Notes under the pieces: generated by a model | Told to the model about the DNA's origin: nothing | The model's database searches: none | What the model saw: only the letters and a program-made list of their open reading frames with translations | Source: a bacterium | GTDB lineage: Bacteria > Patescibacteriota > Patescibacteriia > Patescibacteriales > Patescibacteriaceae | Length of the DNA stretch: 64,000 nt | Direction of reading: 5' to 3' | NCBI GenBank assembly: GCA_029570385.1 | Contig: JAKPXD010000015.1 | Location: forward strand, 1-64,000 | Shown here: piece after piece, positions 1-64,000 of the stretch | Layout of the letters: every line of letters starts with the position of its first letter | Position numbering within the stretch: position 1 is the stretch's first letter | Program-made: the position numbers and the translations under genes

Positions 1-1
1 T

Positions 2-991
2 ATGCCTTCATCTAAAATTTATTTTATCATTCTCAACTTTAATGGTTATTCTGACACCGTGGAATGTCTGGAGTCTTTGCGACGCTTAAAAAATCAAGAT
101 TTTCAGGTTATTCTGGTTGACAATGCTTCAACTAACGATGAAGGTAAACAACTGGCCGCTGAGTTTCCTGAGTATATTCATATCTTGAACGAGAAAAATA
201 CCGGTTTTGCCGGTGGTAATAATATCGGCGTAGCTAGAGCTTTGCAGGAGGCTGATTGTGGTTATATTTTTTTCTTGAATAATGACACTACCGTTGAGCC
301 GGATTTGCTGGATCAGTTATTAATGGTGGTAGATAATCCCGAAAATCAAGCCTATGGTTTTTTCCAGCCAAAAATGATTAATTATTTTCAACCAGAGTTA
401 ATGGATTCGGCTGGCTTAGATTATAGTCGCAACGGTCTAGGCTTTAATCGTGGCGGTAATAAACCGGTAACCGATTATCAAAAAAATCAGGAAATATTGG
501 GTTGCTGTGGCGGCGCCTTTTTATGCCGTCGTCAGGCTGTGGAAGATTTATGGCGTCAGGCCGGTGATTTTTTTGCTGAAGAGTTTTTTGCTTATTGCGA
601 GGATTTAGATGCTTCTTTGCGCTTACAATGGGCTGGTTGGTCAGCTTTATTTGTGGCTGATGCCATTGTTTATCACAAGGGTGGTCAGACCGCCAATAAG
701 TTTAGTGCTCGCAAGGTTTTTTGGCCTAATCGCAACAGTTATTGGGTGATTATTAGAAATTGGCCATTAATTGACATACTGAAGAATGGCCACTGGTTAT
801 TTTTGGGTCAAATTGGCATGGTCGTTAATGCTTTTCTGCGCCGCGGTAAATTGGGCTGGTGGGCGGTGAAAGGCAAAATAGAGGCTGGTCAGAGCTCCAT
901 TAAAATGTGGCATCGTCGAGCAGCTATTCAGACTAAGCGATCAAATTGGTTAAGAATCAAAAAATTAATGATTTTAAAGTGGCGTCCATAA
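2..991 (+). CDS. Family 2 glycosyltransferase (rhamnosyltransferase-like)
   Basis: Transfers a sugar from a nucleotide-sugar to a surface-glycan intermediate at the cytoplasmic face of the membrane. The GT-A fold signs are an N-terminal ILNFNG strand, DNAS at about residues 40-43, GFAGGNN at 68-74, a metal-binding NNDT at 93-96 and an acidic ED pair at 200-201 followed by a hydrophobic C-terminal part. At 329 residues it is full length for WbbL-like enzymes. The ATG lies at the second base of the window, so anything upstream is unseen. It is followed after 7 bases by a methyltransferase and then a GT9 gene, which suggests one glycan-assembly transcript. Donor and acceptor cannot be read from sequence. 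Confidence 0.9.
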   Translation: MPSSKIYFIILNFNGYSDTVECLESLRRLKNQDFQVILVDNASTNDEGKQLAAEFPEYIHILNEKNTGFAGGNNIGVARALQEADCGYIFFLNNDTTVEPDLLDQLLMVVDNPENQAYGFFQPKMINYFQPELMDSAGLDYSRNGLGFNRGGNKPVTDYQKNQEILGCCGGAFLCRRQAVEDLWRQAGDFFAEEFFAYCEDLDASLRLQWAGWSALFVADAIVYHKGGQTANKFSARKVFWPNRNSYWVIIRNWPLIDILKNGHWLFLGQIGMVVNAFLRRGKLGWWAVKGKIEAGQSSIKMWHRRAAIQTKRSNWLRIKKLMILKWRP

Positions 992-998
992 CTATTTT

Positions 999-1754
999 AT
1001 GAATTATCAAAAATTACGCCGGCAAAGTTTTTTTCAATTGCAGGAGCCTAATTTCTCTGAGATTTTAGCTGCTTTGTCTACTGATAAAAAATATGATTTT
1101 TTAAGAAATCAGGCGACTCAAATTAGCTATACGCAGTTTTGTTTTTATGCTAGAAATTTTTGTCGAGCATATTTTAATACCGAAAAAATTCAAGTTTTAG
1201 ACTGGGGTTGCGGTCATGGTCAGAATTCAGTTTTGTTAGACGATTTGGGGTTTGATGTTCAAGCTGGTGATGTTATTGAATGTCAATCTGATCGTCCGCT
1301 TTTGGCTATCAAATCAATAGATTTTACTGCTTTTAATCATCAGTCAAGGTTACCATTTGACGACCAGTCTTTTGATGCTGTTTTTAGTTTTGGAGTTTTA
1401 GAACACGTGCCCGATGAAATAGCCTCGCTCAAAGAAATTAATCGCATTTTACGTCCCGATGGTCTGTTCTTTTGTTTCAACCTGCCCTACTTTTATTCTT
1501 GGGGGCAAAGATTAGCCCATCTACGAGGCAATTATTATCATGATCGGCTCTATCAGGAGAAGTATGTCAAGAGCACTCTGCCTAAATATAATTATCAGTT
1601 ATTAGATTTGTGGCATTTGGGATTTTTTCCTAAAGTGGTTGTTAATTATGGTCGATTTAGTTCTTCTCTAGAGAAGCTTGATCAGTTTTTGACTAATTAT
1701 ACTCCATTGCGCTATCTGGCCACCAGTCTTAATTTTGTAGCCAGAAAGAAATAA
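999..1754 (+). CDS. Class I SAM-dependent methyltransferase
   Basis: Methylates an unknown substrate, probably a sugar or lipid-linked glycan given the flanking glycosyltransferases (inference). SAM-binding motif I is seen as VLDWGCGHG at about residues 66-74, an acidic residue ends the next strand near residue 91, FDAVFSFGVLEHV lies at 125-137 and LRPDGLF at 151-157. These are the standard Methyltransf_11/23 landmarks. At 251 residues the domain is complete, with a C-terminal extension of about 90 residues. There is no SD: the ATG follows ATTTT. Confidence 0.85.
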   Translation: MNYQKLRRQSFFQLQEPNFSEILAALSTDKKYDFLRNQATQISYTQFCFYARNFCRAYFNTEKIQVLDWGCGHGQNSVLLDDLGFDVQAGDVIECQSDRPLLAIKSIDFTAFNHQSRLPFDDQSFDAVFSFGVLEHVPDEIASLKEINRILRPDGLFFCFNLPYFYSWGQRLAHLRGNYYHDRLYQEKYVKSTLPKYNYQLLDLWHLGFFPKVVVNYGRFSSSLEKLDQFLTNYTPLRYLATSLNFVARKK

Positions 1755-1758
1755 TTTT

Positions 1759-2901
1759 ATGAAAGACTACCGCGGTTATTTTTTAAGCTTGGTGGCGACC
1801 TTGATTGACGCCTTTGGTTGGCTACTATTTATCGGGCTATCTCGGCCGGCTGTCCAGCCGAATCAGGTTAAGCGGCTATTGGTTTTGAAGTTTGATCGGA
1901 TTGGCGATGCTTTTCTAGCTCTGCCAACCATTGAGGCTTTGCGTCAGCTTTTTCCGGCGGCCGAGTTGACCGTCGCTTGTTCTCCTTGGAATAAGGCGGT
2001 TTTAGCTAATAATCCGGCCATTGACCGGCTTCTGCCGCTGGAGTCTTTACCTGATGTCCATCATAGCCGACTGACTGATTTCTTGCGTCTGACCAAGATT
2101 AAACAGCTAGCCAGTTTTATCAAAACTCAGGAAACCGAGGTGGTGGTTGACTTGCAGGGCAGCCCCATGAATGTTTTGGCCATGTTTTGGTCACGAGCTA
2201 GCTATCGTTTAGGTTATCGGCCCAAAGTCCTTAGTTTCCTGTTGACTCAAGCCGCCAGCTACCGGCGACAGCAGCCGCAGACGGAGATTTATTTTTCTTT
2301 GGTCAAACTGCTAGGTTATACTGGAGCGATGCCAACGGCGGCTATTCGGCTGTCAACCAATGATTTAGCCGCCGTTAACAATTTTAGCCAACAACAGCAG
2401 TTAACCGATTTTATTATTCTCCATTTGGGCGCCGGCCGTAGTTATCGGCAATGGCCGGTGGCTAATTTTGCCGCTCTGGCTCAGCGGATTATTGATAATT
2501 ATCCTGGTTATAAACTGGTGGTTATTGGCGGCGCGGAAGATCAGTTATTATTTGATAAACTGGCCGCCGCTTTGTCGGCCACTGATCGTTTAGTTAACGC
2601 TATTGGTCAGCTCAATATCCCGGCCAGCTACCAGCTAATTGGTCAAGCCAAATTGTTTATCGGTAATGAATCCGGTCCTGGCCATTTGGCGGCCGCTCAA
2701 GGCGTGCCAACTATCTCTTTCATGAATCCATGGTCCGGTATCAATCGTTGGCAAGCGCGCGGCCCTCAAGTAAATTTGTTTTATAAATCAGCCCACTATT
2801 GTCAGGGAATTCGTTGTCATTTAGAGCCCTGTCCCAATATGCTAGCTATTGCTGTTGATGAAGTTTGGGCGACGGTGGAGCGGTTATTGGTCCGACAATA
2901 A
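1759..2901 (+). CDS. Family 9 glycosyltransferase (heptosyltransferase-like)
   Basis: GT-B enzyme of the ADP-heptose:LPS heptosyltransferase family. Visible signs are LKFDRIGDA at about residues 43-52 (N-terminal domain start), HLGAGRSYRQWP near 221 and the donor-site motif GNESGPGHLAAAQG near 300. Residues 8-27 form a hydrophobic N-terminal helix, so it is probably membrane-associated. CPR bacteria are not expected to make LPS, so the real acceptor is probably a different surface polymer (inference). Its last 18 bases overlap the 3' end of the convergent GT4 gene, and no terminator is visible between them. Confidence 0.87.
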   Translation: MKDYRGYFLSLVATLIDAFGWLLFIGLSRPAVQPNQVKRLLVLKFDRIGDAFLALPTIEALRQLFPAAELTVACSPWNKAVLANNPAIDRLLPLESLPDVHHSRLTDFLRLTKIKQLASFIKTQETEVVVDLQGSPMNVLAMFWSRASYRLGYRPKVLSFLLTQAASYRRQQPQTEIYFSLVKLLGYTGAMPTAAIRLSTNDLAAVNNFSQQQQLTDFIILHLGAGRSYRQWPVANFAALAQRIIDNYPGYKLVVIGGAEDQLLFDKLAAALSATDRLVNAIGQLNIPASYQLIGQAKLFIGNESGPGHLAAAQGVPTISFMNPWSGINRWQARGPQVNLFYKSAHYCQGIRCHLEPCPNMLAIAVDEVWATVERLLVRQ

Positions 2902-3999
2902 TTGGTTTAATTTCTCAGTAAATAATTGCTTGTCAAATATTGCTCGGGCTCGTTGACCGGCCGCTTGGCCGTATCCTTCAGCTAGCTCGGGGTTATCCAA
3001 TATTTTTTTAATCGCTGTCGCTAAAGCCGCTGAATCTTGCGGCGGCACTGTCAAGCCGGTCTGGCCATCCAGGCTGATTTCTGGCACGCCGGTTGGCAGA
3101 TCAGTATTGACAACCGGCTTACCATAAGCCATGGCCTCCAGCTGGACGATGCCAAAAGCTTCGCTAGCCGCGCAAGACGGCAGGACAAATAGATCGCTAG
3201 CCGCGTAATAGGGGCGGGTATCGGCTACGGCGGGGATTATTTGAACTCGTTCGTTTAGATTGTAGTGGTTAATCAATTGGCGCAACTTGGCCTCTTCCGG
3301 GCCTTGGCCGACGATTAGTAGGCCATAATCATTATCTGCCATGGCCGCAATTAGATACTCAAAGCCCTTATAATAAACCAGTCGACCAATGCTCAAGATT
3401 AATTTATCGTTAACGGCATATTGCTGGCGAATTGTTTGCGCTTGTTTATTAATGGTTTCATCCACTTGATAATCAGCTAATTTAAGACCAAAATAAACCA
3501 CGCGGCATTTATTTTTGTAGCGGCCTAGTGGCTTGGAAAAATCAATCAATCTTTGGCTGCTGGCTAAAATAAGTCTAGCTTGACGCAATCCGTAATTGAT
3601 AAATGGGAGAAACGGCAACTTGCTGATTTTTTGCCGAACAATATCGCAGTGATACCAAATCACTAGCGGTTTTTTCGGCAGAAACGGTAGAGCTAGATTT
3701 ACTAACGGAAAAGGATGATGGATGATTATTTGATCATAATTATTCCATAGCTTTTTCAGCAAACGAAAAAAATCTAGCGATACGGGCATACCTAGCAATT
3801 TGCCATAGCTGGCCGCCCGGTAGACAGTAGCGCCGTTGATATTTTCTATTGTTCGTCGTCCTTTGGCTTGGCAAGCCAAAACATCCACTTGCCAATCCGG
3901 TTGGCCATTGAGGCTGTCGGCAATATCTTTCACTACGGTTTCCACACCGCCTATCCAAGGGTAGTAGAACTTGTTAATTTGTAAGATTTTTTTAGCCAT
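2884..3999 (-). CDS. Family 4 glycosyltransferase
   Basis: Retaining GT-B glycosyltransferase. The N-terminal GGVETVV loop, SIGRLVYYKGFEYLI at the start of the C-terminal domain, GQGPEE, and an EAFGIVQLEAMAYGKPVV segment with the E-x7-E donor-site pattern identify Glycos_transf_1. The 371 residues are full length. It lies 4 bases downstream of the sugar-phosphate transferase gene on the same strand, so the pair is probably co-transcribed: the upstream enzyme would start the lipid-linked glycan and this one extend it (inference). The AAGGA ahead of its ATG is the coding end of the upstream gene, so it may not be a real ribosome site. Confidence 0.9.
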   Translation of the reverse strand: MAKKILQINKFYYPWIGGVETVVKDIADSLNGQPDWQVDVLACQAKGRRTIENINGATVYRAASYGKLLGMPVSLDFFRLLKKLWNNYDQIIIHHPFPLVNLALPFLPKKPLVIWYHCDIVRQKISKLPFLPFINYGLRQARLILASSQRLIDFSKPLGRYKNKCRVVYFGLKLADYQVDETINKQAQTIRQQYAVNDKLILSIGRLVYYKGFEYLIAAMADNDYGLLIVGQGPEEAKLRQLINHYNLNERVQIIPAVADTRPYYAASDLFVLPSCAASEAFGIVQLEAMAYGKPVVNTDLPTGVPEISLDGQTGLTVPPQDSAALATAIKKILDNPELAEGYGQAAGQRARAIFDKQLFTEKLNQLLSDQ

Positions 4000-4003
4000 A
4001 ATT

Positions 4004-5368
4004 CTATTTTCCTTCTCTAGATAAAACCGTCGTTAGCGTTTTTAAAATAATCGTCAAATCCAAATAGATTGAACAATTTTTTAGATAAAAGAGATCGTGC
4101 TGCAGTTTTTTATAGGTATCTTCTAGTGATGGTGAATGATATTCGCCCGACACCTGGTCCCAACCGGTTATACCGGGACGGATTAAACCGCGGACGTGAT
4201 AGAATGGCAATTCTTTAGTCAGATTGGCGATTAATTCCGGCCGTTCCGGACGAGGACCGATAAAACTCATATCGCCCTTGATAATATTGATTAATTGCGG
4301 AATTTCATCCAACCTGGTTTGTCTTAGCCAGCGGCCGCCAGCCGTAATGCGCTGGTCATTATCGCCGGTTGGCTGGAAGTCATTGCCGGTGATTTTCATC
4401 GTGCGGAATTTATAAATAGTAAAAGATTGATTGTTGCGGCCTAGCCGTTGTTGTTGAAAGATAATCGGTCCGCGGCTGCTAATTTTAATTATCAGGGCAA
4501 TTAGCGGCCATAGCGGCGCGGTGATAATTAGCCCAATGGTTGCCACAACAACATCAAAGCCGCGTTTAGCGGTTAAATACCAACGCTTTTCCGTTAAATT
4601 AAGATTTTCTAAAAACCATAATTGGCCAATAGCGGCCAAAGGCACTTTACCGGTCAATTGTTCGTAAAAACTAGATAAAGTCAAATAAGTTAGATTGAGA
4701 GGTAATAAGCTAAAAAGAATTTGATTAATTTGCTCATCAGCGCGATAATGATCGACGATAACTAATGTATTGATATGGTAATCTTTAATCGCCGCAGCCA
4801 GTTGGTCAGCTTGACGGATAACTGTCCAGCCAACTGGCGATTGGTCGTCATTCCGGGTAAACAATAGCCTTGGCTTATATCCAAGATGCGGTGCATTATT
4901 TAATAATTGCCACAATTCATCGGCCATTTGGTTATAGCCAATCAGGAGAACATTATTGCGCGGCAAAGTTTTGCGTAAACTATGGCGCCAGAGATGTCGC
5001 CAAGCCAGAAACGAGCCGGTATAAATTAAGCTAAAAATTAATAGATTGGTTTTGGGCGCGATAGTTACCGCCGGCAGTAGATAAAAAATAATTAATGACA
5101 ATAAGCCGGCTGGCACGATGGCCTTAATGACTCGTTCGGTAAAACGCGGCCCCTTAGCTAGAATATTAAGATTATAAAGATTGGCTACATAGAAAATTAG
5201 CAGCCAGACAATAAACAGCCAATTAAAGATAGCGGTATGTTGCTGCCAAAGATCGGGTTCCGGCCAATGCCGATAGCGGATTAATAGCGCCGCCGCCAAA
5301 CTAGCGTAAAGCAGTAACCAGTCGCCCAGTAATAATATCAATTGCCGTAATTTACTTTTTGTGGTCAT
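4004..5368 (-). CDS. Polyprenyl-phosphate hexose-1-phosphate transferase
   Basis: Initiates glycan synthesis by moving a sugar-1-phosphate from UDP-sugar to undecaprenyl phosphate. The layout is that of WcaJ/WbaP-type enzymes: about five N-terminal membrane segments (residues 8-130), a central Rossmann-like domain (about 140-250), a re-entrant hydrophobic stretch, and a C-terminal bacterial sugar transferase domain from about 265. That domain shows KRGFDVVVA, YKFRTMK, TRLDEIPQLINIIKGDMSF, IGPRPERPE and RPGITGWDQVSG. The 454 residues match the family. A -10 sequence lies almost at the start codon, so the mRNA may be nearly leaderless. Confidence 0.93.
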   Translation of the reverse strand: MTTKSKLRQLILLLGDWLLLYASLAAALLIRYRHWPEPDLWQQHTAIFNWLFIVWLLIFYVANLYNLNILAKGPRFTERVIKAIVPAGLLSLIIFYLLPAVTIAPKTNLLIFSLIYTGSFLAWRHLWRHSLRKTLPRNNVLLIGYNQMADELWQLLNNAPHLGYKPRLLFTRNDDQSPVGWTVIRQADQLAAAIKDYHINTLVIVDHYRADEQINQILFSLLPLNLTYLTLSSFYEQLTGKVPLAAIGQLWFLENLNLTEKRWYLTAKRGFDVVVATIGLIITAPLWPLIALIIKISSRGPIIFQQQRLGRNNQSFTIYKFRTMKITGNDFQPTGDNDQRITAGGRWLRQTRLDEIPQLINIIKGDMSFIGPRPERPELIANLTKELPFYHVRGLIRPGITGWDQVSGEYHSPSLEDTYKKLQHDLFYLKNCSIYLDLTIILKTLTTVLSREGK

Positions 5369-5376
5369 ATGATTTT

Positions 5377-5404
5377 ATTATAATCGCCGCCCACAAAAAA
5401 GCAA
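5377..5404 (-). promoter_or_regulatory. Sigma70-type promoter for the sugar transferase operon
   Basis: On the minus strand, TTGCTT (5399-5404) and a perfect TATAAT (5377-5382) are separated by 16 bases. The expected transcription start is about 7 bases downstream, near 5370, with the ATG at 5368-5366. The message would have a leader of only one or two bases. Confidence 0.6.
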
Positions 5405-5498
5405 GCTAATTTTATCTAGTTTTGGCCTAAAAGATTAAGAAACAGAGACCTAACTGGCTAATTTAAAAAAGTATTTATTTTTAGCCAATAAAAATTAT

Positions 5499-5527
5499 TT
5501 GCCCAAGTTGCCAGTCTGTATTATAAT
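5499..5527 (+). promoter_or_regulatory. Sigma70-type promoter for the zinc-ribbon protein gene
   Basis: TTGCCC (5499-5504), a 17-base spacer and a perfect TATAAT (5522-5527), 31 bases before the ATG at 5559. The 190-base gap also holds the divergent promoter and a 7-bp inverted repeat, TGGCTAA (5455-5461) with TTAGCCA (5481-5487), of unknown meaning. Confidence 0.65.
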
Positions 5528-5558
5528 GGCTTTAGTAAGCTAGCTTAACCCCTCACTT

Positions 5559-6491
5559 ATGATTTGCACCAAGTGCAATCGCCAAATGGCTGATAATAGC
5601 ACCGTCTGTCCCAATTGCGGTCAGCCGGTCATTGCCCCCGAGCAGATTATTAGAGAAGTCAAAGTGCGCCGCCTACAGCGCTATCTGTTTTATGCGATAG
5701 TGTTTATGGTAGTTATTGCCGCTGTCGCTATTATGGTGCGGATTTATAATGCCAACACCAAATTATTGTTAGAGATTAGCCAAGTTAAGCAGGGTCTGGA
5801 AGGCGCTCAGGGTGAATTGACGGCTACTCAAGCCGAATTGGCTCAAAAGAAAAAGGATCTAGCTAAGATCCAAGCCGAGTTCGAAGCTAATAGTCAAAAA
5901 ATGCAGGCGGCCGACAATCAGCTTAAACAGAAAACGGCTGCCTATCAGGCATTATTAGATGAAAAAACCAAAATAGAACAAGGCCATGAACAATGCCGGA
6001 TGGATTTGAATTTAGCTGATGCCAATATTTATGGATTGATTATTAAACTAGGCATTGGCGTGACTAACAAGAATTTAGCCAGTATTCCTTTAGCGGATGC
6101 TAATCTAGGCGGTCAAGATTCTGATAACGATGGTCTATCTGATACGATTGAAAAGTCTCTGGGTACCGATCCCAACAAAGCTGATTCGGATAATGATGGT
6201 TTTGATGACAAGCTTGAAGCTGTTACCGGCTACAATCCTTTAGGCAAGGGTATGTTGCCGATTAATCCAAAATATGTTGAGTCAGTTAAGGGCAAGATTT
6301 TATTACAAATGGAGGGTGATAAATCAGCTTGGTATGTTGCTGGCGACGGCAAGCGGTATTTTCTAGGTAATCCCGGTGATGCTTACCGAGTTATGCGTCA
6401 AAATGAATATTGGACCAAAGATTGGCCCGGTCAAGCTACACCGCTGATTGGCACTAGCAGCAGTTCAACAGTTGTTGAGGTGGTAGAATAA
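5559..6491 (+). CDS. Zinc-ribbon, membrane-anchored coiled-coil protein with calcium-type repeats
   Basis: No specific function is recognised. In order: an N-terminal zinc ribbon with CxxC pairs (C3/C6 and C17/C20), a membrane helix at about 42-60, a long Gln/Ala/Lys/Glu-rich coiled coil (about 70-150), two thrombospondin type 3-like DSDNDG repeats (about 185-225) ending in YNPLGKG, and a C-terminal segment with AWYVAGDGKRYFLG of a kind common in CPR surface proteins (from memory). The ribbon should be cytoplasmic and the Asp-rich repeats outside, where they may bind calcium. It has its own promoter and terminator. Related Asp-rich repeats occur in the product of 56709-58145. Confidence 0.75.
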   Translation: MICTKCNRQMADNSTVCPNCGQPVIAPEQIIREVKVRRLQRYLFYAIVFMVVIAAVAIMVRIYNANTKLLLEISQVKQGLEGAQGELTATQAELAQKKKDLAKIQAEFEANSQKMQAADNQLKQKTAAYQALLDEKTKIEQGHEQCRMDLNLADANIYGLIIKLGIGVTNKNLASIPLADANLGGQDSDNDGLSDTIEKSLGTDPNKADSDNDGFDDKLEAVTGYNPLGKGMLPINPKYVESVKGKILLQMEGDKSAWYVAGDGKRYFLGNPGDAYRVMRQNEYWTKDWPGQATPLIGTSSSSTVVEVVE

Positions 6492-6518
6492 AATTAAATA
6501 ATATCCAAGGAGGGGGCA

Positions 6519-6547
6519 AACAATCTGCGTCCGCGGGTTGTTTTTGT
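6519..6547 (+). terminator. Rho-independent terminator
   Basis: A hairpin of about 10 pairs (AACAA...TTGTT outer arms, including two G-U pairs, 4-base loop GTCC) ends in a T-rich run at 6541-6547. It lies 27 bases after the stop of the zinc-ribbon protein. Confidence 0.65.
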
Positions 6548-6554
6548 TAGGCGG

Positions 6555-6640
6555 CCCGGCTAGATTGGCTTAAGATCAATGTTTAAGGGGGGAGCATTGA
6601 TCAATTGCTGATCTGGCCGGGTGGCTTAATAAGACTCCCC
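6555..6640 (+). ncRNA. Candidate structured leader RNA with pseudoknot
   Basis: Three nested pairings can be read directly. (1) An outer 11-bp stem of 6555-6565 with 6611-6621, with one G-U pair. (2) An inner perfect 8-bp stem, GATCAATG (6574-6581) with CATTGATC (6595-6602), closing a 13-base loop with six Gs. (3) The loop segment GGGGAG (6589-6594) is perfectly complementary to CTCCCC (6635-6640) just 10 bases before the next ATG at 6651, which would form a pseudoknot. The arrangement resembles a riboswitch or other cis-regulatory RNA. It matches no class I can name. Covariation in relatives would be needed to prove it. Confidence 0.45.
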
Positions 6641-6650
6641 ATAGTGAGTT

Positions 6651-7133
6651 ATGTGGAAAAAAATATTCACCAGACCCTATATCTGGTGGTTAGTGGCCGC
6701 CGCTGCGGTGATTTTTCTATTGATTTTTGCCGCCTTAGTTTGGCCAGCTATTCAGCGTCATCTTTATCAACAAAGATGGCTTCAGCCATTTATTAATGAT
6801 GCCAAAAATAGTCTGGGCGGTGATAGTCCGCAGGCGGCTTACCAGCAATTTTGGCAAGCTCTGCAGAACAATCAGCGCGAAACCGCCTTAGCTTATATTA
6901 TCGGTTTGCGTCGTGATTATTATCAGCGAGTCTGGCAAGACCAACAACGGTGGCAGTTAGATCAATCACTGCCGCAACTAGTTAGTTTAGTTTTTCAGGG
7001 AGATTGTCTGCCTGAGGCCGTGGCTTGTCGACAACGGGCAATATTGAGCTACACCACTGATCATGGTCGTGATGGACGGTTAGAGCTGTATCAAAATTTA
7101 GCCGGTCGCTGGCAAATTGGTGATATTTACTAA
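6651..7133 (+). CDS. Small membrane-anchored protein of unknown function
   Basis: I do not recognise this 160-residue protein. Residues 12-33 form one membrane helix after a short basic start (MWKKIFTR), so the rest is probably outside the cell. The soluble part is Gln- and Trp-rich, helical in appearance (AAYQQFWQALQNNQRETAL) and has two cysteines close together (GDCLPEAVACRQ) that could form a disulphide. It resembles the NTF2/DUF4878-type lipoprotein architecture only loosely. The next gene's ATG starts one base after its stop, so the two are probably translated from one message. The possible pseudoknot RNA sits directly upstream. Confidence 0.7.
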   Translation: MWKKIFTRPYIWWLVAAAAVIFLLIFAALVWPAIQRHLYQQRWLQPFINDAKNSLGGDSPQAAYQQFWQALQNNQRETALAYIIGLRRDYYQRVWQDQQRWQLDQSLPQLVSLVFQGDCLPEAVACRQRAILSYTTDHGRDGRLELYQNLAGRWQIGDIY

Positions 7134-7134
7134 T

Positions 7135-10100
7135 ATGTCAGTCAAGTTTAAGAGCTATCGGCTGTTCGCCTTGTTGCTGTTAATTATTCCGCTACCGCTG
7201 CAAGCCTATGACCATAGCGTTACTCATCCACGGCTGACTGATTGGTCAGTTCAGCTATATAATCAAAAATATTCGTTGCCGATTAGTGATCAGCAGAAGC
7301 ATTGGTTAATGCTGGGGGCGGCCGCTGAAGATCAGCCGTTATTGCGAACAATGAACCATTTTTGGTGGCCGCAAACTAATCGGCCGCTTAGCGCCGGCGC
7401 TTGTCAATTGATGTCATTGCACACAGCACCTAGTTGGGGCTTGGACGGTCGCGCGCAAGCTAGTTTTATTTATGGTTCAATTTTTAGTTGGAATCAGGCA
7501 ATTTTAGCTTATCGGTCGGGAGATTATCAGCAGGCATTTATTAACTTAGGGCATGTTTTGCATCTTTTGCAAGATAGTAGCGTTCCAGCTCATGTGCGTA
7601 ATGATCCACACGAATTAGGCGATTCTTTGGAAAATTGGGTTTGGCAACACCGCCAGCAATTAACTCAACCGCCAGCCGTGGTTCATCCTAATTGTCTTAG
7701 TTATCATGATTGTTTTCGACAATTAGCCAGCGCTGTTAATCAGCATTATTTTAGTCAAGATACCATTAATAGTCCGATGGAATCCGGCGATTGGCCCAGC
7801 CAACCAACCGTGGCCGCTTGGCCCGATAATGATGGCTATATCATCTATCGCGGCTATAAGTTGGCTTATTATCAATCAGCGCGCCGTCGGTTAATTTTGG
7901 ATGATCAGGTTCAAGCTGATTATTGGTCGCAGCTAGCACCTTTAGCCATTGGCTATGGTACTGAATTATTAAGGGTTTTTCTATCAATCGCCAATAGTCA
8001 GGCAGAAATTGTGGCTGAGCCCAATTGGTGGTCGCGTTGGTTAGCCACTATTAAAACCAATCCGATTCATCAGTCGGTGACAATATTGTCGTCGCCAGCG
8101 GCTAATTCTTCAACAAAGCCGGTCAATAATATTGATAATTCAGCTAGTAGTCAACCGGTCATGGCGACTACCGCCAGTCCGCTGGTTAAACGGGTTATTG
8201 ATGGCGATACTATTGAATTAGCTGATGGTCAGAAGGTTCGTTATATTGGCATTGATGCGCCGGAATTAGCTCAAACTTCCGGACAAGCCAGTCAGTGCTT
8301 GGCTAATGAGGCCAAACAACGCAATCAGGCTTTATTAGCTGGCGGAGTTTTGAGATTAGTGGCCGATAGCGGTGGGGACAAGGATGCTTATGGCCGTTTA
8401 TTGCGCTATGTTTATGTTGGCGATCTTTTTCTCAATCAACAATTGGCCGCCGAAGGTTTGGTTAAGGTTTTTTTCTGCGGCCCCAATCAAGATAATTGTC
8501 CACCAGCCACGGACCAAGCTCGCCGTCAATTAATTACGGCGGCCGGCCAAGCAGCCAAACAAGCTCAATTAGGTATTTATGGTCGTCAATGCTTAGTGAC
8601 CGCTAATACTTCTACCGCTACGACAACTAATTCTAAGACCAAAACAGCTAGTTCAACCAACAAAACTACCACCACAACCAGTACGGTTACTCGTTCAACC
8701 GCTAAAACTACCTCAACAGTTAAAACTACTGCCAGTTCTACGAGTAATCAGATGACTTTAACCACTAATTCGTTAACTAATTCTAAAAATACTTCATCAA
8801 CGGCTATTAAACCAACCAGCACCGATTCAACACCACCAGACACCACTATTCAAACTACTTTGCCAGCCATCACTAATACCGGCACGGCTAATTTTTTATT
8901 ATCGTCCACTGAGCCTGGTAAATTTGAATGCCAGCTCAATGACCAGAATTGGAAAACTTGTCCGGCCGATTATCAATTAAAGAATTTGGTTAGCGGGGAA
9001 TATTTATTGTCAGTTCGGGCCATTGATTTGGCTGGTAATATTGATCCGACTCCGGCGACTTACACTTGGCTGATTGACAAGAAAAAGCCCAGCATTAGCT
9101 GGTTGACTAAGCCGTCCAGCACTGTGGCTGGCTGGGAAGTTGAATTTTCAGTGGAGACTAGTGAAGAAGTCGCGCTTTCTTGTCAATTAGATAATCAGCC
9201 GATTCAATCTTGCCAAACCAGTTTTAGTTATGAGCAATTGACTGTCGGCCAGCATCAAATCGTTGTTCAGGCAGTCGATCTGGCCGGCAATTATTCAGCT
9301 AAATTAACCCATAAATGGAGAATGCTTGGCGGAGCTCCGGATGGATTATCTATTGATTATCCGCCGGCCAATCCGTGGTGGGTCAGCTCAACGCCTATTA
9401 CCATTAGTGGTCAAGCTGGTCAAGCCAGTCGAGTTTTAATTGGCAGCCAAGTGGCTAAGCTCTCAGCTAATCACACCTGGCAGGCCTCAATCAAATTAGT
9501 GCCCGGATTGAATAATTTAGTAATTTGGCCGGAAAATGAAGCCGGCCAGGCTGGGGCTAGCAGCACCATCGCTATTATTTTAGACAATATAAAACCCAGT
9601 TCAGCGGTTTCGGTTTTACCAGAAACTATTACTGAGCTTGGTTTTATAGTGGAGTGGCAAGGAACGGATAGTGGTGATTTGGCTAGCGGCCAGTTAGTTT
9701 ATGATGTCCAATATCGTTTAGATAACCATTCTTGGCAGCCATGGCTTAGTGCCGTTGATTATACCAGCGCTGTTTTTGACCAACCAGCAGAAATTAATCA
9801 AAAAATTGCTTTTCGTTGTCGGGCTCGTGATCGGGTAGGCAATTGGGAAAATTGGCCGGCCAGCTCGGCGGCCGATGCCCAAACTAAATTAGTGGCCGTT
9901 CCCAGCGGTCCGCCGCCTAAAGTTGTTATTAGCCAACTGGCCACGCGCGGACCGGCTGGTGCCGGCGATGAATTTGTTGAATTATATAACCCTAATGATC
10001 AAGCGGTTGATTTGAGCGCTTGGCGTTTGCAAAGCAAATCAGCCAGTGGCGCCACTTGGATTAATCGGACTGGCGATGGTTTGCCAACCGGTAGTTCTAT

Positions 10101-11715
10101 TGCCGCTCACGGTTATTTTCTATTGGCTAGCGCTGACTATTCCGGGGAAATAATGCCTGATTATCGCCATGGTGGCGGCTGGGGGCTGTCTGACGATGGC
10201 GGACATTTGCGTTTGATTGATAGTCACGAATATTTATTAGATAAACTCGGTTATAATCAAGCCAATGATCCTGAAGGTCAACCGGCTAGCGGTGATTTAG
10301 CTCAGGAGCACAGTTTACAGCGCAAGGCACGGGCTGAATCAACCGCCGCTAGCTTAGCTCCGGGCGGGGCCGAGGCCGGTCTTGGCAATGGCTGGGATAG
10401 TGATAATAATCAAGCCGATTTTGTTGATCAGTCAGTAGTTCAGCCGCGATCTAGTAGCCAGCAAGTTATTGACTCGAGCGCTATTAGTACTGGATTGGCC
10501 CATCTGTGGCATTTTTCTGAGTGTTTGGGGACGACTCTTTATGACTATGTTGGTTCGGCTGATATTAATAATCAGCCTTTTGGTTGGCGAGTTGGTCCGT
10601 TTGATTGTGCCGGCTATCAAACTTGGGAGCAGCCGGCGGTTAATCTTGATTTAACAGTGCCGCTTGATCCCAGTCAAGTGACTTTAGCTTATTGGTGGCG
10701 CAATGCCTCTTATCCTAATGAAGGCCGTGGTCATGAATATTTGCAAGCGGCTGATGGTCAAATTATTTTGGGACTGACTCCCTCAGCTTCGGGGGTGCTG
10801 CAATTTTGGCACTATGGCGCTAATTATCGCTTGGAAAATATTATCCCCACTGATGATAATTGGCATTTATTGGCGGCTACTCAAAATCAAAATCAATTAA
10901 AATTTTATGTTGACGGCCGTTTGAAGTTTCAAGACGCGGCTGAATACAATCCGCCACAGCCGATTGTTAAATTGGACTTAGCTGATGAGAATTATCCGAT
11001 TGATCGTGATGAAATTGCTATCTGGCAACGAGCCTTAAGCCTAGCTGAAATCCGGCAGCTTTATCAGTCTAATCAGCCGCTTAATCCATATCCAGTAAGG
11101 CCAATCCAATCAGAGCCGGTTGCAGCTTATTATTGGAGCTTTGATGAAGGGGTTTCCAATATTGCCTATGATAGTTTAGCTCAAGTCCAATTAGCGCCAG
11201 TGGCCCGTTGGATTTATAGTCCTTTTAATTTAGGAGTTCGTTTGGAGCATCCTGGTGATTTACAAGGCGACTTGCCACAGCCGCTTGAGAATCGTGATGT
11301 TTCTTTGTCTTTTTGGTGGCGTAGTAGTGCTTATCCCAATGAAAGTCGGGCTAATATTATTTTAGCTAGCCAGTCCGGCCAGCCGTTGTTTGGTTTAGGT
11401 ATTGGCACTTATGGACCGAAGATCCATTTCAATGGAGCCAGCTGGTATCCGCTTAATTTACCGATTAATGATGGCGATTGGCATCAAGCGGTTTTAGTTT
11501 ATGATTCTTATGCTTATCGTTTATCATTCTATTTAGATGGCCGGCGGCGTTGGCACAGCGAGCAGACTTGGCTTATTAGTCCATTAACTAAATTATTGGC
11601 TGCCCAAGATAATTGGCCGCTAGATATTGATGAATTAACTATTTGGCAGGGCGCTCTTAATGCCAACCAGATAGAAACTATCTATGAACTGGCTAAACCG
11701 GAGCTGGATAAATAG
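7135..11715 (+). CDS. Giant secreted mosaic protein: phospholipase C-like, nuclease, lamin-tail and LamG domains
   Basis: A 1526-residue exported protein. I place the start at ATG 7135, right after the upstream stop, because it gives a clean signal peptide (FALLLLIIPLPLQA) ending near residue 23; a TTG 18 bases upstream is less likely. Domains in order: zinc-dependent phospholipase C/S1-P1-nuclease-like region with HVLHLLQDSSVPAHV at about 140-154; a staphylococcal-nuclease (thermonuclease) domain at about 351-488 (VIDGDTIEL, RYIGIDAPE, YGRLLRY); a Ser/Thr-rich linker (about 490-570); several Ig-like repeats (572-922); a lamin-tail domain (about 928-1090, EFVELYNPNDQ); and two LamG/concanavalin-like domains (about 1119-1318 and 1328-1521). 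The domains suggest attack on membranes and nucleic acids, with the C-terminus for binding or display (inference). Confidence 0.85.
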   Translation: MSVKFKSYRLFALLLLIIPLPLQAYDHSVTHPRLTDWSVQLYNQKYSLPISDQQKHWLMLGAAAEDQPLLRTMNHFWWPQTNRPLSAGACQLMSLHTAPSWGLDGRAQASFIYGSIFSWNQAILAYRSGDYQQAFINLGHVLHLLQDSSVPAHVRNDPHELGDSLENWVWQHRQQLTQPPAVVHPNCLSYHDCFRQLASAVNQHYFSQDTINSPMESGDWPSQPTVAAWPDNDGYIIYRGYKLAYYQSARRRLILDDQVQADYWSQLAPLAIGYGTELLRVFLSIANSQAEIVAEPNWWSRWLATIKTNPIHQSVTILSSPAANSSTKPVNNIDNSASSQPVMATTASPLVKRVIDGDTIELADGQKVRYIGIDAPELAQTSGQASQCLANEAKQRNQALLAGGVLRLVADSGGDKDAYGRLLRYVYVGDLFLNQQLAAEGLVKVFFCGPNQDNCPPATDQARRQLITAAGQAAKQAQLGIYGRQCLVTANTSTATTTNSKTKTASSTNKTTTTTSTVTRSTAKTTSTVKTTASSTSNQMTLTTNSLTNSKNTSSTAIKPTSTDSTPPDTTIQTTLPAITNTGTANFLLSSTEPGKFECQLNDQNWKTCPADYQLKNLVSGEYLLSVRAIDLAGNIDPTPATYTWLIDKKKPSISWLTKPSSTVAGWEVEFSVETSEEVALSCQLDNQPIQSCQTSFSYEQLTVGQHQIVVQAVDLAGNYSAKLTHKWRMLGGAPDGLSIDYPPANPWWVSSTPITISGQAGQASRVLIGSQVAKLSANHTWQASIKLVPGLNNLVIWPENEAGQAGASSTIAIILDNIKPSSAVSVLPETITELGFIVEWQGTDSGDLASGQLVYDVQYRLDNHSWQPWLSAVDYTSAVFDQPAEINQKIAFRCRARDRVGNWENWPASSAADAQTKLVAVPSGPPPKVVISQLATRGPAGAGDEFVELYNPNDQAVDLSAWRLQSKSASGATWINRTGDGLPTGSSIAAHGYFLLASADYSGEIMPDYRHGGGWGLSDDGGHLRLIDSHEYLLDKLGYNQANDPEGQPASGDLAQEHSLQRKARAESTAASLAPGGAEAGLGNGWDSDNNQADFVDQSVVQPRSSSQQVIDSSAISTGLAHLWHFSECLGTTLYDYVGSADINNQPFGWRVGPFDCAGYQTWEQPAVNLDLTVPLDPSQVTLAYWWRNASYPNEGRGHEYLQAADGQIILGLTPSASGVLQFWHYGANYRLENIIPTDDNWHLLAATQNQNQLKFYVDGRLKFQDAAEYNPPQPIVKLDLADENYPIDRDEIAIWQRALSLAEIRQLYQSNQPLNPYPVRPIQSEPVAAYYWSFDEGVSNIAYDSLAQVQLAPVARWIYSPFNLGVRLEHPGDLQGDLPQPLENRDVSLSFWWRSSAYPNESRANIILASQSGQPLFGLGIGTYGPKIHFNGASWYPLNLPINDGDWHQAVLVYDSYAYRLSFYLDGRRRWHSEQTWLISPLTKLLAAQDNWPLDIDELTIWQGALNANQIETIYELAKPELDK

Positions 11716-11816
11716 TTTATTTGTTTATAGTTTATTATGGGCAGATATTTAATAGCGGTCTTTTCTTTTAAGTAAGAGTTTTTCTAAGTTGTCGATATTC
11801 ATCAAAAAATTAATTT

Positions 11817-11846
11817 TTGTTGCCAATCTGCTCTCGCCGTGATAAT
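11817..11846 (+). promoter_or_regulatory. Promoter for holB
   Basis: TTGTTG (11817-11822), an 18-base spacer and GATAAT (11841-11846). The start codon is at 11858, so the leader would be only about five bases. The 142-base gap before holB shows nothing else convincing. Confidence 0.45.
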
Positions 11847-11857
11847 CTAATAATAGT

Positions 11858-12880
11858 ATGGAAATTCAGGGCCATCAGCTGCATTGGTCGCATGTCGGCA
11901 ATGAACGAGTTGTTCGTTGTTGGGCGGCTCATTTGGCTTCTCGCCAATTGGCGCAGAGCTATCTTTTGATTGGTCCAAACGATATTGGTAAAGCGACTGT
12001 TGCTAAAAATTTTGCCCGCACTTTGGTGTGTCAGCGCCGTGATCAACCTGGTGTTGACTGGCCTTGTGAACAGTGTTCGGCTTGTCGTCAAACGGCTGCC
12101 GGTATTTATCCGGATTTTTATGAAATTGATTTATTGCCGGACAAAAAAATGATCAGCATTGAACAGATTCGCCAGTTATTAGAAAAGATTAGTCTTTCGT
12201 CTTTTGCCGATAATTATCAGGTGGCGATTATTCGTCGCGCTGAGGCTTTAAGCGATTCAGCCGCTAACGCGCTCTTAAAAAGCCTGGAAGAACCCAATCC
12301 CAGTGTTATTTTTATCTTAATGACTGATAGTTTATCTTCTGTGCCGGGCACTATTGCGTCACGCAGTCAGATTTTTCGTTTTTATCCAGTGTCGGCTGAT
12401 TTAATTTATGATTATTTAGTCAATGAATGGGGGGTCAATCGAGAGTTAGCTAAAAATTTAGCCCAAGTTTGTCTAGGCCGCCCTAATTTAGCTATTCGTT
12501 TTTTTGAACAACCTGATTTATTTACGGCTTATTGTCAGATGGCCGAAGTTCTATTAAAATTAATTGCAAGCCAATCATTGTCCGAGCGTTTACTTAGTTT
12601 GCAGCAAATTTATCCAAAAGCCAACTCTACGGCCGGTATGGCCGAGTGGCAGCTTTGGCAGCTTTGGCTGGGTCTGGCGCGTGATTTATTATTGATTAAG
12701 CAAGGGCAGTTGCCGTTAATTCAACACTGGTTCCTGCGCGAGCGACTAGTCGCGACGGCCGAACAAATAACTTGGCTCAATTTATTAACTATATTTACTA
12801 ATCTAGGCGCTGCTCGCCAGTATTTATTAGCCAATGTTCAACCAAACTTGGTTTTCCATAATCTGGCGGCCGGCAACTAA
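11858..12880 (+). CDS. holB: DNA polymerase III delta-prime subunit
   Basis: Clamp-loader ATPase-fold subunit that helps open and load the sliding clamp during replication. The P-loop is degenerate (LIGPNDIGKATVA, about residues 37-49), as usual for delta-prime. A zinc module is formed by C58, C70, C73 and C76. ALLKSLEEPNPSVIFILMT and IASRSQIFRF correspond to the sensor and SRC regions (SRS here instead of SRC). The 340 residues are full length. It sits at the head of a run holB, lipoprotein, tgt, cofE-like, mnmA. The partner dnaX is at 48327. Confidence 0.88.
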   Translation: MEIQGHQLHWSHVGNERVVRCWAAHLASRQLAQSYLLIGPNDIGKATVAKNFARTLVCQRRDQPGVDWPCEQCSACRQTAAGIYPDFYEIDLLPDKKMISIEQIRQLLEKISLSSFADNYQVAIIRRAEALSDSAANALLKSLEEPNPSVIFILMTDSLSSVPGTIASRSQIFRFYPVSADLIYDYLVNEWGVNRELAKNLAQVCLGRPNLAIRFFEQPDLFTAYCQMAEVLLKLIASQSLSERLLSLQQIYPKANSTAGMAEWQLWQLWLGLARDLLLIKQGQLPLIQHWFLRERLVATAEQITWLNLLTIFTNLGAARQYLLANVQPNLVFHNLAAGN

Positions 12881-12887
12881 TCGCTTT

Positions 12888-13973
12888 ATGTTTAAATCTT
12901 TATTATCAGTTCGTTATTTAGTTCTGGGATTTGTTTTGGTCAGCCTGCTCGGCGGTTGTTCAATCAGTATTGGTCGTGGTCCTAATCAGCTTGGTTCTCC
13001 TGATGTTGGCGGCGTTTTTCGTAGCGGTAATCGCGGCGACAATTGGCAATCAGCCGATCTTATCCCAACCAATACTGGTCGTCCCAACAGTATCAGTACT
13101 CTGAACGTTAATATGTTGGCGCTTGACCCGAATGATTACGATGCTCTTTATTTTGCCAGCCAAGATAATGGTTTGATATTTAGTTATGATGGTGGTCAAA
13201 ATTGGCAGATAGCTAATAGTTTGGGACGGATTAATGTTAGTTCGGTGGCGATTGATTATCATGACAAATGCACTATTTTTGCCGCTTCGGCCAATCGGTT
13301 GTTGCGTTCTGATGATTGCAGCCGTAGTTGGTCGCAAGCCTATCATGATAATGATCCGCGTATTGCCATTACCAGTCTTCTGACTGACCATCATAATGCC
13401 GGTTTTGTTTATTTAGGTACTTCACGCGGCGATGTTTTGCGTAGCGGTGATAATGGCAATAGCTGGCAGACGGTTAAGCGTTTTGATAATCCGATTCGCA
13501 AGATTATTATGAGCCCGCGCGACAGCCGAGTTATGTTCGTCGCTACGGAAAACAGCGGTTTATTTAGAACGATGGACGGCGGCGGTAGCTGGGAAAATTT
13601 AAATCAAACCTTGGCTGAATTTGAAATCGGCAATCAATTTCGCGACTTAGTTGTTTCCTTGGAGGATCCGTCGATTATTTATCTGGCCACTGATTATGGT
13701 TTATTCAAATCAATTAATTATGGTGACGCTTGGACGCGCATTAATTTGTTAACGCCAGAACAGTCAACTATTATCAATGCTTTAGCTATTAATGTTAATA
13801 ATAGTCAAGAGATTTATTATGTTACTGATACCACCTTTTATCGTTCGATTGATGGTGGAGTTAATTGGTCAACTAAAAAATTGCCGACCTCTCGGTCAGG
13901 TTGGTCTATTATTATCAATCCACGACAGCCGGAGGTTGTTTATTTAGCGGTTAAAGCTATCAAACGCAAATAG
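12888..13973 (+). CDS. Beta-propeller lipoprotein with seven Asp-box repeats
   Basis: Exported lipoprotein of 361 residues. I choose ATG 12888 because it gives a lipoprotein signal ending in LLGGC (C24), whereas an upstream in-frame start overlaps holB by 47 bases and spoils the signal. Seven S-x-D/N-x-G-x-x-W Asp-box motifs recur at about 45-residue intervals (for example SYDGGQNW, SGDNGNSW, TMDGGGSW, SINYGDAW, SIDGGVNW), pointing to a seven-bladed BNR/sortilin-like propeller. Related proteins include the YCF48/HCF136 family and glycosidase-associated propellers. No catalytic residues can be assigned, so a binding or scaffold role at the cell surface is the safest reading. Confidence 0.8.
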   Translation: MFKSLLSVRYLVLGFVLVSLLGGCSISIGRGPNQLGSPDVGGVFRSGNRGDNWQSADLIPTNTGRPNSISTLNVNMLALDPNDYDALYFASQDNGLIFSYDGGQNWQIANSLGRINVSSVAIDYHDKCTIFAASANRLLRSDDCSRSWSQAYHDNDPRIAITSLLTDHHNAGFVYLGTSRGDVLRSGDNGNSWQTVKRFDNPIRKIIMSPRDSRVMFVATENSGLFRTMDGGGSWENLNQTLAEFEIGNQFRDLVVSLEDPSIIYLATDYGLFKSINYGDAWTRINLLTPEQSTIINALAINVNNSQEIYYVTDTTFYRSIDGGVNWSTKKLPTSRSGWSIIINPRQPEVVYLAVKAIKRK

Positions 13974-13976
13974 TCC

Positions 13977-15116
13977 ATGTTTCAGCTGGATAAGCAATCA
14001 GCCATATCAGCCGCGCGGCTTGGGGTTTTAACAACGGCTCACGGAGCAGTGTCAACGCCATTTTTTATGACGGTGGCGACTCAGGGGGTAGCCAAATATT
14101 TAACAACTGAAGAATTGCGTCAATTAGCCGCTCCGGTTATTTTATCCAATACTTACCATTTATTATTGCGGCCAGGGATTGAAGCTATTCAGCGCCGTGG
14201 CGGCTTGCATCAATTTATGGATTGGGCCGGGCCCATCTTGACCGATAGCGGGGGTTTTCAAGTCTTTTCGTTGGCTGGTCAGCGGCCGGGTGGCCAAAAT
14301 TTAGTCAAGTTGACCGAAGCAGGGGTTTATTTTAATTCGCCTTGGGATGGTAGCCGTCAGTATTTAACGCCGGAACTATCTCTGGATTTACAAGTGGCCT
14401 GTGGGGTTGATATCGCTGTCTGTCTAGATCAATGTTTAGCTTTGCCAGCGACTGATGACGATATTCGCCAATCAGTCGAGCGGACCTCGGCTTGGGCCAA
14501 GCGCGCTAAACAATATCATCAGCAATTACCGGCCAGTAAGCCGTTGCTATTTGCTGTTATCCAGGGCGGCCTTAGCCAAGATTGGCGTTTGCGTAGTTTG
14601 ACTGAGTTAGCGGCTCTTGATTTTGACGGTTACAATATTGGTGGTTTATCGGTGGGTGAAACAACTGCAGAAATGTATCAGGTTTTAGATTGGTTAACAC
14701 CAGCGATGCCCAATGATAAAACCCGCTATTTGATGGGAGTTGGTTATCCAGACAATATCGTTGAAGCGGTCAGGCGTGGAGTGGATATGTTTGATTGTGT
14801 TATTCCGACCCGTGAGGGCCGCCATGGTCGTTTGTTTTTTTGGCAAGCTGATCGATCTTTAGTGGACTATCAGGGTCGAGTGAGAGATTTTTATCGCACG
14901 GAAAATATTAAAAATAGTCAATTTGCTGAGCTGGATCAACCCATTAATCCTCATTCACGTTTGCCGATTTTACGTCGTTACAGCTTAGCTTATTTGCATT
15001 ATTTATATAAGATTGATGAAGCGCTGGGCCGGCGCTTGGCCAGTCTTCATAATTTAGAATTTTATTATGATTTAATGGCTGCTATCCGCCAAGCGATTGC
15101 GGCCGGACAATTATAA
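13977..15116 (+). CDS. tgt: tRNA-guanine transglycosylase, zinc cysteines missing
   Basis: Exchanges guanine at position 34 of GUN-anticodon tRNAs for preQ1 or queuine. The core is clear: MTVATQGVAKYLT, SNTYHLLLRPG, the catalytic DSGGFQVFSL loop, GGLSVGE, MGVGYP, and CVIPTREGRHG carrying the nucleophile region. At 379 residues it is normal length. The C-terminal zinc site, normally C-x-C-x2-C followed by a His in bacterial enzymes, aligns here with NPHSRLPILRRYSLAYL, so all three cysteines are replaced (Ser, Leu, Leu), while the His of SLHNLEFYY remains. It may be a zinc-independent Tgt or one with altered activity. It is followed after 5 bases by a CofE-like gene. Confidence 0.9.
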   Translation: MFQLDKQSAISAARLGVLTTAHGAVSTPFFMTVATQGVAKYLTTEELRQLAAPVILSNTYHLLLRPGIEAIQRRGGLHQFMDWAGPILTDSGGFQVFSLAGQRPGGQNLVKLTEAGVYFNSPWDGSRQYLTPELSLDLQVACGVDIAVCLDQCLALPATDDDIRQSVERTSAWAKRAKQYHQQLPASKPLLFAVIQGGLSQDWRLRSLTELAALDFDGYNIGGLSVGETTAEMYQVLDWLTPAMPNDKTRYLMGVGYPDNIVEAVRRGVDMFDCVIPTREGRHGRLFFWQADRSLVDYQGRVRDFYRTENIKNSQFAELDQPINPHSRLPILRRYSLAYLHYLYKIDEALGRRLASLHNLEFYYDLMAAIRQAIAAGQL

Positions 15117-15121
15117 TCACT

Positions 15122-15865
15122 ATGGAAATAATCGCGCTGTCCACCCGTTTATTACTACCGCCCCAAGATGATGCCCTGACGGCTATCACAACTGCCTTAG
15201 ACCAAGCTGGCGGTTTGCATAATGGCGATATTTTAGCCATCACTTCTAAAGTGGTTAGTTTACACCAGGGCCGTGTTATACCTATTGATCAAGTTCCGGA
15301 TAAAGATCAGCTAATTATTAATCAGGCTGACAGTTATCTGCCGCGCCAGCTTGTTCCGCACAATTATGCCGTGCTCACTATCCATAATCATTTAATTGCG
15401 CCATCGGCCGGTATTGATGAAAGTAATGCTCAGGAATATTATGTTTTATTGCCGGATAATCCTGAGCAATTAGCCAAGGATTGGCGTCAACAGTTGATTC
15501 GTCATTATAAACTACAACAGCTGGGCCTAATTATTACCGATAGTCGATCAATGCCGCTACGTTATGGTGTAGTTGGTGTTGGCTTAGCTTTTGCCGGTTT
15601 TCAGCCGTTGCGTGATTATCGCGGTCAGCCTGATTTATTCGGTCGGCCAATGAAGATTTCTCAAACTAATATCGTTGATTCTTTGGCCGCCGCCGCCGTT
15701 TATGCTATGGGTGAATGCGCCGAACAGACTCCGATTGCCATAATTCGTGATATCGCCGGCGTGCAATTTACCGGTCGTGATTGTGCTAATCAGCTATGGC
15801 TCAATACCGAAGATGATATTTATCAGCCACTCTATCAAAATTTTTTGCCGGGCGGCCGTTCATAA
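15122..15865 (+). CDS. CofE-like (coenzyme F420-0:L-glutamate ligase family) protein
   Basis: The 247 residues match the CofE fold: GDILAITSKVVSLHQGRVIP near the N-terminus, LITDSRSMPLRYGVVGVGLAFAGF in the middle (written here only as family landmarks) and a late DIVDSLAAAAVYAMGE-type helix (seen as NIVDSLAAAAVYAMGE). The classic enzyme adds glutamate to F420-0 using GTP. No other F420 gene is in view and CPR bacteria are not known F420 users, so the true substrate is open. Its place between tgt and mnmA, 5 bases from each, hints at a link with tRNA modification, but this is only context. Confidence 0.75.
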   Translation: MEIIALSTRLLLPPQDDALTAITTALDQAGGLHNGDILAITSKVVSLHQGRVIPIDQVPDKDQLIINQADSYLPRQLVPHNYAVLTIHNHLIAPSAGIDESNAQEYYVLLPDNPEQLAKDWRQQLIRHYKLQQLGLIITDSRSMPLRYGVVGVGLAFAGFQPLRDYRGQPDLFGRPMKISQTNIVDSLAAAAVYAMGECAEQTPIAIIRDIAGVQFTGRDCANQLWLNTEDDIYQPLYQNFLPGGRS

Positions 15866-15870
15866 CGACT

Positions 15871-16965
15871 ATGGCTAATTCTGTTAAAAAACAAAAAATC
15901 TTAGTGGCTGTATCCGGTGGTGTTGATTCAGCGGTCGCAGCTCAATTATTAAAAAATCAAGGCCATGAAGTGATTGGTGTTTTTATGCAATTTTGGAAAG
16001 ACACCAGCGTTGATTCAGCGACCAATAACTGTTGTTCTTTGGAATCATGGTCGGACGCTCAGATGGTTTGCCAAAAGATCGGTATTCCTTTATATGCTCT
16101 TAATTTTGCTCAAGAATTTAAGCGGCGTGTGGTTAATGATTTTTTGGCTGCTTATCAATCCGGCCGCACTCCTAATCCTTGCGTTTTATGCAATAAGCAG
16201 GTTAAACTTGGTCGTTTAGTGAAATATGCTCAAAAAATTGGTTTTGATGCTGTTGCCAGCGGTCACTATGTGCGCCGCTTGATTGATGGTACTAATATCC
16301 AGTTATGGCAAGCTAAAGATTTATCCAAAGATCAGTCTTATTTTCTTTATCAATTGGATCAGCGTGATTTGGCTATGTTGCAATTTCCGCTTGGTGATTT
16401 TCACAAAACAGACATTCGCCGTTTAGCGGAAAAATTTCATTTGCCAGTGGCTGATAAGGCTGAAAGTCAGGAAGTTTGTTTTGTTAGCGATAGTTTACCC
16501 AATTTTTTACGACGCCACCTCCAATTTACCAGCGGGCCGATTAAAGATCAGCATGGCCGTCGCCTTGGCCAGCATCAGGGTTTGCCGCTTTACACGATTG
16601 GTCAGCGTCGCGGTGTTGAACTTGGTGGTGATGGTCCTTATTATGTCACGGGTATTGATATAGCCACTAATACTTTATTGGTTACTAATCAACCTAATGA
16701 TCAGCGTCTTTTTCAAGATAAAATATTTTTACCCCGCCTCTATTGGCTTGATCGTCAACGACCACGGCGGTCGCTAGTTTGCCAAGTAGTAATTCGTTAT
16801 CACCATCCGCCGGTTGATTGTCAATTATCTCGTTACCAGGGCGGTTGGTTGGTGGAGTTAGCTAGTCGGCAACGAGCGGTTACTCCTGGACAGAGTGCGG
16901 TTTTTTATCATCACGGTCGATTATTGGGCGGCGGTGTTATTGCTTTAGACCGTGGTTTTTGTTAA
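15871..16965 (+). CDS. mnmA: tRNA-specific 2-thiouridylase
   Basis: Makes 2-thiouridine at the wobble position of Lys, Glu and Gln tRNAs in the cytoplasm, using ATP and sulphur carried by a desulphurase relay. PP-loop SGGVDS at residues 15-20, the first catalytic Cys in TPNPCVLCN (C104) and the second in SQEVCFV (C203) are all present. KDQSYFLY and the GQRRG element of the central and C-terminal domains also fit. The 364 residues are full length. Only 5 bases separate it from the CofE-like gene. One of its expected substrate families, tRNA-Gln, is represented at 50793 (CUG anticodon). Confidence 0.95.
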   Translation: MANSVKKQKILVAVSGGVDSAVAAQLLKNQGHEVIGVFMQFWKDTSVDSATNNCCSLESWSDAQMVCQKIGIPLYALNFAQEFKRRVVNDFLAAYQSGRTPNPCVLCNKQVKLGRLVKYAQKIGFDAVASGHYVRRLIDGTNIQLWQAKDLSKDQSYFLYQLDQRDLAMLQFPLGDFHKTDIRRLAEKFHLPVADKAESQEVCFVSDSLPNFLRRHLQFTSGPIKDQHGRRLGQHQGLPLYTIGQRRGVELGGDGPYYVTGIDIATNTLLVTNQPNDQRLFQDKIFLPRLYWLDRQRPRRSLVCQVVIRYHHPPVDCQLSRYQGGWLVELASRQRAVTPGQSAVFYHHGRLLGGGVIALDRGFC

Positions 16966-17010
16966 ACTATGACTAAGTTTATTAAGTTTTAGATTAAATA
17001 AGACAAGTTT

Positions 17011-19353
17011 ATGAAACCAGCTCGCAAAGCCTCGCGTTTTTGGCGGCGGCCATCTCGGTCTTCTTGGCCGGAGACTATTATTCAGGTAGTTATATCGGCC
17101 ATCTGTTTATTGTTGCCCGGATTATTTATTAATTTTAGCTGGCAGGGCGCCAATTTAGATCGTCTTTATTTATTAGCTCTGTTAGTTATTATTGGTTTAG
17201 CCGCTTGGCTCGCCAAGGTTTTGTCGGCCGGTTCTTTGAGTTGGCGCTGGCGTCGTTTTGATTGGTTAGCTATTGCCTCCTTGTTAGCCGTTTCTTTAGC
17301 GACTATTTGGAGTCCAGCTTGGCGTAATAGTTTATTTGGTGGTTATGGTCAACCGATGCGTAGCTTAGTTTTTTTCTGGTTGCTGTTCTTCTTGTATTTA
17401 TTAGTAGTGAATAATTGGTCAACTAAGCTTCGTCAATGGTGTTGGCTGGCCATCTTAATTAGCTTTAGCTTGATTGCTATTTATTCAGTTTGCCAGTTAT
17501 TTGGTTTATTCATTATTCCTTTGGCTTTTACTAAAACGGTCGGTTTCAATCCAATTGGTTCATTATCTAATCTGGCTTTATTTTTAGCAGCGGCCTTGCC
17601 ATTATTTTTGTTAGCTATTGATCACAGTGACGACTTTGTTCCTGCTCCGAGCCACAAAACACGATTAATTTGGAATATTTGGCTAGGTCTAGCCATTGTC
17701 GCCACTTTAGTTGCTTTGGCCGCCTTGGGTTCTTTTACTATTTGGCCCGTTGTTATTTTAGGCCTTTTGATTGTTTTGATTTTTGGCCTTAGCCGTTTAG
17801 TTAAATTAACTCGCTGCCAATTAATAGCTACCGTTGGCGCCTTGGCCATCAGTTTTGTTTTATTGGTTTTAGGTAATTTGGGTTGGTTGAAATTAGCTTT
17901 GCCGAGCGAGGTCAGTTTATCGCGCGATTTTTCTTGGCAGATTGCCAAGGCTAGCTTGGCTCATCATCCGATTTTAGGTACCGGGTTAGCTAGTTTTAAT
18001 AGCGCCTTTAGTCGTTTTAAGACAGTTGATTTCAATGCTGCCGTTTTGTGGAACTTAGACTTTGATTTACCGGCCAGTTGGCTCTTTGAAAGCTTAGTGG
18101 TGGTTGGTGGTTTGGGAACTTTATTGGTGTTGACCGGATTAATTTGGGGGCTAATTATAGCCTGGCGTCGACTTTTAACGGTTAAGACTGATTTAGAATT
18201 TGAAGATGTTAATTTTGGTGTTGGTCTCTTGGCTGCCAGCATGGTTTTATTGGTTGGCGGCGCTCTTTTACCGGTTGGCAATAGCTTGCTGCTCATTTTT
18301 GGTTTGTTGTGGATATTGTTGATGGTGGTTACCTATCAGCGTCTTCGCCGCCTACCAACTTGGTCTTGGCGACAGGCCGGCCAGCATTCCGGCGCTATTT
18401 GGACGGCCGGAGTTATTATCGTGGTGATTGCTTTATTATCTAGCTTAACTTATCTTAGTAAAATTTATTTAGCCGATATTATTGCCGGTCGAGCGGTTAA
18501 GAATTCTTCTACCGATCAGCAGATTAGTGGAGTGGCTGCTGCTCAGCGTTTAGCTCCATGGCGTGAAATGTATGGTTTTAGTTTGGCTCAATTATCTTGG
18601 GTTAAAGCCAATCAGATTGCCGAGGCCGCGGCTGGTGCTACCAGTACTGAGGCTCTAGCGGCGCAAAATCAGGCTCAAGCCTATGCTCAACAAGCTAAGC
18701 AGTTTTTGGATCAAAATGCTAAATTAATTCAAAATCAACCAGCCGGTCTCAAGACGCTAGCTGCGCTTTATGAGATGATTGGCGATTTTGATGGTTCTAT
18801 GGCTACGCAACAGCGTTTAATCGCTATTGATCCGAATAATCCTTGGCCGCAGGCTAAATTGGCTCAACTCAAAGTGGTTATGGCTTATCAGGCTTCAACC
18901 AAAGAAGATAAAGATAAGCTGGTTGAAGAGGCGTTATCTGGTTATCAGCGAGCTTTAACTTTAAAACCAGGCTGGGCTGAGGCTTATTTTTATCGCGCCA
19001 ATCTTTATCAGGCTATTCAAAAGTTCTCCGAGGCTACTGACGACTTAGTGCAGGCGGTTAATTATTCTAACGGTTCGCCAGATTATCAGCTCGCCTTAGC
19101 TCAATTATTAAATGAGCGAGCTAAAGTTGAAAGCGATAAGAGCGCTGATTTCCGATTGCAAGCCGAGCAATTGGCTAAAGGTATTTTAGCCAGTGATTCC
19201 AACAACATTAATGCTTTATATGTTTTAGCGATAATTTATCGTGATAGTGGTCAAACTGATTTAGCTCGTCAGACTGTTCAAGACTTGCTGTCTAAAGCTC
19301 AGGACAGTGACAAATCAATTATTCAGCAACAATTTGCCGATCTCTTGCCATAG
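17011..19353 (+). CDS. O-antigen ligase-like membrane protein with TPR tail
   Basis: 780 residues in two parts. The first about 485 hold roughly a dozen membrane helices with a Wzy_C/WaaL-like region (ILGTGLASFNSAFSRF near residue 325, followed by a large external loop). The rest, after the last helix, is an extracytoplasmic repeat region of TPR type (for example KPGWAEAYFYRANLYQAIQKF). Such proteins join or polymerise lipid-linked glycans, or glycosylate proteins, on the outer face of the membrane. The TPR part could recruit protein partners (inference). A second, shorter relative lies at 30273-31745. Confidence 0.8.
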   Translation: MKPARKASRFWRRPSRSSWPETIIQVVISAICLLLPGLFINFSWQGANLDRLYLLALLVIIGLAAWLAKVLSAGSLSWRWRRFDWLAIASLLAVSLATIWSPAWRNSLFGGYGQPMRSLVFFWLLFFLYLLVVNNWSTKLRQWCWLAILISFSLIAIYSVCQLFGLFIIPLAFTKTVGFNPIGSLSNLALFLAAALPLFLLAIDHSDDFVPAPSHKTRLIWNIWLGLAIVATLVALAALGSFTIWPVVILGLLIVLIFGLSRLVKLTRCQLIATVGALAISFVLLVLGNLGWLKLALPSEVSLSRDFSWQIAKASLAHHPILGTGLASFNSAFSRFKTVDFNAAVLWNLDFDLPASWLFESLVVVGGLGTLLVLTGLIWGLIIAWRRLLTVKTDLEFEDVNFGVGLLAASMVLLVGGALLPVGNSLLLIFGLLWILLMVVTYQRLRRLPTWSWRQAGQHSGAIWTAGVIIVVIALLSSLTYLSKIYLADIIAGRAVKNSSTDQQISGVAAAQRLAPWREMYGFSLAQLSWVKANQIAEAAAGATSTEALAAQNQAQAYAQQAKQFLDQNAKLIQNQPAGLKTLAALYEMIGDFDGSMATQQRLIAIDPNNPWPQAKLAQLKVVMAYQASTKEDKDKLVEEALSGYQRALTLKPGWAEAYFYRANLYQAIQKFSEATDDLVQAVNYSNGSPDYQLALAQLLNERAKVESDKSADFRLQAEQLAKGILASDSNNINALYVLAIIYRDSGQTDLARQTVQDLLSKAQDSDKSIIQQQFADLLP

Positions 19354-19356
19354 GCT

Positions 19357-21135
19357 ATGTCCCCAATGACCGCTAACCAATTACGGCAAAAATTTTTAGA
19401 TTTTTTTGCTTCTAAACAGCACGCTATTATTCCCAGCGCTTCACTGGTGCCGGATAATGATCCGACCGTTCTTTTTAACACGGCCGGCATGCAACCGTTG
19501 GTGCCGTATTTATTAGGAGAAGCTCATCCGCTCGGTCGGCGCCTGGCTAATGCCCAGAAATGTTTGCGCACTGATGATATTGATGAAGTTGGTGACACCA
19601 CTCATCTGACTTTTTTTGAAATGCTTGGCAATTGGTCGCTTGGCGATTATTTCCAACAGGAATCCATTACTTGGAGCTGGGAGTTCTTAACATCACCCCA
19701 ATGGCTAAATCTGCCGCCAGATCGGTTAGCAGCCACTGTTTTTATTGGTGATCAGCATGCGCCTTTTGACCAAGAAGCTTATCAGCTGTGGCAAGAGGTT
19801 GGCTTGCCAGCGGAGCGTCTAGCCAAATTAGGCAAGAAAGATAATTGGTGGGGTCCGGCCGGTCAGACAGGACCTTGCGGCACGGATACGGAGATTTTTT
19901 ATTGGACCGGCTCTGAGCCAGCACCGGCAGCTTATAATCCGTCAGATAAGCGCTGGGTAGAAATTTGGAATAATGTCTTCATGTCTTATAATAAGCAGGC
20001 TGATGGCAGTTTTCAGCCATTAGCTCAGCGTAATGTTGATACTGGCTTAGGGTTGGAACGAGTATTAGCGACGCTGAATAATCAGCCTGATATTTATTTG
20101 AATGATATTTTTCAACCGGCTATAGCTTATTTAGAACAAGTCAGCGGCTTGTCTTATACTAACAATCCCAGACCACTCCGGATTATTGCCGATCATCTGC
20201 GTGCCAGTATTTTTTTGTTGGCTGATGAAAAAGCGATTACTCCGAGCAATAAAGATCAAGGTTATGTTTTGCGTCGTCTGATTCGTCGGGCGGTGCGCTT
20301 GGCCCACAATTGGCCGCGTTCAACTGATGAAGTCTTAGTCGGCGTCGCTGAATCAATTATCCAATCAATGGGTTCAGCTTATCCGGAATTAGTCGCTAAG
20401 CATGATTTTATTGTTAATGAATTAAAAAAAGAAGTTACTAAATTTCAAGTGACATTAAATCGCGGACTCAAGGAGCTACAGCGCTTAATTGAAACCGGTC
20501 AGCCGATTAGCGGTGCTGAGACTTTTATGCTCTATCAAAGTTATGGTTTTCCTTTAGAAATGACTAAAGAAATCGCTAGAGAGTCGGGCCGTCAAGTTGA
20601 TGAAGTTGGTTTTCAATCAGAGCTAGTTAAGCATCAAGAATTATCACGCACTGCCGCTGCCGGTAAGTTTAAGGGCGGTTTAGCTGATGATTCGGTTGCA
20701 ACTACTCGTTTACACACAGCTGCCCACCTTTTATTGCAGGCTTTGCGTCAAGTTCTCGGGACTGATGTTTACCAGCGGGGCAGCAATATTACGACTGAGC
20801 GCTTACGTTTTGATTTTTCTTATCCAGACAAAATGACCGCTGAGCAAATCAGTCAAGTGGAGGCAATCGTTAATCAGCAAATCGCGCTAGAATTACCGGT
20901 TGCTTGCCAAGAAGTTTCGTTAGATGAAGCTCGTTGTCAAGGAGCGATGGGTATCTTTGACGCTAAATACGGGGAAAGGGTTAAGGTTTATACCATTGGC
21001 TCTGAGTCGCCATTCAGTCAAGAAATCTGTGGTGGCCCTCATGTCCATAATACTGCCGAACTCGGCCATTTTCGGATTATTAAAGAAGAAAGTAGCAGTG
21101 CTGGTGTTCGGCGGATTAAAGCTATTTTAGAATAA
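19357..21135 (+). CDS. alaS: Alanyl-tRNA synthetase (short form)
   Basis: Charges tRNA-Ala in the cytoplasm. The class II catalytic domain is intact (FNTAGMQPLVPYL, KCLRTDDID, THLTFFEMLGNWSLGDYF, GLGLERVLA). An editing domain follows with HTAAHLL (HxxxH) near residue 453 and CGGPHVHNT for the CxxxH half. The chain ends at RRIKAILE, 592 residues, so the usual oligomerisation and C-Ala segment (about 250 more residues) is absent. Short AlaRS is common in CPR (from memory). It starts 3 bases after the preceding gene and is followed 3 bases later by galE. Confidence 0.93.
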   Translation: MSPMTANQLRQKFLDFFASKQHAIIPSASLVPDNDPTVLFNTAGMQPLVPYLLGEAHPLGRRLANAQKCLRTDDIDEVGDTTHLTFFEMLGNWSLGDYFQQESITWSWEFLTSPQWLNLPPDRLAATVFIGDQHAPFDQEAYQLWQEVGLPAERLAKLGKKDNWWGPAGQTGPCGTDTEIFYWTGSEPAPAAYNPSDKRWVEIWNNVFMSYNKQADGSFQPLAQRNVDTGLGLERVLATLNNQPDIYLNDIFQPAIAYLEQVSGLSYTNNPRPLRIIADHLRASIFLLADEKAITPSNKDQGYVLRRLIRRAVRLAHNWPRSTDEVLVGVAESIIQSMGSAYPELVAKHDFIVNELKKEVTKFQVTLNRGLKELQRLIETGQPISGAETFMLYQSYGFPLEMTKEIARESGRQVDEVGFQSELVKHQELSRTAAAGKFKGGLADDSVATTRLHTAAHLLLQALRQVLGTDVYQRGSNITTERLRFDFSYPDKMTAEQISQVEAIVNQQIALELPVACQEVSLDEARCQGAMGIFDAKYGERVKVYTIGSESPFSQEICGGPHVHNTAELGHFRIIKEESSSAGVRRIKAILE

Positions 21136-21138
21136 TTT

Positions 21139-22146
21139 ATGGATAAGCTAACTATTTTAATAACCGGCGGGGCTGGTTATATCGGTTCACATGCCGTTAA
21201 ATTATTTTTAAGCCGCGGCTATCGGGTGGTAGTTTTTGATAATCTGTCTCGCGGTTGGCGGCAGCCGCTAGATATTTTAGCGCCGCTAGGCGATTTGGTC
21301 TTTGTTCGTGGCGACTTAACTAAAACTGCCGATTTGGACCAACTTTTCGCTAATTATAATTTTGCCGGCGTGCTCCATTTTGCCGCTCTGTGTTTGGTTG
21401 ATGAATCAATGTCTCAACCGGAGCGTTATTTTTATAATAATGTGGTTGGCAGCTTGAATCTGCTGGAGCAACTGCGTCAACATGGTTGTCCCCCGCTTAT
21501 ATTTTCGTCGACTTGTGCCGTTTATGGGGAAAGTCAATATTTACCAATTGACGAACAACATCCAACTAATCCAACCAATCCTTATGGGGAATCTAAATTG
21601 ATAGTGGAAAAAATGATTCAGTGGTATGGTTCGCAACACCAGCTGCCCTATGTTATTCTGCGTTATTTTAATGTTTGTGGAGCGGATAGCCAGGGTTTAA
21701 TCGGCGATAGCAAGAAACCTAGCCAGTTATTGATGCAGAATGCGGTGCGTGGCGCTTTGAATATTGAGCCATTTGCTTATACTTGCGGTCAAGTAGCCAC
21801 ACCGGATGGCACACCGATCCGTGATTATATTGACGTGGAAGACTTGGTGGCTGCTCATGCCGCTGCTTATGACTATTTAGTGGCGGCCGGTTCTAGTCAG
21901 ATTATTAATTTAGGCAATGGCCAAGGCTATAGCGTTAAAGAGATTGTTAGTGCCGTCGAAACTAATCTTCACTGCCAACTAGTTAAAGCTCAGGCACCAA
22001 CTCGTCTCGGTGAGTATGCTAATGTTTATGCTAATAATTCCAAGGCCAAGCAATTACTAGCTTGGCAGCCCAATAAAAGTTTAGATGATAGTATTGCTAG
22101 CTTAACCCGCTGGTATAAAAAATTTCCTAATGGTTATCAGTTTTAG
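21139..22146 (+). CDS. galE: UDP-glucose 4-epimerase
   Basis: Interconverts UDP-glucose and UDP-galactose (or the N-acetyl forms) for surface glycan synthesis. The extended SDR signs are complete: ITGGAGYIGSH for NAD near residue 7, SSTCAVYGE with the catalytic Ser/Thr, and the YxxxK pair in NPYGESK. RYFNVCGAD and a late GNGQGYSV also match GalE. The 335 residues are full length. It ends just before the promoter of the infA operon and supplies precursors for the many transferases in this window. Confidence 0.93.
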   Translation: MDKLTILITGGAGYIGSHAVKLFLSRGYRVVVFDNLSRGWRQPLDILAPLGDLVFVRGDLTKTADLDQLFANYNFAGVLHFAALCLVDESMSQPERYFYNNVVGSLNLLEQLRQHGCPPLIFSSTCAVYGESQYLPIDEQHPTNPTNPYGESKLIVEKMIQWYGSQHQLPYVILRYFNVCGADSQGLIGDSKKPSQLLMQNAVRGALNIEPFAYTCGQVATPDGTPIRDYIDVEDLVAAHAAAYDYLVAAGSSQIINLGNGQGYSVKEIVSAVETNLHCQLVKAQAPTRLGEYANVYANNSKAKQLLAWQPNKSLDDSIASLTRWYKKFPNGYQF

Positions 22147-22159
22147 ATTAGCTAAGAGT

Positions 22160-22175
22160 ACATCTTGACAGATGT
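22160..22175 (+). promoter_or_regulatory. Perfect dyad over the -35 box: possible operator
   Basis: ACATCT-TGAC-AGATGT is a perfect 6-bp inverted repeat with a 4-base centre. It overlaps the TTGACA of the infA promoter (22165-22170), where a bound dimeric regulator would block RNA polymerase. No regulator can be assigned. Confidence 0.4.
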
Positions 22176-22193
22176 CGACTTTGCCTTTATAAT
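22165..22193 (+). promoter_or_regulatory. Consensus sigma70 promoter of the infA ribosomal operon
   Basis: TTGACA (22165-22170), exactly 17 bases, TATAAT (22188-22193): all twelve consensus bases match. Transcription should start near 22200, about 85 bases before the infA ATG. Confidence 0.85.
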
Positions 22194-22230
22194 TAGACCA
22201 TATTTACAAATTAAATAGTCAGACATAGCG

Positions 22231-22262
22231 ATAATTTATCAGTTTTTGGCTTGATAAATTAT
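22231..22262 (+). promoter_or_regulatory. Leader hairpin upstream of infA
   Basis: ATAATTTATCA (22231-22241) and TGATAAATTAT (22252-22262) form a perfect 11-bp stem with a 10-base loop GTTTTTGGCT, within the expected mRNA leader and 22 bases before the start codon. A short T-rich stretch follows, so it could act as a weak attenuator, a protein-binding site for autoregulation, or an RNA-stability element. Confidence 0.5.
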
Positions 22263-22284
22263 TTTATGTTAGTAAAAATAATTA

Positions 22285-22524
22285 ATGACCAAAGCTGTTA
22301 ATGAAACCAACGCGTCCAAAAATTTCCTAGAGTGTGAAGGGGAAATTTTAGAATTGATGCCTGGTTTAACCTTCAAGGTTCAGTTAGAAAATGGCCACGA
22401 ATTATTAGCCCACTTGTCAGGCAAGATGCGGATTAACAAGATTCGTTTAGCGCCAGGCGATCGGGTGCGCCTAGAGATCAGTCCTTATGATTTGACTAAG
22501 GGGCGGGTCATTTACCGTCTCTAA
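22285..22524 (+). CDS. infA: Translation initiation factor IF-1
   Basis: A 79-residue S1/OB-fold protein that binds the ribosomal A site during initiation. The segment CEGEILELMPGLTFKVQLENG and the core HLSGKMRINKIRLAPGDRV (each a family landmark) are clear, with a final KGRVIYRL. There is no SD ahead of the ATG. It heads the ribosomal/RNA polymerase operon, as in many bacteria, but without the usual secY-adk-map genes just before it; galE is there instead. Confidence 0.95.
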   Translation: MTKAVNETNASKNFLECEGEILELMPGLTFKVQLENGHELLAHLSGKMRINKIRLAPGDRVRLEISPYDLTKGRVIYRL

Positions 22525-22540
22525 TTAATGTAGAGCAAGT

Positions 22541-22654
22541 ATGAAAGTGAGAGCTTCAGTTAAAAAAATCTGTAAAGATTGTAAAATTATCCGCCGATTT
22601 GGTCGGGTGCAAGTGATTTGTAAAAATCCCAAGCACAAGCAACGGCAGGGTTAG
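22541..22654 (+). CDS. rpmJ: 50S ribosomal protein L36
   Basis: A 37-codon gene starting [14 protein letters not shown] and ending KHKQRQG. The zinc ligands C11, C14, C27 and H32 are present, so it is the zinc-binding (C+) form. L36 sits in the large subunit near the peptidyl transferase region. It lies between infA and rpsM, 16 bases after infA, the conserved order. Confidence 0.95.
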
Positions 22655-22672
22655 TTTTAATTTTATATTTAT

Positions 22673-23065
22673 ATGGTAGTACGTATAGCGGGCGTTACCC
22701 TGCCCAATGATAAACGGATTGAAGTCGCTTTGACTTATATTTATGGCATCGGTCCGACTAAGGCGCGGAAGGTTTTAACTGCCGCCAAATTAAGTCCCGA
22801 TATCCGCACTAAAGATTTAAGCGAAGATCAGGCTAATCAATTACGTATTTTGATTGAAAAAAATGAACGGGTGGAAGGTGATTTGCGTCGCGAAGTCGGC
22901 GGCAATATTAAGCGCTTAAAGGATATTAATACCTATCGCGGTTTGCGCCATAGTCGCAATTTGCCGTGCAATGGCCAGAGAACCAAGACTAATAGTCGGA
23001 CTGTCCGCGGCAATCGCCGCCAGACCATGGGTTCCGGCCGTAAGCCGACCGGTCAGAAGACCTAG
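22673..23065 (+). CDS. rpsM: 30S ribosomal protein S13
   Basis: Binds the head of 16S rRNA and contacts the P-site t[23 protein letters not shown] at the N-terminus, YGIGPTKA (helix-hairpin-helix), and [19 protein letters not shown] are family signatures, ending in a basic [11 protein letters not shown] tail. The 130 residues are slightly longer than average. Confidence 0.96.
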
Positions 23066-23092
23066 TTTCAAGTAATTAATGAAGTTGTTTTT

Positions 23093-23647
23093 ATGACTGA
23101 CGAACAAAAAAAGGTGGCCGAAGAGATTGTGACTGCAACAACGGCGGCTCCGACAACCACTGCTGATCAGCCAGCGCCAGCCGCTACCGGTCCGGTAATG
23201 GAAGAGTTGCCTGATGAAATCAAGAAAAAATTGGAAAAGAATAAAGCCAATCGTTTGGCTGCTACTAAGAGCAAGCGTCGCCGCCGCAAAACTGAGCGGA
23301 CTTTGACTGTCGGTTCGGCTTATATTAAGTCCACCTATAATAATACTATTGTTACTATTACCGATGAAAATGGTGATGTTGTTTCTTGGGCTAGTGCCGG
23401 TTTAGCCGGTTTTAAGGGCCCAAAAAAGTCTACTCCATACGCTGCTCAGATTATTACCAGAATTGCTGTTGAGCGAGCCAAGGAAATGGGTTTGACCGAT
23501 GTTAGCGTTTTTGTTAACGGTGTCGGTACTGGTCGTGAAGCAGCGGTCCGAGCGCTCAATGCCAATGGTTTAGTAGTGACTTCTATTAAAGATGTGACGC
23601 CAGTACCTCACAATGGCTGCCGTCAACGCAAACCCCGTCGGGTCTAA
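23093..23647 (+). CDS. rpsK: 30S ribosomal protein S11 with N-terminal extension
   Basis: Platform protein of the small subunit. The S11 core begins near residue 74 ([18 protein letters not shown]) and runs through [19 protein letters not shown] and [17 protein letters not shown] to the end [17 protein letters not shown]. The first 60 or so residues are extra: an Ala/Thr/Pro-rich acidic stretch followed by a Lys/Arg block ([11 protein letters not shown]). Standard S11 has about 129 residues; this one has 184. The extension is probably disordered and may contact rRNA or neighbouring proteins. Confidence 0.95.
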
Positions 23648-23667
23648 TTATTGTTTGTAATCTCCGT

Positions 23668-24303
23668 ATGTCCAAATACTTAGGTTCAGCTTGTAAATTG
23701 TGCCGTCGTGAAGGCGAAAAGTTAATGCTCAAGGGTGAGCGTTGCAGTTCCAGCAAATGCGCCCTAGCTAAGCGTAATTTTCCGCCTGGTTTTCATGGTC
23801 CCAAGGGTCGTCCGCGGCAATCGGAATACAGCTTGCAATTGCGCGAAAAGCAAAAAGCCAAGCGGATGTTCGGCTTGCTGGAAAAACAATTCCATTTAAC
23901 TTTCTTAGCCGCCAAGAAACAGGTTGGCGATGCTGGTGAAAATTTAATGCGTCTTTTAGAAATGCGTTTGGATAATGTTGTTTATCGGGCCGGTTTTGCT
24001 GATTCTCGCTCCAAGGCTCGCCAGTTAGTGGCTCATGCTCATTTTACCGTTAATGGTCGTCGAGTGGATATTCCATCTTACCGCGTTAAGTCTGGTGATA
24101 TTATTAAAGTTAAAGCTAGCCAGCAGCGTAATAAGATTTTTAACGGATTGGGCGAGAAATTATTAAAGAAAAATTTTCAAGCCCCAGGCTGGTTATTTTT
24201 AGAAGTTGCTGATTTAGAGGTTAAGGTTTTACATGAACCTAAGCCAGAAGATTTGGAAAAAAATATTAATACTCAGATGATTGTTGAGTTCTACGCTCGT
24301 TAA
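23668..24303 (+). CDS. rpsD: 30S ribosomal protein S4
   Basis: Primary 16S rRNA-binding assembly protein, and a translational autoregulator in some bacteria. The N-terminal part has a four-cysteine zinc knuckle (C9, C12, C26, C31), so it is the C+ form. The S4 RNA-binding fold is seen in LEMRLDNVVYRAGFADSRSK and VNGRRVDIPSYRVK. It is full length at 211 residues and ends in the typical QMIVEFYAR. It lies between rpsK and rpoA, the usual order. Confidence 0.96.
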   Translation: MSKYLGSACKLCRREGEKLMLKGERCSSSKCALAKRNFPPGFHGPKGRPRQSEYSLQLREKQKAKRMFGLLEKQFHLTFLAAKKQVGDAGENLMRLLEMRLDNVVYRAGFADSRSKARQLVAHAHFTVNGRRVDIPSYRVKSGDIIKVKASQQRNKIFNGLGEKLLKKNFQAPGWLFLEVADLEVKVLHEPKPEDLEKNINTQMIVEFYAR

Positions 24304-24331
24304 TTTTTAGCTCAAATTTAAAACATCCATT

Positions 24332-25195
24332 ATGGAAAAAATTGCTTTACCACAAAAAATAACTGTTTTGCCAGGCAACCAGCCCAATGAAGAGTTGATT
24401 GTTGTTGAGCCGTTCTTTCCAGGCTATGGCACAACTATCGGTAATGCTTTGCGACGAGTGCTGTTGTCTTCTTTGCCGGGTGCAGCTGTGGTCGGGGTCA
24501 AGATTGCTGGCGCTGATCATGAATTTATGGGTCTACCTGGTATCCAAGAGGATGTTTTAGCTATAGTTTTGAATTTGAAAAAATTGCGATTACGGATTTT
24601 TAGCGATGAGATTTGTAAGCTCACTCTAGAAGTTAGCGGTCAGAAAGTGGTTACCGCTGCCGACATTACTCCTAATAGTCAAGTGGAAATCGTCAATCCA
24701 GATTTGGTTTTGGCCAATCTGACCACTAAGGAAGCCAATTTGTCAATGGAGATTTTTGTTAGCAATGGTCGTGGTTATGAAATGGTGGAGAATCGTCTCA
24801 AAACTAAGAAAGAAATCGGCTATATTGAGATTGATTCCATGTATACGCCAGTTATGGCCGCCGGTTTAACTGTGGAAAATGTTCGTGTCGGCAATATGGT
24901 TAATTGGGATAAGTTGATTTTGCGTATTTTAACCGATGGCACTACCTCGCCACATCAGGCCTTTGTCGATGCTAATGATATTTTAATTAGTCAGTTCTCT
25001 GCTTTAGTTAATTTGCCTGAAGAGGACAATGCGGACACTGCTCAAGTTGCTGATCAGCCGGCTGGAGAGACGGAGGATATAGTTGAGACCGACGATGTCC
25101 AAGAAGAAGTCAAGAAACCTAGTAAGAAACCGGCCGCCAAGAAAGAAGTTGCCGCTAAGCCAGCCAAAAAGCCAACCAAGGCTAAAACTAAATAA
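24332..25195 (+). CDS. rpoA: RNA polymerase alpha subunit lacking the C-terminal domain
   Basis: Scaffold for RNA polymerase assembly. The N-terminal domains are complete: PFFPGYGTTIGNALRRVLLS (dimer helix), VVGVKIAGADHEF, GIQEDVLAIVLNLK, and LTVENVRVGNMVNWDKL through SPHQAFVDANDIL. After about residue 230 the normal helix-hairpin-helix alpha-CTD is missing. In its place is an acidic linker (EEDNADTAQVADQPAGETED) and a Lys/Pro/Ala tail ending KPTKAKTK. The domain that reads UP elements and contacts activators is thus absent, so regulation should rely on core promoter sequence or other contacts. 287 residues. Confidence 0.95.
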   Translation: MEKIALPQKITVLPGNQPNEELIVVEPFFPGYGTTIGNALRRVLLSSLPGAAVVGVKIAGADHEFMGLPGIQEDVLAIVLNLKKLRLRIFSDEICKLTLEVSGQKVVTAADITPNSQVEIVNPDLVLANLTTKEANLSMEIFVSNGRGYEMVENRLKTKKEIGYIEIDSMYTPVMAAGLTVENVRVGNMVNWDKLILRILTDGTTSPHQAFVDANDILISQFSALVNLPEEDNADTAQVADQPAGETEDIVETDDVQEEVKKPSKKPAAKKEVAAKPAKKPTKAKTK

Positions 25196-25226
25196 TTTTT
25201 ACATTAAAGAGTTTTAAGGATATTGT

Positions 25227-25574
25227 ATGCGTCACCGAAATAAAGGTATAATTTTAGGTCGCTTGAAAGGTCCGCGTGAAATGATGTTGCGCAATTTAGC
25301 CTCTAGCGTTCTGATGCACGAATTTGTTGTCACCACCAAGGCCAAGGCCAAGGCCGTTCAGCCGATGGTTGAGCATTTATTAACTATAGCTAAAGTTGGT
25401 GATTTGACTGCTCGGCGCAGTTTAATGGCTGTTTTGCCGCAAGCTGAAGCTGTAACCAAAGCCTTAAGCCTAGCTGAACGCTATCAGTCTAGAAATGGCG
25501 GCTATACTCGCCTGACCAACCTTGGACCGCGTCAGGGTGATGGAGCCGAGCAGGTTCGTCTTGAATTAGTTTAA
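25227..25574 (+). CDS. rplQ: 50S ribosomal protein L17
   Basis: Large-subunit protein near the exit tunnel. MRHRNKG at the N-terminus, LGRLKGPREMMLRNLASSVL, VTTKAKAKAVQPMVEHLLT and YTRLTNLGPRQGDGAEQVRL are the L17 hallmarks. It has 115 residues, the minimal bacterial length. It follows rpoA as in most bacteria. Confidence 0.95.
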   Translation: MRHRNKGIILGRLKGPREMMLRNLASSVLMHEFVVTTKAKAKAVQPMVEHLLTIAKVGDLTARRSLMAVLPQAEAVTKALSLAERYQSRNGGYTRLTNLGPRQGDGAEQVRLELV

Positions 25575-25584
25575 GTGTTTGTTT

Positions 25585-25935
25585 ATGATGGAACGAGAAA
25601 TTCACGAAATTGATGCGACCGGACAAGCGATTGGCCGGCTAGCCACTCAGATTGCCACCTTGCTGCGCGGCAAGAATCAGGCGACTTACCAGCCCAATAT
25701 TGATGCTGGCGCTGTTGTTCATGTCCACAATATTACCAAGGTTATTTTTACTGGCAATAAATTAGATCAAAAGAATTATTATCATTATAGCGGCTATCAA
25801 GGTGGTCTCAAAACCCTCAAGATGCGTGATTTGGCGGCTAGCCAGCCGGATCAAGTTTTGCGCCGCGCCGTTAAACAGATGTTACCGGCTAATCGCTTGC
25901 GTGCAGGCATGCTCAAGCGTCTGATCATTAATTAG
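25585..25935 (+). CDS. rplM: 50S ribosomal protein L13 (short)
   Basis: Early-assembly 23S rRNA-binding protein. IDATGQAIGRLATQIATLLRGK, the YHYSGYQGG turn and LRRAVKQMLPANRLRAGMLKR are diagnostic. I take ATG 25585 (an ATG-ATG pair) as the start; an in-frame TTG six bases upstream is unlikely. At 116 residues it stops soon after the RRAVKGMLP-type helix and lacks about 25 C-terminal residues of the usual 142. Confidence 0.94.
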   Translation: MMEREIHEIDATGQAIGRLATQIATLLRGKNQATYQPNIDAGAVVHVHNITKVIFTGNKLDQKNYYHYSGYQGGLKTLKMRDLAASQPDQVLRRAVKQMLPANRLRAGMLKRLIIN

Positions 25936-25947
25936 TCTACGATTATT

Positions 25948-26439
25948 ATGGAAGAATTAGATATTTTAGAACAAGAAAACAGCCAATCAAAGGCTCCAGC
26001 CAAGATTACTGATGATTCGGTTGACTATACTTTGACCCGAGAATTTAGTGGCAAGTATATTACGGCTGTCGGTAAGCGCAAAACAGCGACCTCTCAGGTG
26101 CGTTTATATGAAAAAGGCCGCGGTATTATCGTTATTAACGGCCAAGCTCTAGCCGCTTATTTGCCAATTTTATCTCATCAAGCGGCAGTTATTCAACCAT
26201 TGCGAGTGACTGGCTTGCAGCACAGTTTGGATTTTTCAGTTTTGGTGACTGGCGGCGGTAAGTCTGGTCAAGCTGAAGCGATTGCTCACGGTATTGCCCG
26301 TTGTTTAGTCAAAATGAATGAAGCAGTTAAGCCAGTTCTCAAAGCCAGCGGTCTGATGACTCGCGATGCTCGCATTAAGGAGCGCAAGAAGCCGGGTCTC
26401 AAACGCGCTCGCCGCGCTCCGCAGTGGAGTAAGCGTTAA
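25948..26439 (+). CDS. rpsI: 30S ribosomal protein S9 with N-terminal extension
   Basis: Its C-terminal tail reaches the P site. The S9 core starts at about residue 37 (YITAVGKRKTATSQVRLY) and includes VLVTGGGKSGQAEAIAHGIARC and the basic end KKPGLKRARRAPQWSKR, whose last Lys-Arg contacts P-site tRNA in other bacteria. About 35 extra acidic residues precede it. It is the last gene of the operon, 12 bases after rplM, and is followed by a strong terminator. Confidence 0.95.
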   Translation: MEELDILEQENSQSKAPAKITDDSVDYTLTREFSGKYITAVGKRKTATSQVRLYEKGRGIIVINGQALAAYLPILSHQAAVIQPLRVTGLQHSLDFSVLVTGGGKSGQAEAIAHGIARCLVKMNEAVKPVLKASGLMTRDARIKERKKPGLKRARRAPQWSKR

Positions 26440-26470
26440 TCAGCGTTCTTTTACCTTTCTATATTATACA

Positions 26471-26497
26471 AAAACACCGGTTCGCCGGTGTTTTTTT
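26471..26497 (+). terminator. Strong Rho-independent terminator of the ribosomal operon
   Basis: AAAACACCGG, the tetraloop TTCG, and CCGGTGTTTT form a perfect 10-bp stem followed by a run of Ts. It ends the infA-rpsI operon 32 bases after rpsI. Confidence 0.92.
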
Positions 26498-26553
26498 GGT
26501 TGCTCACTCCGCTTAAATGTTGTATATTGAAGATAATTTTAAGCCTGTTTTTT

Positions 26554-27999
26554 ATGTCTACCCGCGTTACTAATATTGCCAGGAATACTTCTTATTTCAC
26601 TTTAGCCTTGATTTTACAAAAGATCATTTCTTTAACCTATTTTACGCTATACGCCAGAGTCCTGGGACCGGCTGATTTGGGAAAATATTATACAGCTATT
26701 TCTTTGACGAATATTTTTTTGATTTTTATTGATGTTGGTCTTAGTAATGTTTTAACCAAGGAAGTCGCTAAAGACAATAGCAAGGCCAACGCTTGGATTG
26801 GCTCGACCATAGCCATTAAATTGCCGTTAGCATTGCTTACATCGCTAGTTTTAATTGGCTTGGTTAATATTTTAAATTTTCCTGAGCTTACTCGGCAATT
26901 GGTTTATTTATCAATTGTCTGTATGGTGTTAGATTCCTTTACTTTGACTTTTTTTGCCTGTTCGCGAGCTTTTCATAATTTGAAATTTGAAAGTTTATCG
27001 TCAATTATTTTCCAGCTGATTGTACTTGTTGGCAGTATTGTTATTTTGCACCACGGCGGCGGCGTCCGCTGGTTAATGCTGTCGTTGATCGCGGCCAGTC
27101 TGTATAATTTTATCTATTCATTACTAATTCTTTGGCGTTATTGGCGAGTCAAGCCCTGGCCAATTTGGTATTGGCCGAAGATAAAAAAAGTTTGGTTATT
27201 AGCGGCCCCTTTTGCCGGTTATGCGATTGCTCAACGAGCCTATACTTATCTTGATTCAGTTATGCTAGCCAAGATAGCCGGTGATGTGGCGGTTGGGATT
27301 TACCAGGTGCCGTTCAAGATTATTAATGCGTTGCAATTCTTACCCATGGCCTTTGTCGCCTCGCTTTATCCGGCCCTAAGTCTTTATTGGCATAACAACC
27401 GATCGCAGCTGAGTATTACCTTTACTCGAGCGATACAATATTCAGCCATTATTTCTTTACCGATTGCCATTGGCGGCTGGGTGATAGCGGATAAATTAGT
27501 ACTGATCTTTAGTGATGGTTATACTGAGGCTATCTGGCCGCTCCGTTTAGGTTTAGCCGCCCTGCCCTTTATATTTATTGGTTATCCGATTGGCTCGTTA
27601 CTGAATGCTTGCGATCGGCAGAAACGCAACACCTACAATATGTTGATTGTCCTGATAGTTAGTATTGTTGCCAATCTCTTTTTAATTCCGCGTTATGGTG
27701 TTATTGGCGCTAGCTTAACAGTAATGCTGACTAGTATCTTGATGGTGGTTTTAGGTATTGGCCAGATTAAGTCAATTCTCGGTCAGTCGCCCCAGCTATT
27801 CAGCGGCCTATTGCGCATTGTAGTAGCCGCTAGTTTGATGGGCTTAGCCGTTTGGCAAGCCAAGTTTATTAATAATATTTTTATTTTAGTGGCTTGGGGC
27901 GGTTTTGTGTATTTAGTAGCTCTATTTGCGGTTAAAGCTTGGTGTTGGTCGGATATTGTTGGTATCTTTAAATCTTTTTTCCGTCAGTCAGCTGATTAA
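26554..27999 (+). CDS. Wzx-type polysaccharide flippase
   Basis: Moves lipid-linked oligosaccharide across the membrane. The 481-residue chain has about 14 hydrophobic helices and the MOP-superfamily opening ARNTSYFTLALILQKIISL, GPADLGKYYTAISLTNIF near residue 40 and a late FIPRYGVIGAS-type motif (seen as LIPRYGVIGAS). I start at ATG 26554 because a longer frame would begin inside the ribosomal operon terminator. TTGCTC, 17 bases and TATATT just upstream form a plausible promoter. It heads a second glycan cluster. Confidence 0.88.
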   Translation: MSTRVTNIARNTSYFTLALILQKIISLTYFTLYARVLGPADLGKYYTAISLTNIFLIFIDVGLSNVLTKEVAKDNSKANAWIGSTIAIKLPLALLTSLVLIGLVNILNFPELTRQLVYLSIVCMVLDSFTLTFFACSRAFHNLKFESLSSIIFQLIVLVGSIVILHHGGGVRWLMLSLIAASLYNFIYSLLILWRYWRVKPWPIWYWPKIKKVWLLAAPFAGYAIAQRAYTYLDSVMLAKIAGDVAVGIYQVPFKIINALQFLPMAFVASLYPALSLYWHNNRSQLSITFTRAIQYSAIISLPIAIGGWVIADKLVLIFSDGYTEAIWPLRLGLAALPFIFIGYPIGSLLNACDRQKRNTYNMLIVLIVSIVANLFLIPRYGVIGASLTVMLTSILMVVLGIGQIKSILGQSPQLFSGLLRIVVAASLMGLAVWQAKFINNIFILVAWGGFVYLVALFAVKAWCWSDIVGIFKSFFRQSAD

Positions 28000-28002
28000 T
28001 GT

Positions 28003-29091
28003 ATGCGTTATTTATTAGTTACCTTAGAATATCCACCCTTTCATGGCGGTATCGCCCATTATTACAGCCATCTAGCTGCGGCTTGGCCGCGGAATGATGA
28101 GTTTATTGTTTTGGATAATAATCACAATCAGCTCCAGGCGGCTCGCGGTTTTTGGCCGTGGCGGCGATCTTTCCAAGCTATTTGGCAAGCTATTAAACAG
28201 CAACGGATTGATTATGTTTTAGTTGGTCAAATTTTACCGCTAGGGACGGTGGTTTGGTTGTTATCTTATTTTTTGCCGATTAAGTATGGTATTTTTCTTC
28301 ATGGTATGGATTGGGGACAGGCCATGAAGCGGCCACGTAAACGTTGGTTGGTTAGCCGAATAATTGCTCGCGCTTCATCAGTTATTGCCGCCAACAGTTA
28401 TGTTGCCGGGTTAGTTAAACAGGCTTGGCCGTCAATTACTAATCGTTTAATAATTATTAATCCCGGTTTAAGCCAGACAACATCACCAACTATTAGCGAT
28501 ACTTATCGGCAACAGTTGCGTCAACAGTATGGTTTGGTTGACCAAAAAATTTTATTAACTGTCGGTCGTTTAGTAGAACGCAAAGGAGTGGATCAAGTTT
28601 TGCGGGCTCTGCCGGAATTGATTAATAAATATCCTAATTTGTATTATTTAGTTGTTGGCCAAGGGCCATATTTAGCTACTTGCCAACAATTAGCCAGTGA
28701 TTTGGCAGTTAATTCACGGGTTATTTTTATAACTGATGCCGATGACCAGCAGCGAGCGGCTTGGTATCAGCTAGCCGATATTTTTATTATGCCGGCCCGT
28801 CAATTGGCTGGTGATTTTGAAGGCTTTGGTATTGTTTATCTAGAGGCTAATCAAGCTGGTAAACCAGTTATCGCCGGTCGATCCGGCGGTGTCGCCGATG
28901 CGGTGGTTGACGGTTTAAATGGCTTAATGGTTGATCCAAATTCAAGTTATGAAATTATCGCCGCGGTTAGCCGACTTCTGGATGATTCGGCCTTTAGTCA
29001 GCAACTTGGCCAAGCCGGCCAGGCTCGGTTAGCGGCTTTTCTCTGGCCGACCTTGGCGGCCAAATTGGCTCAATTTATTAATAAGCATTAA
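28003..29091 (+). CDS. Family 4 glycosyltransferase
   Basis: GT-B retaining enzyme, 362 residues. The N-terminal domain opens LLVTLEYPPFHGGIAHYY. The C-terminal domain opens with LTVGRLVERKGVDQVLRALP, and the donor site is EGFGIVYLEANQAGKPVIAG with the E-x7-E spacing. It starts 3 bases after the flippase and precedes a GT2 gene by 9 bases, so all three probably build and export one glycan. The sugar specificity is unknown. Confidence 0.9.
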   Translation: MRYLLVTLEYPPFHGGIAHYYSHLAAAWPRNDEFIVLDNNHNQLQAARGFWPWRRSFQAIWQAIKQQRIDYVLVGQILPLGTVVWLLSYFLPIKYGIFLHGMDWGQAMKRPRKRWLVSRIIARASSVIAANSYVAGLVKQAWPSITNRLIIINPGLSQTTSPTISDTYRQQLRQQYGLVDQKILLTVGRLVERKGVDQVLRALPELINKYPNLYYLVVGQGPYLATCQQLASDLAVNSRVIFITDADDQQRAAWYQLADIFIMPARQLAGDFEGFGIVYLEANQAGKPVIAGRSGGVADAVVDGLNGLMVDPNSSYEIIAAVSRLLDDSAFSQQLGQAGQARLAAFLWPTLAAKLAQFINKH

Positions 29092-29100
29092 TTATAATTT

Positions 29101-29808
29101 ATGATTTCTGTCATTATTCCGGTTTATAATCAGGCTGATAAATTAGGCGCTTGTTTGAATAGTTTAATCAAGCAGACTTATCGTGATTTGGAAATAATTA
29201 TTGTTGACGATGGCTCAACTGATGGTTTAGAAGCGGTTTTGATCGAGTGGGAACCTAAATTGCAAGCCGCTAAATTGCCATATAAAATCATTGTTCAAAC
29301 TAATCAAGGATCCAACCCGGCTCGTAATCGGGGTCTGGCCGAAGCTAGTGGTGACTATCTGTTATTTAGTGATGCTGATATTTGTTGGCGTTCTGATGCC
29401 TTAGCTAAAATGTTGTCAGCCTTGGAAACTAATCCTCAAGTTAGTTATTGTTATTCTTCGTTTCGTTTCGGTTGGAAAAAATTTCGTTTATGGCCGTTTG
29501 ATGCTGAAAAATTACGTCGGCAGCCCTATATCCACACTTCAGCCTTAGTGCGCCGTCAAGATTTTCCCGGTTTTGACAACAATATTAAACGTCTTCAGGA
29601 TTGGGATGTTTGGTTGACTATGTTAGAAAACGACAAAATTGGTTTATTCTATGATGATTTCTTATTTACCGTGGCCGGCGGCGGTTATATCAGTAGCTGG
29701 TTACCCAGTTGTGCCTACAAATTATTGCCGTTTTTACCACGGGTTAAAAAGTATAAGCAGGCCGAAGCTATTTTGCGAGCCAAGCATCATTTGCCAATTT
29801 ATGACTAA
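29101..29808 (+). CDS. Family 2 glycosyltransferase
   Basis: GT-A enzyme of 235 residues. SVIIPVYNQADKLGACLNSL at the start, IIVDDGSTDG near residue 35, NQGSNPARNRGL, and a DADIC metal site (about residues 91-95) are seen. QDWDVWLTML near residue 170 supplies the catalytic acidic region. No membrane helix is obvious. Its last bases overlap the start of the DUF192 gene (ATGACTAA), a typical sign of coupled translation. Confidence 0.9.
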   Translation: MISVIIPVYNQADKLGACLNSLIKQTYRDLEIIIVDDGSTDGLEAVLIEWEPKLQAAKLPYKIIVQTNQGSNPARNRGLAEASGDYLLFSDADICWRSDALAKMLSALETNPQVSYCYSSFRFGWKKFRLWPFDAEKLRRQPYIHTSALVRRQDFPGFDNNIKRLQDWDVWLTMLENDKIGLFYDDFLFTVAGGGYISSWLPSCAYKLLPFLPRVKKYKQAEAILRAKHHLPIYD

Positions 29809-30262
29809 ATGTCAATTAATAGTAGCTAGTTTGTTGTTGATCATTGTTATTTTGGGCGGAGTGGTTTATTGGGGCAACCGTCGGCCGGTTTTTCGCGGCG
29901 AGTATAAATTATTTTCGGCCAACCAGAAATTTTTAGGCAATATTGACATCTTAACTGATAAGCGCCAGCAATATCGCGGTTTTAGCCGCCAAGATCAACC
30001 TTGTCCCGATTGTGGCCTGCTTTTTATTTGGCCGATTTTATCGCAGCCAACCATGGTGATGCGCGAGATGAATTTTGCTTTAGATTTTATTTGGCTTCGC
30101 GATCGGCAAATAGTTCAATTTACTGAGAATGCTGCCCCGGAAGGCCATAATCCTCAGATTAAGTATCGGCCTGATCAGCCGATTGACGCTGTCTTAGAAA
30201 TGCCGAGCGGTTTTATTAGCCGCCATAATCTACAGGTTGGTCAATTTTTAAATTGGCAATAA
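29801..30262 (+). CDS. DUF192 family membrane-anchored protein
   Basis: 153 residues from ATG 29801, overlapping the preceding gene by 8 bases. An N-terminal membrane helix (LIVASLLLIIVILGGVVYW) is followed by a small beta-rich DUF192 domain: YRGFSRQ, GLLFIWP, MREMNFALDFIWL and an end VLEMPSGFISRHNLQVGQ. The family has no settled biochemical role and is usually found on the outside of the membrane. A CPDC pair precedes the GLLF strand and could be redox-active or structural. Confidence 0.83.
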   Translation: MTKCQLIVASLLLIIVILGGVVYWGNRRPVFRGEYKLFSANQKFLGNIDILTDKRQQYRGFSRQDQPCPDCGLLFIWPILSQPTMVMREMNFALDFIWLRDRQIVQFTENAAPEGHNPQIKYRPDQPIDAVLEMPSGFISRHNLQVGQFLNWQ

Positions 30263-30272
30263 TTAGCAAATT

Positions 30273-31745
30273 ATGCAATTTTCTTGGAAAACAGTGCGCT
30301 ATATTTTGGAGGCTATTATCTTATTAGAGTTGTTGGCCGCTTTAGGATATTTTTATCCCGTCATCGGAACGGCTCTTTTTATTATTAGTTGCTTGGTTAT
30401 TCTTTGGCTGACCATCCGTCGACTGGAATGGGGCTTGTATGTCTTAGTTATTGATTTACTAATCAGCTCTAAAGGTTATTTATTATCATTAAATTTGGGC
30501 GGTTTTAAGTTGTCGTGGCGAATGGCTATCTGGCTGATTATTATGGCGGTTTGGTTTGTTCAATTGATTGTGGCTATCTATCGCCGTCAAGCCTGGCCAA
30601 AACAATTATGGCAACGTCTTAAAGATAGCGGTTGGTTGATTTTGTTGGCCATGATAATTTTTGCCATCATTAATGCTTGGTGGCGCGGTCATCAATTGGC
30701 TAATATTTTTTTTGATGCCAATGGCTGGTTATTTTGGCTGATATTTTTACCGATATTAACTGTTGCTCGCTGGTCAATTAATCAATTAAGTTCGGTGATA
30801 GTAGCTGGCTTAGCTTGGTTAACGGCTAAAACCGGTTTTTTACTGTATGCCTTTGGTCATTTTTCGCCAGGCTTAAGAATGGTAATCTATCGCCTGATTC
30901 GTGATACACAAGTTGGTGAAATAACTAGTTTATCCGGGCAGTTTTATCGGGTTTTTCTTCAGTCACAGGTTTATTTTTTGATTTTTCTAGTTATTATCGC
31001 TTGGCAATTGGCTGGCCGGCTGCCCTTGAAACATTGGCCTCGCTGGTTAATTGGTCGGCCAGGTCGGCTTTATTTATTAGCGTTTAGTTTAAGTTTATTG
31101 CCAATTATTGTCGGATTTTCTCGTAGTTTTTGGTTCGGTTTGGTGTTAAGCATGTTTTTTTTGTTGATAATGATTTGGCGGCGCTACCGCTGGCCAGTGG
31201 TTTGGCGGTGGTCTTTAAGTTTGTTATTGGCTAGTGTTTTGTCAATAGTTTTAATCGTGGTTATCGTCCGCTTTCCTTGGCCGCAACCGCAGTTGTCATT
31301 CAAGGCCGGTGATTTGCTGGAAGAGCGGTTAGGTAATTTAGATAGTGAGGCGGGCGCTTCATCGCGCTGGTCATTATTACCCAAAATGGTGCAAGCTATT
31401 AGTCAGAGCCCATTTTTTGGTCAGGGATTGGGCGCCACCATCACTTATCGTTCAGCTGATCCGCGAATTTTAGAAAATGAGAGCAGTGGTTATTATACTA
31501 CCTATGCTTTTGAATGGGGTTGGCTGGATATTATTTTTAAATTCGGTTTCTTACTGGCTTTGTGGTATTTTATATGGTTGGGACGATTAGCTTGGCGGTC
31601 TTGGCGCTATGGTCCGGTTGGCGAAGCGTTAGCTATCGGTTTATTGGTTGTAGCCGCGGTGCATTTTTTTAGTCCTTATTTAAATCATCCTTTGGGCATC
31701 GGTTTTTTAGCCGGAATGCTTGCTTGGTTAGTTAGACAAAAATAA
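30273..31745 (+). CDS. O-antigen ligase/polymerase-like membrane protein
   Basis: 490 residues with about 12 membrane helices. A Wzy_C-type signature follows helix 8: SPFFGQGLGATITYRS near residue 375, with a preceding external loop carrying Arg and Glu residues (EERLGNLDSEAGASSRWSLL) typical of the ligase/polymerase active region. It lies between the flippase cluster and a WecA/MraY-like gene, so it probably polymerises or transfers the glycan made here. It lacks the TPR tail of the relative at 17011. Confidence 0.78.
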   Translation: MQFSWKTVRYILEAIILLELLAALGYFYPVIGTALFIISCLVILWLTIRRLEWGLYVLVIDLLISSKGYLLSLNLGGFKLSWRMAIWLIIMAVWFVQLIVAIYRRQAWPKQLWQRLKDSGWLILLAMIIFAIINAWWRGHQLANIFFDANGWLFWLIFLPILTVARWSINQLSSVIVAGLAWLTAKTGFLLYAFGHFSPGLRMVIYRLIRDTQVGEITSLSGQFYRVFLQSQVYFLIFLVIIAWQLAGRLPLKHWPRWLIGRPGRLYLLAFSLSLLPIIVGFSRSFWFGLVLSMFFLLIMIWRRYRWPVVWRWSLSLLLASVLSIVLIVVIVRFPWPQPQLSFKAGDLLEERLGNLDSEAGASSRWSLLPKMVQAISQSPFFGQGLGATITYRSADPRILENESSGYYTTYAFEWGWLDIIFKFGFLLALWYFIWLGRLAWRSWRYGPVGEALAIGLLVVAAVHFFSPYLNHPLGIGFLAGMLAWLVRQK

Positions 31746-31746
31746 T

Positions 31747-32826
31747 ATGTTGCCTTATTTGGCTGCCAGTTTTTTAGCTTTTTTCTTAGCCGTTGTCACC
31801 ACTCCGTTGATTAGGCGGTTAGCTTGGCGGTTAGCTATTATTGATCGGCCAGATCAAATTCGTAAGTTACAGAGTCAGCCGGTAGCTCTTCTGGGCGGCT
31901 GGGCGATATTTATCGGTATTTCATTGACCGCCTTGATTTTTCGGCGCTATTTAATAATTGGTGATTTAACTTATCATCATTGGCTAGGCGTTTGGTTGGG
32001 CGGCCTGATTTTGATGATTGGCGGCTCTTTGGATGATCGCTATAATTTGCCGCCGCATAAGCAATTAATTTTTCCAATTTTGGCCGTTTTAGCGGTAATT
32101 GTTGGTGGCGTTGGCATTAAAAAAATTACTGGATTAGATGGTCAATTAATCTTTTTGAATAGTTGGCAAATTAGTTTATTCAGCTGGCAGGGGATTGTCC
32201 GTCATTTTGTCGTTCTGGTTGATTTATTTACCTTTTTCTGGTTGATGGGCATGATGTATACCACTAAACTTTTGGATGGAGTTGATGGCTTGGTTACCGG
32301 TTTAGTCGGGATTGGCAGCCTGGTGATTGGCTTATTTACTTTGACCACCAAATATTATCAGCCTGATATTGCTTTGGCCGCTTTTATTTTGGCGGCGGCT
32401 TGCGCTGGTTTTTTGTTATATAATTGGTCACCAGCTAAGATTTATTTAGGTGATGGCGGCTCTTTAATGCTTGGCTATCTATTGGGCGTGCTTGCTATTA
32501 TTTCCGGTGGTAAAATTGCCATCGCCTTGCTGATTATGGGGGTGCCGATCTTAGACGTGGTTTGGGTTATTGTTCGTCGTCTATTTAATGGACAGAATCC
32601 GCTTCGGACCGCTGACCGCAAACATCTACACCAGCGGTTAGTTGATTTAGGCTGGAGTGCTAAACGAACGGCGATTACTTATTATGCTGTTTCTTTAGTT
32701 TTTGGCTTAAGTGCTTTATTTTTACAGAGCCAAGGCAAGCGCCTAGCTCTTTTATTGCTAATTATATTAATGACTATCGTGGTTATTCGTTTTTCATTAC
32801 TTGACAAGCCTAAGCAAAAACCGTAA
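31747..32826 (+). CDS. WecA/MraY-family polyprenyl-phosphate sugar-1-phosphate transferase
   Basis: Membrane enzyme, 359 residues and about 10-11 helices, that starts a lipid-linked glycan by transferring a sugar-1-phosphate to undecaprenyl phosphate. All family motifs are visible: GGSLDDRYNLPPHKQL (paired Asp), KLLDGVDGLVTG, the GDGGSLMLGYLLG loop and RKHLHQRLVDLGWS with the HxH element. UDP-GlcNAc transferases (WecA/TagO type) fit better than MraY because the HIHH-like segment is HLHQ. The rplU promoter lies inside its 3' end. Confidence 0.9.
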   Translation: MLPYLAASFLAFFLAVVTTPLIRRLAWRLAIIDRPDQIRKLQSQPVALLGGWAIFIGISLTALIFRRYLIIGDLTYHHWLGVWLGGLILMIGGSLDDRYNLPPHKQLIFPILAVLAVIVGGVGIKKITGLDGQLIFLNSWQISLFSWQGIVRHFVVLVDLFTFFWLMGMMYTTKLLDGVDGLVTGLVGIGSLVIGLFTLTTKYYQPDIALAAFILAAACAGFLLYNWSPAKIYLGDGGSLMLGYLLGVLAIISGGKIAIALLIMGVPILDVVWVIVRRLFNGQNPLRTADRKHLHQRLVDLGWSAKRTAITYYAVSLVFGLSALFLQSQGKRLALLLLIILMTIVVIRFSLLDKPKQKP

Positions 32827-32832
32827 TATAAT
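32801..32832 (+). promoter_or_regulatory. Promoter of rplU inside the upstream gene
   Basis: TTGACA (32801-32806) is followed after 17 bases by TAATAT (32824-32829), which overlaps a perfect TATAAT (32827-32832) at a 20-base spacing. Transcription should start about 40 bases before the rplU ATG. Confidence 0.55.
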
Positions 32833-32882
32833 GACACACCTGTCCCGTAAGGTTTTATTTTTTTAATACAATCAATAGCGAT

Positions 32883-33194
32883 ATGTCTAAATTTGCTATA
32901 ATTGCCACTGGCGGCAAACAATATAAAGTTCGTCCCGGTCAAACCATTAAAATTGAAAAGTTGTCCTCGGAACCAGCCGCTGAAGTCAAGTTTGATGCCT
33001 TGCTATTAGCCGATGAGCAGACCCAAGATATCCAGCTTGGCCGGCCGATATTAAACGCCGCGATTACTGCCAAAGTTTTAGATCATGGCCAGGAAGATAA
33101 GATAACCGTTATCAAATACAAGAACAAGACTCGCTATAAGAAGACTCTTGGTCATCGTCAGCAATTTACCAAGATTGAAATTCAAGATTGGTAG
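32883..33194 (+). CDS. rplU: 50S ribosomal protein L21
   Basis: 103-residue 23S rRNA-binding protein. FAIIATGGKQYKVRPGQTIKIEKL at the start (landmark GGKQYKV), ITAKVLDH in the middle and KNKTRYKKTLGHRQQFTKIEI at the end are diagnostic. Normally rpmA (L27) follows directly. Here a terminator comes 8 bases after the stop, so rplU is a single-gene transcript and L27 must be encoded elsewhere, if present. Confidence 0.95.
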   Translation: MSKFAIIATGGKQYKVRPGQTIKIEKLSSEPAAEVKFDALLLADEQTQDIQLGRPILNAAITAKVLDHGQEDKITVIKYKNKTRYKKTLGHRQQFTKIEIQDW

Positions 33195-33202
33195 TTATTA
33201 TT

Positions 33203-33236
33203 AAAACAACCCATCATTAGCGGGTTGTTTTATTTT
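33203..33236 (+). terminator. Rho-independent terminator after rplU
   Basis: AAAACAACCC and GGGTTGTTTT form a perfect 10-bp stem around a 9-base loop, followed by TATTTT. Confidence 0.85.
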
Positions 33237-33246
33237 ACGCTAGCTA

Positions 33247-33275
33247 TTGACTTATTTACAAAAAGATGTTAAATA
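33247..33275 (+). promoter_or_regulatory. Promoter of the sigma-like regulator gene
   Basis: TTGACT (33247-33252), 17 bases, TAAATA (33270-33275); a TATATA is also nearby. The ATG is at 33313. Confidence 0.5.
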
Positions 33276-33312
33276 TATAAGTAATATTTTATCTAAATAG
33301 CTTGATTTGTCT

Positions 33313-34506
33313 ATGGCTGCTAAAAATGCTACCGTTAGGCCGGTTTTTTTAACTGATAATTTTTCTTTATTTAAATTAGTTAAAAAATTATTACAAAAAG
33401 TTAATCCACGCGAGCGTGATGTCTTATTGCGCCGTTTTGGCTTAAATTCGTCAAATAAACAAACGCTAGAGCAGATTGGTGCCAGTCATGGCCTGACCAG
33501 AGAGCGAGTTCGTCAAATTGAGGCGGCTGGTCTTAAGAAAATCAAAAAAATGTGCGAATTGGAGAAGCAAATTGGTTTATTGCGTCAAGCCTTGGATGAT
33601 TTATTGTTGGATAATGGCGGGTTGATGGATAAGCAATATTTGCAAAGCAGTTTTTTAGCGCTTAGTCGGGAAGCGCTCAAAGATGATGATTTACCAATTT
33701 ATGCTAACAATTTTGATTTTTTAATTTCTCGGGTTTTGTCTGAAGATTTTGATCCGGTTACTTCCGGCTTATTTAATGATTCAATTAAACTAAAATATCA
33801 AACGATTGATCACTTGGAACTGTTGGCTCAGCAATTAGTGGAGCAGGTTCGTCAGGCCAAAAGATTATTTTTAATCGAAGATTTAATTAAATTGAGTTTT
33901 GATTTAGATGCTTTTAAGGCTAATGCTGATAAATTAGTGAGCGCCAACAAGTTAGACTTAGCTAGTGCTTTATCTGGTCAGGATAGCTTTCAAGACGGTC
34001 AGTTGATTAATAAATACAAGCCAATATATTCAGTTTTACGGGCTATTCGCGATATTGAACGCAATAATTTTGGTTCTTGGGGGCCGGCTGATTGGCCAGA
34101 GATTCGTCCACGGACGATTACTGATAAGATTTATTTGGTGCTTAAACAGACTGACCAGCCATTGCATTTTCGCGAAATTACCAGTCGAATTAATCAGTTT
34201 TTTACTGACAAGCGAGCCAATGCCGCCACGGTTCATAATGAGTTGATTCTTGATGACCGTTATGTCCTGGTCGGTCGCGGCATTTATGCTCTCAAAGAAT
34301 CCGGCTATCAGGCTGGTCGCGTAGTTGATATTGTTACTCGCATCTTAAAGCAAGCTCGCCATTCTTTATCCAAGGATGAGATTATTGATAAAGTTTTAAC
34401 ACAACGCTTGGTCAAAAAGACTACCGTTAGCTTAATCTTATCTAATAAACAGCTGTTTCAGCGTTTGCCCGATGGCACATATTCCTTACAAGACAAGGCG
34501 ACTTAA
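33313..34506 (+). CDS. Sigma-region-4 and HARE-HTH domain regulator
   Basis: A 397-residue putative transcription regulator. Residues about 27-80 are a sigma70 region 4-like helix-turn-helix: NPRERDVLLRRFGL, TLEQIGASHGLTRERVRQIEA, then LKKIKK. No region 2 or 3 is present. The middle (about 80-250) is helical and unknown. Residues from about 260 are HARE-HTH-like winged helices (TDQPLHFREITSRINQFF and GRGIYALKE), followed by a second related segment near the end (KDEIIDKVLTQRLVKKTTV). It could bind -35-like DNA or act as an RNA polymerase accessory factor. I use ATG 33313; a TTG lies 6 bases upstream. Confidence 0.78.
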   Translation: MAAKNATVRPVFLTDNFSLFKLVKKLLQKVNPRERDVLLRRFGLNSSNKQTLEQIGASHGLTRERVRQIEAAGLKKIKKMCELEKQIGLLRQALDDLLLDNGGLMDKQYLQSSFLALSREALKDDDLPIYANNFDFLISRVLSEDFDPVTSGLFNDSIKLKYQTIDHLELLAQQLVEQVRQAKRLFLIEDLIKLSFDLDAFKANADKLVSANKLDLASALSGQDSFQDGQLINKYKPIYSVLRAIRDIERNNFGSWGPADWPEIRPRTITDKIYLVLKQTDQPLHFREITSRINQFFTDKRANAATVHNELILDDRYVLVGRGIYALKESGYQAGRVVDIVTRILKQARHSLSKDEIIDKVLTQRLVKKTTVSLILSNKQLFQRLPDGTYSLQDKAT

Positions 34507-34516
34507 TCATTATTGG

Positions 34517-34545
34517 TTGTCTTTTCTTTTGCTATATCTTATGAT
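34517..34545 (+). promoter_or_regulatory. Promoter of the split TraD-like module
   Basis: TTGTCT (34517-34522), 17 bases, TATGAT (34540-34545). Transcription should start near 34552, 25 bases before the ATG at 34577. The -10 overlaps the palindrome described separately. Confidence 0.5.
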
Positions 34546-34570
34546 AAACTGGAAGTAATCTCCAGTTTAT
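34544..34570 (+). repeat. Perfect 10-bp inverted repeat over the -10 and start site
   Basis: ATAAACTGGA (34544-34553) and TCCAGTTTAT (34561-34570), loop of 7 bases. As DNA it covers the -10 and start of the promoter ahead of 34577 and could be an operator. As RNA read through from upstream it could be a weak terminator (only TTTATTTG follows). Confidence 0.5.
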
Positions 34571-34576
34571 TTGTCT

Positions 34577-36079
34577 ATGGAAATAGTTTTAAATCTAGCA
34601 CCATTATTAAATTTTTTTAGTTTGCCAGCTGACGAAATGTTTCGGCGGATTATATTGTATTATGGCTGGATGATTCCGGCGGTAATTTTTTTATATGGCG
34701 CGGGTTGCGTCTGGCTGGCTTGGCGTCGTCGCCTCTTTTTTAGCAAACAAAAATTCGTACTTTTAGCCATTGATGTTCCTCGGGCTAACGAGCAGACGCC
34801 CAAGGCTTTGGAGAATATGTTGTGCTATCTAGCCGGCGCTCATGGCACTATTAATTTAATTGAAACTTATTGGGAAGGTAAATTCCAACTCGGTTTCAGT
34901 TTTGAAATCGTCGGTATTGACGGTTATATTCAATTTTTAGTGCGAACACCAGTTGCTTTTCGCAGTTTAGTCGAAACTGCCATTTATTCGCAATATCCAG
35001 ATGCGGAAATTGCTGAGGTTGATGATTATGTCAATACTGTTCCCAGCACTTTTCCTGACCCTGATTTTGACATGTGGGGAGCGGAGTTCATCCCAGTCCA
35101 AATGGAGCCGGAGTTCAAACAAGCTTTACCAATTAAAACTTATAAGGATTTTGAATATCAATTAGGTCGGCCGGAATTTCATTTTAAAGATCCGATGGCA
35201 CCGCTGATGGATCTAATGAGTTCCTTGCGGCCTGGCGAGCAGATTTGGTATCAGCTGCTGATATTACCAGTGGCGGCCGATTGGTCTAAAATTGGCAAAC
35301 CAGCCATTGATAATGTGCTAGGTATTAAACCTAAGGATGATCCGACCATTGTTGACCGTTTTTTTGAGTGGTTTTTAGAGTTAATGAGTCAATTCAGTGA
35401 AATGATTTACAGTCTTTGGGGAAATATTGAAGATAAGCCAGCCAAAGAAGAAAAAAAAGAAATCAACATGCTCAACTTATTGCCGGTGCAAAAAAAGCAG
35501 ATTGAAGCTATCCAAGAAAAAATATCCAAGATGGGCTATGGTGTTAAATTGCGAATGATTTATGTGTCTCGCCGTGAGGTTATGAATAAGCCTAAGGCGG
35601 TTAATGGTTTTGTTGGTTTTATTAAGCAGTTTAATGCTAATGATTTGAATGCTTTAAAACCGGATACTAAAGTCACGCAAACATCTTCTAACTATTTTTA
35701 TAAACTTAGTCAGATTATCCGTAAAAAGAATAAGGTTATAAGAGCTTATAAAGACCGCGACGACACAGCTGGTCGCAAGCTGTGGTATTTAAATGTTGAA
35801 GAAATTGCTTCGCTCTGGCATTTTCCGATTGAAACAGTAGTTAAGGCGCCGTTAATCCAAAAGACAACCAGCAAGAAGATGGAGCCACCAATGGCTTTGC
35901 CAGTGGAAGATTCGCTAGCCAGTGATTTGGCCTTGGATGATTTATTTAACTTAGATGATGAGTCAGTTGATGAACAGCCAGCTGAAGCACCAGCGTCCAG
36001 TGAATCAAGCGCGCCGTCGGTGGCCACAGAAAGTCATCAGGCGCCGCCGCCTAGTAATTTACCAGGTATTAACGATTGA
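34577..36079 (+). CDS. Membrane component of the split TraD-like module
   Basis: A 500-residue CPR-type protein, often annotated DUF8128 (from memory). A hydrophobic helix (about 25-47) precedes a large cytoplasmic alpha/beta region with FSFEIVGIDGYIQFLVRTP, YPDAEIAEVDDY, ALPIKTYKDF and VEEIASLWHFPIETV, and a Pro/Ser/Asp-rich tail. The same landmarks occur in the N-terminal half of the fused protein at 43287 (FSFEIV, YPDA, LPIKTY, LSSLFHFP). It therefore plays the part that is fused to an ATPase there. It immediately precedes the ATPase gene, ending 5 bases before that ATG, and the two probably form one complex at the membrane. Confidence 0.75.
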   Translation: MEIVLNLAPLLNFFSLPADEMFRRIILYYGWMIPAVIFLYGAGCVWLAWRRRLFFSKQKFVLLAIDVPRANEQTPKALENMLCYLAGAHGTINLIETYWEGKFQLGFSFEIVGIDGYIQFLVRTPVAFRSLVETAIYSQYPDAEIAEVDDYVNTVPSTFPDPDFDMWGAEFIPVQMEPEFKQALPIKTYKDFEYQLGRPEFHFKDPMAPLMDLMSSLRPGEQIWYQLLILPVAADWSKIGKPAIDNVLGIKPKDDPTIVDRFFEWFLELMSQFSEMIYSLWGNIEDKPAKEEKKEINMLNLLPVQKKQIEAIQEKISKMGYGVKLRMIYVSRREVMNKPKAVNGFVGFIKQFNANDLNALKPDTKVTQTSSNYFYKLSQIIRKKNKVIRAYKDRDDTAGRKLWYLNVEEIASLWHFPIETVVKAPLIQKTTSKKMEPPMALPVEDSLASDLALDDLFNLDDESVDEQPAEAPASSESSAPSVATESHQAPPPSNLPGIND

Positions 36080-36084
36080 AATAT

Positions 36085-37701
36085 ATGAATCAAGAAGTTA
36101 CTTTGTTCGGAGAGACAACTTTTCGCAATCAGGGTTATAAATTTGGCATCAAGCTAGATGATCGCCGTCGGCACATGTATATTATCGGTAAATCCGGCAT
36201 GGGTAAGTCAACCATCTTGGAAAATATGATTGTCCAAGACATTAGCAAGGGCCGCGGATTGGCGGTGGTTGATCCGCATGGTGACTTGGCTGAGAAAATT
36301 TTAGAGTATATTCCTGATAATCGAGTTAAAGATGTTATCTATTTCAATCCGTCGGATGCGGAATATCCGATTGCTTTCAACGTGGTGGAACAGGTTGAGC
36401 CGCACCTGCGTCATTTGGTTGCTTCAGGGCTGATTGGTGTTTTTCAAAAATTATGGGCTGATTCTTGGGGACCACGCTTGGAATATATTTTGCGCAATGC
36501 TATCTTGGCGGTTTTAGATTATCCTGGCTCCACCCTATTGGCCATTACTCGGATGTTATCCGATAAGAATTTTCGTAAGAAGGTGATTGATAAGGTCCAG
36601 GATCCGGTGGTTAAAGCATTTTGGGTCAATGAATTCAGTGGTTACAATGACAAATTTGCCTCAGAGGCGGTAGCGCCGATTCAAAATAAGGTCGGTCAGT
36701 TTTTATCCAGCGCGTTGATTCGTAATATTGTCGGCCAAGTTAAGTCTTCAATTAATATTCGTCACATCATGGATGAAGGCAAGATTTTAATCATGAATCT
36801 AAGTAAGGGACGGATTGGTGAAGACAATTCTGCCCTGCTTGGTTCAATGATGATTACCAAGCTACAGCTGGCAGCCATGAGCCGAGTTGACACCAATGAG
36901 GAAGACCGACGCGATTTTTATCTCTATGTTGATGAATTTCAGAATTTTGCTACTGATAGTTTTGCCAATATTTTATCTGAAGCGCGCAAGTATCATTTAA
37001 GTTTAATATTGGCTCATCAATACATTGAACAGCTTAGCGATGTGGTGCGGGCCGCTGTTTTTGGTAATGTCGGCACCTTAGTTACTTTCCGTGTCGGCGC
37101 CACTGATGCTGAATTTTTGGCTAAAGAATTCATGCCATTATTTACTGAAGAAGATTTAGTTAATATTCCCAAGTTCAACTTTTATATCAAGCTGATGATT
37201 GACGGATTAACCTCTGATCCTTTTTCCGCTAAGACTTTAGCCCCGCTCAGCAAAGAAGAACGTTATCCCAATTTACAAGCCGTTATTGAGCATACTCGTG
37301 AAAATTATGCTAGTCAACGCGATATTGTTGAAGAGGGGATTATGCGTTGGCATCTCAATCAAGAAGATGATGATGTTAAGAAGGTAGCGCCGACTAACGC
37401 CTTGGCCGATAAAGTTGAAATTTTACTAAATAAAAAAGAAGCAATTCAACCAACCTCGTCAGACTTAGCTGGGCCAGCAGCCAAGAAGGCGGCTGCCCAT
37501 GTTTCAGCTGAACAGCGTTATCCGGCTGTTTGCGATGGTTGCAATCAGCCGACGACCACTAGATTTGTGCCCGATGGTAAACGGCCGGTTTATTGCCCAG
37601 AGTGTCTGCGTCGCTATCGGGCTGAGCAGAGCCAGCGACAGCAATTGGCCAGTTCATCACCAGCTTCACTGCAACGATTAAAAAAAGGTCATGGCCGTTG
37701 A
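36085..37701 (+). CDS. VirD4/TraD-like conjugative ATPase with C-terminal zinc ribbon
   Basis: 538-residue coupling-protein-like P-loop ATPase. Walker A is GKSGMGKST (about residues 36-44), VVDPHGDLAEK follows, and Walker B is YLYVDEFQNFAT. ALLGSMMITKLQLAAMSR and LAHQYIEQL also match the TraD/TraG family. The C-terminal part carries C-x2-C...C-x2-C (VCDGCNQP...PVYCPECL). ATG 36085 is preferred over a TTG 9 bases earlier. It probably drives DNA or protein movement through a membrane complex with the 34577 product (inference). No relaxase is in view. Confidence 0.85.
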   Translation: MNQEVTLFGETTFRNQGYKFGIKLDDRRRHMYIIGKSGMGKSTILENMIVQDISKGRGLAVVDPHGDLAEKILEYIPDNRVKDVIYFNPSDAEYPIAFNVVEQVEPHLRHLVASGLIGVFQKLWADSWGPRLEYILRNAILAVLDYPGSTLLAITRMLSDKNFRKKVIDKVQDPVVKAFWVNEFSGYNDKFASEAVAPIQNKVGQFLSSALIRNIVGQVKSSINIRHIMDEGKILIMNLSKGRIGEDNSALLGSMMITKLQLAAMSRVDTNEEDRRDFYLYVDEFQNFATDSFANILSEARKYHLSLILAHQYIEQLSDVVRAAVFGNVGTLVTFRVGATDAEFLAKEFMPLFTEEDLVNIPKFNFYIKLMIDGLTSDPFSAKTLAPLSKEERYPNLQAVIEHTRENYASQRDIVEEGIMRWHLNQEDDDVKKVAPTNALADKVEILLNKKEAIQPTSSDLAGPAAKKAAAHVSAEQRYPAVCDGCNQPTTTRFVPDGKRPVYCPECLRRYRAEQSQRQQLASSSPASLQRLKKGHGR

Positions 37702-39283
37702 TTATTTAAAAATCGGTCGAGCTACTGATTTAACTGGCTGGGAGCGGCGGTTCTATCGTTTTTTAGAGATTATTCCCGGTTTATTATCTTGGGGGACTTT
37801 GTTGACCTTAATTATCTTGTCTTATTTTCATCCGGTTTGGGTGGCTTTGTTTATTATCGCCTTTGATGTTTATTGGTTGCTTTTAGTTGTCTATTTAGCC
37901 ATTATTTTAATATCAGCCTATCGCCGTACTAGAAAGAGTATTGTTATTGATTGGCATCAGCGATGTTTATCGCTTCAGCCGGTTGATTTGACTTATCAGC
38001 CGATGATTGGTTCAGCGATTGTTAGTCGGCAAGTGGTTTGGTCAGATTTATATCATTTAGTGATTTTTCCTTGTTATAATGAAAGTTATGAGATTATTCA
38101 ACCGGGGCTAAAGGCGATTGTTGATAGTTCTTTCCCTAAAGATAAAATGATTTTTGTCTTAGCTATTGAAGAGCGTGGTGGAGCCGCTATTCAAGCGACA
38201 GCTGACCGGCTTAAAGCGGAATATGGCGATAATTTTTTTCGTTTTCAAATCGTTGTTCATCCGGATAACTTAGTTGGCGAACTCAAGGGCAAGGGCGCCA
38301 ATCAGGCCTGGGCTGCTCAGGTTATTCGTCGAGAATTAATTGACCGGCTCGGACTTGATTATAATTTATTATTAACCAGTGTTTTTGATTGCGATACCGT
38401 TATTTATGAACAATATTTTTATTGTTTGGTTTACAAATTTTTAACCTCGGATAAACCCTACCGCCGTAGTTACCAGCCGATTCCGGTTTACCATAACAAT
38501 ATCTGGCAAGCGCCGTTTTTTGCTAGAGTGGCTGCTTATTCGAATACTTTTTGGCAGATGATGCAGCAGATTCGCCAAGAGAAATTATCTACTTACTCAT
38601 CGCACTCCATGTCTTGGCGGGCGTTGGAGGAAGTCGGTTTCTGGTCAACCAAGATGGTTAGCGAAGATTCGCGGATATTTTGGCATTGTTTTTGCCACTA
38701 TAATGGCGATTATGAAGTGGAGCCGATGCATTATCCAGTATCCATGGATGTTTGTATGGATCAAAAAGTATTACCGACGGCGCGTAATCTTTATAAACAA
38801 CAACGACGCTGGGGTTGGGGAGTAGAAAATGTGCCTTATTTGATTTTTAATACTATTAAACGCTGGAAGCAGATTCCGAAAAAAACTTTTGTTAACAAGA
38901 TTTTTATCCAAATGTATGGCTTTCATTCCTGGGCAACCAACGCCCTGATTATTGGTTTTGTCGGTTGGCTGCCGTTATTTATCGGTGGCGACCGTTTTAA
39001 TCAAACTGTTTTATCTAATAATTTACCAAATGTAACTAGAATTTTAATGTCAATTGCCATGATCGGCATGGTCTTGTCGGCGATTATTTCTTCATTACTA
39101 TTGCCGAAACGGCCAGCCGGCAATCCTTGGTGGCGGCGCTTTAGTATGATCGGCCAGTGGATTTTTTTGCCGATTACGATTGTTTTCTTTGGTGCTATTC
39201 CTGGCCTAGAAGCACAAACCAGATTGATGCTAGGCCGGTATATGGGTTTTTGGGTAACTCCTAAGGAACGGACTAATTCTTAA
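37691..39283 (+). CDS. Cellulose-synthase-like family 2 glycosyltransferase
   Basis: 530 residues with two N-terminal and several C-terminal membrane helices around a GT-A domain. The processive signs are FPCYNES, a VFDCDTV metal site (D-x-D) and an acid near SEDSRIFWH, followed by KQQRRWGWG, which fits the Q/R-x-x-R-W motif. The ATG overlaps the ATPase gene by 11 bases. A BcsA-type synthase in line with a TraD module could make a surface polysaccharide or tether. The product sugar cannot be told. Confidence 0.83.
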   Translation: MAVDYLKIGRATDLTGWERRFYRFLEIIPGLLSWGTLLTLIILSYFHPVWVALFIIAFDVYWLLLVVYLAIILISAYRRTRKSIVIDWHQRCLSLQPVDLTYQPMIGSAIVSRQVVWSDLYHLVIFPCYNESYEIIQPGLKAIVDSSFPKDKMIFVLAIEERGGAAIQATADRLKAEYGDNFFRFQIVVHPDNLVGELKGKGANQAWAAQVIRRELIDRLGLDYNLLLTSVFDCDTVIYEQYFYCLVYKFLTSDKPYRRSYQPIPVYHNNIWQAPFFARVAAYSNTFWQMMQQIRQEKLSTYSSHSMSWRALEEVGFWSTKMVSEDSRIFWHCFCHYNGDYEVEPMHYPVSMDVCMDQKVLPTARNLYKQQRRWGWGVENVPYLIFNTIKRWKQIPKKTFVNKIFIQMYGFHSWATNALIIGFVGWLPLFIGGDRFNQTVLSNNLPNVTRILMSIAMIGMVLSAIISSLLLPKRPAGNPWWRRFSMIGQWIFLPITIVFFGAIPGLEAQTRLMLGRYMGFWVTPKERTNS

Positions 39284-39292
39284 TTTTACTAT

Positions 39293-39397
39293 ATGCCTTT
39301 TATTGACCCTGATCGCTCTGGAACCACATTTTTAAGAATTTTTGCTATTGAGTTTTTGGGCATTGCCATTGTTTTTGGCTTGCTGGCGATTTTTTAG
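39293..39397 (+). CDS. Small hydrophobic membrane protein
   Basis: A 34-residue reading frame beginning MPFIDPDRSGTTF and continuing into a single hydrophobic helix (FLGIAIVFGLLAIF) that ends the protein. It lies in the 116-base gap between the GT2 gene and cysS, 9 bases after the former and 2 bases before the latter, with no SD, as for its neighbours. The compact spacing and helix make it plausible, perhaps a small subunit of the GT2 enzyme, but it is short and needs comparative support. Confidence 0.5.
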   Translation: MPFIDPDRSGTTFLRIFAIEFLGIAIVFGLLAIF

Positions 39398-39399
39398 CT

Positions 39400-40800
39400 A
39401 TGACTGATTTGTTTCTTTATAATACTCTCAGCCGTCAGCTAGAGCTCTTTCGGCCGCAACAGCCACCAGTCGTCGGCCTCTATACTTGCGGTCCGACAGT
39501 TTACAACTATGCCCATTTGGGCAATCTGCGCGCTTATCTTTTTGCTGATTTACTAAAAAGAGTTTTACTATATAATGGCTATAATGTTCGGCATATAATG
39601 AATATTACCGATGTTGGCCACTTAACTGATGATGGCGACGCCGGCGATGACAAGATGGAACAAGGGGCGGCCCGTGAGCACAAGACGGCTTGGGAAATCG
39701 CTGAATTTTATACTAAAGCTTTTCAAGACAATCTCGTTGCTCTCAATATTTTACCGCCGACTACTTATTGCCGAGCTACCGATTATATCGCTGAACAGAT
39801 TAGTTTAGCTAAGACTTTGGATAATAAAGGGTATTTATATAAGACCAGCGATGGCCTTTATTTTGATACTAGCCGAGTGGCTGATTATAATAAATTAAGT
39901 CATTTGCCATTAGAGCAATTACGTGAGGGAGCGCGAGTGGATAGGAATCCAGAAAAACGCCAACCAACTGATTTCGCAGTCTGGAAGTTTAGTCCAGCGG
40001 GACAGCAACGACAGATGGAGTGGGATTCGCCCTGGGGCAAGGGTTTTCCCGGGTGGCATTTGGAGTGTTCAGCGATGAGTTTAAAGCTATTAGCTGGACA
40101 TCTAGATATTCATTGCGGCGGTATTGACCATATTAATGTTCATCATACTAATGAAATTGCCCAATCAGAGGCGGCCACTGGTCAGCCGTTTTTCCGTTAT
40201 TGGTTACACAATGCTTTTTTAAACATTGTCGGCGGTAAAAAAATGGCCAAAAGCGCCGATAATTTTTTAACCCTGGCTAAAGTAGTAGCCGATCTCAAGA
40301 TATCGCCGCTAGCTTATCGCTATGCCTCTTTGCAAGTTCATTATCGCAAGCCGATGGAATATAGCCCCGATAGTTTAGTGGCTGCCAATCAGGCTCTTTA
40401 TGGATTATATCGGCAAGTGGCTGATTTGGGTTCAGCAATTGGTCAAGTGGCTAGTTTTTTTCAAGCTCAATTTCAACAGGCGATTAATAATGATCTTAAT
40501 GCCGCTCAGGCGCTGGCGGTTACTTTTGCTGTTATTAACAGTCAATTGACCTCGGCCGATAAATTAGCGACAATTTTGAATTTTGATCAAGTTCTGGGTT
40601 TTAATCTAGCCAAAAGTCGTCAAATATTGGCTGTTGACGCGGCGGCTATTCCTCAAAACATTCTTATGATGTTTGAGCAACGCCAAATCGCTCGTCAAGC
40701 TGGTGATTTTAGTCTAGCCGATAATTTGCGCCAGCAGTTGTTAGCGGCTGGCTACAAGATTGAAGACAGTCCCGACGGCAGTCAACTGCGACCGGTTTAA
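39400..40800 (+). CDS. cysS: Cysteinyl-tRNA synthetase
   Basis: Class I synthetase, 466 residues, charging tRNA-Cys. The zinc ligand region TCGPTVYNYAHLGN (with the HIGH-equivalent HLGN), WHLECSAMS and HCGGIDHINVHHTNE are present. The KMSKS loop reads KKMAKSADN, with Ala at the second position. The C-terminal anticodon-binding helices are complete (FSLADNLRQQL near the end). It is followed after 5 bases by dus. Confidence 0.96.
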   Translation: MTDLFLYNTLSRQLELFRPQQPPVVGLYTCGPTVYNYAHLGNLRAYLFADLLKRVLLYNGYNVRHIMNITDVGHLTDDGDAGDDKMEQGAAREHKTAWEIAEFYTKAFQDNLVALNILPPTTYCRATDYIAEQISLAKTLDNKGYLYKTSDGLYFDTSRVADYNKLSHLPLEQLREGARVDRNPEKRQPTDFAVWKFSPAGQQRQMEWDSPWGKGFPGWHLECSAMSLKLLAGHLDIHCGGIDHINVHHTNEIAQSEAATGQPFFRYWLHNAFLNIVGGKKMAKSADNFLTLAKVVADLKISPLAYRYASLQVHYRKPMEYSPDSLVAANQALYGLYRQVADLGSAIGQVASFFQAQFQQAINNDLNAAQALAVTFAVINSQLTSADKLATILNFDQVLGFNLAKSRQILAVDAAAIPQNILMMFEQRQIARQAGDFSLADNLRQQLLAAGYKIEDSPDGSQLRPV

Positions 40801-40805
40801 ATATT

Positions 40806-41744
40806 ATGGTTAATTTTTGGTCTCAACTTTCTAAGCCCATTTTGGTCTTAGCGCCTTTGGCTGGCGTTACTGACAGCGCTTTTCGTCAGATTTGCAAGAG
40901 TTATGGGGCGCAAGTAGTGGTCAGTGAGATGGCTAGTGTGGCCGCTTTGGTTCATGATCAGCGCAAAACACTAGAAATGTTAGCCTTCCAGCCAATAGAG
41001 CGCCCTTATATTGTCCAACTGTTTGGTAGTGATCCCCAGCAATTTGCCGTTGCCGCTCAAATAATTACAGAAAAAATACAGCCGGACGGACTGGATATTA
41101 ATTTTGGCTGTCCAGTGCCTAAGATAATTAAGCAGGGCGCCGGCGCTGCTCTCGGCGCTGACTTATCGCGAGCCAGAGAGGTGGTTAGGGCGGTTTTAGA
41201 TAACACTGATCGACCCCTATCTATTAAATTAAGAGCGTTTAATCAGGGTATCAGCGCTCAGCAATTTGTGGCTAATTTGGCTGATTTACCAATCGCCGCC
41301 GTGGCTGTTCATGGGCGCAGTTTAGCGGCTGGCTTTAGCGGCTTCGTTGATCCGACGGCCATTGCGGCTTGTCGGTCTTATGTCAATGGTCAATTATTAG
41401 CTAATGGTGGGATAATTGATTTATTTAGTGCTCAAGCGATGTTAGCCGCTAGCCAAGCCGATGGTTTAATGATTGGTCAGGGGGCGCTCAGTCGGCCATG
41501 GATTTTTCAAGAAATTGCCCAGCAAGTAAATATTAATTTGTCATGGTCAGAGCTTAGCCAGCTGATGCTTCGTCATGCTAAGTTAGTTGTTGAAAATAAG
41601 GGACAGGCCGGTCTGATGGAGTTGCGTAAGTTTTTGGCCTGGTATGTTAAGGGTTGGCCGCAAGCCAAAAAAATCCGTCAACAATTAGTGGCCATTAAAT
41701 CAATAGCTGATTTAGAGACTATTATATCCAATTTTTGCGTTTAA
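40806..41744 (+). CDS. dus: tRNA-dihydrouridine synthase
   Basis: FMN/NADPH enzyme reducing uridines in tRNA D-loops. LAPLAGVTDSAFRQICKSYGA opens the TIM barrel. INFGCPVPKIIKQGAGAAL carries the catalytic Cys, AVHGRSL the FMN phosphate contact, and LMIGQGALSRPWIF the late glycine loop. The 312 residues fit DusB-type enzymes. Its 3' end overlaps the convergent corA-like gene by 23 bases, with no terminator in between. Confidence 0.93.
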   Translation: MVNFWSQLSKPILVLAPLAGVTDSAFRQICKSYGAQVVVSEMASVAALVHDQRKTLEMLAFQPIERPYIVQLFGSDPQQFAVAAQIITEKIQPDGLDINFGCPVPKIIKQGAGAALGADLSRAREVVRAVLDNTDRPLSIKLRAFNQGISAQQFVANLADLPIAAVAVHGRSLAAGFSGFVDPTAIAACRSYVNGQLLANGGIIDLFSAQAMLAASQADGLMIGQGALSRPWIFQEIAQQVNINLSWSELSQLMLRHAKLVVENKGQAGLMELRKFLAWYVKGWPQAKKIRQQLVAIKSIADLETIISNFCV

Positions 41745-42693
41745 AAATTAGGAAAATCGTTACTGTGCTTAAGAACATTATAAATAATATTTTCCAAAAT
41801 CCAAGCGGGTCGCCTATAAAGGGCATAGCCAATATTGTGTTCATACCAAAAATGGCGGCAATTAAATTCAGTGGATAGAGAATAACCGTAATCATAGTTA
41901 AGGTTTTCATAATACGGTTCATACGATCGTTGAGCAGCGATTCATTGGTGTCATTTAAAACCTCAATCATTTCCCGTTGGTTTTCCAGATTTTCCCAAAT
42001 TCTTTTTGAATGTTCAACCAAGGTTGAATAATATTTTTTTAATTCAGCGGCCGGCACGAGGCTGCTTTTCATTTCAGTCAGGCTCTGTAAAATATTTTTA
42101 TGATTTTGCAAAATTTTACGGATTTTAATAATATTATGACGCAAGGTCAATATTTCACTAGCTGTGTCGCGCTGCTTGCTGTCAAGACTAAAAATAGTGT
42201 TTTGGGCATGAGTGATTCTTTTGCTATGACTATCCAAAACTTCATAACAGTATTTGATTAGACGATCCAGTATTTCATAAAGCAGGACTGACGATGATTC
42301 CAGTTCATAGGCCAGCAGCGAGTTCTCATCTTTTTTGCAAATATTAAAAAAGTCCATCAGCGGCGGCAGATCACCATTATGGATAGTTACTAAATAACCA
42401 TGACCCATAAAGAATTCTACTTCAGCCGGCAAGACTAAGCCATCTTTGATTATGGGAAAATGAAGAATAATAAAAATATAGTTAGTTTCTTTTTCTATAA
42501 AAGCTCGTTCCGCCAGACTTTTGGCCATCGAAGCTTTCAAGTGGGTGATGGTAAAGTGTTGTCGTTTGAGCAAGTATTCCAATTCTGGTTTGCCAGCACT
42601 ATTGACATTGAGCCAGCTCAGTGATCCAGCAGTTTTAGGATTGTCAATAATCAATTCTTCAATTTTTTTGGAAACTTGTAAATATTTACCCAT
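41722..42693 (-). CDS. corA: CorA-family divalent cation transporter
   Basis: 323-residue Mg2+/Co2+ channel. The last 70 residues show the classic two helices: the pore-lining one ends in FGMNTILAMPF (GMN selectivity motif), and the second is followed by a short basic end (FKRKNWI). The cytoplasmic N-terminal domain is long and helical, as expected. The loop after GMN (TILAMPFIGDP) differs from the usual MPE-type loop, which could affect ion choice. It has its own promoter in the divergent gap. Confidence 0.9.
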   Translation of the reverse strand: MGKYLQVSKKIEELIIDNPKTAGSLSWLNVNSAGKPELEYLLKRQHFTITHLKASMAKSLAERAFIEKETNYIFIILHFPIIKDGLVLPAEVEFFMGHGYLVTIHNGDLPPLMDFFNICKKDENSLLAYELESSSVLLYEILDRLIKYCYEVLDSHSKRITHAQNTIFSLDSKQRDTASEILTLRHNIIKIRKILQNHKNILQSLTEMKSSLVPAAELKKYYSTLVEHSKRIWENLENQREMIEVLNDTNESLLNDRMNRIMKTLTMITVILYPLNLIAAIFGMNTILAMPFIGDPLGFWKILFIMFLSTVTIFLIFKRKNWI

Positions 42694-42720
42694 AATTTTA
42701 GCTAATGATTATTAAAGTAA

Positions 42721-42750
42721 TTATAGCATAAAGACGACAACGGCCACAAC
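42721..42750 (-). promoter_or_regulatory. Promoter of the corA-like gene
   Basis: On the minus strand, TTGTGG and a perfect TATAAT (plus coordinates 42721-42726) are 18 bases apart, with TGC ahead of the -10 (extended -10). Confidence 0.5.
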
Positions 42751-42783
42751 TTTGGATTAGTGGCTCAATCAGTTGGTTTATGG

Positions 42784-42789
42784 TATAAT
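42784..42789 (+). promoter_or_regulatory. Extended -10 promoter of the fused TraD-like module
   Basis: TATAAT at 42784-42789 preceded by ATGG gives an extended -10. The -35 region is poor. The expected leader before ATG 42817 is about 20 bases. Confidence 0.5.
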
Positions 42790-42816
42790 GATTTCAAATA
42801 AGCAATCATTTTTTTT

Positions 42817-43281
42817 ATGCCTCAAGAACAATTGAAGCCTAGTTTTGAGCAGATGCCGCTGAATAATAGTCAGGAACGGCAGCCGACTGCTGAAAAAATA
42901 ACCGAATCAGCTATTAGTGAAGCGGCGCCAGTCACGGTAGAGCCCGTAGTTAATTCAGCCGCCCAGCAGCCACCAGCCATAACAGCTAGCCAGCCGACTA
43001 AATTGACAGTTCGTCAAGAAGCTATTGATGATATTTTAGAAGACGGCTTAGCTGACATTTATCAGAATCTCCCACCCGATAAGCAGCAAGAGCTCAAGCA
43101 AGCTGGTGAACGGACGGTTCATCAGATTGATCGGTTGCTAGATCATGCCAAGTCGCAGCTAACTAAGATAATCAGTTTGATTCGCCGCTTCTTAGCTATA
43201 ATCCCCGGTGTTAATCGGTTTTTCTTAGAGCAAGAAGTCAAAATTAAAACTGACAAGATTATGGCTTTAAAAGATAAATAA
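42817..43281 (+). CDS. Unknown helical protein of the fused TraD-like module
   Basis: 154 residues that I do not recognise. The first 65 are Gln/Pro/Ala/Glu-rich and probably disordered (including EKITESAISEAAPVT). Residues about 65-150 are amphipathic helices (RQEAIDDILEDGLADIYQNL, and a basic RLLDHAKSQLTKIISLIRR). No membrane helix is clear. It precedes the fused ATPase gene by 5 bases and appears to share its promoter, so it is likely an accessory of that machine. Confidence 0.65.
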   Translation: MPQEQLKPSFEQMPLNNSQERQPTAEKITESAISEAAPVTVEPVVNSAAQQPPAITASQPTKLTVRQEAIDDILEDGLADIYQNLPPDKQQELKQAGERTVHQIDRLLDHAKSQLTKIISLIRRFLAIIPGVNRFFLEQEVKIKTDKIMALKDK

Positions 43282-43286
43282 TCATT

Positions 43287-45785
43287 ATGAACTGGTTATT
43301 TGATTTCTTTAATGACAGCAATGACTTATTGGTCGTTTTTTTAACTATCTTCATTACAGTTATTGCTGTTATGGGGCTAATTATTTTATGGCGTTATTTA
43401 GTTTGGCGCTTGTTTAGTCGGCATCGCTATTTTGATCAAGTAGTTTATTTAGTTAAATTGCCGAAAGATCGCCAACGAGACCAAAATCAGAATTTTACTG
43501 TTCAGCAGATGCGCGAAGAAATTGCCTGCGCCGAGACCATTTTTGCCAGTATCGGTGGCTTGCGGGCTCAACGTGGCTTCGGAGTTTGGTTGTGGGGACG
43601 CGATGATCATTTTTCTTTTGAGATTGTTGCCAATCAAGGATTGATTGCTTTTTATGTTGTTAGTCCGCGGCGGTTAGCTCGCTATTTGGAACAACAGATC
43701 AACGCTCATTATCCTGATGCTATGCTTGAAGAAGTGGTTGATTATAATCTTTTTAAACCACAGAGTTATGTGGCCGTGGGTAGTTTAAAGACGACTCGTC
43801 ATTATGCCTTGCCAATTAAAACCTACGATCAACAAGAAGCTGATTTGATGAATTCTCAGCTTAATGTTATGTCTAAATTATCTACTGATGATAGTTTGGC
43901 AATTCAATATACCGTGCGTAGCGCCTATGGTGTCTGGCACGGTACAGTGAAAAAAATCGTTGAATTATCGCACAAGAAGAAATCAGTATCAGCGGCACTC
44001 AAACATGGGTCGTTTGATAGCTGGTCAGATTTTATTAAAGAAAATTTTGGCAGTAAGAAAAATCAGGAACAGGCCAATGCTAAGCAATTGGATAAGCAGT
44101 TGACTGCCATGGAGGGCGATATGCTCAAGTTAATGGAAGAAAAAAATGCCAAAGCCGGCTTAGATGTTAATGTGCGATTAATTGCTTGTTCTAATAGTCA
44201 AGCGCATTCCGATAATTTGCTTAATGACTTAGCTAACGCTTTGCATCAGTATAATTATTATGAATACGGCAATAGTTTTAGCAATAAGCCGCGCCGGCGG
44301 CCGGCCAAGCAATTAATTGAACAGTTTATTTATCGTCGCTTTGATGATAAGGCTAGTTTTTTGTTAAATACTGAAGAATTATCCAGTTTATTTCATTTTC
44401 CGCTACAAAACGCCGAAACTCCTAATATTTTATGGCTGACCGCTAAGCAAGCGGCCGCTTCAGCCGATGTACCTAACCAAGGCTTATTATTGGGTTATAA
44501 TATTTTTCGCGGTATCAAGAAAGATATTTGTATCAAGGAAGATGATCGTTTACGGCATACATATATTATTGGTAAATCCGGTGTTGGTAAGTCAGTTTTG
44601 TTAGCCAATATGGCTATCCAGGATGTTTTGAATGGCGCTGGCGTTTGCGTCATTGATCCGCATGGCGATCTGGTTGATGATGTTTTGGCTAGAGTGCCGC
44701 CAGAGCGGGCCGAAGATGTTATCTTATTCGCGCCAGCTGATTTAGAGCGGCCGATGGGTTTGAATTTATTAGAGTTTGATGCCAAATACCCGGAACAGAA
44801 AACCTTTGTTATCAACGAAATGATTGGTATTTTTGATAAGCTCTATGATTTGAAATCAACCGGCGGTCCGATTTTTGAACAATATATGCGTAATGCCATG
44901 CTGCTAGTCATGGCCGATCCCGAATCCGGCTCAACTTTAATGGAAATTCCTCGAGTTTTAGCTGATGCTGAGTTCCGCAATCTCAAACTTTCCCGCTGTG
45001 CCGATCAAACAGTCGTTGATTTTTGGCGCAAGGAAGCCGAAAAAGCCGGTGGCGACGCCGCTTTGGCCAATGTTGTTCCCTATATCACCTCCAAATTGAC
45101 CTCTTTTATTTCTAATGACATGATGCGGCCGATTATCGCTCAGCAAACCAGCGCTTTTAATTTCCGCGACATCATGGATAAACGCAAGATTCTATTGGTT
45201 AGCTTGCCTAAAGGATTAGTCGGCGAGCTTAATGCTTATCTATTGGGCATGATTTTGGTTGGCAAGCTGTTGATGGCTGCTTTGTCGCGAGCGGATATGC
45301 CCAAAGAAGAACGCCGCAATTTTTTCTTATATATTGATGAGTTTCAAAATTTTACCACCAATTCAGTTTGTCAGATTCTGTCAGAAGCTAGAAAATATGG
45401 ACTCGGCTTGATTATCGCCCATCAGTATATCGGCCAATTGGTGGCCCGCGGCGACACCGCTATTAAAGACGCTGTTTTTGGCAACGTCGGCACAATTATT
45501 TCGTTTAAGATTGGTTCCGAAGATGCCGAAGTTCTGCAAAAAGAATTCGCGCCGACTTTTGATGCCTATGATTTGATTAATGTTGAAAAATATACTGCTT
45601 ATATCAAATTGTTAATTAACAACACTGCTTCACGGCCGTTTACCTTAAAAACGCCATGGCCGCTGGCTGGCCAAGAAAGCTTGGATCTGGCTGGCAAAAT
45701 TCGTCAGTTAAGCCGGCTCAAGTATGGTCAGGATCGATCTTTGGTGGAGGCGGAAATCAGCCAGCGTGGCAAATTTAATTTATAG
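43287..45785 (+). CDS. Fused membrane-domain/VirD4-TraD-like ATPase
   Basis: 832 residues. The first 30 or so form a membrane helix. Residues about 40-390 match the 34577 product (FSFEIVANQGLIAFYVVSP, YPDAMLEEVVDY, ALPIKTYDQQ, ELSSLFHFPLQ). The rest is a coupling-protein ATPase with Walker A GKSGVGKSV, VIDPHGDLVDDVL, LLVMADPES and Walker B LYIDEFQNFTT. It is thus a fusion of the two proteins made separately at 34577 and 36085. It lacks the C-terminal zinc ribbon of the split ATPase. The likely job is energising DNA or protein export at the membrane. Confidence 0.85.
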   Translation: MNWLFDFFNDSNDLLVVFLTIFITVIAVMGLIILWRYLVWRLFSRHRYFDQVVYLVKLPKDRQRDQNQNFTVQQMREEIACAETIFASIGGLRAQRGFGVWLWGRDDHFSFEIVANQGLIAFYVVSPRRLARYLEQQINAHYPDAMLEEVVDYNLFKPQSYVAVGSLKTTRHYALPIKTYDQQEADLMNSQLNVMSKLSTDDSLAIQYTVRSAYGVWHGTVKKIVELSHKKKSVSAALKHGSFDSWSDFIKENFGSKKNQEQANAKQLDKQLTAMEGDMLKLMEEKNAKAGLDVNVRLIACSNSQAHSDNLLNDLANALHQYNYYEYGNSFSNKPRRRPAKQLIEQFIYRRFDDKASFLLNTEELSSLFHFPLQNAETPNILWLTAKQAAASADVPNQGLLLGYNIFRGIKKDICIKEDDRLRHTYIIGKSGVGKSVLLANMAIQDVLNGAGVCVIDPHGDLVDDVLARVPPERAEDVILFAPADLERPMGLNLLEFDAKYPEQKTFVINEMIGIFDKLYDLKSTGGPIFEQYMRNAMLLVMADPESGSTLMEIPRVLADAEFRNLKLSRCADQTVVDFWRKEAEKAGGDAALANVVPYITSKLTSFISNDMMRPIIAQQTSAFNFRDIMDKRKILLVSLPKGLVGELNAYLLGMILVGKLLMAALSRADMPKEERRNFFLYIDEFQNFTTNSVCQILSEARKYGLGLIIAHQYIGQLVARGDTAIKDAVFGNVGTIISFKIGSEDAEVLQKEFAPTFDAYDLINVEKYTAYIKLLINNTASRPFTLKTPWPLAGQESLDLAGKIRQLSRLKYGQDRSLVEAEISQRGKFNL

Positions 45786-45788
45786 CTT

Positions 45789-46442
45789 ATGTCCAGTTCA
45801 ACCGATAAAAACCAAGACCCAGTTAATAATGATGTTTGGCAACCGGATCAGGCCATTGTTTTTAATCAGCCTGATCAACCCCAGCCGACTTCAAGCCATC
45901 AGTCGCCAGTTAAGGACAGCCAGCCGCTTGATCAATCAGGCGCTTTGCAAAATATCGCCAGTCGTTTAGAATTATTGGCCCAAGAATTGCGCTCAATTAT
46001 TCAGACGACCAGTCAGCCATCTTTGGCTGATCATCAAGTAATTGACTCCTTAACCCAGCCAATCGATGATGGTGATAAAATTATTGAAGGTTATTTTGAC
46101 GGCGAGCAGATGATTGCCACCACTGGCCAAGCCTATGCCGTTCCAGCTAATTATGCCTCCAAATCAAAGTTGGTTGCTGGTGATAGCTTAAAATTAACCA
46201 TCGGTCCGCGTGGGCACTTTCTTTATAAGCAAGTTAGCCCGGTAGAAAGGCGGCGCTTGGTTGCCAGCTTGGAACAAGCGCCAGATGGCAATTATTACGC
46301 CGTTTATGAACATCAGCGCTGGCGGTTGCTCAAAGCGAGTGTTAGTTATTTTCGGGCGCAGCCTGGCGATCGGATTGCCATATTGATTCCGCAGGATTTA
46401 CCAGCCAATTTTGCCGCCTTAGAGAATTTAGTTGCCGAATAA
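45789..46442 (+). CDS. Unknown protein with small beta-rich C-terminal domain
   Basis: 217 residues, not recognised. The first about 85 are low-complexity (Gln, Ser, Asp, Pro) with one helical stretch, ASRLELLAQELRSII. The rest resembles two short beta-rich modules: EGYFDGEQMIATTGQAYAVP with a GDSLKLTIGPRGHFLYKQV stretch, then a second GNYYAVYEHQRWRLLKAS that repeats the pattern and ends in GDRIAILIPQ. No signal peptide or membrane helix is seen. It follows the fused ATPase by 3 bases, so it is a candidate regulator or partner of that module. Confidence 0.6.
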   Translation: MSSSTDKNQDPVNNDVWQPDQAIVFNQPDQPQPTSSHQSPVKDSQPLDQSGALQNIASRLELLAQELRSIIQTTSQPSLADHQVIDSLTQPIDDGDKIIEGYFDGEQMIATTGQAYAVPANYASKSKLVAGDSLKLTIGPRGHFLYKQVSPVERRRLVASLEQAPDGNYYAVYEHQRWRLLKASVSYFRAQPGDRIAILIPQDLPANFAALENLVAE

Positions 46443-46447
46443 AAATT

Positions 46448-47335
46448 ATGCTAGGATGGTGGCCGGACAAAAAAATAATTAACAGTTTTAAGCAGCTGAC
46501 TGCGGCCGACGAAGAATTATTAAAGAAGGCCTGGAATTTGGCTCGTCATTTGCATGCCGGTCAAAAACGCAAGTCTGGTCAACCCTATTTTACTCATCCG
46601 GTTGCCGTGGCCGAAATTTTGGCTGAGAAATTTGCCGATCCGGTTCTGACGGCAGCGGCCTTGCTCCACGATACGGTTGAAGATTGCCCGGATTGTCTGA
46701 TGGGTGATATCTATCGCGATTTTGGCACCCAGGTTGGCTTCTTGGTTGATTCAGTCACTAAAGATCGCAGTAATTTTTATTGCCAAGGCCAAGAATTTGA
46801 CGATGATATTGAACGGCTGTTGTGGGCCGGCGGCCAAGATGTTCGTTGCTTATTGCTTAAAATTGCTGATCGTCAGCATAATCTGAACACAATAAGCCAT
46901 TTGCCAAACAACAAACAGATTAGAATGGCCTTTGAAACTCAAGCGATTCTTCTGCCGACTAAAGAGATCTTGGGTTATGATCGGTCTGGGGTAACTGTCG
47001 CCAAGGCTATAGCTAATTGGCAGGCCTTCCTGCGGCGCGGTCACTTTAAGAACTTGGTTCAATTGAAAGACGATTTATACAAAAAACAATTTATTGATCT
47101 GGATTGCGAAATGTATGATTTGGTTTATAGTCATACCAATGCTATTATTTGGCAGATGACTGATAAAAAGTTGTTTGAAAAAATGCTGGCCGATCAATTA
47201 TTTAATAAAACCGCTGAGATTCTATCTATAACCAGTGACGGAAGAAACTTTCGAGCCGAATTCCAATTTAGCCAAGGCTATACAGCCAATCCCGACTTGG
47301 GCGTTCAATTGGGCATATCTAAGTTTCGCGTTTAA
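46448..47335 (+). CDS. HD-domain protein, stand-alone alarmone hydrolase-like
   Basis: 295 residues resembling the hydrolase half of RelA/SpoT. The HD motifs are HAGQKRKSGQPYFTHPVAVA, AALLHDTVEDCPD (HD and ED pairs) and LKIADRQHNL. There is no synthetase, TGS or ACT domain, so it would remove (p)ppGpp but not make it. The last 100 residues (about 195-295) are not hydrolase-like and are unknown. It sits upstream of an EgtD-like methyltransferase gene and downstream of the TraD module. It could also be a different HD-type nucleotide hydrolase. Confidence 0.75.
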   Translation: MLGWWPDKKIINSFKQLTAADEELLKKAWNLARHLHAGQKRKSGQPYFTHPVAVAEILAEKFADPVLTAAALLHDTVEDCPDCLMGDIYRDFGTQVGFLVDSVTKDRSNFYCQGQEFDDDIERLLWAGGQDVRCLLLKIADRQHNLNTISHLPNNKQIRMAFETQAILLPTKEILGYDRSGVTVAKAIANWQAFLRRGHFKNLVQLKDDLYKKQFIDLDCEMYDLVYSHTNAIIWQMTDKKLFEKMLADQLFNKTAEILSITSDGRNFRAEFQFSQGYTANPDLGVQLGISKFRV

Positions 47336-47345
47336 TTATAAAATT

Positions 47346-48311
47346 ATGACACCCATCAATTCATTGGTCTCCGATTTGGAACTGGACAAAGAGATGATTG
47401 ACTGTCTTAAGAACAGGAGCTTGGAGCAGAAGTTTCTTTATCTAGACGACGGGGCCAATTTTTATTATCAGGCTTACAACAAGCCGACAACGCCGCTGCC
47501 CGTTGATTTTTCTACCGAAGATTATTACGATTTGGTCGCCGGCCAGTTCAAGAAAAAACAGCGTTTCGCTTTGGTGAGCCTAGGATGCGGTGATGCTTCC
47601 AGCGAGAAGGTGATGTTGAAGAGACTCAAGAAAGAGGGCTACAACTTTACTTATTTCGGTGTTGATTCATCGCGACAGATGTTGGATTTAGCTGTTAATA
47701 ATCTGGCTGAGCTCAAGATTGACAATCAATTTTTATGCGCCGATTTGGTCAGCGAGGATTTTCGTGATGAAATTGAACAATTAACTGATGACTTTGATTG
47801 TCGGGGGTTTTTATTTCTTGGCGGAACTATCAGCAATGTCAATCAAACTAATATTATTGATAGTCTTTACAGCATTCTTAAAAAGAACGATTTATTGTTT
47901 TTAGATATTAGAATTCGCAACAGCTTAGATAACTCCGAGGATTTGCAATTATTTAATTTTTATGCCAAATATTTATCCGATAAAAAAATGGCTCAATGGT
48001 TGATTAGTCCTTTGCGCAATGTCGGTATTGACCCTAGCTGTGGCAAGCTCAGTCTGGAAATGGTTAAAGAAAAATCTATCGGCGCCATTTTATTTAAATT
48101 TTTCTTTTTATTTAATAAAAAATTTGTTATCCGACTACGCAACGAAGTTATTCATTTTTTACCGGAAGAACGGGTTGAATTATTACATATCCGCGCCTAT
48201 TATCCGGACAATCTTACTTCTTTTTTCAAAGAGCATGATTTCAAGTTAGTCCAATCAAAAACTAATAAAGAAATTAGAGACGGCTTCTTTGTTTATCAAA
48301 AAATCAGTTAA
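47346..48311 (+). CDS. EgtD-like SAM-dependent methyltransferase
   Basis: 321 residues from ATG 47346; a longer frame overlapping the HD gene is unlikely. SAM motif I is SLGCGDASSEK near residue 79, followed by YFGVDSSRQMLDLA. FLFLGGTISN near residue 158 resembles the histidine-specific methyltransferase family (EgtD/DUF2260), where the motif is LGGSIGN-like, and ERVELLHIRAYYPDNLTSFFKEHDF near the end matches a family element. The substrate is uncertain because the ergothioneine partners are not in view; it may modify a protein or small metabolite. Confidence 0.6.
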   Translation: MTPINSLVSDLELDKEMIDCLKNRSLEQKFLYLDDGANFYYQAYNKPTTPLPVDFSTEDYYDLVAGQFKKKQRFALVSLGCGDASSEKVMLKRLKKEGYNFTYFGVDSSRQMLDLAVNNLAELKIDNQFLCADLVSEDFRDEIEQLTDDFDCRGFLFLGGTISNVNQTNIIDSLYSILKKNDLLFLDIRIRNSLDNSEDLQLFNFYAKYLSDKKMAQWLISPLRNVGIDPSCGKLSLEMVKEKSIGAILFKFFFLFNKKFVIRLRNEVIHFLPEERVELLHIRAYYPDNLTSFFKEHDFKLVQSKTNKEIRDGFFVYQKIS

Positions 48312-48326
48312 TAAATCATTTTCGTT

Positions 48327-49934
48327 ATGTCTACCCTTTACCGCCAATATCGTCCTCAGAGTTTTGCTGAAGTTTTCGGTCAAAGCCATATCAAAATAAC
48401 ATTATCTGAAGAAATTAAGCGGCAGCAGGTGGCTTCAGCTTATTTATTTTGCGGTCCGCGGGCGGTCGGTAAGACAACTATTGCCAGATTATTGGCTAAG
48501 GCGCTTAATTGTTTAAATCGGCCGGCTGATTCGGCTGAACCTTGTAATCAGTGCGTCAACTGCTTGGCTATCGCCGCTGGTCAGTCGCTAGATATTATTG
48601 AAATTGATGCGGCCAGCCAGACCGGTGTTGATAATGTCCGAGAAAACATTATTGCCAGCAGTCGGCTAGCGCCCAGTAGTGGACAATATAAAGTCTTCAT
48701 TATTGATGAAGTCCACATGCTGTCCAATTCGTCATTCAATGCTTTGTTAAAAACTTTGGAAGAGCCGCCTCAGAAAGTGATTTTTATTTTATGCACGACC
48801 GAAGTTCATAAGATTCCCGCCACGGTTATTTCCCGTTGTGAGCGTTTTGACTTCAAGAAGATTAGTCCGACCGATATGGCGAAGAAATTGCAATATATCT
48901 TGAAACAGGAGGGTTGGGCGGCTGATGATGCTGTTTTGGCGGCCATTGCCAAGAATTCTCAGGGCCACCTTCGTGATGCCGAGAGCTTGCTCGGACAATT
49001 ACTGGCTATTAGTCAACCGGCTCAAGATGGACCAGCCACCTTAACGATGGAGGATTTTTATTTATTGGCTCCCAATAGTGATATGGTCTTGATTAGCCAG
49101 TTTTTAACCGCCTTAGTAGACCAAAAAGCGATTGAGGCCATTGGCCTGGTTAATCAGCTGGTGACTGACGGCCGCGATGTTCGAGTTTTTTTACAAGATT
49201 TAATTGAGCTTTTACGTCAATTGTTATTAAGCAAAATCAATCCACAATTATTACCCAATTACCAAGCGCAGTGGGGCGATGATGACGCCTTCGGCTTGTT
49301 AGATTTGCGTCAGCGGTTGTCGATTAATCGTCTGGTGCAATTATTGCAAGTTTTTTTGCAAGCTTTTAATGAAAGCAAGGAGGCTTTTATCAGTCAATTA
49401 CCGATTGAATTGGCTATTGTTAAAGTTTTGCAGCCGGCTGAGCCGCCAGCCGCCAGCCGTCCAATAAACCCATCTCAGTCGCCGGGTGGTAATCAAGAGA
49501 CCGATAAAATCAGCGAAGCGATTAATGAGATCAAGTATGATGCAACAGCCAGCCAGCCGCCACTATTAATTGATGATTTATTGAATCAATGGCCAACGGT
49601 TTTAGATATGGTCAAGGGTCGTAATGCCGGCTTATCAGTCACACTTAAGGCTTGTCAGCCACAATTAGATGGCCAGCAAGTCTGTTTACTCTTTCGCTAT
49701 AAATTTCATCAAGATCAAGTCAATCAGCCTAAAATCAAACACCTGCTAGAAGAAATTTTGGCCGAAGTTTATCATCGGCCGGTCATGATTGCCACTAAAT
49801 TATTAGCTGATTTGGACATTAAGCTGGAAAAGAAACAATCATCGACTGGTTCAACGCCAGTTACGCCGTCAGATGATTCAGCAATCAATAATTTATTAGA
49901 AATTTTCGATGGTCAAATCGTTGGCGAAGCCTAA
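48327..49934 (+). CDS. dnaX: DNA polymerase III gamma/tau subunit
   Basis: Clamp-loader motor. RQYRPQSFAEVFGQSHIKITL starts the AAA+ domain; Walker A is GPRAVGKTT, the zinc cysteines lie in CNQCVNC, and IIDEVHML is Walker B. LKTLEEPPQKVIFILCTTE and ISRCERFDFKK give sensor 1 and the arginine finger. Domain III and a short tau-like tail are present (535 residues). It is shorter than the E. coli tau form. The start is 15 bases after the methyltransferase, and the end overlaps the patatin gene. Confidence 0.93.
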   Translation: MSTLYRQYRPQSFAEVFGQSHIKITLSEEIKRQQVASAYLFCGPRAVGKTTIARLLAKALNCLNRPADSAEPCNQCVNCLAIAAGQSLDIIEIDAASQTGVDNVRENIIASSRLAPSSGQYKVFIIDEVHMLSNSSFNALLKTLEEPPQKVIFILCTTEVHKIPATVISRCERFDFKKISPTDMAKKLQYILKQEGWAADDAVLAAIAKNSQGHLRDAESLLGQLLAISQPAQDGPATLTMEDFYLLAPNSDMVLISQFLTALVDQKAIEAIGLVNQLVTDGRDVRVFLQDLIELLRQLLLSKINPQLLPNYQAQWGDDDAFGLLDLRQRLSINRLVQLLQVFLQAFNESKEAFISQLPIELAIVKVLQPAEPPAASRPINPSQSPGGNQETDKISEAINEIKYDATASQPPLLIDDLLNQWPTVLDMVKGRNAGLSVTLKACQPQLDGQQVCLLFRYKFHQDQVNQPKIKHLLEEILAEVYHRPVMIATKLLADLDIKLEKKQSSTGSTPVTPSDDSAINNLLEIFDGQIVGEA

Positions 49935-50775
49935 ACAGTTAAAAACAAGCAAGCATGTCGGCCCATCGGTCGGTTTGGCTTTGGGTGGTGGCGGCGCTCG
50001 CGGATTGGCTCATATCGGCGCTCTTAAAATCCTGTCTCAAACTGGTATCAAAATTAGTTATATCGCCGGCACTAGTATCGGAGCAATTATTGGCGCCTGG
50101 TTAGCCCTTGGCCAGCCGTTTGACAAGTTAGAAGAACTTTGTCTGACTTTTGATCGTTCTAAGGCCTGGCGGCAATTTGTGGATATTGGCAATCCACGCT
50201 ATTCATTTTTAGCCGGCCAGAAAATTAAAAAATTCGTCAACCAGCTGTTCGGCCGAAAACAATTTACAGATTGCCAAATACCATTAGCCATCGTGGCCAC
50301 CGATTTGGCCAATGGTCAGGAAGTTATTTTACGTCAAGGCAGTATTGCTCAAGCAGTTTTAGCTAGCATTGCTATTCCTGGACTATTGCCGCCGGTTAAA
50401 CTCAACCGGCGTTATTTGATTGATGGTGGTTCGATTAATATCACGCCGGCTAGCGTTGTCGCTCAGCTCGGCGCCCAGATTATTATTGCCATGGATTTAT
50501 CGGTTCAGCCATCAGCTCATTTTCAAACCAAGCCGACCTTGTTTACGACCTTGGTCCAAGCGTATACTATTATCCGAGAGCAATCGGTTAAATATCAACT
50601 CGCGAAGATTAAGAGTGATCGCCAGCGTTTAATTATCGTTCGTCCGGTTTTTGATGATATTATTGATACTTTTCAGTTTGATCAGACGGCAAAATTTATT
50701 AAGCTTGGCGAGGAGGCAATGCGCCGTCGTTTGCCGGCTGTTCGTCAAGCTCTTGCCAAGCTAGGCAAGATATGA
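49909..50775 (+). CDS. Patatin-like phospholipase
   Basis: 288 residues of the RssA/NTE-type patatin family. The oxyanion loop GGGGARGLAHIGAL, nucleophile elbow GTSIGA and the catalytic Asp in DGGSIN are present, giving the Ser-Asp dyad. VGLALGGGG stands close to the N-terminus and there is no signal peptide, so it acts inside the cell or at the inner membrane face. The ATG lies 26 bases inside the dnaX 3' end. It may cleave phospholipids or other esters. Confidence 0.88.
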   Translation: MVKSLAKPKQLKTSKHVGPSVGLALGGGGARGLAHIGALKILSQTGIKISYIAGTSIGAIIGAWLALGQPFDKLEELCLTFDRSKAWRQFVDIGNPRYSFLAGQKIKKFVNQLFGRKQFTDCQIPLAIVATDLANGQEVILRQGSIAQAVLASIAIPGLLPPVKLNRRYLIDGGSINITPASVVAQLGAQIIIAMDLSVQPSAHFQTKPTLFTTLVQAYTIIREQSVKYQLAKIKSDRQRLIIVRPVFDDIIDTFQFDQTAKFIKLGEEAMRRRLPAVRQALAKLGKI

Positions 50776-50792
50776 TTAAATAAGAGCATTCT

Positions 50793-50863
50793 TCGGGGAT
50801 CGTCTAATGGTAGGACGACAGGTTCTGGCCCTGTTAATCGAGGTTCAAATCCTTGTCCCCGAG
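50793..50863 (+). tRNA. tRNA-Gln(CUG)
   Basis: Full cloverleaf read by eye: acceptor TCGGGGA with TCCCCGA (7 pairs), D stem GTCT/GGAC, anticodon stem ACAGG/CCTGT around the loop TTCTGGC (anticodon CTG, reading CAG), and T arm CGAGG/CCTTG around TTCAAAT. The discriminator base is G and no CCA is encoded. 71 bases. Confidence 0.93.
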
Positions 50864-50912
50864 CACTACTACCGTTTTAGGAAAAAGACAAGCGTCGTCA
50901 GCAATAATAAAG

Positions 50913-50934
50913 ACAGGCTAAAGCTTGTTTTTTT
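50913..50934 (+). terminator. Rho-independent terminator after the tRNA
   Basis: ACAGGC, loop TAAA, GCTTGT (one G-U) followed by a run of seven Ts. Confidence 0.65.
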
Positions 50935-50978
50935 GTTGCACTATAATCATAATTAATATTTAATTTGATATAAAATCA

Positions 50979-51007
50979 TTGACAAATTAGCAGAACTATG
51001 ATATAAT
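50979..51007 (+). promoter_or_regulatory. Perfect sigma70 promoter of the 31-residue peptide gene
   Basis: TTGACA (50979-50984), exactly 17 bases, TATAAT (51002-51007). All twelve bases match consensus. The start site is expected near 51014, giving a leader of about 49 bases that is very A-rich before the SD. Confidence 0.85.
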
Positions 51008-51017
51008 TTAATATCAT
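50998..51017 (+). promoter_or_regulatory. Palindrome over the -10: likely operator
   Basis: ATGATAT (50998-51004) and ATATCAT (51011-51017) are perfect inverted halves around a 6-base centre, covering the -10 and the expected start site. A shorter, similar dyad (TGAT...ATCA, 50966-50978) lies just upstream of the -35. The arrangement fits a dimeric repressor. Confidence 0.5.
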
Positions 51018-51051
51018 CAAATTGTATTTTAAAAATAAATAAAAAAAAGAA

Positions 51052-51059
51052 GGAGGTGG
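51052..51059 (+). promoter_or_regulatory. Perfect Shine-Dalgarno site
   Basis: AAGGAGGTGG spans 51050-51059, with its GGAGG six bases from the ATG at 51063. This is the only canonical SD I found ahead of any gene in the window. Confidence 0.85.
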
Positions 51060-51062
51060 AAC

Positions 51063-51158
51063 ATGTTACTTCGAATGTTCCTCGCCATCCTGCCATTTAT
51101 ATTGGCTTGGGCCCTTGTTTTTCTGTTTGTCAAGATGTTCGACGACCACGACATCTAA
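51063..51158 (+). CDS. 31-residue membrane peptide with strong expression signals
   Basis: The peptide begins MLLRMFLAILPF and ends KMFDDHDI. Residues 5-24 are one hydrophobic helix flanked by an Arg at the N-terminal side and by a Lys then Asp/His-rich end, so it should insert in the membrane. Size and charge layout recall type I toxins such as Fst (hydrophobic core, acidic tail) or small membrane regulators; this is resemblance only. It has a perfect promoter, a palindrome over the -10, a perfect SD and its own terminator, and its 3' UTR has a 7-base element complementary to the SD. No antitoxin or antisense RNA was found. Confidence 0.7.
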   Translation: MLLRMFLAILPFILAWALVFLFVKMFDDHDI

Positions 51159-51164
51159 ACTAAA

Positions 51165-51171
51165 CCACCTC
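51165..51171 (+). promoter_or_regulatory. SD-complementary element in the 3' UTR
   Basis: CCACCTC is perfectly complementary to GAGGTGG (51053-51059) of the SD. Pairing would close the mRNA into a loop of about 105 bases and hide the ribosome site. A G/C-rich patch (CCCC...GGGG) follows directly. Confidence 0.4.
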
Positions 51172-51212
51172 AACCCCAAGGGGGGAGAGGGAATAACATT
51201 TAAAAAGAGTTT

Positions 51213-51239
51213 ACCAGTTCTCTAAAAACTGGTTTTTTC
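51213..51239 (+). terminator. Rho-independent terminator of the peptide gene
   Basis: ACCAGTT and AACTGGT form a perfect 7-bp stem (loop CTCTAAA) followed by six Ts. The transcript would be about 225 bases. Confidence 0.85.
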
Positions 51240-51244
51240 TTTGG

Positions 51245-51379
51245 CTAAATATTATTTTTGGTGCCGGGATTGTTGATGATAAATTGTTTCTTGCGCGGAT
51301 CAAAATCAATAATTACCAGCATATATCGTGCCCGTTTACTTGCCATTAAGATTGAAGTTTCTTCACAGTCACTGGCCAT
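51245..51379 (-). pseudogene. Possible gene remnant, 44 codons
   Basis: The minus strand carries MASDCEETSILMASKR... continuing with LVIIDFDPRKKQFIINNPGT and ending at a TAG. The FIINNPGT end resembles the terminal strands of C39-like peptidases (usually ...INDPGT...). The frame is open upstream for 11 more codons but has no full domain. It is probably a decayed fragment; it could also be a real short gene. Its strand is opposite to the neighbouring 31-codon gene. Confidence 0.3.
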
Positions 51380-51405
51380 AACAGCGATTAAGTGGTAAAG
51401 TTTTA

Positions 51406-52020
51406 ATGGTTATTATTTATCATTACTGGTTCATGCTAGACCAAATACTAACTATTCTTATTGCCTACCAATATTGGGCTTTACTACTTATTGTTTTTCT
51501 TGCCGCCTTATTTAATATTGCGCCGGCTAGCTCAGCCTTGATTGCCGCTGGTGCGCTAGTTGCTTTAGGTTATCTGGATTATTCTTTAGTTTTTTTGTTT
51601 GGTCTGGTTGGTTCTGTTGTTGGTGATTTGTTATCCTATAGCTTGGCTTTTATTTATGGCCAAGATGTATTAATTCGTCTTGGTTTTAAGCGCCTGCTCA
51701 AGTCAAATAAATTTCAACAAATTAACAGGGTTTTTACAGCTCATTCCACGCGCACCATTTTTGTCAGCCGTTTTTTCTTAACCAGCTTCGGTCCGCTTAT
51801 CAACTTAATTGCCGGCTTAGCGCGGTCCGATTTTAAAAAATTTATTATTTGCAGTTTGTTCGGCCAGATAATTTATGTTACTTTATTGACTGGCATTGGT
51901 TATGTCGGCGCTCGCCATTGGCAGTATATTTCTAATTTTTATGGCTATCTAGCCTTAATCTTGGTGATCATAGCGGTTTATTGGCTGTATCGTCGTTTTT
52001 TCCGTCGAGCCGTAACTTGA
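51406..52020 (+). CDS. DedA/SNARE-associated (VTT) family membrane protein
   Basis: 204 residues, about five to six hydrophobic segments. SALIAAGALVALGYLDYSLVF gives the first VTT element. FVSRFFLTSFGPLINLIAGLAR is the core landmark, followed by LTGIGYVGARHW. DedA proteins help flip undecaprenyl or other phospholipids and keep membrane homeostasis. The start is uncertain: ATG 51406 (MVIIYHYWF) or an internal ATG at 51433 (MLDQILTIL). It ends with a basic tail (YRRFFRRAVT). Confidence 0.8.
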   Translation: MVIIYHYWFMLDQILTILIAYQYWALLLIVFLAALFNIAPASSALIAAGALVALGYLDYSLVFLFGLVGSVVGDLLSYSLAFIYGQDVLIRLGFKRLLKSNKFQQINRVFTAHSTRTIFVSRFFLTSFGPLINLIAGLARSDFKKFIICSLFGQIIYVTLLTGIGYVGARHWQYISNFYGYLALILVIIAVYWLYRRFFRRAVT

Positions 52021-52029
52021 TTATTATTG

Positions 52030-52110
52030 TTATAAATAGTTTTCCGCCAAGCGAACATCAATAGAGGCGATGCTGAGATGGCTGGTATTGATGAAGTTCA
52101 GGTTAAAATT
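52030..52110 (-). pseudogene. Possible gene remnant
   Basis: The minus strand is open for 26 codons between two stops and reads NFNLNFINTSHL then SIASIDVRLAENYL-stop, with sensible codon use but no start codon. It may be the decayed C-terminus of a former gene and lies in the 145-base gap before the zinc-ribbon gene. A chance open frame cannot be ruled out. Confidence 0.22.
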
Positions 52111-52165
52111 TTAAGCACAATGTGGTAAAATACTATTAATTAACTTAATTAAATAATTAGTTGTT

Positions 52166-52690
52166 ATGAAAGATTTTAATCGAGGTGATGGAGGTGGTCG
52201 ATTCAATGGACCAAGAAGTTTGAACAATCAGCATAGCTCTTATCCTAACCATCGGTTTAGTCGAGCTATACATTCGGCGATTTGCGCTGATTGCGGCCAA
52301 CCTTGCGAGGTGCCGTTTAAACCTAGCGGTGATAAACCAGTTTATTGTTATAATTGTTTTGGTAAAAAATCCGCTTTTGACAGCGGTCGTTTGGCCAAAC
52401 GACATTCAGCCCGACCCAGTTTCCAGCACAATGAACAAGATCGGTTGGCTAGCTTTATCAATAACCAACAACAACAATTGGTCATACTTAATACTAAGCT
52501 TGATAATATTTTAAGATTATTGACTGCAAAACCGGCTAGCGATCAATCTCTTGAAAGAGCCGCCAAAGACAAAGAAGAACATCCCGTCAGTAAAGAGGTT
52601 AAAAAAGATGTCAAAAAAGAAACTACGGCCAAGAAAGTTGCTACTCCGAAAAAAGCAGTCAAAAAAGTTGTTGCTAAGAATAAAAAATAA
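52166..52690 (+). CDS. CxxC...CxxC zinc-ribbon protein with Lys-rich tail
   Basis: 174 residues. Residues about 1-30 are Gly/Arg/Asn-rich and disordered. A zinc ribbon follows: CADCGQPCEVPFKPSGDKP then VYCYNCF, two C-x2-C pairs. A short coiled coil (LASFINNQQQQLVIL) precedes a Lys/Ala/Val/Glu tail (KKVATPKKAVKKVVAKNKK). The ribbon has the same spacing and several identical residues as the C-terminal ribbon of the TraD-like ATPase at 36085. Basic tails like this often bind nucleic acid. Function unknown. Confidence 0.7.
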   Translation: MKDFNRGDGGGRFNGPRSLNNQHSSYPNHRFSRAIHSAICADCGQPCEVPFKPSGDKPVYCYNCFGKKSAFDSGRLAKRHSARPSFQHNEQDRLASFINNQQQQLVILNTKLDNILRLLTAKPASDQSLERAAKDKEEHPVSKEVKKDVKKETTAKKVATPKKAVKKVVAKNKK

Positions 52691-52701
52691 ATTGGTAGAT
52701 A

Positions 52702-52725
52702 AAAAAGGAGCTGGCCTTGGCTCCT
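52702..52725 (+). repeat. Small hairpin before the ABC-F gene
   Basis: AGGAGC and GCTCCT form 6 pairs around an 8-base loop about 40 bases before ATG 52763. No T-run follows, so it is not a typical terminator. It may be a leader element. Confidence 0.3.
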
Positions 52726-52762
52726 AATTGAAGATTAAAGAGTTTTTAAAGACTTTAAAGAC

Positions 52763-54223
52763 ATGGCTGAAGAAGCAATTTTAAGATTTGATCAAGTCAG
52801 TTTTGAATATGTTCATAAAAAGCCGATATTAGATGAGGCTAGTTTTGTGGTCCGTAAGGGGGCTAAAATTACTCTGATGGGTCAAAATGGCGCTGGTAAG
52901 AGCACTATTTTCGGCTTAATTAAGGGTGAGCTTCAGCCAAAACATGGCCAAGTTTCAGTGACGGCTGGCGCGACCATTGGCGCGGCTCGCCAGATGATTG
53001 CTCAGGAGCATTTAGGATTGACCATTGAGGATTATTTTGCCACCGCTTTCGATGTTGTCCCTGGTAATCTCAAGAGCCGGATTAGTAAGGTTTTGGAAGC
53101 GGTTAATTTGGATATTCCTTTAGACAGAATCGTTGGTCAAGCCTCTGGCGGCCAGCAATCGCGGTTGCTTTTGGCCTATTCTTTGATTCAGGATCCGGAC
53201 ATTTTGCTATTAGATGAACCGACTAATAACTTGGATCGGCAGGGGATTGATCACTTGGTAACTTTTTTGATCATGTATGATAAAACAGTTATTGTTATTT
53301 CCCATGATGCCGATTTTTTGAATTGTTTTACTGAAGGCGTTATTTATTTAGATATTTTTACTCATCAAACCGAGCTTTATGTTGGCGATTATTATTCCGT
53401 TGTTGCAGAAATCCAAAAGCGGATTGAGCGGGAAGTGATGCAGAACGCCCAATTAGAAAAAAAAATTCAGGACCGCAAAGAAAAGGTTAATTTTTTTGCC
53501 AATAAGGGCGGTAAAATGCGCAAATTAGCCCAAAAGATGAGAGAAGAAACTGCGGAATTGGAAGAAAACAAGGTTGATGTTCGGCGTGAAGATAAAACTA
53601 TTCGGCGTTTTGAGATTCCGGCCCAAGAGAATATCAAGGGTGATATTGTTAATTTGCGTAAAGTGATGGTTATTAAGAATCAGCAACCGGTTTGGTGCAA
53701 TATTGATAAATCGCTGGGTCGTCAGAGTCGTCTTTTGGTTACCGGTCCCAACGGTATTGGCAAGAGTAATTTGCTTAGGAGTTTGGTAAACAAGTCAACC
53801 GCCGATAATACCATCGCTCCTCAGGTGACTATTGGCTATTATAGTCAAGATTTTTCAGCTCTGGATTTTCAGCAGACAGTTATTGATTCATTGCGTAGTA
53901 TTTTAGCTGAGGGCATTAATGAACAAGAAATGCGCTCAACCGCTGCCGGTTTTTTTATAACTGGCGATTTAATGGAACGCCACATTGGGCAGCTATCTGA
54001 GGGACAAAAGGGTTTACTATCTTTTGCTCGTTTAGTCTTAATGAAACCGGGTTTATTAATTCTTGATGAACCAACCAATCATATTAATTTCCGTCATATT
54101 CCGATAATTGCCGAGGCGATTAATAATTATCAGGGGGCAATTATTATGGTTAGTCATATGGCTGATTTTGTTAAAGACATTGAATTTAGCGATCAGCTCA
54201 ATTTAGGGAATTTACTAGCTTAA
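52763..54223 (+). CDS. ABC-F family ATPase
   Basis: 486 residues, two ABC domains and no membrane domain. NBD1 has GQNGAGKST, ASGGQQSRLLLA and LLDEPTNNLD. A charged helical linker (about 215-275) joins NBD2, with GPNGIGKSN, an atypical LSEGQKGLLSFAR signature (SEGQ instead of SGGQ) and ILDEPTNHI. ABC-F proteins bind the ribosomal E site and aid stalled or antibiotic-blocked translation, or set elongation fidelity (EttA/Uup type). The linker is short. Confidence 0.9.
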   Translation: MAEEAILRFDQVSFEYVHKKPILDEASFVVRKGAKITLMGQNGAGKSTIFGLIKGELQPKHGQVSVTAGATIGAARQMIAQEHLGLTIEDYFATAFDVVPGNLKSRISKVLEAVNLDIPLDRIVGQASGGQQSRLLLAYSLIQDPDILLLDEPTNNLDRQGIDHLVTFLIMYDKTVIVISHDADFLNCFTEGVIYLDIFTHQTELYVGDYYSVVAEIQKRIEREVMQNAQLEKKIQDRKEKVNFFANKGGKMRKLAQKMREETAELEENKVDVRREDKTIRRFEIPAQENIKGDIVNLRKVMVIKNQQPVWCNIDKSLGRQSRLLVTGPNGIGKSNLLRSLVNKSTADNTIAPQVTIGYYSQDFSALDFQQTVIDSLRSILAEGINEQEMRSTAAGFFITGDLMERHIGQLSEGQKGLLSFARLVLMKPGLLILDEPTNHINFRHIPIIAEAINNYQGAIIMVSHMADFVKDIEFSDQLNLGNLLA

Positions 54224-54278
54224 GGCCAACTATTTGGCTGGCCAAACTATAATATGCCAAGTAGACTCACTAGATTAA

Positions 54279-55511
54279 ATGTTTAGTATGTTAAGAGCAA
54301 TTAACAATAAATTGATCAGAAAAAATTTGACTCATAATTTTCGGATGATTTATTTTAGCCGAATTACCCTTAATTCAGCAACTCAATTATTGGGTCTCTT
54401 CTTGCCGATTTTTTTGTATCAATTTTTAGATTTTAGCCTATTTTGGGTTATTGTTTATTATCTAATTTCTGATTTGCTGTATGCTAGTCTGGTGGCGGTT
54501 GGTTGTCGGCAAATCATGAATCGGTTTGGTATTAAGCGGTCATTGCAATTGAGTGTTTTTTTTGGCGCCGCTTTTTATGCTGTTTTCTTTTTAATCAATC
54601 ATTATATTGCTCCCCATAATCAATTAGTGGAAGGTTATCAGTTATGGTGGTTGGCGCCCACCATTTTCTTTTCTTTATTTTTTCGTCTAACTCACTGGAT
54701 TCCTTTTCATACTAATGTAGCTAAATTGACCGAACGCCATATTCGGGCTAGTCAGCTTAGTTTTATGGAGGCCACTATGATGGCCTTAGGCGCAGTGATG
54801 CCAATTGTCGGCGGTCTAGCCCTAGAATATCTTGGTTATAGTACATTATTTTTTTTGGCGGTCAGTATTTATTTAATTTCTTTAATTCCCTTCAGCCAAT
54901 TACCGCAAGTAAAAGAAAAATTTTCTTGGACTTACCGAGAGACCTGGCGACATTTTTTGTCCAAGAAGATGCGCGGTAGCGTTTTAGCCTATGCCGGAGA
55001 TGGTGCGGAAAATGTAGTCGGATCCATCATTTGGCCAATTTTTATTTGGCAGTTATTGTCTGGTAACTATTTGCAAGTCGGGGCTATTTCTTCGGTTATT
55101 ATTTTGGCGACTATTGTTTTACAAATTATGGTTGGCAACTTGATAGACAATCTGCCCAGTCGTCGCTGGTTGCGCTATGGCACTGTTCTTTATTCTTTTG
55201 GCTGGGTGCTGAAAGCTCTAATTAATAGCGCTTTTCAGGTTTTCTTGTTTTCGACTTATCATAATTTGAGCCGAGTTTTTGCTCGCACCTCTTTTGATGC
55301 CCTCAATTATGATATCGCCGCCGATCAGGGTCATTATGTTGACGAATATACGGTTATTCGCGAGATGGCCATTGTTTTTGGCAAGGCGTTAATGTGTATC
55401 TTTATTATTTTAATTAGTCCATTTTTGGCTTTGCGTTATTTATTCCTAGTAGCCGCTCTGGCTTCTTTGCTGATGTCATTATTAAAGCCGGATCAGCTGG
55501 TTGATAATTAG
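54279..55511 (+). CDS. MFS-type transporter
   Basis: 410 residues with about 10-12 hydrophobic helices typical of the major facilitator superfamily. The loop after helix 2 is GCRQIMNRFGIKRSLQLSVF (RxGxKR-like), and a second copy occurs in the C-terminal half (NLIDNLPSRRWLRYG). SFMEATMMALGAVMPIVGGLALEYLGY is the helix 4-5 region. The substrate is unknown. Two start codons are in frame (54279 and 54288). Confidence 0.75.
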   Translation: MFSMLRAINNKLIRKNLTHNFRMIYFSRITLNSATQLLGLFLPIFLYQFLDFSLFWVIVYYLISDLLYASLVAVGCRQIMNRFGIKRSLQLSVFFGAAFYAVFFLINHYIAPHNQLVEGYQLWWLAPTIFFSLFFRLTHWIPFHTNVAKLTERHIRASQLSFMEATMMALGAVMPIVGGLALEYLGYSTLFFLAVSIYLISLIPFSQLPQVKEKFSWTYRETWRHFLSKKMRGSVLAYAGDGAENVVGSIIWPIFIWQLLSGNYLQVGAISSVIILATIVLQIMVGNLIDNLPSRRWLRYGTVLYSFGWVLKALINSAFQVFLFSTYHNLSRVFARTSFDALNYDIAADQGHYVDEYTVIREMAIVFGKALMCIFIILISPFLALRYLFLVAALASLLMSLLKPDQLVDN

Positions 55512-55602
55512 ATCAGCGCTTATTTTTTTATTCTGTCAGTTTCGTTATTTATTTCAATGAAGCGAATTAAGACATTAATACCCAATTTATTTAGTTTTGT
55601 GC

Positions 55603-55608
55603 TATAAT
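55603..55608 (+). promoter_or_regulatory. Extended -10 promoter of the SIMPL gene
   Basis: TGC-TATAAT at 55600-55608; no good -35 is visible. The ATG is 20 bases downstream. Confidence 0.45.
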
Positions 55609-55627
55609 ATTAGCGTAACTATTAATC

Positions 55628-56380
55628 ATGAATAAATTTATGAAGCAAGCTCATTTTATTATGTCTCTAGCTGCTTTATTGGCGGTGACGGCCATTGTTA
55701 TTACTGCCTTAGTTACCACCAATAAAACTAATAATCAGGATCGCTTCTCGTCCAACGGCTCGGGAACAGTTTATGCCAAAGCCGACATTGCCAATATCCA
55801 AGTTGGTTTTAAGAGTGGTGTTAAAAAAACAGCGGCTGAAGCCACGACCGAAAGCACCGCCAAGATGAATAATATTATTGCCGCTCTTCAGAAATTAGGT
55901 ATTGAAGAAAAAGATATCAAGACTAGCAATTATAATCTTAGTCCTAGCTATAATTGGACCAATACCAAGGGGCAAGAATTGGTTGGTTATGAGGTGTCGC
56001 AAAATTTGACTTTGAAAGTTCGTGATTTGAATAAGATTGGCGATGTTATTGCTCGGACCACTGAGCAGGGCGCTAACCAGATTGGCAATGTCAGTTTTAC
56101 CATTGATGATGAATTTGAGTTGCGCAATCAGGCTCGGGAGTTGGCCATTCAGCAAGCTAAAGAAAAGGCCGCCTTGATTGCCAAGCAATCAGGCATGAAG
56201 CTCGGCGAAATCAAGGGTGTCTATGAGAACACTGATTTGGAGCGACAACAGGCAGCTTATTCTAATACTAAAATGATGATAGATAGCTCTATCGCGGGCG
56301 CTGAATTAGCCACGCCATCGGTTCAAGTTGGCCAAAATGAAATTAGAGCTGAGGTGACCTTGATGTATGAAGTCAAGTAA
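55628..56380 (+). CDS. SIMPL-domain (DUF541) protein
   Basis: 250 residues with an N-terminal signal anchor (IMSLAALLAVTAIVITALVTT). The SIMPL core is clear: GSGTVYAKADIANIQVGFKSG (landmark VYAKAD), KTSNYNLSPSYNW, EVSQNLTLKVRDLNKIGDVI and a C-terminal NEIRAEVTLMYEVK. The family forms oligomers on the outer face of the membrane; E. coli YggE is a relative linked to oxidative stress. The function here is unknown. It is followed by a DUF5652-like gene. Confidence 0.87.
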   Translation: MNKFMKQAHFIMSLAALLAVTAIVITALVTTNKTNNQDRFSSNGSGTVYAKADIANIQVGFKSGVKKTAAEATTESTAKMNNIIAALQKLGIEEKDIKTSNYNLSPSYNWTNTKGQELVGYEVSQNLTLKVRDLNKIGDVIARTTEQGANQIGNVSFTIDDEFELRNQARELAIQQAKEKAALIAKQSGMKLGEIKGVYENTDLERQQAAYSNTKMMIDSSIAGAELATPSVQVGQNEIRAEVTLMYEVK

Positions 56381-56405
56381 TTTTATTAATCGTTCAACAA
56401 TTTTT

Positions 56406-56636
56406 ATGTCCGATTTAATTCAAGTTATTAATACTAATCCCTATTTAAACCTATTGATCGCTTCATGGGTTTTGTCCTGGAAAGGCGTAGCTCTTTGGAA
56501 AGCCGCTCGGCGTAAGCAAAAATGGTGGTTTATTCCTTTACTGGTTATCAATACTGTCGGTTTATTTGAGATAGTTTATATTTTTATCTTTAGCAAAATT
56601 AAACCAAAAAGACCAGCAAAAGACAACTGCGTCTAA
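56406..56636 (+). CDS. Small two-helix membrane protein (DUF5652-like)
   Basis: 76 residues from ATG 56406, preferred over an in-frame ATG at 56367 that overlaps the SIMPL gene. Helix one is PYLNLLIASWVLSWKGVALW, then a basic loop (KAARRKQKWW) and helix two FIPLLVINTVGLFEIVYIFIF. This is the compact pattern of the CPR family named DUF5652 (from memory), related to the PLD N-terminal region. No role is known. Confidence 0.75.
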   Translation: MSDLIQVINTNPYLNLLIASWVLSWKGVALWKAARRKQKWWFIPLLVINTVGLFEIVYIFIFSKIKPKRPAKDNCV

Positions 56637-56649
56637 AGGAGCATTTGTC

Positions 56650-56678
56650 TTGACAGTAGTTGGTTTTTATGTTATAGT
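56650..56678 (+). promoter_or_regulatory. Sigma70 promoter of the CAP-domain protein gene
   Basis: TTGACA (56650-56655), 17 bases, TATAGT (56673-56678), about 30 bases before ATG 56709. Confidence 0.7.
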
Positions 56679-56708
56679 TTTAGGCTAAAAAAATACGGTT
56701 AAAATATA

Positions 56709-58145
56709 ATGAAAAAATATAGTTTTTTTGATTATTTAAAGAAAAAACAAGAATTTGAACAAGCTCGTCGAGCTGGTCAAAAGTTTTTAGATTCAGATCA
56801 AGACCGTTTAACTGATTTTGAAGAAATTAATTTGTATGGCACTGATCCGCATAATCCTGATTCTGATTTTGACGGAGTTAGCGATGGTGATGAAGTTATG
56901 GCCAATCGTAATCCGCTCGGGGCTGGAAAACTTCGTGATTTATTTGTTCCCTGCGCTCAAAACGACTACGCACCAGAAATTTTAAGGCCGCGAAGAATTG
57001 CTTTTCATGTTGTTAGCTTGCTGGCTATCAAGCTGATCTTAATGTCATTTATTATTTTTTATCCACTTTCCGCTTGGCTAAGCCCTGACATATCGCTTAA
57101 TGAGGCGCGCAAGGTTATTGATTTAACTAATGAACTTAGAAAAAAATTAAAACTTGAAGTTTTAGTTGAGAATAGTCGCTTAACTCAGGCTGCTTGGCAA
57201 AAAACTCAGGACATGTTGATTAATCAATATTTTGCCCACCTTAATCCGTCAGGCCAAGATTTAAGCTATTGGATTAATAAAAATGGCTATAAATATTCAA
57301 TAATTGGCGAAAATTTGGCTATGGGCTATGTGACAGCCAAGGATGTTGTTACGGCTTGGTCGAAAAGCCCAACTCATTATCGGAATATTGTTGATCGTAA
57401 TTTTAAGGAAACTGGCGTGGCCATTGGCGATGGTCGTTTTAAAGAGGTGGATACGGTTTTTATGGTGCAGTATTTTGGTCGCCCCGCTCTTGTTAAAAAC
57501 AGCTCAGCCAAAGCCGCAGCCGCTCCCTCCAAAAGAACCACTGCCAAAAAGAACGCACGGCAATTAGCCAGTGCCGCCAAGAGCGTTAAGGGTGATAGAG
57601 CTTATTCTATAGAATCGGCAGAAATAAATAAGTTCAAAACAGGCACCATTAGCATTAAAAAAGATGCTTTTAGTAAAACTGCCACTATCAAAACCGAGGT
57701 GGTTTTACCGGCGGAGACCATCGCTGCGACCGTTATTATTAATAATCGAGAGCTGGAACTAACCAAGTCTTCGGCGGAAGATTATTGGTCAGGTGTGGCT
57801 CTAATTAGTTCCGACGAGGAAAAAGAGATTTTTTCACCATTAGTGCCGGCGACTTTATTGACTGAAGATAATTTGGGCCAACAAAATATTTATCAATTAG
57901 ATTGGAATGAGATCAAGCCAATCAAAACTTCAATTTGGGAAAAATACTTTCTTTTTAAGAGAAACCCAACCAATAATATGCTGCCGATTTTAATTTTCGG
58001 TAATTTTTATTTCAAAATTCTTTTTGTGGTTTTTTCTTTAGCCGCTATTCTAAATATTGTTGTTAAAATAAAGAAGCAAAAATTAGAACTTATTCTTGGC
58101 AGTTTTGGCATTATTGTTTTATTAGCTATTTTTATTTTATTTTAA
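56709..58145 (+). CDS. CAP-domain membrane protein with calcium-type repeats
   Basis: 478 residues. After a charged start come Asp-rich thrombospondin type 3-like repeats (SDQDRLTDFEE and DSDFDGVSDGDEV, residues about 30-65) ending ANRNPLGAGKL, then a membrane helix (LIFIMSFIIFYPLSAWL-like, about 105-125). A CAP/SCP domain follows at about 135-260 (YFAHLNPSG, GENLAMGY, TAWSKSPTHYRNI, GVAIGD). A basic linker, an Ig-like region (about 330-410) and two C-terminal helices complete it. CAP proteins often bind lipids or act as metal-dependent enzymes; the job here is unknown. Confidence 0.8.
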   Translation: MKKYSFFDYLKKKQEFEQARRAGQKFLDSDQDRLTDFEEINLYGTDPHNPDSDFDGVSDGDEVMANRNPLGAGKLRDLFVPCAQNDYAPEILRPRRIAFHVVSLLAIKLILMSFIIFYPLSAWLSPDISLNEARKVIDLTNELRKKLKLEVLVENSRLTQAAWQKTQDMLINQYFAHLNPSGQDLSYWINKNGYKYSIIGENLAMGYVTAKDVVTAWSKSPTHYRNIVDRNFKETGVAIGDGRFKEVDTVFMVQYFGRPALVKNSSAKAAAAPSKRTTAKKNARQLASAAKSVKGDRAYSIESAEINKFKTGTISIKKDAFSKTATIKTEVVLPAETIAATVIINNRELELTKSSAEDYWSGVALISSDEEKEIFSPLVPATLLTEDNLGQQNIYQLDWNEIKPIKTSIWEKYFLFKRNPTNNMLPILIFGNFYFKILFVVFSLAAILNIVVKIKKQKLELILGSFGIIVLLAIFILF

Positions 58146-58164
58146 GCTTGTTATTTTGCAAGTA

Positions 58165-58194
58165 TTTGACAAATAAGTCAAAAGATAATAGTAT
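58165..58194 (+). promoter_or_regulatory. Promoter and dyad of the large surface-protein gene
   Basis: TTGACA (58166-58171), 17 bases, TAGTAT (58189-58194). A perfect inverted repeat TTTGAC-N6-GTCAAA (58165-58182) covers the -35 and could be an operator. A weaker AT palindrome lies just before the ATG at 58251. Confidence 0.5.
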
Positions 58195-58250
58195 TAAAAT
58201 ACTTTATATTAATTTATTAAAATTGTTAAAAAAATAATTTAAATTATTTT

Positions 58251-60857
58251 ATGAAAAGAATTGCTAGTAATTTCAAGAGGGGAACATTTTTATGTAGTGC
58301 AATCTGTTTATTAGCCAATTTTGCTTTATTGGCGCTGATTGTTCCGCATAGTTTAGTGAGAGCTGCTTCCATCGATGCCGTTTCACTAAAAGGTATTGAG
58401 GAGGCACCATTTTTTAAAGACAATGGCTTTGTCGTCAATACTAAGCCAGCTCCAGATTTCGGAGGAAAGTATTGGCTAGAAAAGGATAAGTCAATACCAA
58501 ACTATACGATTGATTTAGCCAAGGGCGCTGCTACTAATTTAAGCGATGGTTCATATCCCATCATGCTAGTTAAGGCCCCAACCGAAGATTTGGCCAAGTA
58601 TTATGAACAAGAATTTGGCTTGAGCGATGAATATATTAAGGGGGTTATAGATGGTCATAATCCTTTTGCCTTTATTAATATTTCCAAGGGACGGGCTAGA
58701 TTAATTCGTAATGAAAAAATTGATAGCAAGTCTTTAGACAACAACAATAATCAAGGTCAAATAGATGATCATTTAGCATTGACAGTTAGTTATAAGTTTC
58801 CAGTTGGTGAATATTCGTTTTTATTAACAAATAAAAATAGTCAATTAGCTAAGTGGCAGTTTAGAGTGGTGGATAATTATCCAGCCGCGGATATTTTTGC
58901 TGTTGAAACTGCCTATAATAGTTTAACCTTGGGAAGCAACAAGATATACGAGAATATTAACTTACCAACAACATATAAGGATACAGAGATTAAGTGGACA
59001 TCTTCCGATACTAACGTGATGACCAATGGTGGTATTATTAACCGATCAGATACTGAAGATTTACCTGTTACTTTGACAGCCCGCATTTCTTCCGGTTCAT
59101 TCTTTATGGACAAAACATTTGACTTGATCGTTGTCAAGAATGATCCCTATTTAGAGATTAACAATTTCACTGCTAATGGAAAGTCGATGATTAATAAAGA
59201 AAATAGTCTTTTTATTTTCCAAAAGCAAGACGGAATTAAGAAATATATTATTGATTTTGCTAGTGGCTATAAAACTAATCTTCAGCAAGGCAAGTATGCC
59301 GTCAGATTTGACAATCTCTCTGAAGAGTCGCAGGATAAGTTAATAAAGTATTATTCTAAGGATAATCTTTCCGACGAAGACAGTAGATTAATTGCCCAAG
59401 GTAAAGAACCGCATGCCTATATTCAAAAGGATAAAAACGGACAATTAAGACTAATTAGTAGTTTCCAAGACTCTGCTAATAGTAAAAGTAAACCAATTAT
59501 TGGTATTGATCAGAAAAATTCTTTCTTGATTAGAGAAGATTATCCCGATGGTCTTTATGATATTGTAGCCGATCTTGATGGTTTTGATGGTCACCATAAA
59601 ATTAAATGGCAAGTTGAGGTTGCTCCAGTACCAGTAATTATTGACCCCGACAGCGCCTTAGTACAAGCTGATTATGTTGCTCTGACACTAGCAAGTCCAG
59701 TTACCGAAGATTTTGATTTGAAGACTAGTGGCATTAATGGCTCTAGTATTAGTTGGTCTTCAAATAATAGTGGAGCGATTGCTATTAATGGTAATATTGC
59801 CCAAGTGACCAGACCAGAATTTTCAGCTGGAGATACTGTGGTTCAGTTGACAGCGACATTAACCAAAGGATCAATTACGAGAACCAAAACTTTTCCCATC
59901 ACGGTTCTTAAGAATGAACAAGTTGTTCCTACCACTGGCGGCGGCGGAGGCGGAGGTATTGCTCACAGCCTAATTCCCCAGAGCGTTAGTGCCATTAATG
60001 TCCCATTAAGTTTGGTTAGTAGTCAGGATGGAGTTTTAACGCAAAGTTTATCTAATGGTCTGCAGGCTCGATTAGTCGTTTCTCCTAATTCTTTTGTCGG
60101 TGGCGTTACTTTTATAATTACCGAAGGACCGGAAGATAACGCTTTAGGTGGACGACATTTTATCTTAACTGCTGTTGATAGCAATGGTAATCCTGTTAGA
60201 AATTTTACTAATAACTTGAATATTACTTTTTCCGGTTTGCCATTACCCGATAATATTGCCGGAGTAGGAGTTTATTATTATGACGAGGCGTTATTGTCTT
60301 GGGTTTTAGTGCCTGGAGCCATTTTTGATCAGGCTGGCGGATCAGTTAATTTCTTTGTTAATCATTTAACCAAATTTGCTGTCTTTAGTGAGCAACCAGT
60401 GCTTCAGCAAGTTTTAGGCGAAACGACTTATGCCGACGGCACATTATTACGAGGTTCAGATAGACGGATTTTTGTGGTGGTTGATGGCAAGTTGCAGCAT
60501 ATTTTAACTCTTAAAGAATTGGCGCAGTATGCCAATCAAGAAATTCTAGATGTTGAAGATAGTATTATTGCCTCGTATCCAAAGGCTTCGCCTAAGGCTG
60601 TTTTAGGGGTTAGAAAATATAATTTCAATCGTGATTTAAAAACCGGTATGACCGGTGACGATGTGCGAGAATTACAACGCTATTTAAACAATAATGGTTA
60701 TGTTCTAGCTAAAACTGGTCCTGGATCAGCTGGTCAAGAAACCAAGAAGTTTGGTCGCGCTACCAGAGAGGCTCTCATTAAATTCCAAAAAGCTAACAAA
60801 ATTAATCCGGCAGTTGGTTATTTTGGAACCATCACCAGAAAGGCTGTTAATAAATAA
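58251..60857 (+). CDS. Secreted surface protein with Ig-like domains and peptidoglycan-binding domain
   Basis: 868 residues with a signal peptide (FLCSAICLLANFALLALIVP, cleavage near residue 40). Two related long segments follow (about 40-300 and 310-470), each with a DFxxGxxTNL-type motif (TIDLAKGAATNL and IIDFASGYKTNL), which suggests internal duplication. Bacterial Ig-like stretches come next, including two similar SSxISWSSN/TEIKWTSS-like segments. A Gly run (GGGGGGG near 565) separates a beta-rich region, a RGSDRRIFVVVDGKLQHILT element and a final peptidoglycan-binding fold (DDVRELQRYLNNNGY, FGRATREALIKFQKANK). It may anchor to the wall and form part of the surface layer. Confidence 0.8.
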   Translation: MKRIASNFKRGTFLCSAICLLANFALLALIVPHSLVRAASIDAVSLKGIEEAPFFKDNGFVVNTKPAPDFGGKYWLEKDKSIPNYTIDLAKGAATNLSDGSYPIMLVKAPTEDLAKYYEQEFGLSDEYIKGVIDGHNPFAFINISKGRARLIRNEKIDSKSLDNNNNQGQIDDHLALTVSYKFPVGEYSFLLTNKNSQLAKWQFRVVDNYPAADIFAVETAYNSLTLGSNKIYENINLPTTYKDTEIKWTSSDTNVMTNGGIINRSDTEDLPVTLTARISSGSFFMDKTFDLIVVKNDPYLEINNFTANGKSMINKENSLFIFQKQDGIKKYIIDFASGYKTNLQQGKYAVRFDNLSEESQDKLIKYYSKDNLSDEDSRLIAQGKEPHAYIQKDKNGQLRLISSFQDSANSKSKPIIGIDQKNSFLIREDYPDGLYDIVADLDGFDGHHKIKWQVEVAPVPVIIDPDSALVQADYVALTLASPVTEDFDLKTSGINGSSISWSSNNSGAIAINGNIAQVTRPEFSAGDTVVQLTATLTKGSITRTKTFPITVLKNEQVVPTTGGGGGGGIAHSLIPQSVSAINVPLSLVSSQDGVLTQSLSNGLQARLVVSPNSFVGGVTFIITEGPEDNALGGRHFILTAVDSNGNPVRNFTNNLNITFSGLPLPDNIAGVGVYYYDEALLSWVLVPGAIFDQAGGSVNFFVNHLTKFAVFSEQPVLQQVLGETTYADGTLLRGSDRRIFVVVDGKLQHILTLKELAQYANQEILDVEDSIIASYPKASPKAVLGVRKYNFNRDLKTGMTGDDVRELQRYLNNNGYVLAKTGPGSAGQETKKFGRATREALIKFQKANKINPAVGYFGTITRKAVNK

Positions 60858-60895
60858 TATAGTTATTTGATCATTTTGTTTAGTCGTTTATTTTT

Positions 60896-60922
60896 AAAAA
60901 CCACCTTATATCGGTGGTTTTT
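60896..60922 (+). terminator. Rho-independent terminator
   Basis: AAAAACCACC, a 7-base loop, GGTGGTTTTT: perfect 10-bp stem with a T-run, closing the surface-protein gene. Confidence 0.85.
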
Positions 60923-60951
60923 AAAAATTTATCTTCGAATAAGATCAGTTT

Positions 60952-62205
60952 GTGCTTAGCGCAAGATTAATAAAACCGAAATGGATAACCGGTTTTTCCT
61001 GGCCGCTATTTTTAGCGGCCATGTTATTGATTATTCCCAGTCTAATTATCGCTTGGCTATCTATTTCTCGTCAAGATTATTTTCAGCAACACTTGGAAAA
61101 CATCAGCTTTAGCGACTACCGTTTATTGGCTCTTTGTTTTGGTTGTTACCTTCTGGCTTGGTTAGCTTTAATTATTATTAAGCCGGCCAACAATAATTAT
61201 TTTTTGTGGTTAACAGCAGCTATTATTTTTATTATCAGCTTAGTCACTGTGCCCTTATTATCCAGAGATGCAGCCGCCTATGCCCTTAATGCTGATATGG
61301 TCTATTATGGCCATTTTAATCCTTATATTGAGCCAATTAATCTAGGACGCCAATCATTCCAGCTAGGTTCGTTATGGTGGCTAAATCACCCATCGCCTTA
61401 CGGGCCGCTTTTCTTATTAATCATTGCTTTACCGTTTCTAGTTTCAGCCGGCAATTTATTAGCTTTTATTTTTAGCTATAAAATATTAGTTTTGCTGGCT
61501 TTTGGCCTTAGCGGCTATTTATTTAGTCGTTATCGGCGCCAGCTTAACTTACCCAGCTATCTGGATTGGTTTTTTTGGCTGAACCCGGCTTTAATAATTA
61601 ATTGGCTCACTGAAGGCCATCAAGAAATTTTTATTGTTCTGATTTTGTTATGGTTATTATCTAGTCAGTCCAAAAGCCATTGTCACCAACTGGGGTTATT
61701 GTCTTTGGGTTTTATTAAAATAATAGCTATTATTTTGTGGCCGCTGAGCTGGTTTAAAAACCAAATTTTTAATTGGCGGCGTTTTTGGCTAGGCGGCATT
61801 TTATTGGCGGCAACCTGGCTATTGTTTTTTGCTATCATTGGCCTGACGCCATTAGATTTTTGGCACAAAAATCTTGCCTTTACTGATCAGCACTGTTTTT
61901 ATGCTTGTTCACCGCTAGTTATGGCCACTAACCAGCTGCCAGCTGGCATAGCTGACGTATCGCGGTTAATTTTATTGATCGGAGCTTATCTGGCGACGCT
62001 ATATTGCTGTTTATTTAAAAAGTATCAGCCGCTTAAGTTTATTGTCTGGTCTTTATTGGCGCTATTTTTTATACACACCAAGTGGCTAACCCCTTGGTAT
62101 CCGACTCTGATTATTCCTTTTACTTTGTTGATAAAAGAGCGTAAATATCTTGTTATAGGCGGTTTTTTAACTGCTTATTGTCTCTGGCACTATCTTGGCT
62201 TATAA
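60952..62205 (+). CDS. GT-C mannosyltransferase-like membrane protein
   Basis: 417 residues, about 11 helices, GTG start. After helix 2 a loop has SRDAAAYALNADMVYYGHFNPY, with an acidic residue followed by the typical GT-C external loop, and HPSPYGPLFL follows as in the MptA/MptB and DUF2029 families. It would transfer a sugar from a polyprenyl-phosphate carrier on the outer face of the membrane. The sugar and acceptor are unknown. It lies apart from the other glycan clusters, next to gpmA. Confidence 0.75.
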   Translation: MLSARLIKPKWITGFSWPLFLAAMLLIIPSLIIAWLSISRQDYFQQHLENISFSDYRLLALCFGCYLLAWLALIIIKPANNNYFLWLTAAIIFIISLVTVPLLSRDAAAYALNADMVYYGHFNPYIEPINLGRQSFQLGSLWWLNHPSPYGPLFLLIIALPFLVSAGNLLAFIFSYKILVLLAFGLSGYLFSRYRRQLNLPSYLDWFFWLNPALIINWLTEGHQEIFIVLILLWLLSSQSKSHCHQLGLLSLGFIKIIAIILWPLSWFKNQIFNWRRFWLGGILLAATWLLFFAIIGLTPLDFWHKNLAFTDQHCFYACSPLVMATNQLPAGIADVSRLILLIGAYLATLYCCLFKKYQPLKFIVWSLLALFFIHTKWLTPWYPTLIIPFTLLIKERKYLVIGGFLTAYCLWHYLGL

Positions 62206-62236
62206 TTAGTATAGTTTTTATTAGTAATTTAAGATT

Positions 62237-62911
62237 ATGCTTCAAATTGTTTTATTGCGTCACGGTGAAAGCGTTTGGAATCAACAAAAATTATTTACCG
62301 GCTGGACCGATGTTGATTTGAGCGATTTAGGTCGAGAGCAAGCTAAAACTGCCGGCCAAAAATTAAAAGCGGCTGGATTTTCTTTTGATCTCGGCTTTAC
62401 TTCCTGTTTAAAGCGGACTAAGCTGACTATGGAATTGGTATTGCAGGCAATGGGCCAAGATATTATTTGGCGAGCCGACTGGCGGCTTAATGAACGTCAC
62501 TATGGCAACTTGCAAGGACTCAACAAGGAGCAGATGGCTGAACAATTTGGCGCTGAACAGGTTAAGCTCTGGCGGCGCAGCTATGATGTGCGGCCGCCGG
62601 CCATTAGTGACGATAACCAGTATAATCAAAAAAACGATCCACAGTACAAAGGAATCGTTGTGCCCAGCGCCGAGAGCTTGGCTGATGTCGTTGTTCGAGT
62701 TGTGCCTTTCTGGCAGGAAGTTATTGTGCCGTTGCTAAAAAATAATCAGCGGATTATCATCGTCGCTAGCGGCAATAGCCTTAGAGCTCTGATCAAATAT
62801 TTAGATCAGATTAGCCCAAGCGAAATAGTGGAATTAGAAATACCGACTGGCCAGCCGTTAGTTTATGAGCTCGATGAACAGTTCCAGCCGATTAAACACT
62901 ATTACTTATAA
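62237..62911 (+). CDS. gpmA: 2,3-bisphosphoglycerate-dependent phosphoglycerate mutase, variant second histidine
   Basis: 224 residues, converts 3- and 2-phosphoglycerate in glycolysis. LRHGESVWN carries the phospho-accepting His. NERHYGNLQGLNK, VPSAESLADVVVRV and IPTGQPLVYEL also match. The usual AAHGNSLRAL motif reads VASGNSLRAL, so the second catalytic His is Ser here (codon AGC). Enzyme class is clear but activity may be altered. Confidence 0.88.
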   Translation: MLQIVLLRHGESVWNQQKLFTGWTDVDLSDLGREQAKTAGQKLKAAGFSFDLGFTSCLKRTKLTMELVLQAMGQDIIWRADWRLNERHYGNLQGLNKEQMAEQFGAEQVKLWRRSYDVRPPAISDDNQYNQKNDPQYKGIVVPSAESLADVVVRVVPFWQEVIVPLLKNNQRIIIVASGNSLRALIKYLDQISPSEIVELEIPTGQPLVYELDEQFQPIKHYYL

Positions 62912-63445
62912 TTATTCAATACAGCAGTCAATCGCTTTTTTGACTATGGCGCCCAGCTTACTAATTAAGCTTTGCTTAGATTGGTCTTGTTTATTAATCG
63001 CCTGATCATCAATTTTTTTAATATGGTCAGTGGCGATTAGTTTCATGTTTAAGCCCCAAAAGAGAGAATACAATTCATAGGCTTTATTAAAAAAACTATA
63101 AGCTTCTTCTTTTTTGCCGGCCGATAATTGTTTAGTGCCAACCTCCATCAAACGATAACTGGCAGCTAATAAGTGTTTGGAAATACACCAGACTTCGCCC
63201 TCATATTCCTTGATTATTTTCTTCAATAATTCTTTGCGCATTTCCCGCACTTCGTTGATTAAGTCATAGTATGCGGTTTTGCCAGTTTTAGCGCCGGAAA
63301 AGAAAAAATGTTCCTCAATGCCCACCAAATTCATAATGGCGATGGTCAAGTCTTGATCAGACGATAAGTCCATCTTGTCCTGCTTTTTCATGGCGTCTAT
63401 TTTGGCAATAAATTCATTAAGATTAGCAATCTTATTATTCTTCAT
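62912..63445 (-). CDS. Unknown helical protein
   Basis: 177 residues, not recognised. It is almost entirely helical with many charged residues (EFIAKIDAMKKQDKMDLSS, VREMRKELLKKIIKEYEG). It has a repeat-like middle (TKQLSAGKKEEAYSFFNKAYELYSLFW) that resembles TPR-type helices. No signal or membrane helix is seen. Its stop touches the end of gpmA on the other strand, and it begins 6 bases downstream of the 63452 gene, so these two minus-strand genes are probably one operon. Confidence 0.65.
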   Translation of the reverse strand: MKNNKIANLNEFIAKIDAMKKQDKMDLSSDQDLTIAIMNLVGIEEHFFFSGAKTGKTAYYDLINEVREMRKELLKKIIKEYEGEVWCISKHLLAASYRLMEVGTKQLSAGKKEEAYSFFNKAYELYSLFWGLNMKLIATDHIKKIDDQAINKQDQSKQSLISKLGAIVKKAIDCCIE

Positions 63446-63451
63446 ATATTT

Positions 63452-63958
63452 TTATTTAAGTAGCCAGTAAAAAACTAAGCTCAAAATAATCAGCGGAGCA
63501 ATGGGCATTACGACTTTTTGAAAAGGGAAATAGGCTCGATTATTATGTCTGACTTTTAGATATGTATACCATTCAGCGCCGGCCCAAAAGCCGGTTGCGC
63601 CGTTAATTAATCCCAGTAATAGTTTATTGACACCACAAATACAGTTGTCGTTATTAAACATTCCATAAAAATATAGCGGACCGATAACTATGGCGGCGTA
63701 GGCAATAATTACTAACCAATTACGGCCCCAGAAATGAATATTTTTTCTTTTGAGCCAATCTATAGTCCAGGCGATGATCGAAACAGTTAAGCCGCCAATC
63801 CATAGCCCGGTAATAGTGTCATCAATGCCGAGATAACGAGAAAAGCCAACACCAGAAGCCACGGCAATCGTACAGACCGGACAGACGGCGGCGGCTGGCT
63901 TGGCTATTAAAGCTGTTAGTAGCGCGCTAAGCGATAATAGTCCGATTTTCTTATTCAT
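63452..63958 (-). CDS. Membrane protein with CPVC motif
   Basis: 168 residues with an N-terminal signal-like helix (GLLSLSALLTALIAKPAAA), then VCPVCTIAVASGVGFSRYLG and three or four further helices. A CICG pair appears in a mid loop (NDNCICGVNKL). The CPVC and CICG cysteines lie on loops and could bind a metal or form disulphides. The family is known to me only as a conserved CPR hypothetical. It is in line with the gene at 62912 on the same strand. Confidence 0.7.
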   Translation of the reverse strand: MNKKIGLLSLSALLTALIAKPAAAVCPVCTIAVASGVGFSRYLGIDDTITGLWIGGLTVSIIAWTIDWLKRKNIHFWGRNWLVIIAYAAIVIGPLYFYGMFNNDNCICGVNKLLLGLINGATGFWAGAEWYTYLKVRHNNRAYFPFQKVVMPIAPLIILSLVFYWLLK

Positions 63959-63964
63959 AAGCGA

Positions 63965-64000
63965 TTATTGGATTTGTTCATTTAAAAAATCAATAATTGA
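63965..64000 (-). CDS. C-terminal end of a gene running off the window
   Basis: On the minus strand 11 codons reading SIIDFLNEQIQ end in a TAA, 6 bases ahead of the ATG of the 63452-63958 gene. The spacing is like other genes here, so it is likely the 3' end of the previous gene in this operon. The rest lies outside the window, so its identity is unknown. Confidence 0.4.
   Translation of the reverse strand, partial: SIIDFLNEQIQ

What the first reader, a model, noticed from the sequence alone, without database searches (positions are those of the whole stretch)
50979..51239. Self-contained locus for a 31-residue membrane peptide with near-perfect signals
Seen: TTGACA-N17-TATAAT, AAGGAGGTGG with a 6-base spacing to ATG, a 31-codon frame with one hydrophobic helix and an acidic tail, and a strong terminator, all within 261 bases after a tRNA gene. 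No other gene start in this window has a canonical SD that I could find. Known: type I toxins (Fst/Hok/Ldr types) and small membrane regulators are about this size and hydrophobic; in flavobacteria, where SD use is rare, rpsU keeps a strong SD for autoregulation. Inference: an abundant or tightly regulated small protein, possibly a toxin or stress-response peptide, that uses the rare SD as a control point.
Basis: partly seen in the sequence, partly recalled or inferred. Interest (0 to 1): 0.78.

Follow-up and report, generated by a model that had tools for sequence, protein, structure and literature searches.

The report
Self-contained gene for tiny membrane peptide
A 31-residue membrane peptide has its own near-perfect promoter, ribosome-binding site and terminator in a tiny-genome bacterium that almost never uses such ribosome-binding sites, and it proves to be one of a small, fast-changing set of genes built the same way in this genus.

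Summary
The signals are real. TTGACA-17-TGA-TATAAT is one of eight perfect promoters in this 654 kb genome. AAGGAGGTGG pairs with the intact 16S tail (-17.3 kcal/mol), the 31-codon frame has one hydrophobic helix, and a terminator follows. The peptide has no detectable relative in 111 same-order or 381 same-class genomes, nor in phage, plasmid or family libraries: an orphan, not disproved.

The gene is not a lone oddity. Across three congeneric genomes about 40 genes share the design. They are rare (about 2%) in genomes whose other genes avoid SD-like sequence. They are enriched for TTGACA, own terminators and monocistronic layout, use distinct codons and evolve fast; 17 of 19 reciprocal orthologs are also SD-led. 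The sister species has two further SD-led single-helix mini-proteins.

Unexpectedly, rpsU (bS21) in this genus and across its order carries CTAGAAAGG-N-AGGTG, complementary to the 16S tail with one extra base. It ranks first of 559 genes, paralleling Bacteroidia.

Best reading: a real, strongly transcribed, single-pass membrane micropeptide of an SD-led accessory gene class. Toxin function is possible but unsupported. Control of SD-led genes by bS21 is plausible and untested.

The parts
50979..51007 (+). sigma-70-type promoter TTGACA-17-TATAAT with extended -10 (TGA before TATAAT)
   Evidence: one of 8 perfect sites in the genome
51014..51239 (+). predicted monocistronic transcript, about 226 nt (inferred start about 7 nt after the -10)
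   Evidence: inference from promoter and terminator positions; fold z-score -2.96
51014..51049 (+). A-rich leader (AAATAAATAAAAAAAAG) shared in style with other SD-led genes; TTGTATTTTAAAAAT in it resembles a degenerate boxA-like TTGTTCTTTAAAAAT
   Evidence: resemblance read by eye, boxA statistic for the class
51050..51059 (+). Shine-Dalgarno AAGGAGGTGG, GGAGG core 6 nt from ATG; pairing with the 16S tail -17.3 kcal/mol
51063..51158 (+). 31-codon frame MLLRMFLAILPFILAWALVFLFVKMFDDHDI, one hydrophobic helix (17-residue mean hydropathy 2.81), acidic C-terminal tail
51058..51081 (+). GGAACAT...ATGTTCC 7-bp inverted repeat over the start codon (possible weak translational brake)
   Evidence: not unusual for the class
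51165..51171 (+). CCACCTC in the 3' untranslated region, complementary to GAGGTGG of the SD (candidate only; not in the predicted minimum-energy fold)
   Evidence: sequence; fold; such sequences are not a class feature (4/37)
51213..51239 (+). intrinsic terminator, 7-bp stem plus T-run

Best explanation
The locus is a genuine, independently transcribed gene for a single-pass membrane micropeptide. It belongs to a genus-wide class of accessory, fast-evolving genes that carry everything needed for expression: a TTGACA-type promoter, an A-rich leader with a strong Shine-Dalgarno, and their own terminator. The rest of the genome runs on SD-less initiation, mostly in operons. How it works: housekeeping sigma-70 polymerase makes a short abundant mRNA; ribosomes are recruited by SD/anti-SD pairing, without help from an upstream gene; and the peptide inserts in the membrane, probably N-terminus in with the acidic tail outside. 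Shown by sequence: the signals, their rarity, class membership and codon fit. Inferred: transcription, translation, membrane insertion and orientation. The most likely role is a small membrane accessory protein that tunes a membrane complex or the envelope, not a toxin. Because the lineage's rpsU carries an extended SD as in Bacteroidia, translation of this class may respond to how much anti-SD is free of bS21 (inference).
For: Signals confirmed and rare. In three genomes 37 SD-led genes of at least 70 aa were compared with SD-less genes having more than 100 nt upstream gap. TTGACA: 24/37 vs 51/417, p 4e-12. Terminator: 21/37 vs 73/417, p 5e-7. Close same-strand downstream gene: 4/37 vs 215/417, p 1e-6. 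GC3 offset is +0.10, p at most 1e-9 against every control set tried, including isolated, TTGACA-bearing and exported-like SD-less genes. Bulk genes have fewer SD-like sites than background. 17 of 19 reciprocal-best-hit orthologs are also SD-led, so the SD is inherited. Peptide codons fit the SD-led model rather than the bulk (+9.2 bits; only 0.2% of bulk 30-codon chunks score as high). The sister species has two SD-led single-helix mini-proteins (49 and 60 aa) with promoter boxes and terminators.
Against: There is no homolog to test for purifying selection. Bulk codon statistics do not favour the frame (-6 bits), and non-coding shadow frames reach the SD-led codon score in 8.9% of cases. N-terminal membrane segments are only weakly enriched in the class (15/37 vs 112/417, p 0.09). 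General promoter score (at least 9/12) is not enriched over other genes with a long upstream gap; only the exact TTGACA box is. Two congeners with an altered anti-SD keep unaltered SDs.
Confidence: 0.6

Rival explanations
1. Type I toxin-like (Fst/Ldr-like) membrane peptide held silent by an antisense RNA or by mRNA structure; the strong promoter and SD drive it when the brake fails.
For: Size, single helix and charged tail resemble FstpAD1 (PMC8147318) and the 31-residue SprG1 form (PMC8309996). The start codon lies in a 7-bp hairpin and the SD is mostly paired in the prediction (unpaired 0.16). CCACCTC in the 3' UTR can pair the SD. The peptide is an orphan.
Against: No Pfam, NCBIfam or PHROG family. 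The best opposing promoter is 9/12, at chance density (21 found vs 14.3 expected). SD burial is within the range of other SD-led genes. 3' anti-SD-like sequence is not a class feature. The recognisable class-mates are not toxins.
Confidence: 0.17
2. Horizontally acquired (moron-like) gene whose perfect, host-independent signals are what let it be expressed after transfer; function is secondary.
For: Class codon usage is shifted (AGA+AGG 43% vs 20% of Arg, GC3 +0.10). Class members are accessory and fast-evolving (G000 to G001: 41% vs 68% identity; 8/13 vs 430/546 with orthologs). The SD-led pyrophosphatase's best named matches (57-59% identity) are mostly Bacteroidota. Secreted members carry Por_Secre_tail/FlgD_ig ends. 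One SD-led gene is 100% identical between two species whose genes average 84%.
Against: The SD is inherited with orthologs; GC3 offsets persist although many orthologs are only about 40-54% identical; no repeat of tRNA-Gln or other integration mark at the locus; no phage or plasmid match. The 100% case sits on a short contig and may be a binning error.
Confidence: 0.13
3. Chance frame: the transcript is a small non-coding RNA or leader RNA and the 31 codons are not a product.
For: No homolog; bulk codon model negative; RNA fold more stable than shuffles (z -2.96).
Against: Near-maximal SD at correct spacing in a genome that avoids SDs, a hydrophobic helix seen in 1.2% of such frames, and no Rfam family.
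Confidence: 0.08
4. Leader peptide controlling read-through into the downstream DedA/VTT gene at 51406.
For: The best promoter match between 51240 and 51406 is only 8/12, so the peptide promoter might serve that gene.
Against: No alternative anti-terminator is evident; many SD-less genes lack clear promoters; the sister's VTT gene has no SD-led leader frame in front of it.
Confidence: 0.02

Closest known systems
Fst/Ldr-type type I toxins (FstpAD1; also SprG1)
   Same: About 30 aa, one helix, charged C-terminal tail, own promoter and terminator, structured translation start
   Different: No sequence match, no demonstrable antisense RNA, no toxicity data; the recognisable genes of the same SD-led class are not toxins
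Bacteroidia bS21 (rpsU) autoregulation by an extended SD (Flavobacterium johnsoniae, PMC9976891)
   Same: Genome avoids SDs while its 16S keeps CCUCC; rpsU has the strongest 16S pairing (-20.2 here; below -13 there)
   Different: Different lineage; the rpsU SD has one extra base and extends into the UCUAG of the 16S 3' region; a further set of about 15 SD-led genes exists per genome, including this peptide; occlusion of the anti-SD by bS21 not shown here
Phage morons (single genes with own promoter and terminator)
   Same: Self-contained expression unit, foreign-like codon usage, accessory distribution
   Different: Not in a prophage; several class members are inherited across species with the SD
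Small single-pass membrane subunits and regulators such as KdpF or CydX
   Same: Size and topology (comparison from general knowledge)
   Different: No partner operon; monocistronic

Membership tests
Fst/Ldr-type type I toxin | sequence match to a described toxin family | tested here: not met
   No Pfam, NCBIfam or PHROG family
Fst/Ldr-type type I toxin | single hydrophobic helix of about 30 aa with charged tail | tested here: met
Fst/Ldr-type type I toxin | antisense RNA antitoxin overlapping the mRNA | tested here: inconclusive
   Best opposing promoter TTGATC-16-TATCAT 9/12 at 51303-51276, chance density
Fst/Ldr-type type I toxin | SD sequestered in mRNA structure | tested here: inconclusive
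   SD unpaired 0.16, AUG 0.32, within the range of other SD-led genes
Fst/Ldr-type type I toxin | growth arrest on expression | not testable with these tools
   needs an expression assay
SD-led self-contained gene class of this genus (defined here) | strong SD (AGGAGG/AAGGAG) at correct spacing from ATG | tested here: met
SD-led self-contained gene class of this genus (defined here) | TTGACA box upstream, own terminator, no close same-strand neighbour downstream | tested here: met
   for the locus; for the class
SD-led self-contained gene class of this genus (defined here) | shifted codon usage | tested here: met
   +9.2 bits for the SD-led over the bulk model; weak as proof of coding because shadow frames reach it in 8.9%
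SD-led self-contained gene class of this genus (defined here) | SD kept in orthologs | tested here: inconclusive
   17/19 for other class members; the peptide has no ortholog
Bacteroidia-type bS21 control of SD use | most genes lack SD although the 16S keeps CCUCC | tested here: met
   G000; sisters G001 and G002 have UAUCUCC instead of CACCUCC
Bacteroidia-type bS21 control of SD use | rpsU has exceptionally strong SD | tested here: met
   rank 1/559, -20.2 kcal/mol; 13 genomes -12 to -25
Bacteroidia-type bS21 control of SD use | bS21/bS18/bS6 pocket that binds the 16S tail | not tested
   bS21 found; pocket residues not compared
Bacteroidia-type bS21 control of SD use | bS21 depletion raises translation of SD mRNAs | not testable with these tools
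   needs an experiment

The most novel reading that the evidence does not exclude
In this reduced-genome lineage translation has two regimes. Complete ribosomes hide the anti-SD and read SD-less housekeeping mRNAs. A bS21-poor subpopulation reads rpsU and a small regulon of self-contained SD-led genes, including this membrane peptide. That would be specialised ribosomes controlling an accessory regulon outside the Bacteroidota.
Probability: 0.2. Interest if true: 0.85.

Novelty: new variant of a known kind. Interest (0 to 1): 0.52.

Why it matters
Gene-finders that rely on length or homology would miss such mini-genes; here a strong SD at a gene start marks a coherent set of genes, many of them clearly real. 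If the class is translated under separate control, a minimal bacterium uses the SD not as a default but as a switch. The rpsU extended SD conserved across an order, with a partly compensatory change in one species whose 16S tail has mutated, makes this testable and would show that bS21 autoregulation through the SD arose or persists outside the Bacteroidota. The papers found by my searches describe it there only.

Tried and rejected
(1) Homologs of the peptide by six-frame search in genus, order and class: only chance-level stretches (E 0.002-0.3), none with an SD-led frame on inspection. (3) RNA families: none at gathering score except the tRNA; weak hits are chance. (4) SD sequestration as a toxin-like hallmark: present in prediction but not special. 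(5) Anti-SD-like sequence in the 3' UTR as a class feature: 4/37, rejected. (6) tRNA-associated integration: no repeat of the tRNA of 14 bases or more elsewhere on the contig. In sister G002 tRNA-Gln follows the same patatin gene but is followed by another gene.

Full report
OBSERVATION. All elements described are present at the stated places. The promoter is TTGACA 50979, 17 bp, TATAAT ending 51007, with TG one base before the -10. The SD AAGGAGGTGG is at 51050-51059, the frame 51063-51158 encodes MLLRMFLAILPFILAWALVFLFVKMFDDHDI, and the terminator stem is at 51213-51233. In 653.5 kb of this genome only eight TTGACA-N16-18-TATAAT sites exist. From the printed downstream sequence most of the others precede tRNAs or what read as rpsP, groES and infA (my reading), i.e. 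strong growth promoters. Among 1900 ATG frames of 25-40 aa in the genome, 1.2% contain as hydrophobic a segment.

SD USE. GGAGG precedes 11 of 540 genes of at least 100 aa. By pairing energy, ordinary genes have weaker SD-like matches in front of the start than 60 nt further upstream, with a separate strong tail. The 16S 3' end of this genome is GGATCACCTCCTTTCTAG. In both other genomes of the genus it is GGATTATCTCCTTTCTAG, while the 13 other relatives read have the canonical form apart from one change after CTTTCTA. Loss of a conserved CCUCC has been described for several Candidatus phyla (PMC10783764), so a variant tail as such is not new.

THE CLASS. Listing all ATG frames behind a strong SD gave a set of genes of one design: TTGACA box, A-rich leader such as AATAAAAAAAGGAGG, strong SD, frame, terminator. 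Statistics over G000, G001 and G002 (37 genes of at least 70 aa against 417 SD-less genes with more than 100 nt upstream gap): TTGACA within 140 nt 24 vs 51 (p 4e-12); terminator within 120 nt 21 vs 73 (p 5e-7); close same-strand downstream gene 4 vs 215 (p 1e-6); boxA-like leader 9 vs 13 (p 1e-5). The boxA and terminator patterns are my own consensus scans. GC3 is 0.10 above the genome mean along the whole gene and differs from every control set tried; AGA plus AGG make 43% of arginine codons against 20%. A proxy set of ribosomal-protein-like genes does not share this, so it is not an obvious expression-type bias. Contents: pyrophosphatase, NUDIX proteins, an inositol-monophosphatase-like protein, a DUF218 protein, lipoproteins, secreted proteins with FlgD_ig/Por_Secre_tail ends, and orphans. 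Reciprocal best hits G000 to G001: 8/13 at 41% mean identity, against 430/546 at 68% for other genes; where an ortholog exists it is SD-led in 17 of 19 cases over the three pairs. The SD is therefore an inherited property.

THE PEPTIDE IN THE CLASS. Its SD is among the strongest well-placed ones of the genome (-17.3 kcal/mol with the 18-nt tail; rpsU -20.2; NUDIX -17.6). Its codon choice fits the class rather than the bulk, though this alone does not prove coding because non-coding frames reach it in 8.9%. In G001 two other SD-led single-helix mini-proteins (49 and 60 aa, C1:191539 and 191957), each with a TTGAC(A/T) box and a terminator-like hairpin, stand close to two SD-led genes. So tiny membrane proteins recur in the class without sequence similarity. 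No homolog of the window peptide was found anywhere searched.

MECHANISM. Shown: signals, rarity, class statistics, inheritance of the SD in other members. Inferred: a short abundant mRNA; SD-driven initiation independent of upstream translation; insertion as a single-pass helix, N-in by the positive-inside rule. A toxin remains possible from size and shape (compare FstpAD1 in PMC8147318, and SprG1 in PMC8309996) but the tests available here are negative or neutral.

rpsU. bS21 is present in the genus. Its gene starts with CTAGAAAGGTAGGTGTAGTATG, complementary to CACCUCCUUUCUAG of the 16S 3' region with one extra base. It is the best of 559 starts in G000 (-20.2), third of 408 in G002 and 13th of 604 in G001. 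In G002, whose 16S tail is UAUCUCC, the leader AGAAAGGTAGAATAAT pairs better with its own tail (-16.4) than with the canonical one (-13.7), which looks compensatory; G001 shows no such gain (-12.2 with both). The strict pattern CTAGAAAGGNAGGTG-N1-10-ATG occurs in 15 of 111 genomes of the order, the reversed control in none of those listed. Of its 16 sites 11 precede a bS21 gene, one is cut by a contig end, and four precede other or unclear frames. Looser versions occur in most other relatives read. In F. johnsoniae an extended SD on rpsU gives autoregulation by ribosomes lacking bS21, and free energies below -13 are typical of rpsU across Bacteroidota (PMC9976891). My searches of held papers found no report of this outside Bacteroidota; most subscription papers were not searchable. 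Whether the mature 16S extends through UCUAG is not known here.

VERDICT. A true observation; an orphan membrane micropeptide gene belonging to an SD-led, self-contained, accessory gene class. The class and the rpsU leader are more interesting than the peptide itself. Two-regime translation is a hypothesis (about 0.2). Weak points: one genus, metagenome-type genomes with some contamination, simple gene calling with first-ATG starts, a class defined by me, and no expression data.

Noticed in passing
G000 C7:4275-4296 (L192, L221); relatives L181-L196, L214-L229: rpsU (bS21) leader CTAGAAAGG-N-AGGTG is complementary to the 16S 3' region with one inserted base, conserved across the order; G002 shows a compensatory-looking change to its mutated 16S tail.
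   Followed up: partly
L052, L053 (16S of G002, G001) versus L054: The two congeners have GGATTATCTCCTTTCT instead of GGATCACCTCCTTTCT at the 16S 3' end, yet keep SD-led genes with AGGAGGTGATCC-type SDs.
   Followed up: partly
G000 C3:44754 (-), 43-aa frame: Another SD-led mini-frame (MEESMSKKLFSAMRVY...) with its SD and start codon almost fully buried in predicted structure (unpaired 0.02 and 0.00).
   Followed up: no
window 51245-51379 (-): 44-aa reverse-strand frame MASDCEETSILMASKRARYMLVIIDFDPRKKQFIINNPGTKNNI between peptide and VTT gene; reads like a remnant of a C39-like peptidase end, but no Pfam match.
   Followed up: partly
G001 C1:37949, 84650, 262552; C5:50488; G000 C31:477: SD-led secreted proteins ending in FlgD_ig/Por_Secre_tail-like domains, several per genome.
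   Followed up: partly
G001 C1:194022 and G002 C44:2703: An SD-led NUDIX-like protein is 100% identical between species whose genes average 84%: recent transfer or binning error.
   Followed up: no
leaders of G001 C4:112675, C5:50488, C5:54329, G000 C28:3709: boxA-like TGTTCTTTAAAAA/TTCTTTAACAA in SD-led leaders (9/37 vs 13/417), as in rRNA antitermination leaders.
   Followed up: partly
L223 (G051), L227 and L228 (G102, G103): The rpsU-type extended SD also precedes a Gly-rich small protein and a small protein with CxxC pairs.
   Followed up: no
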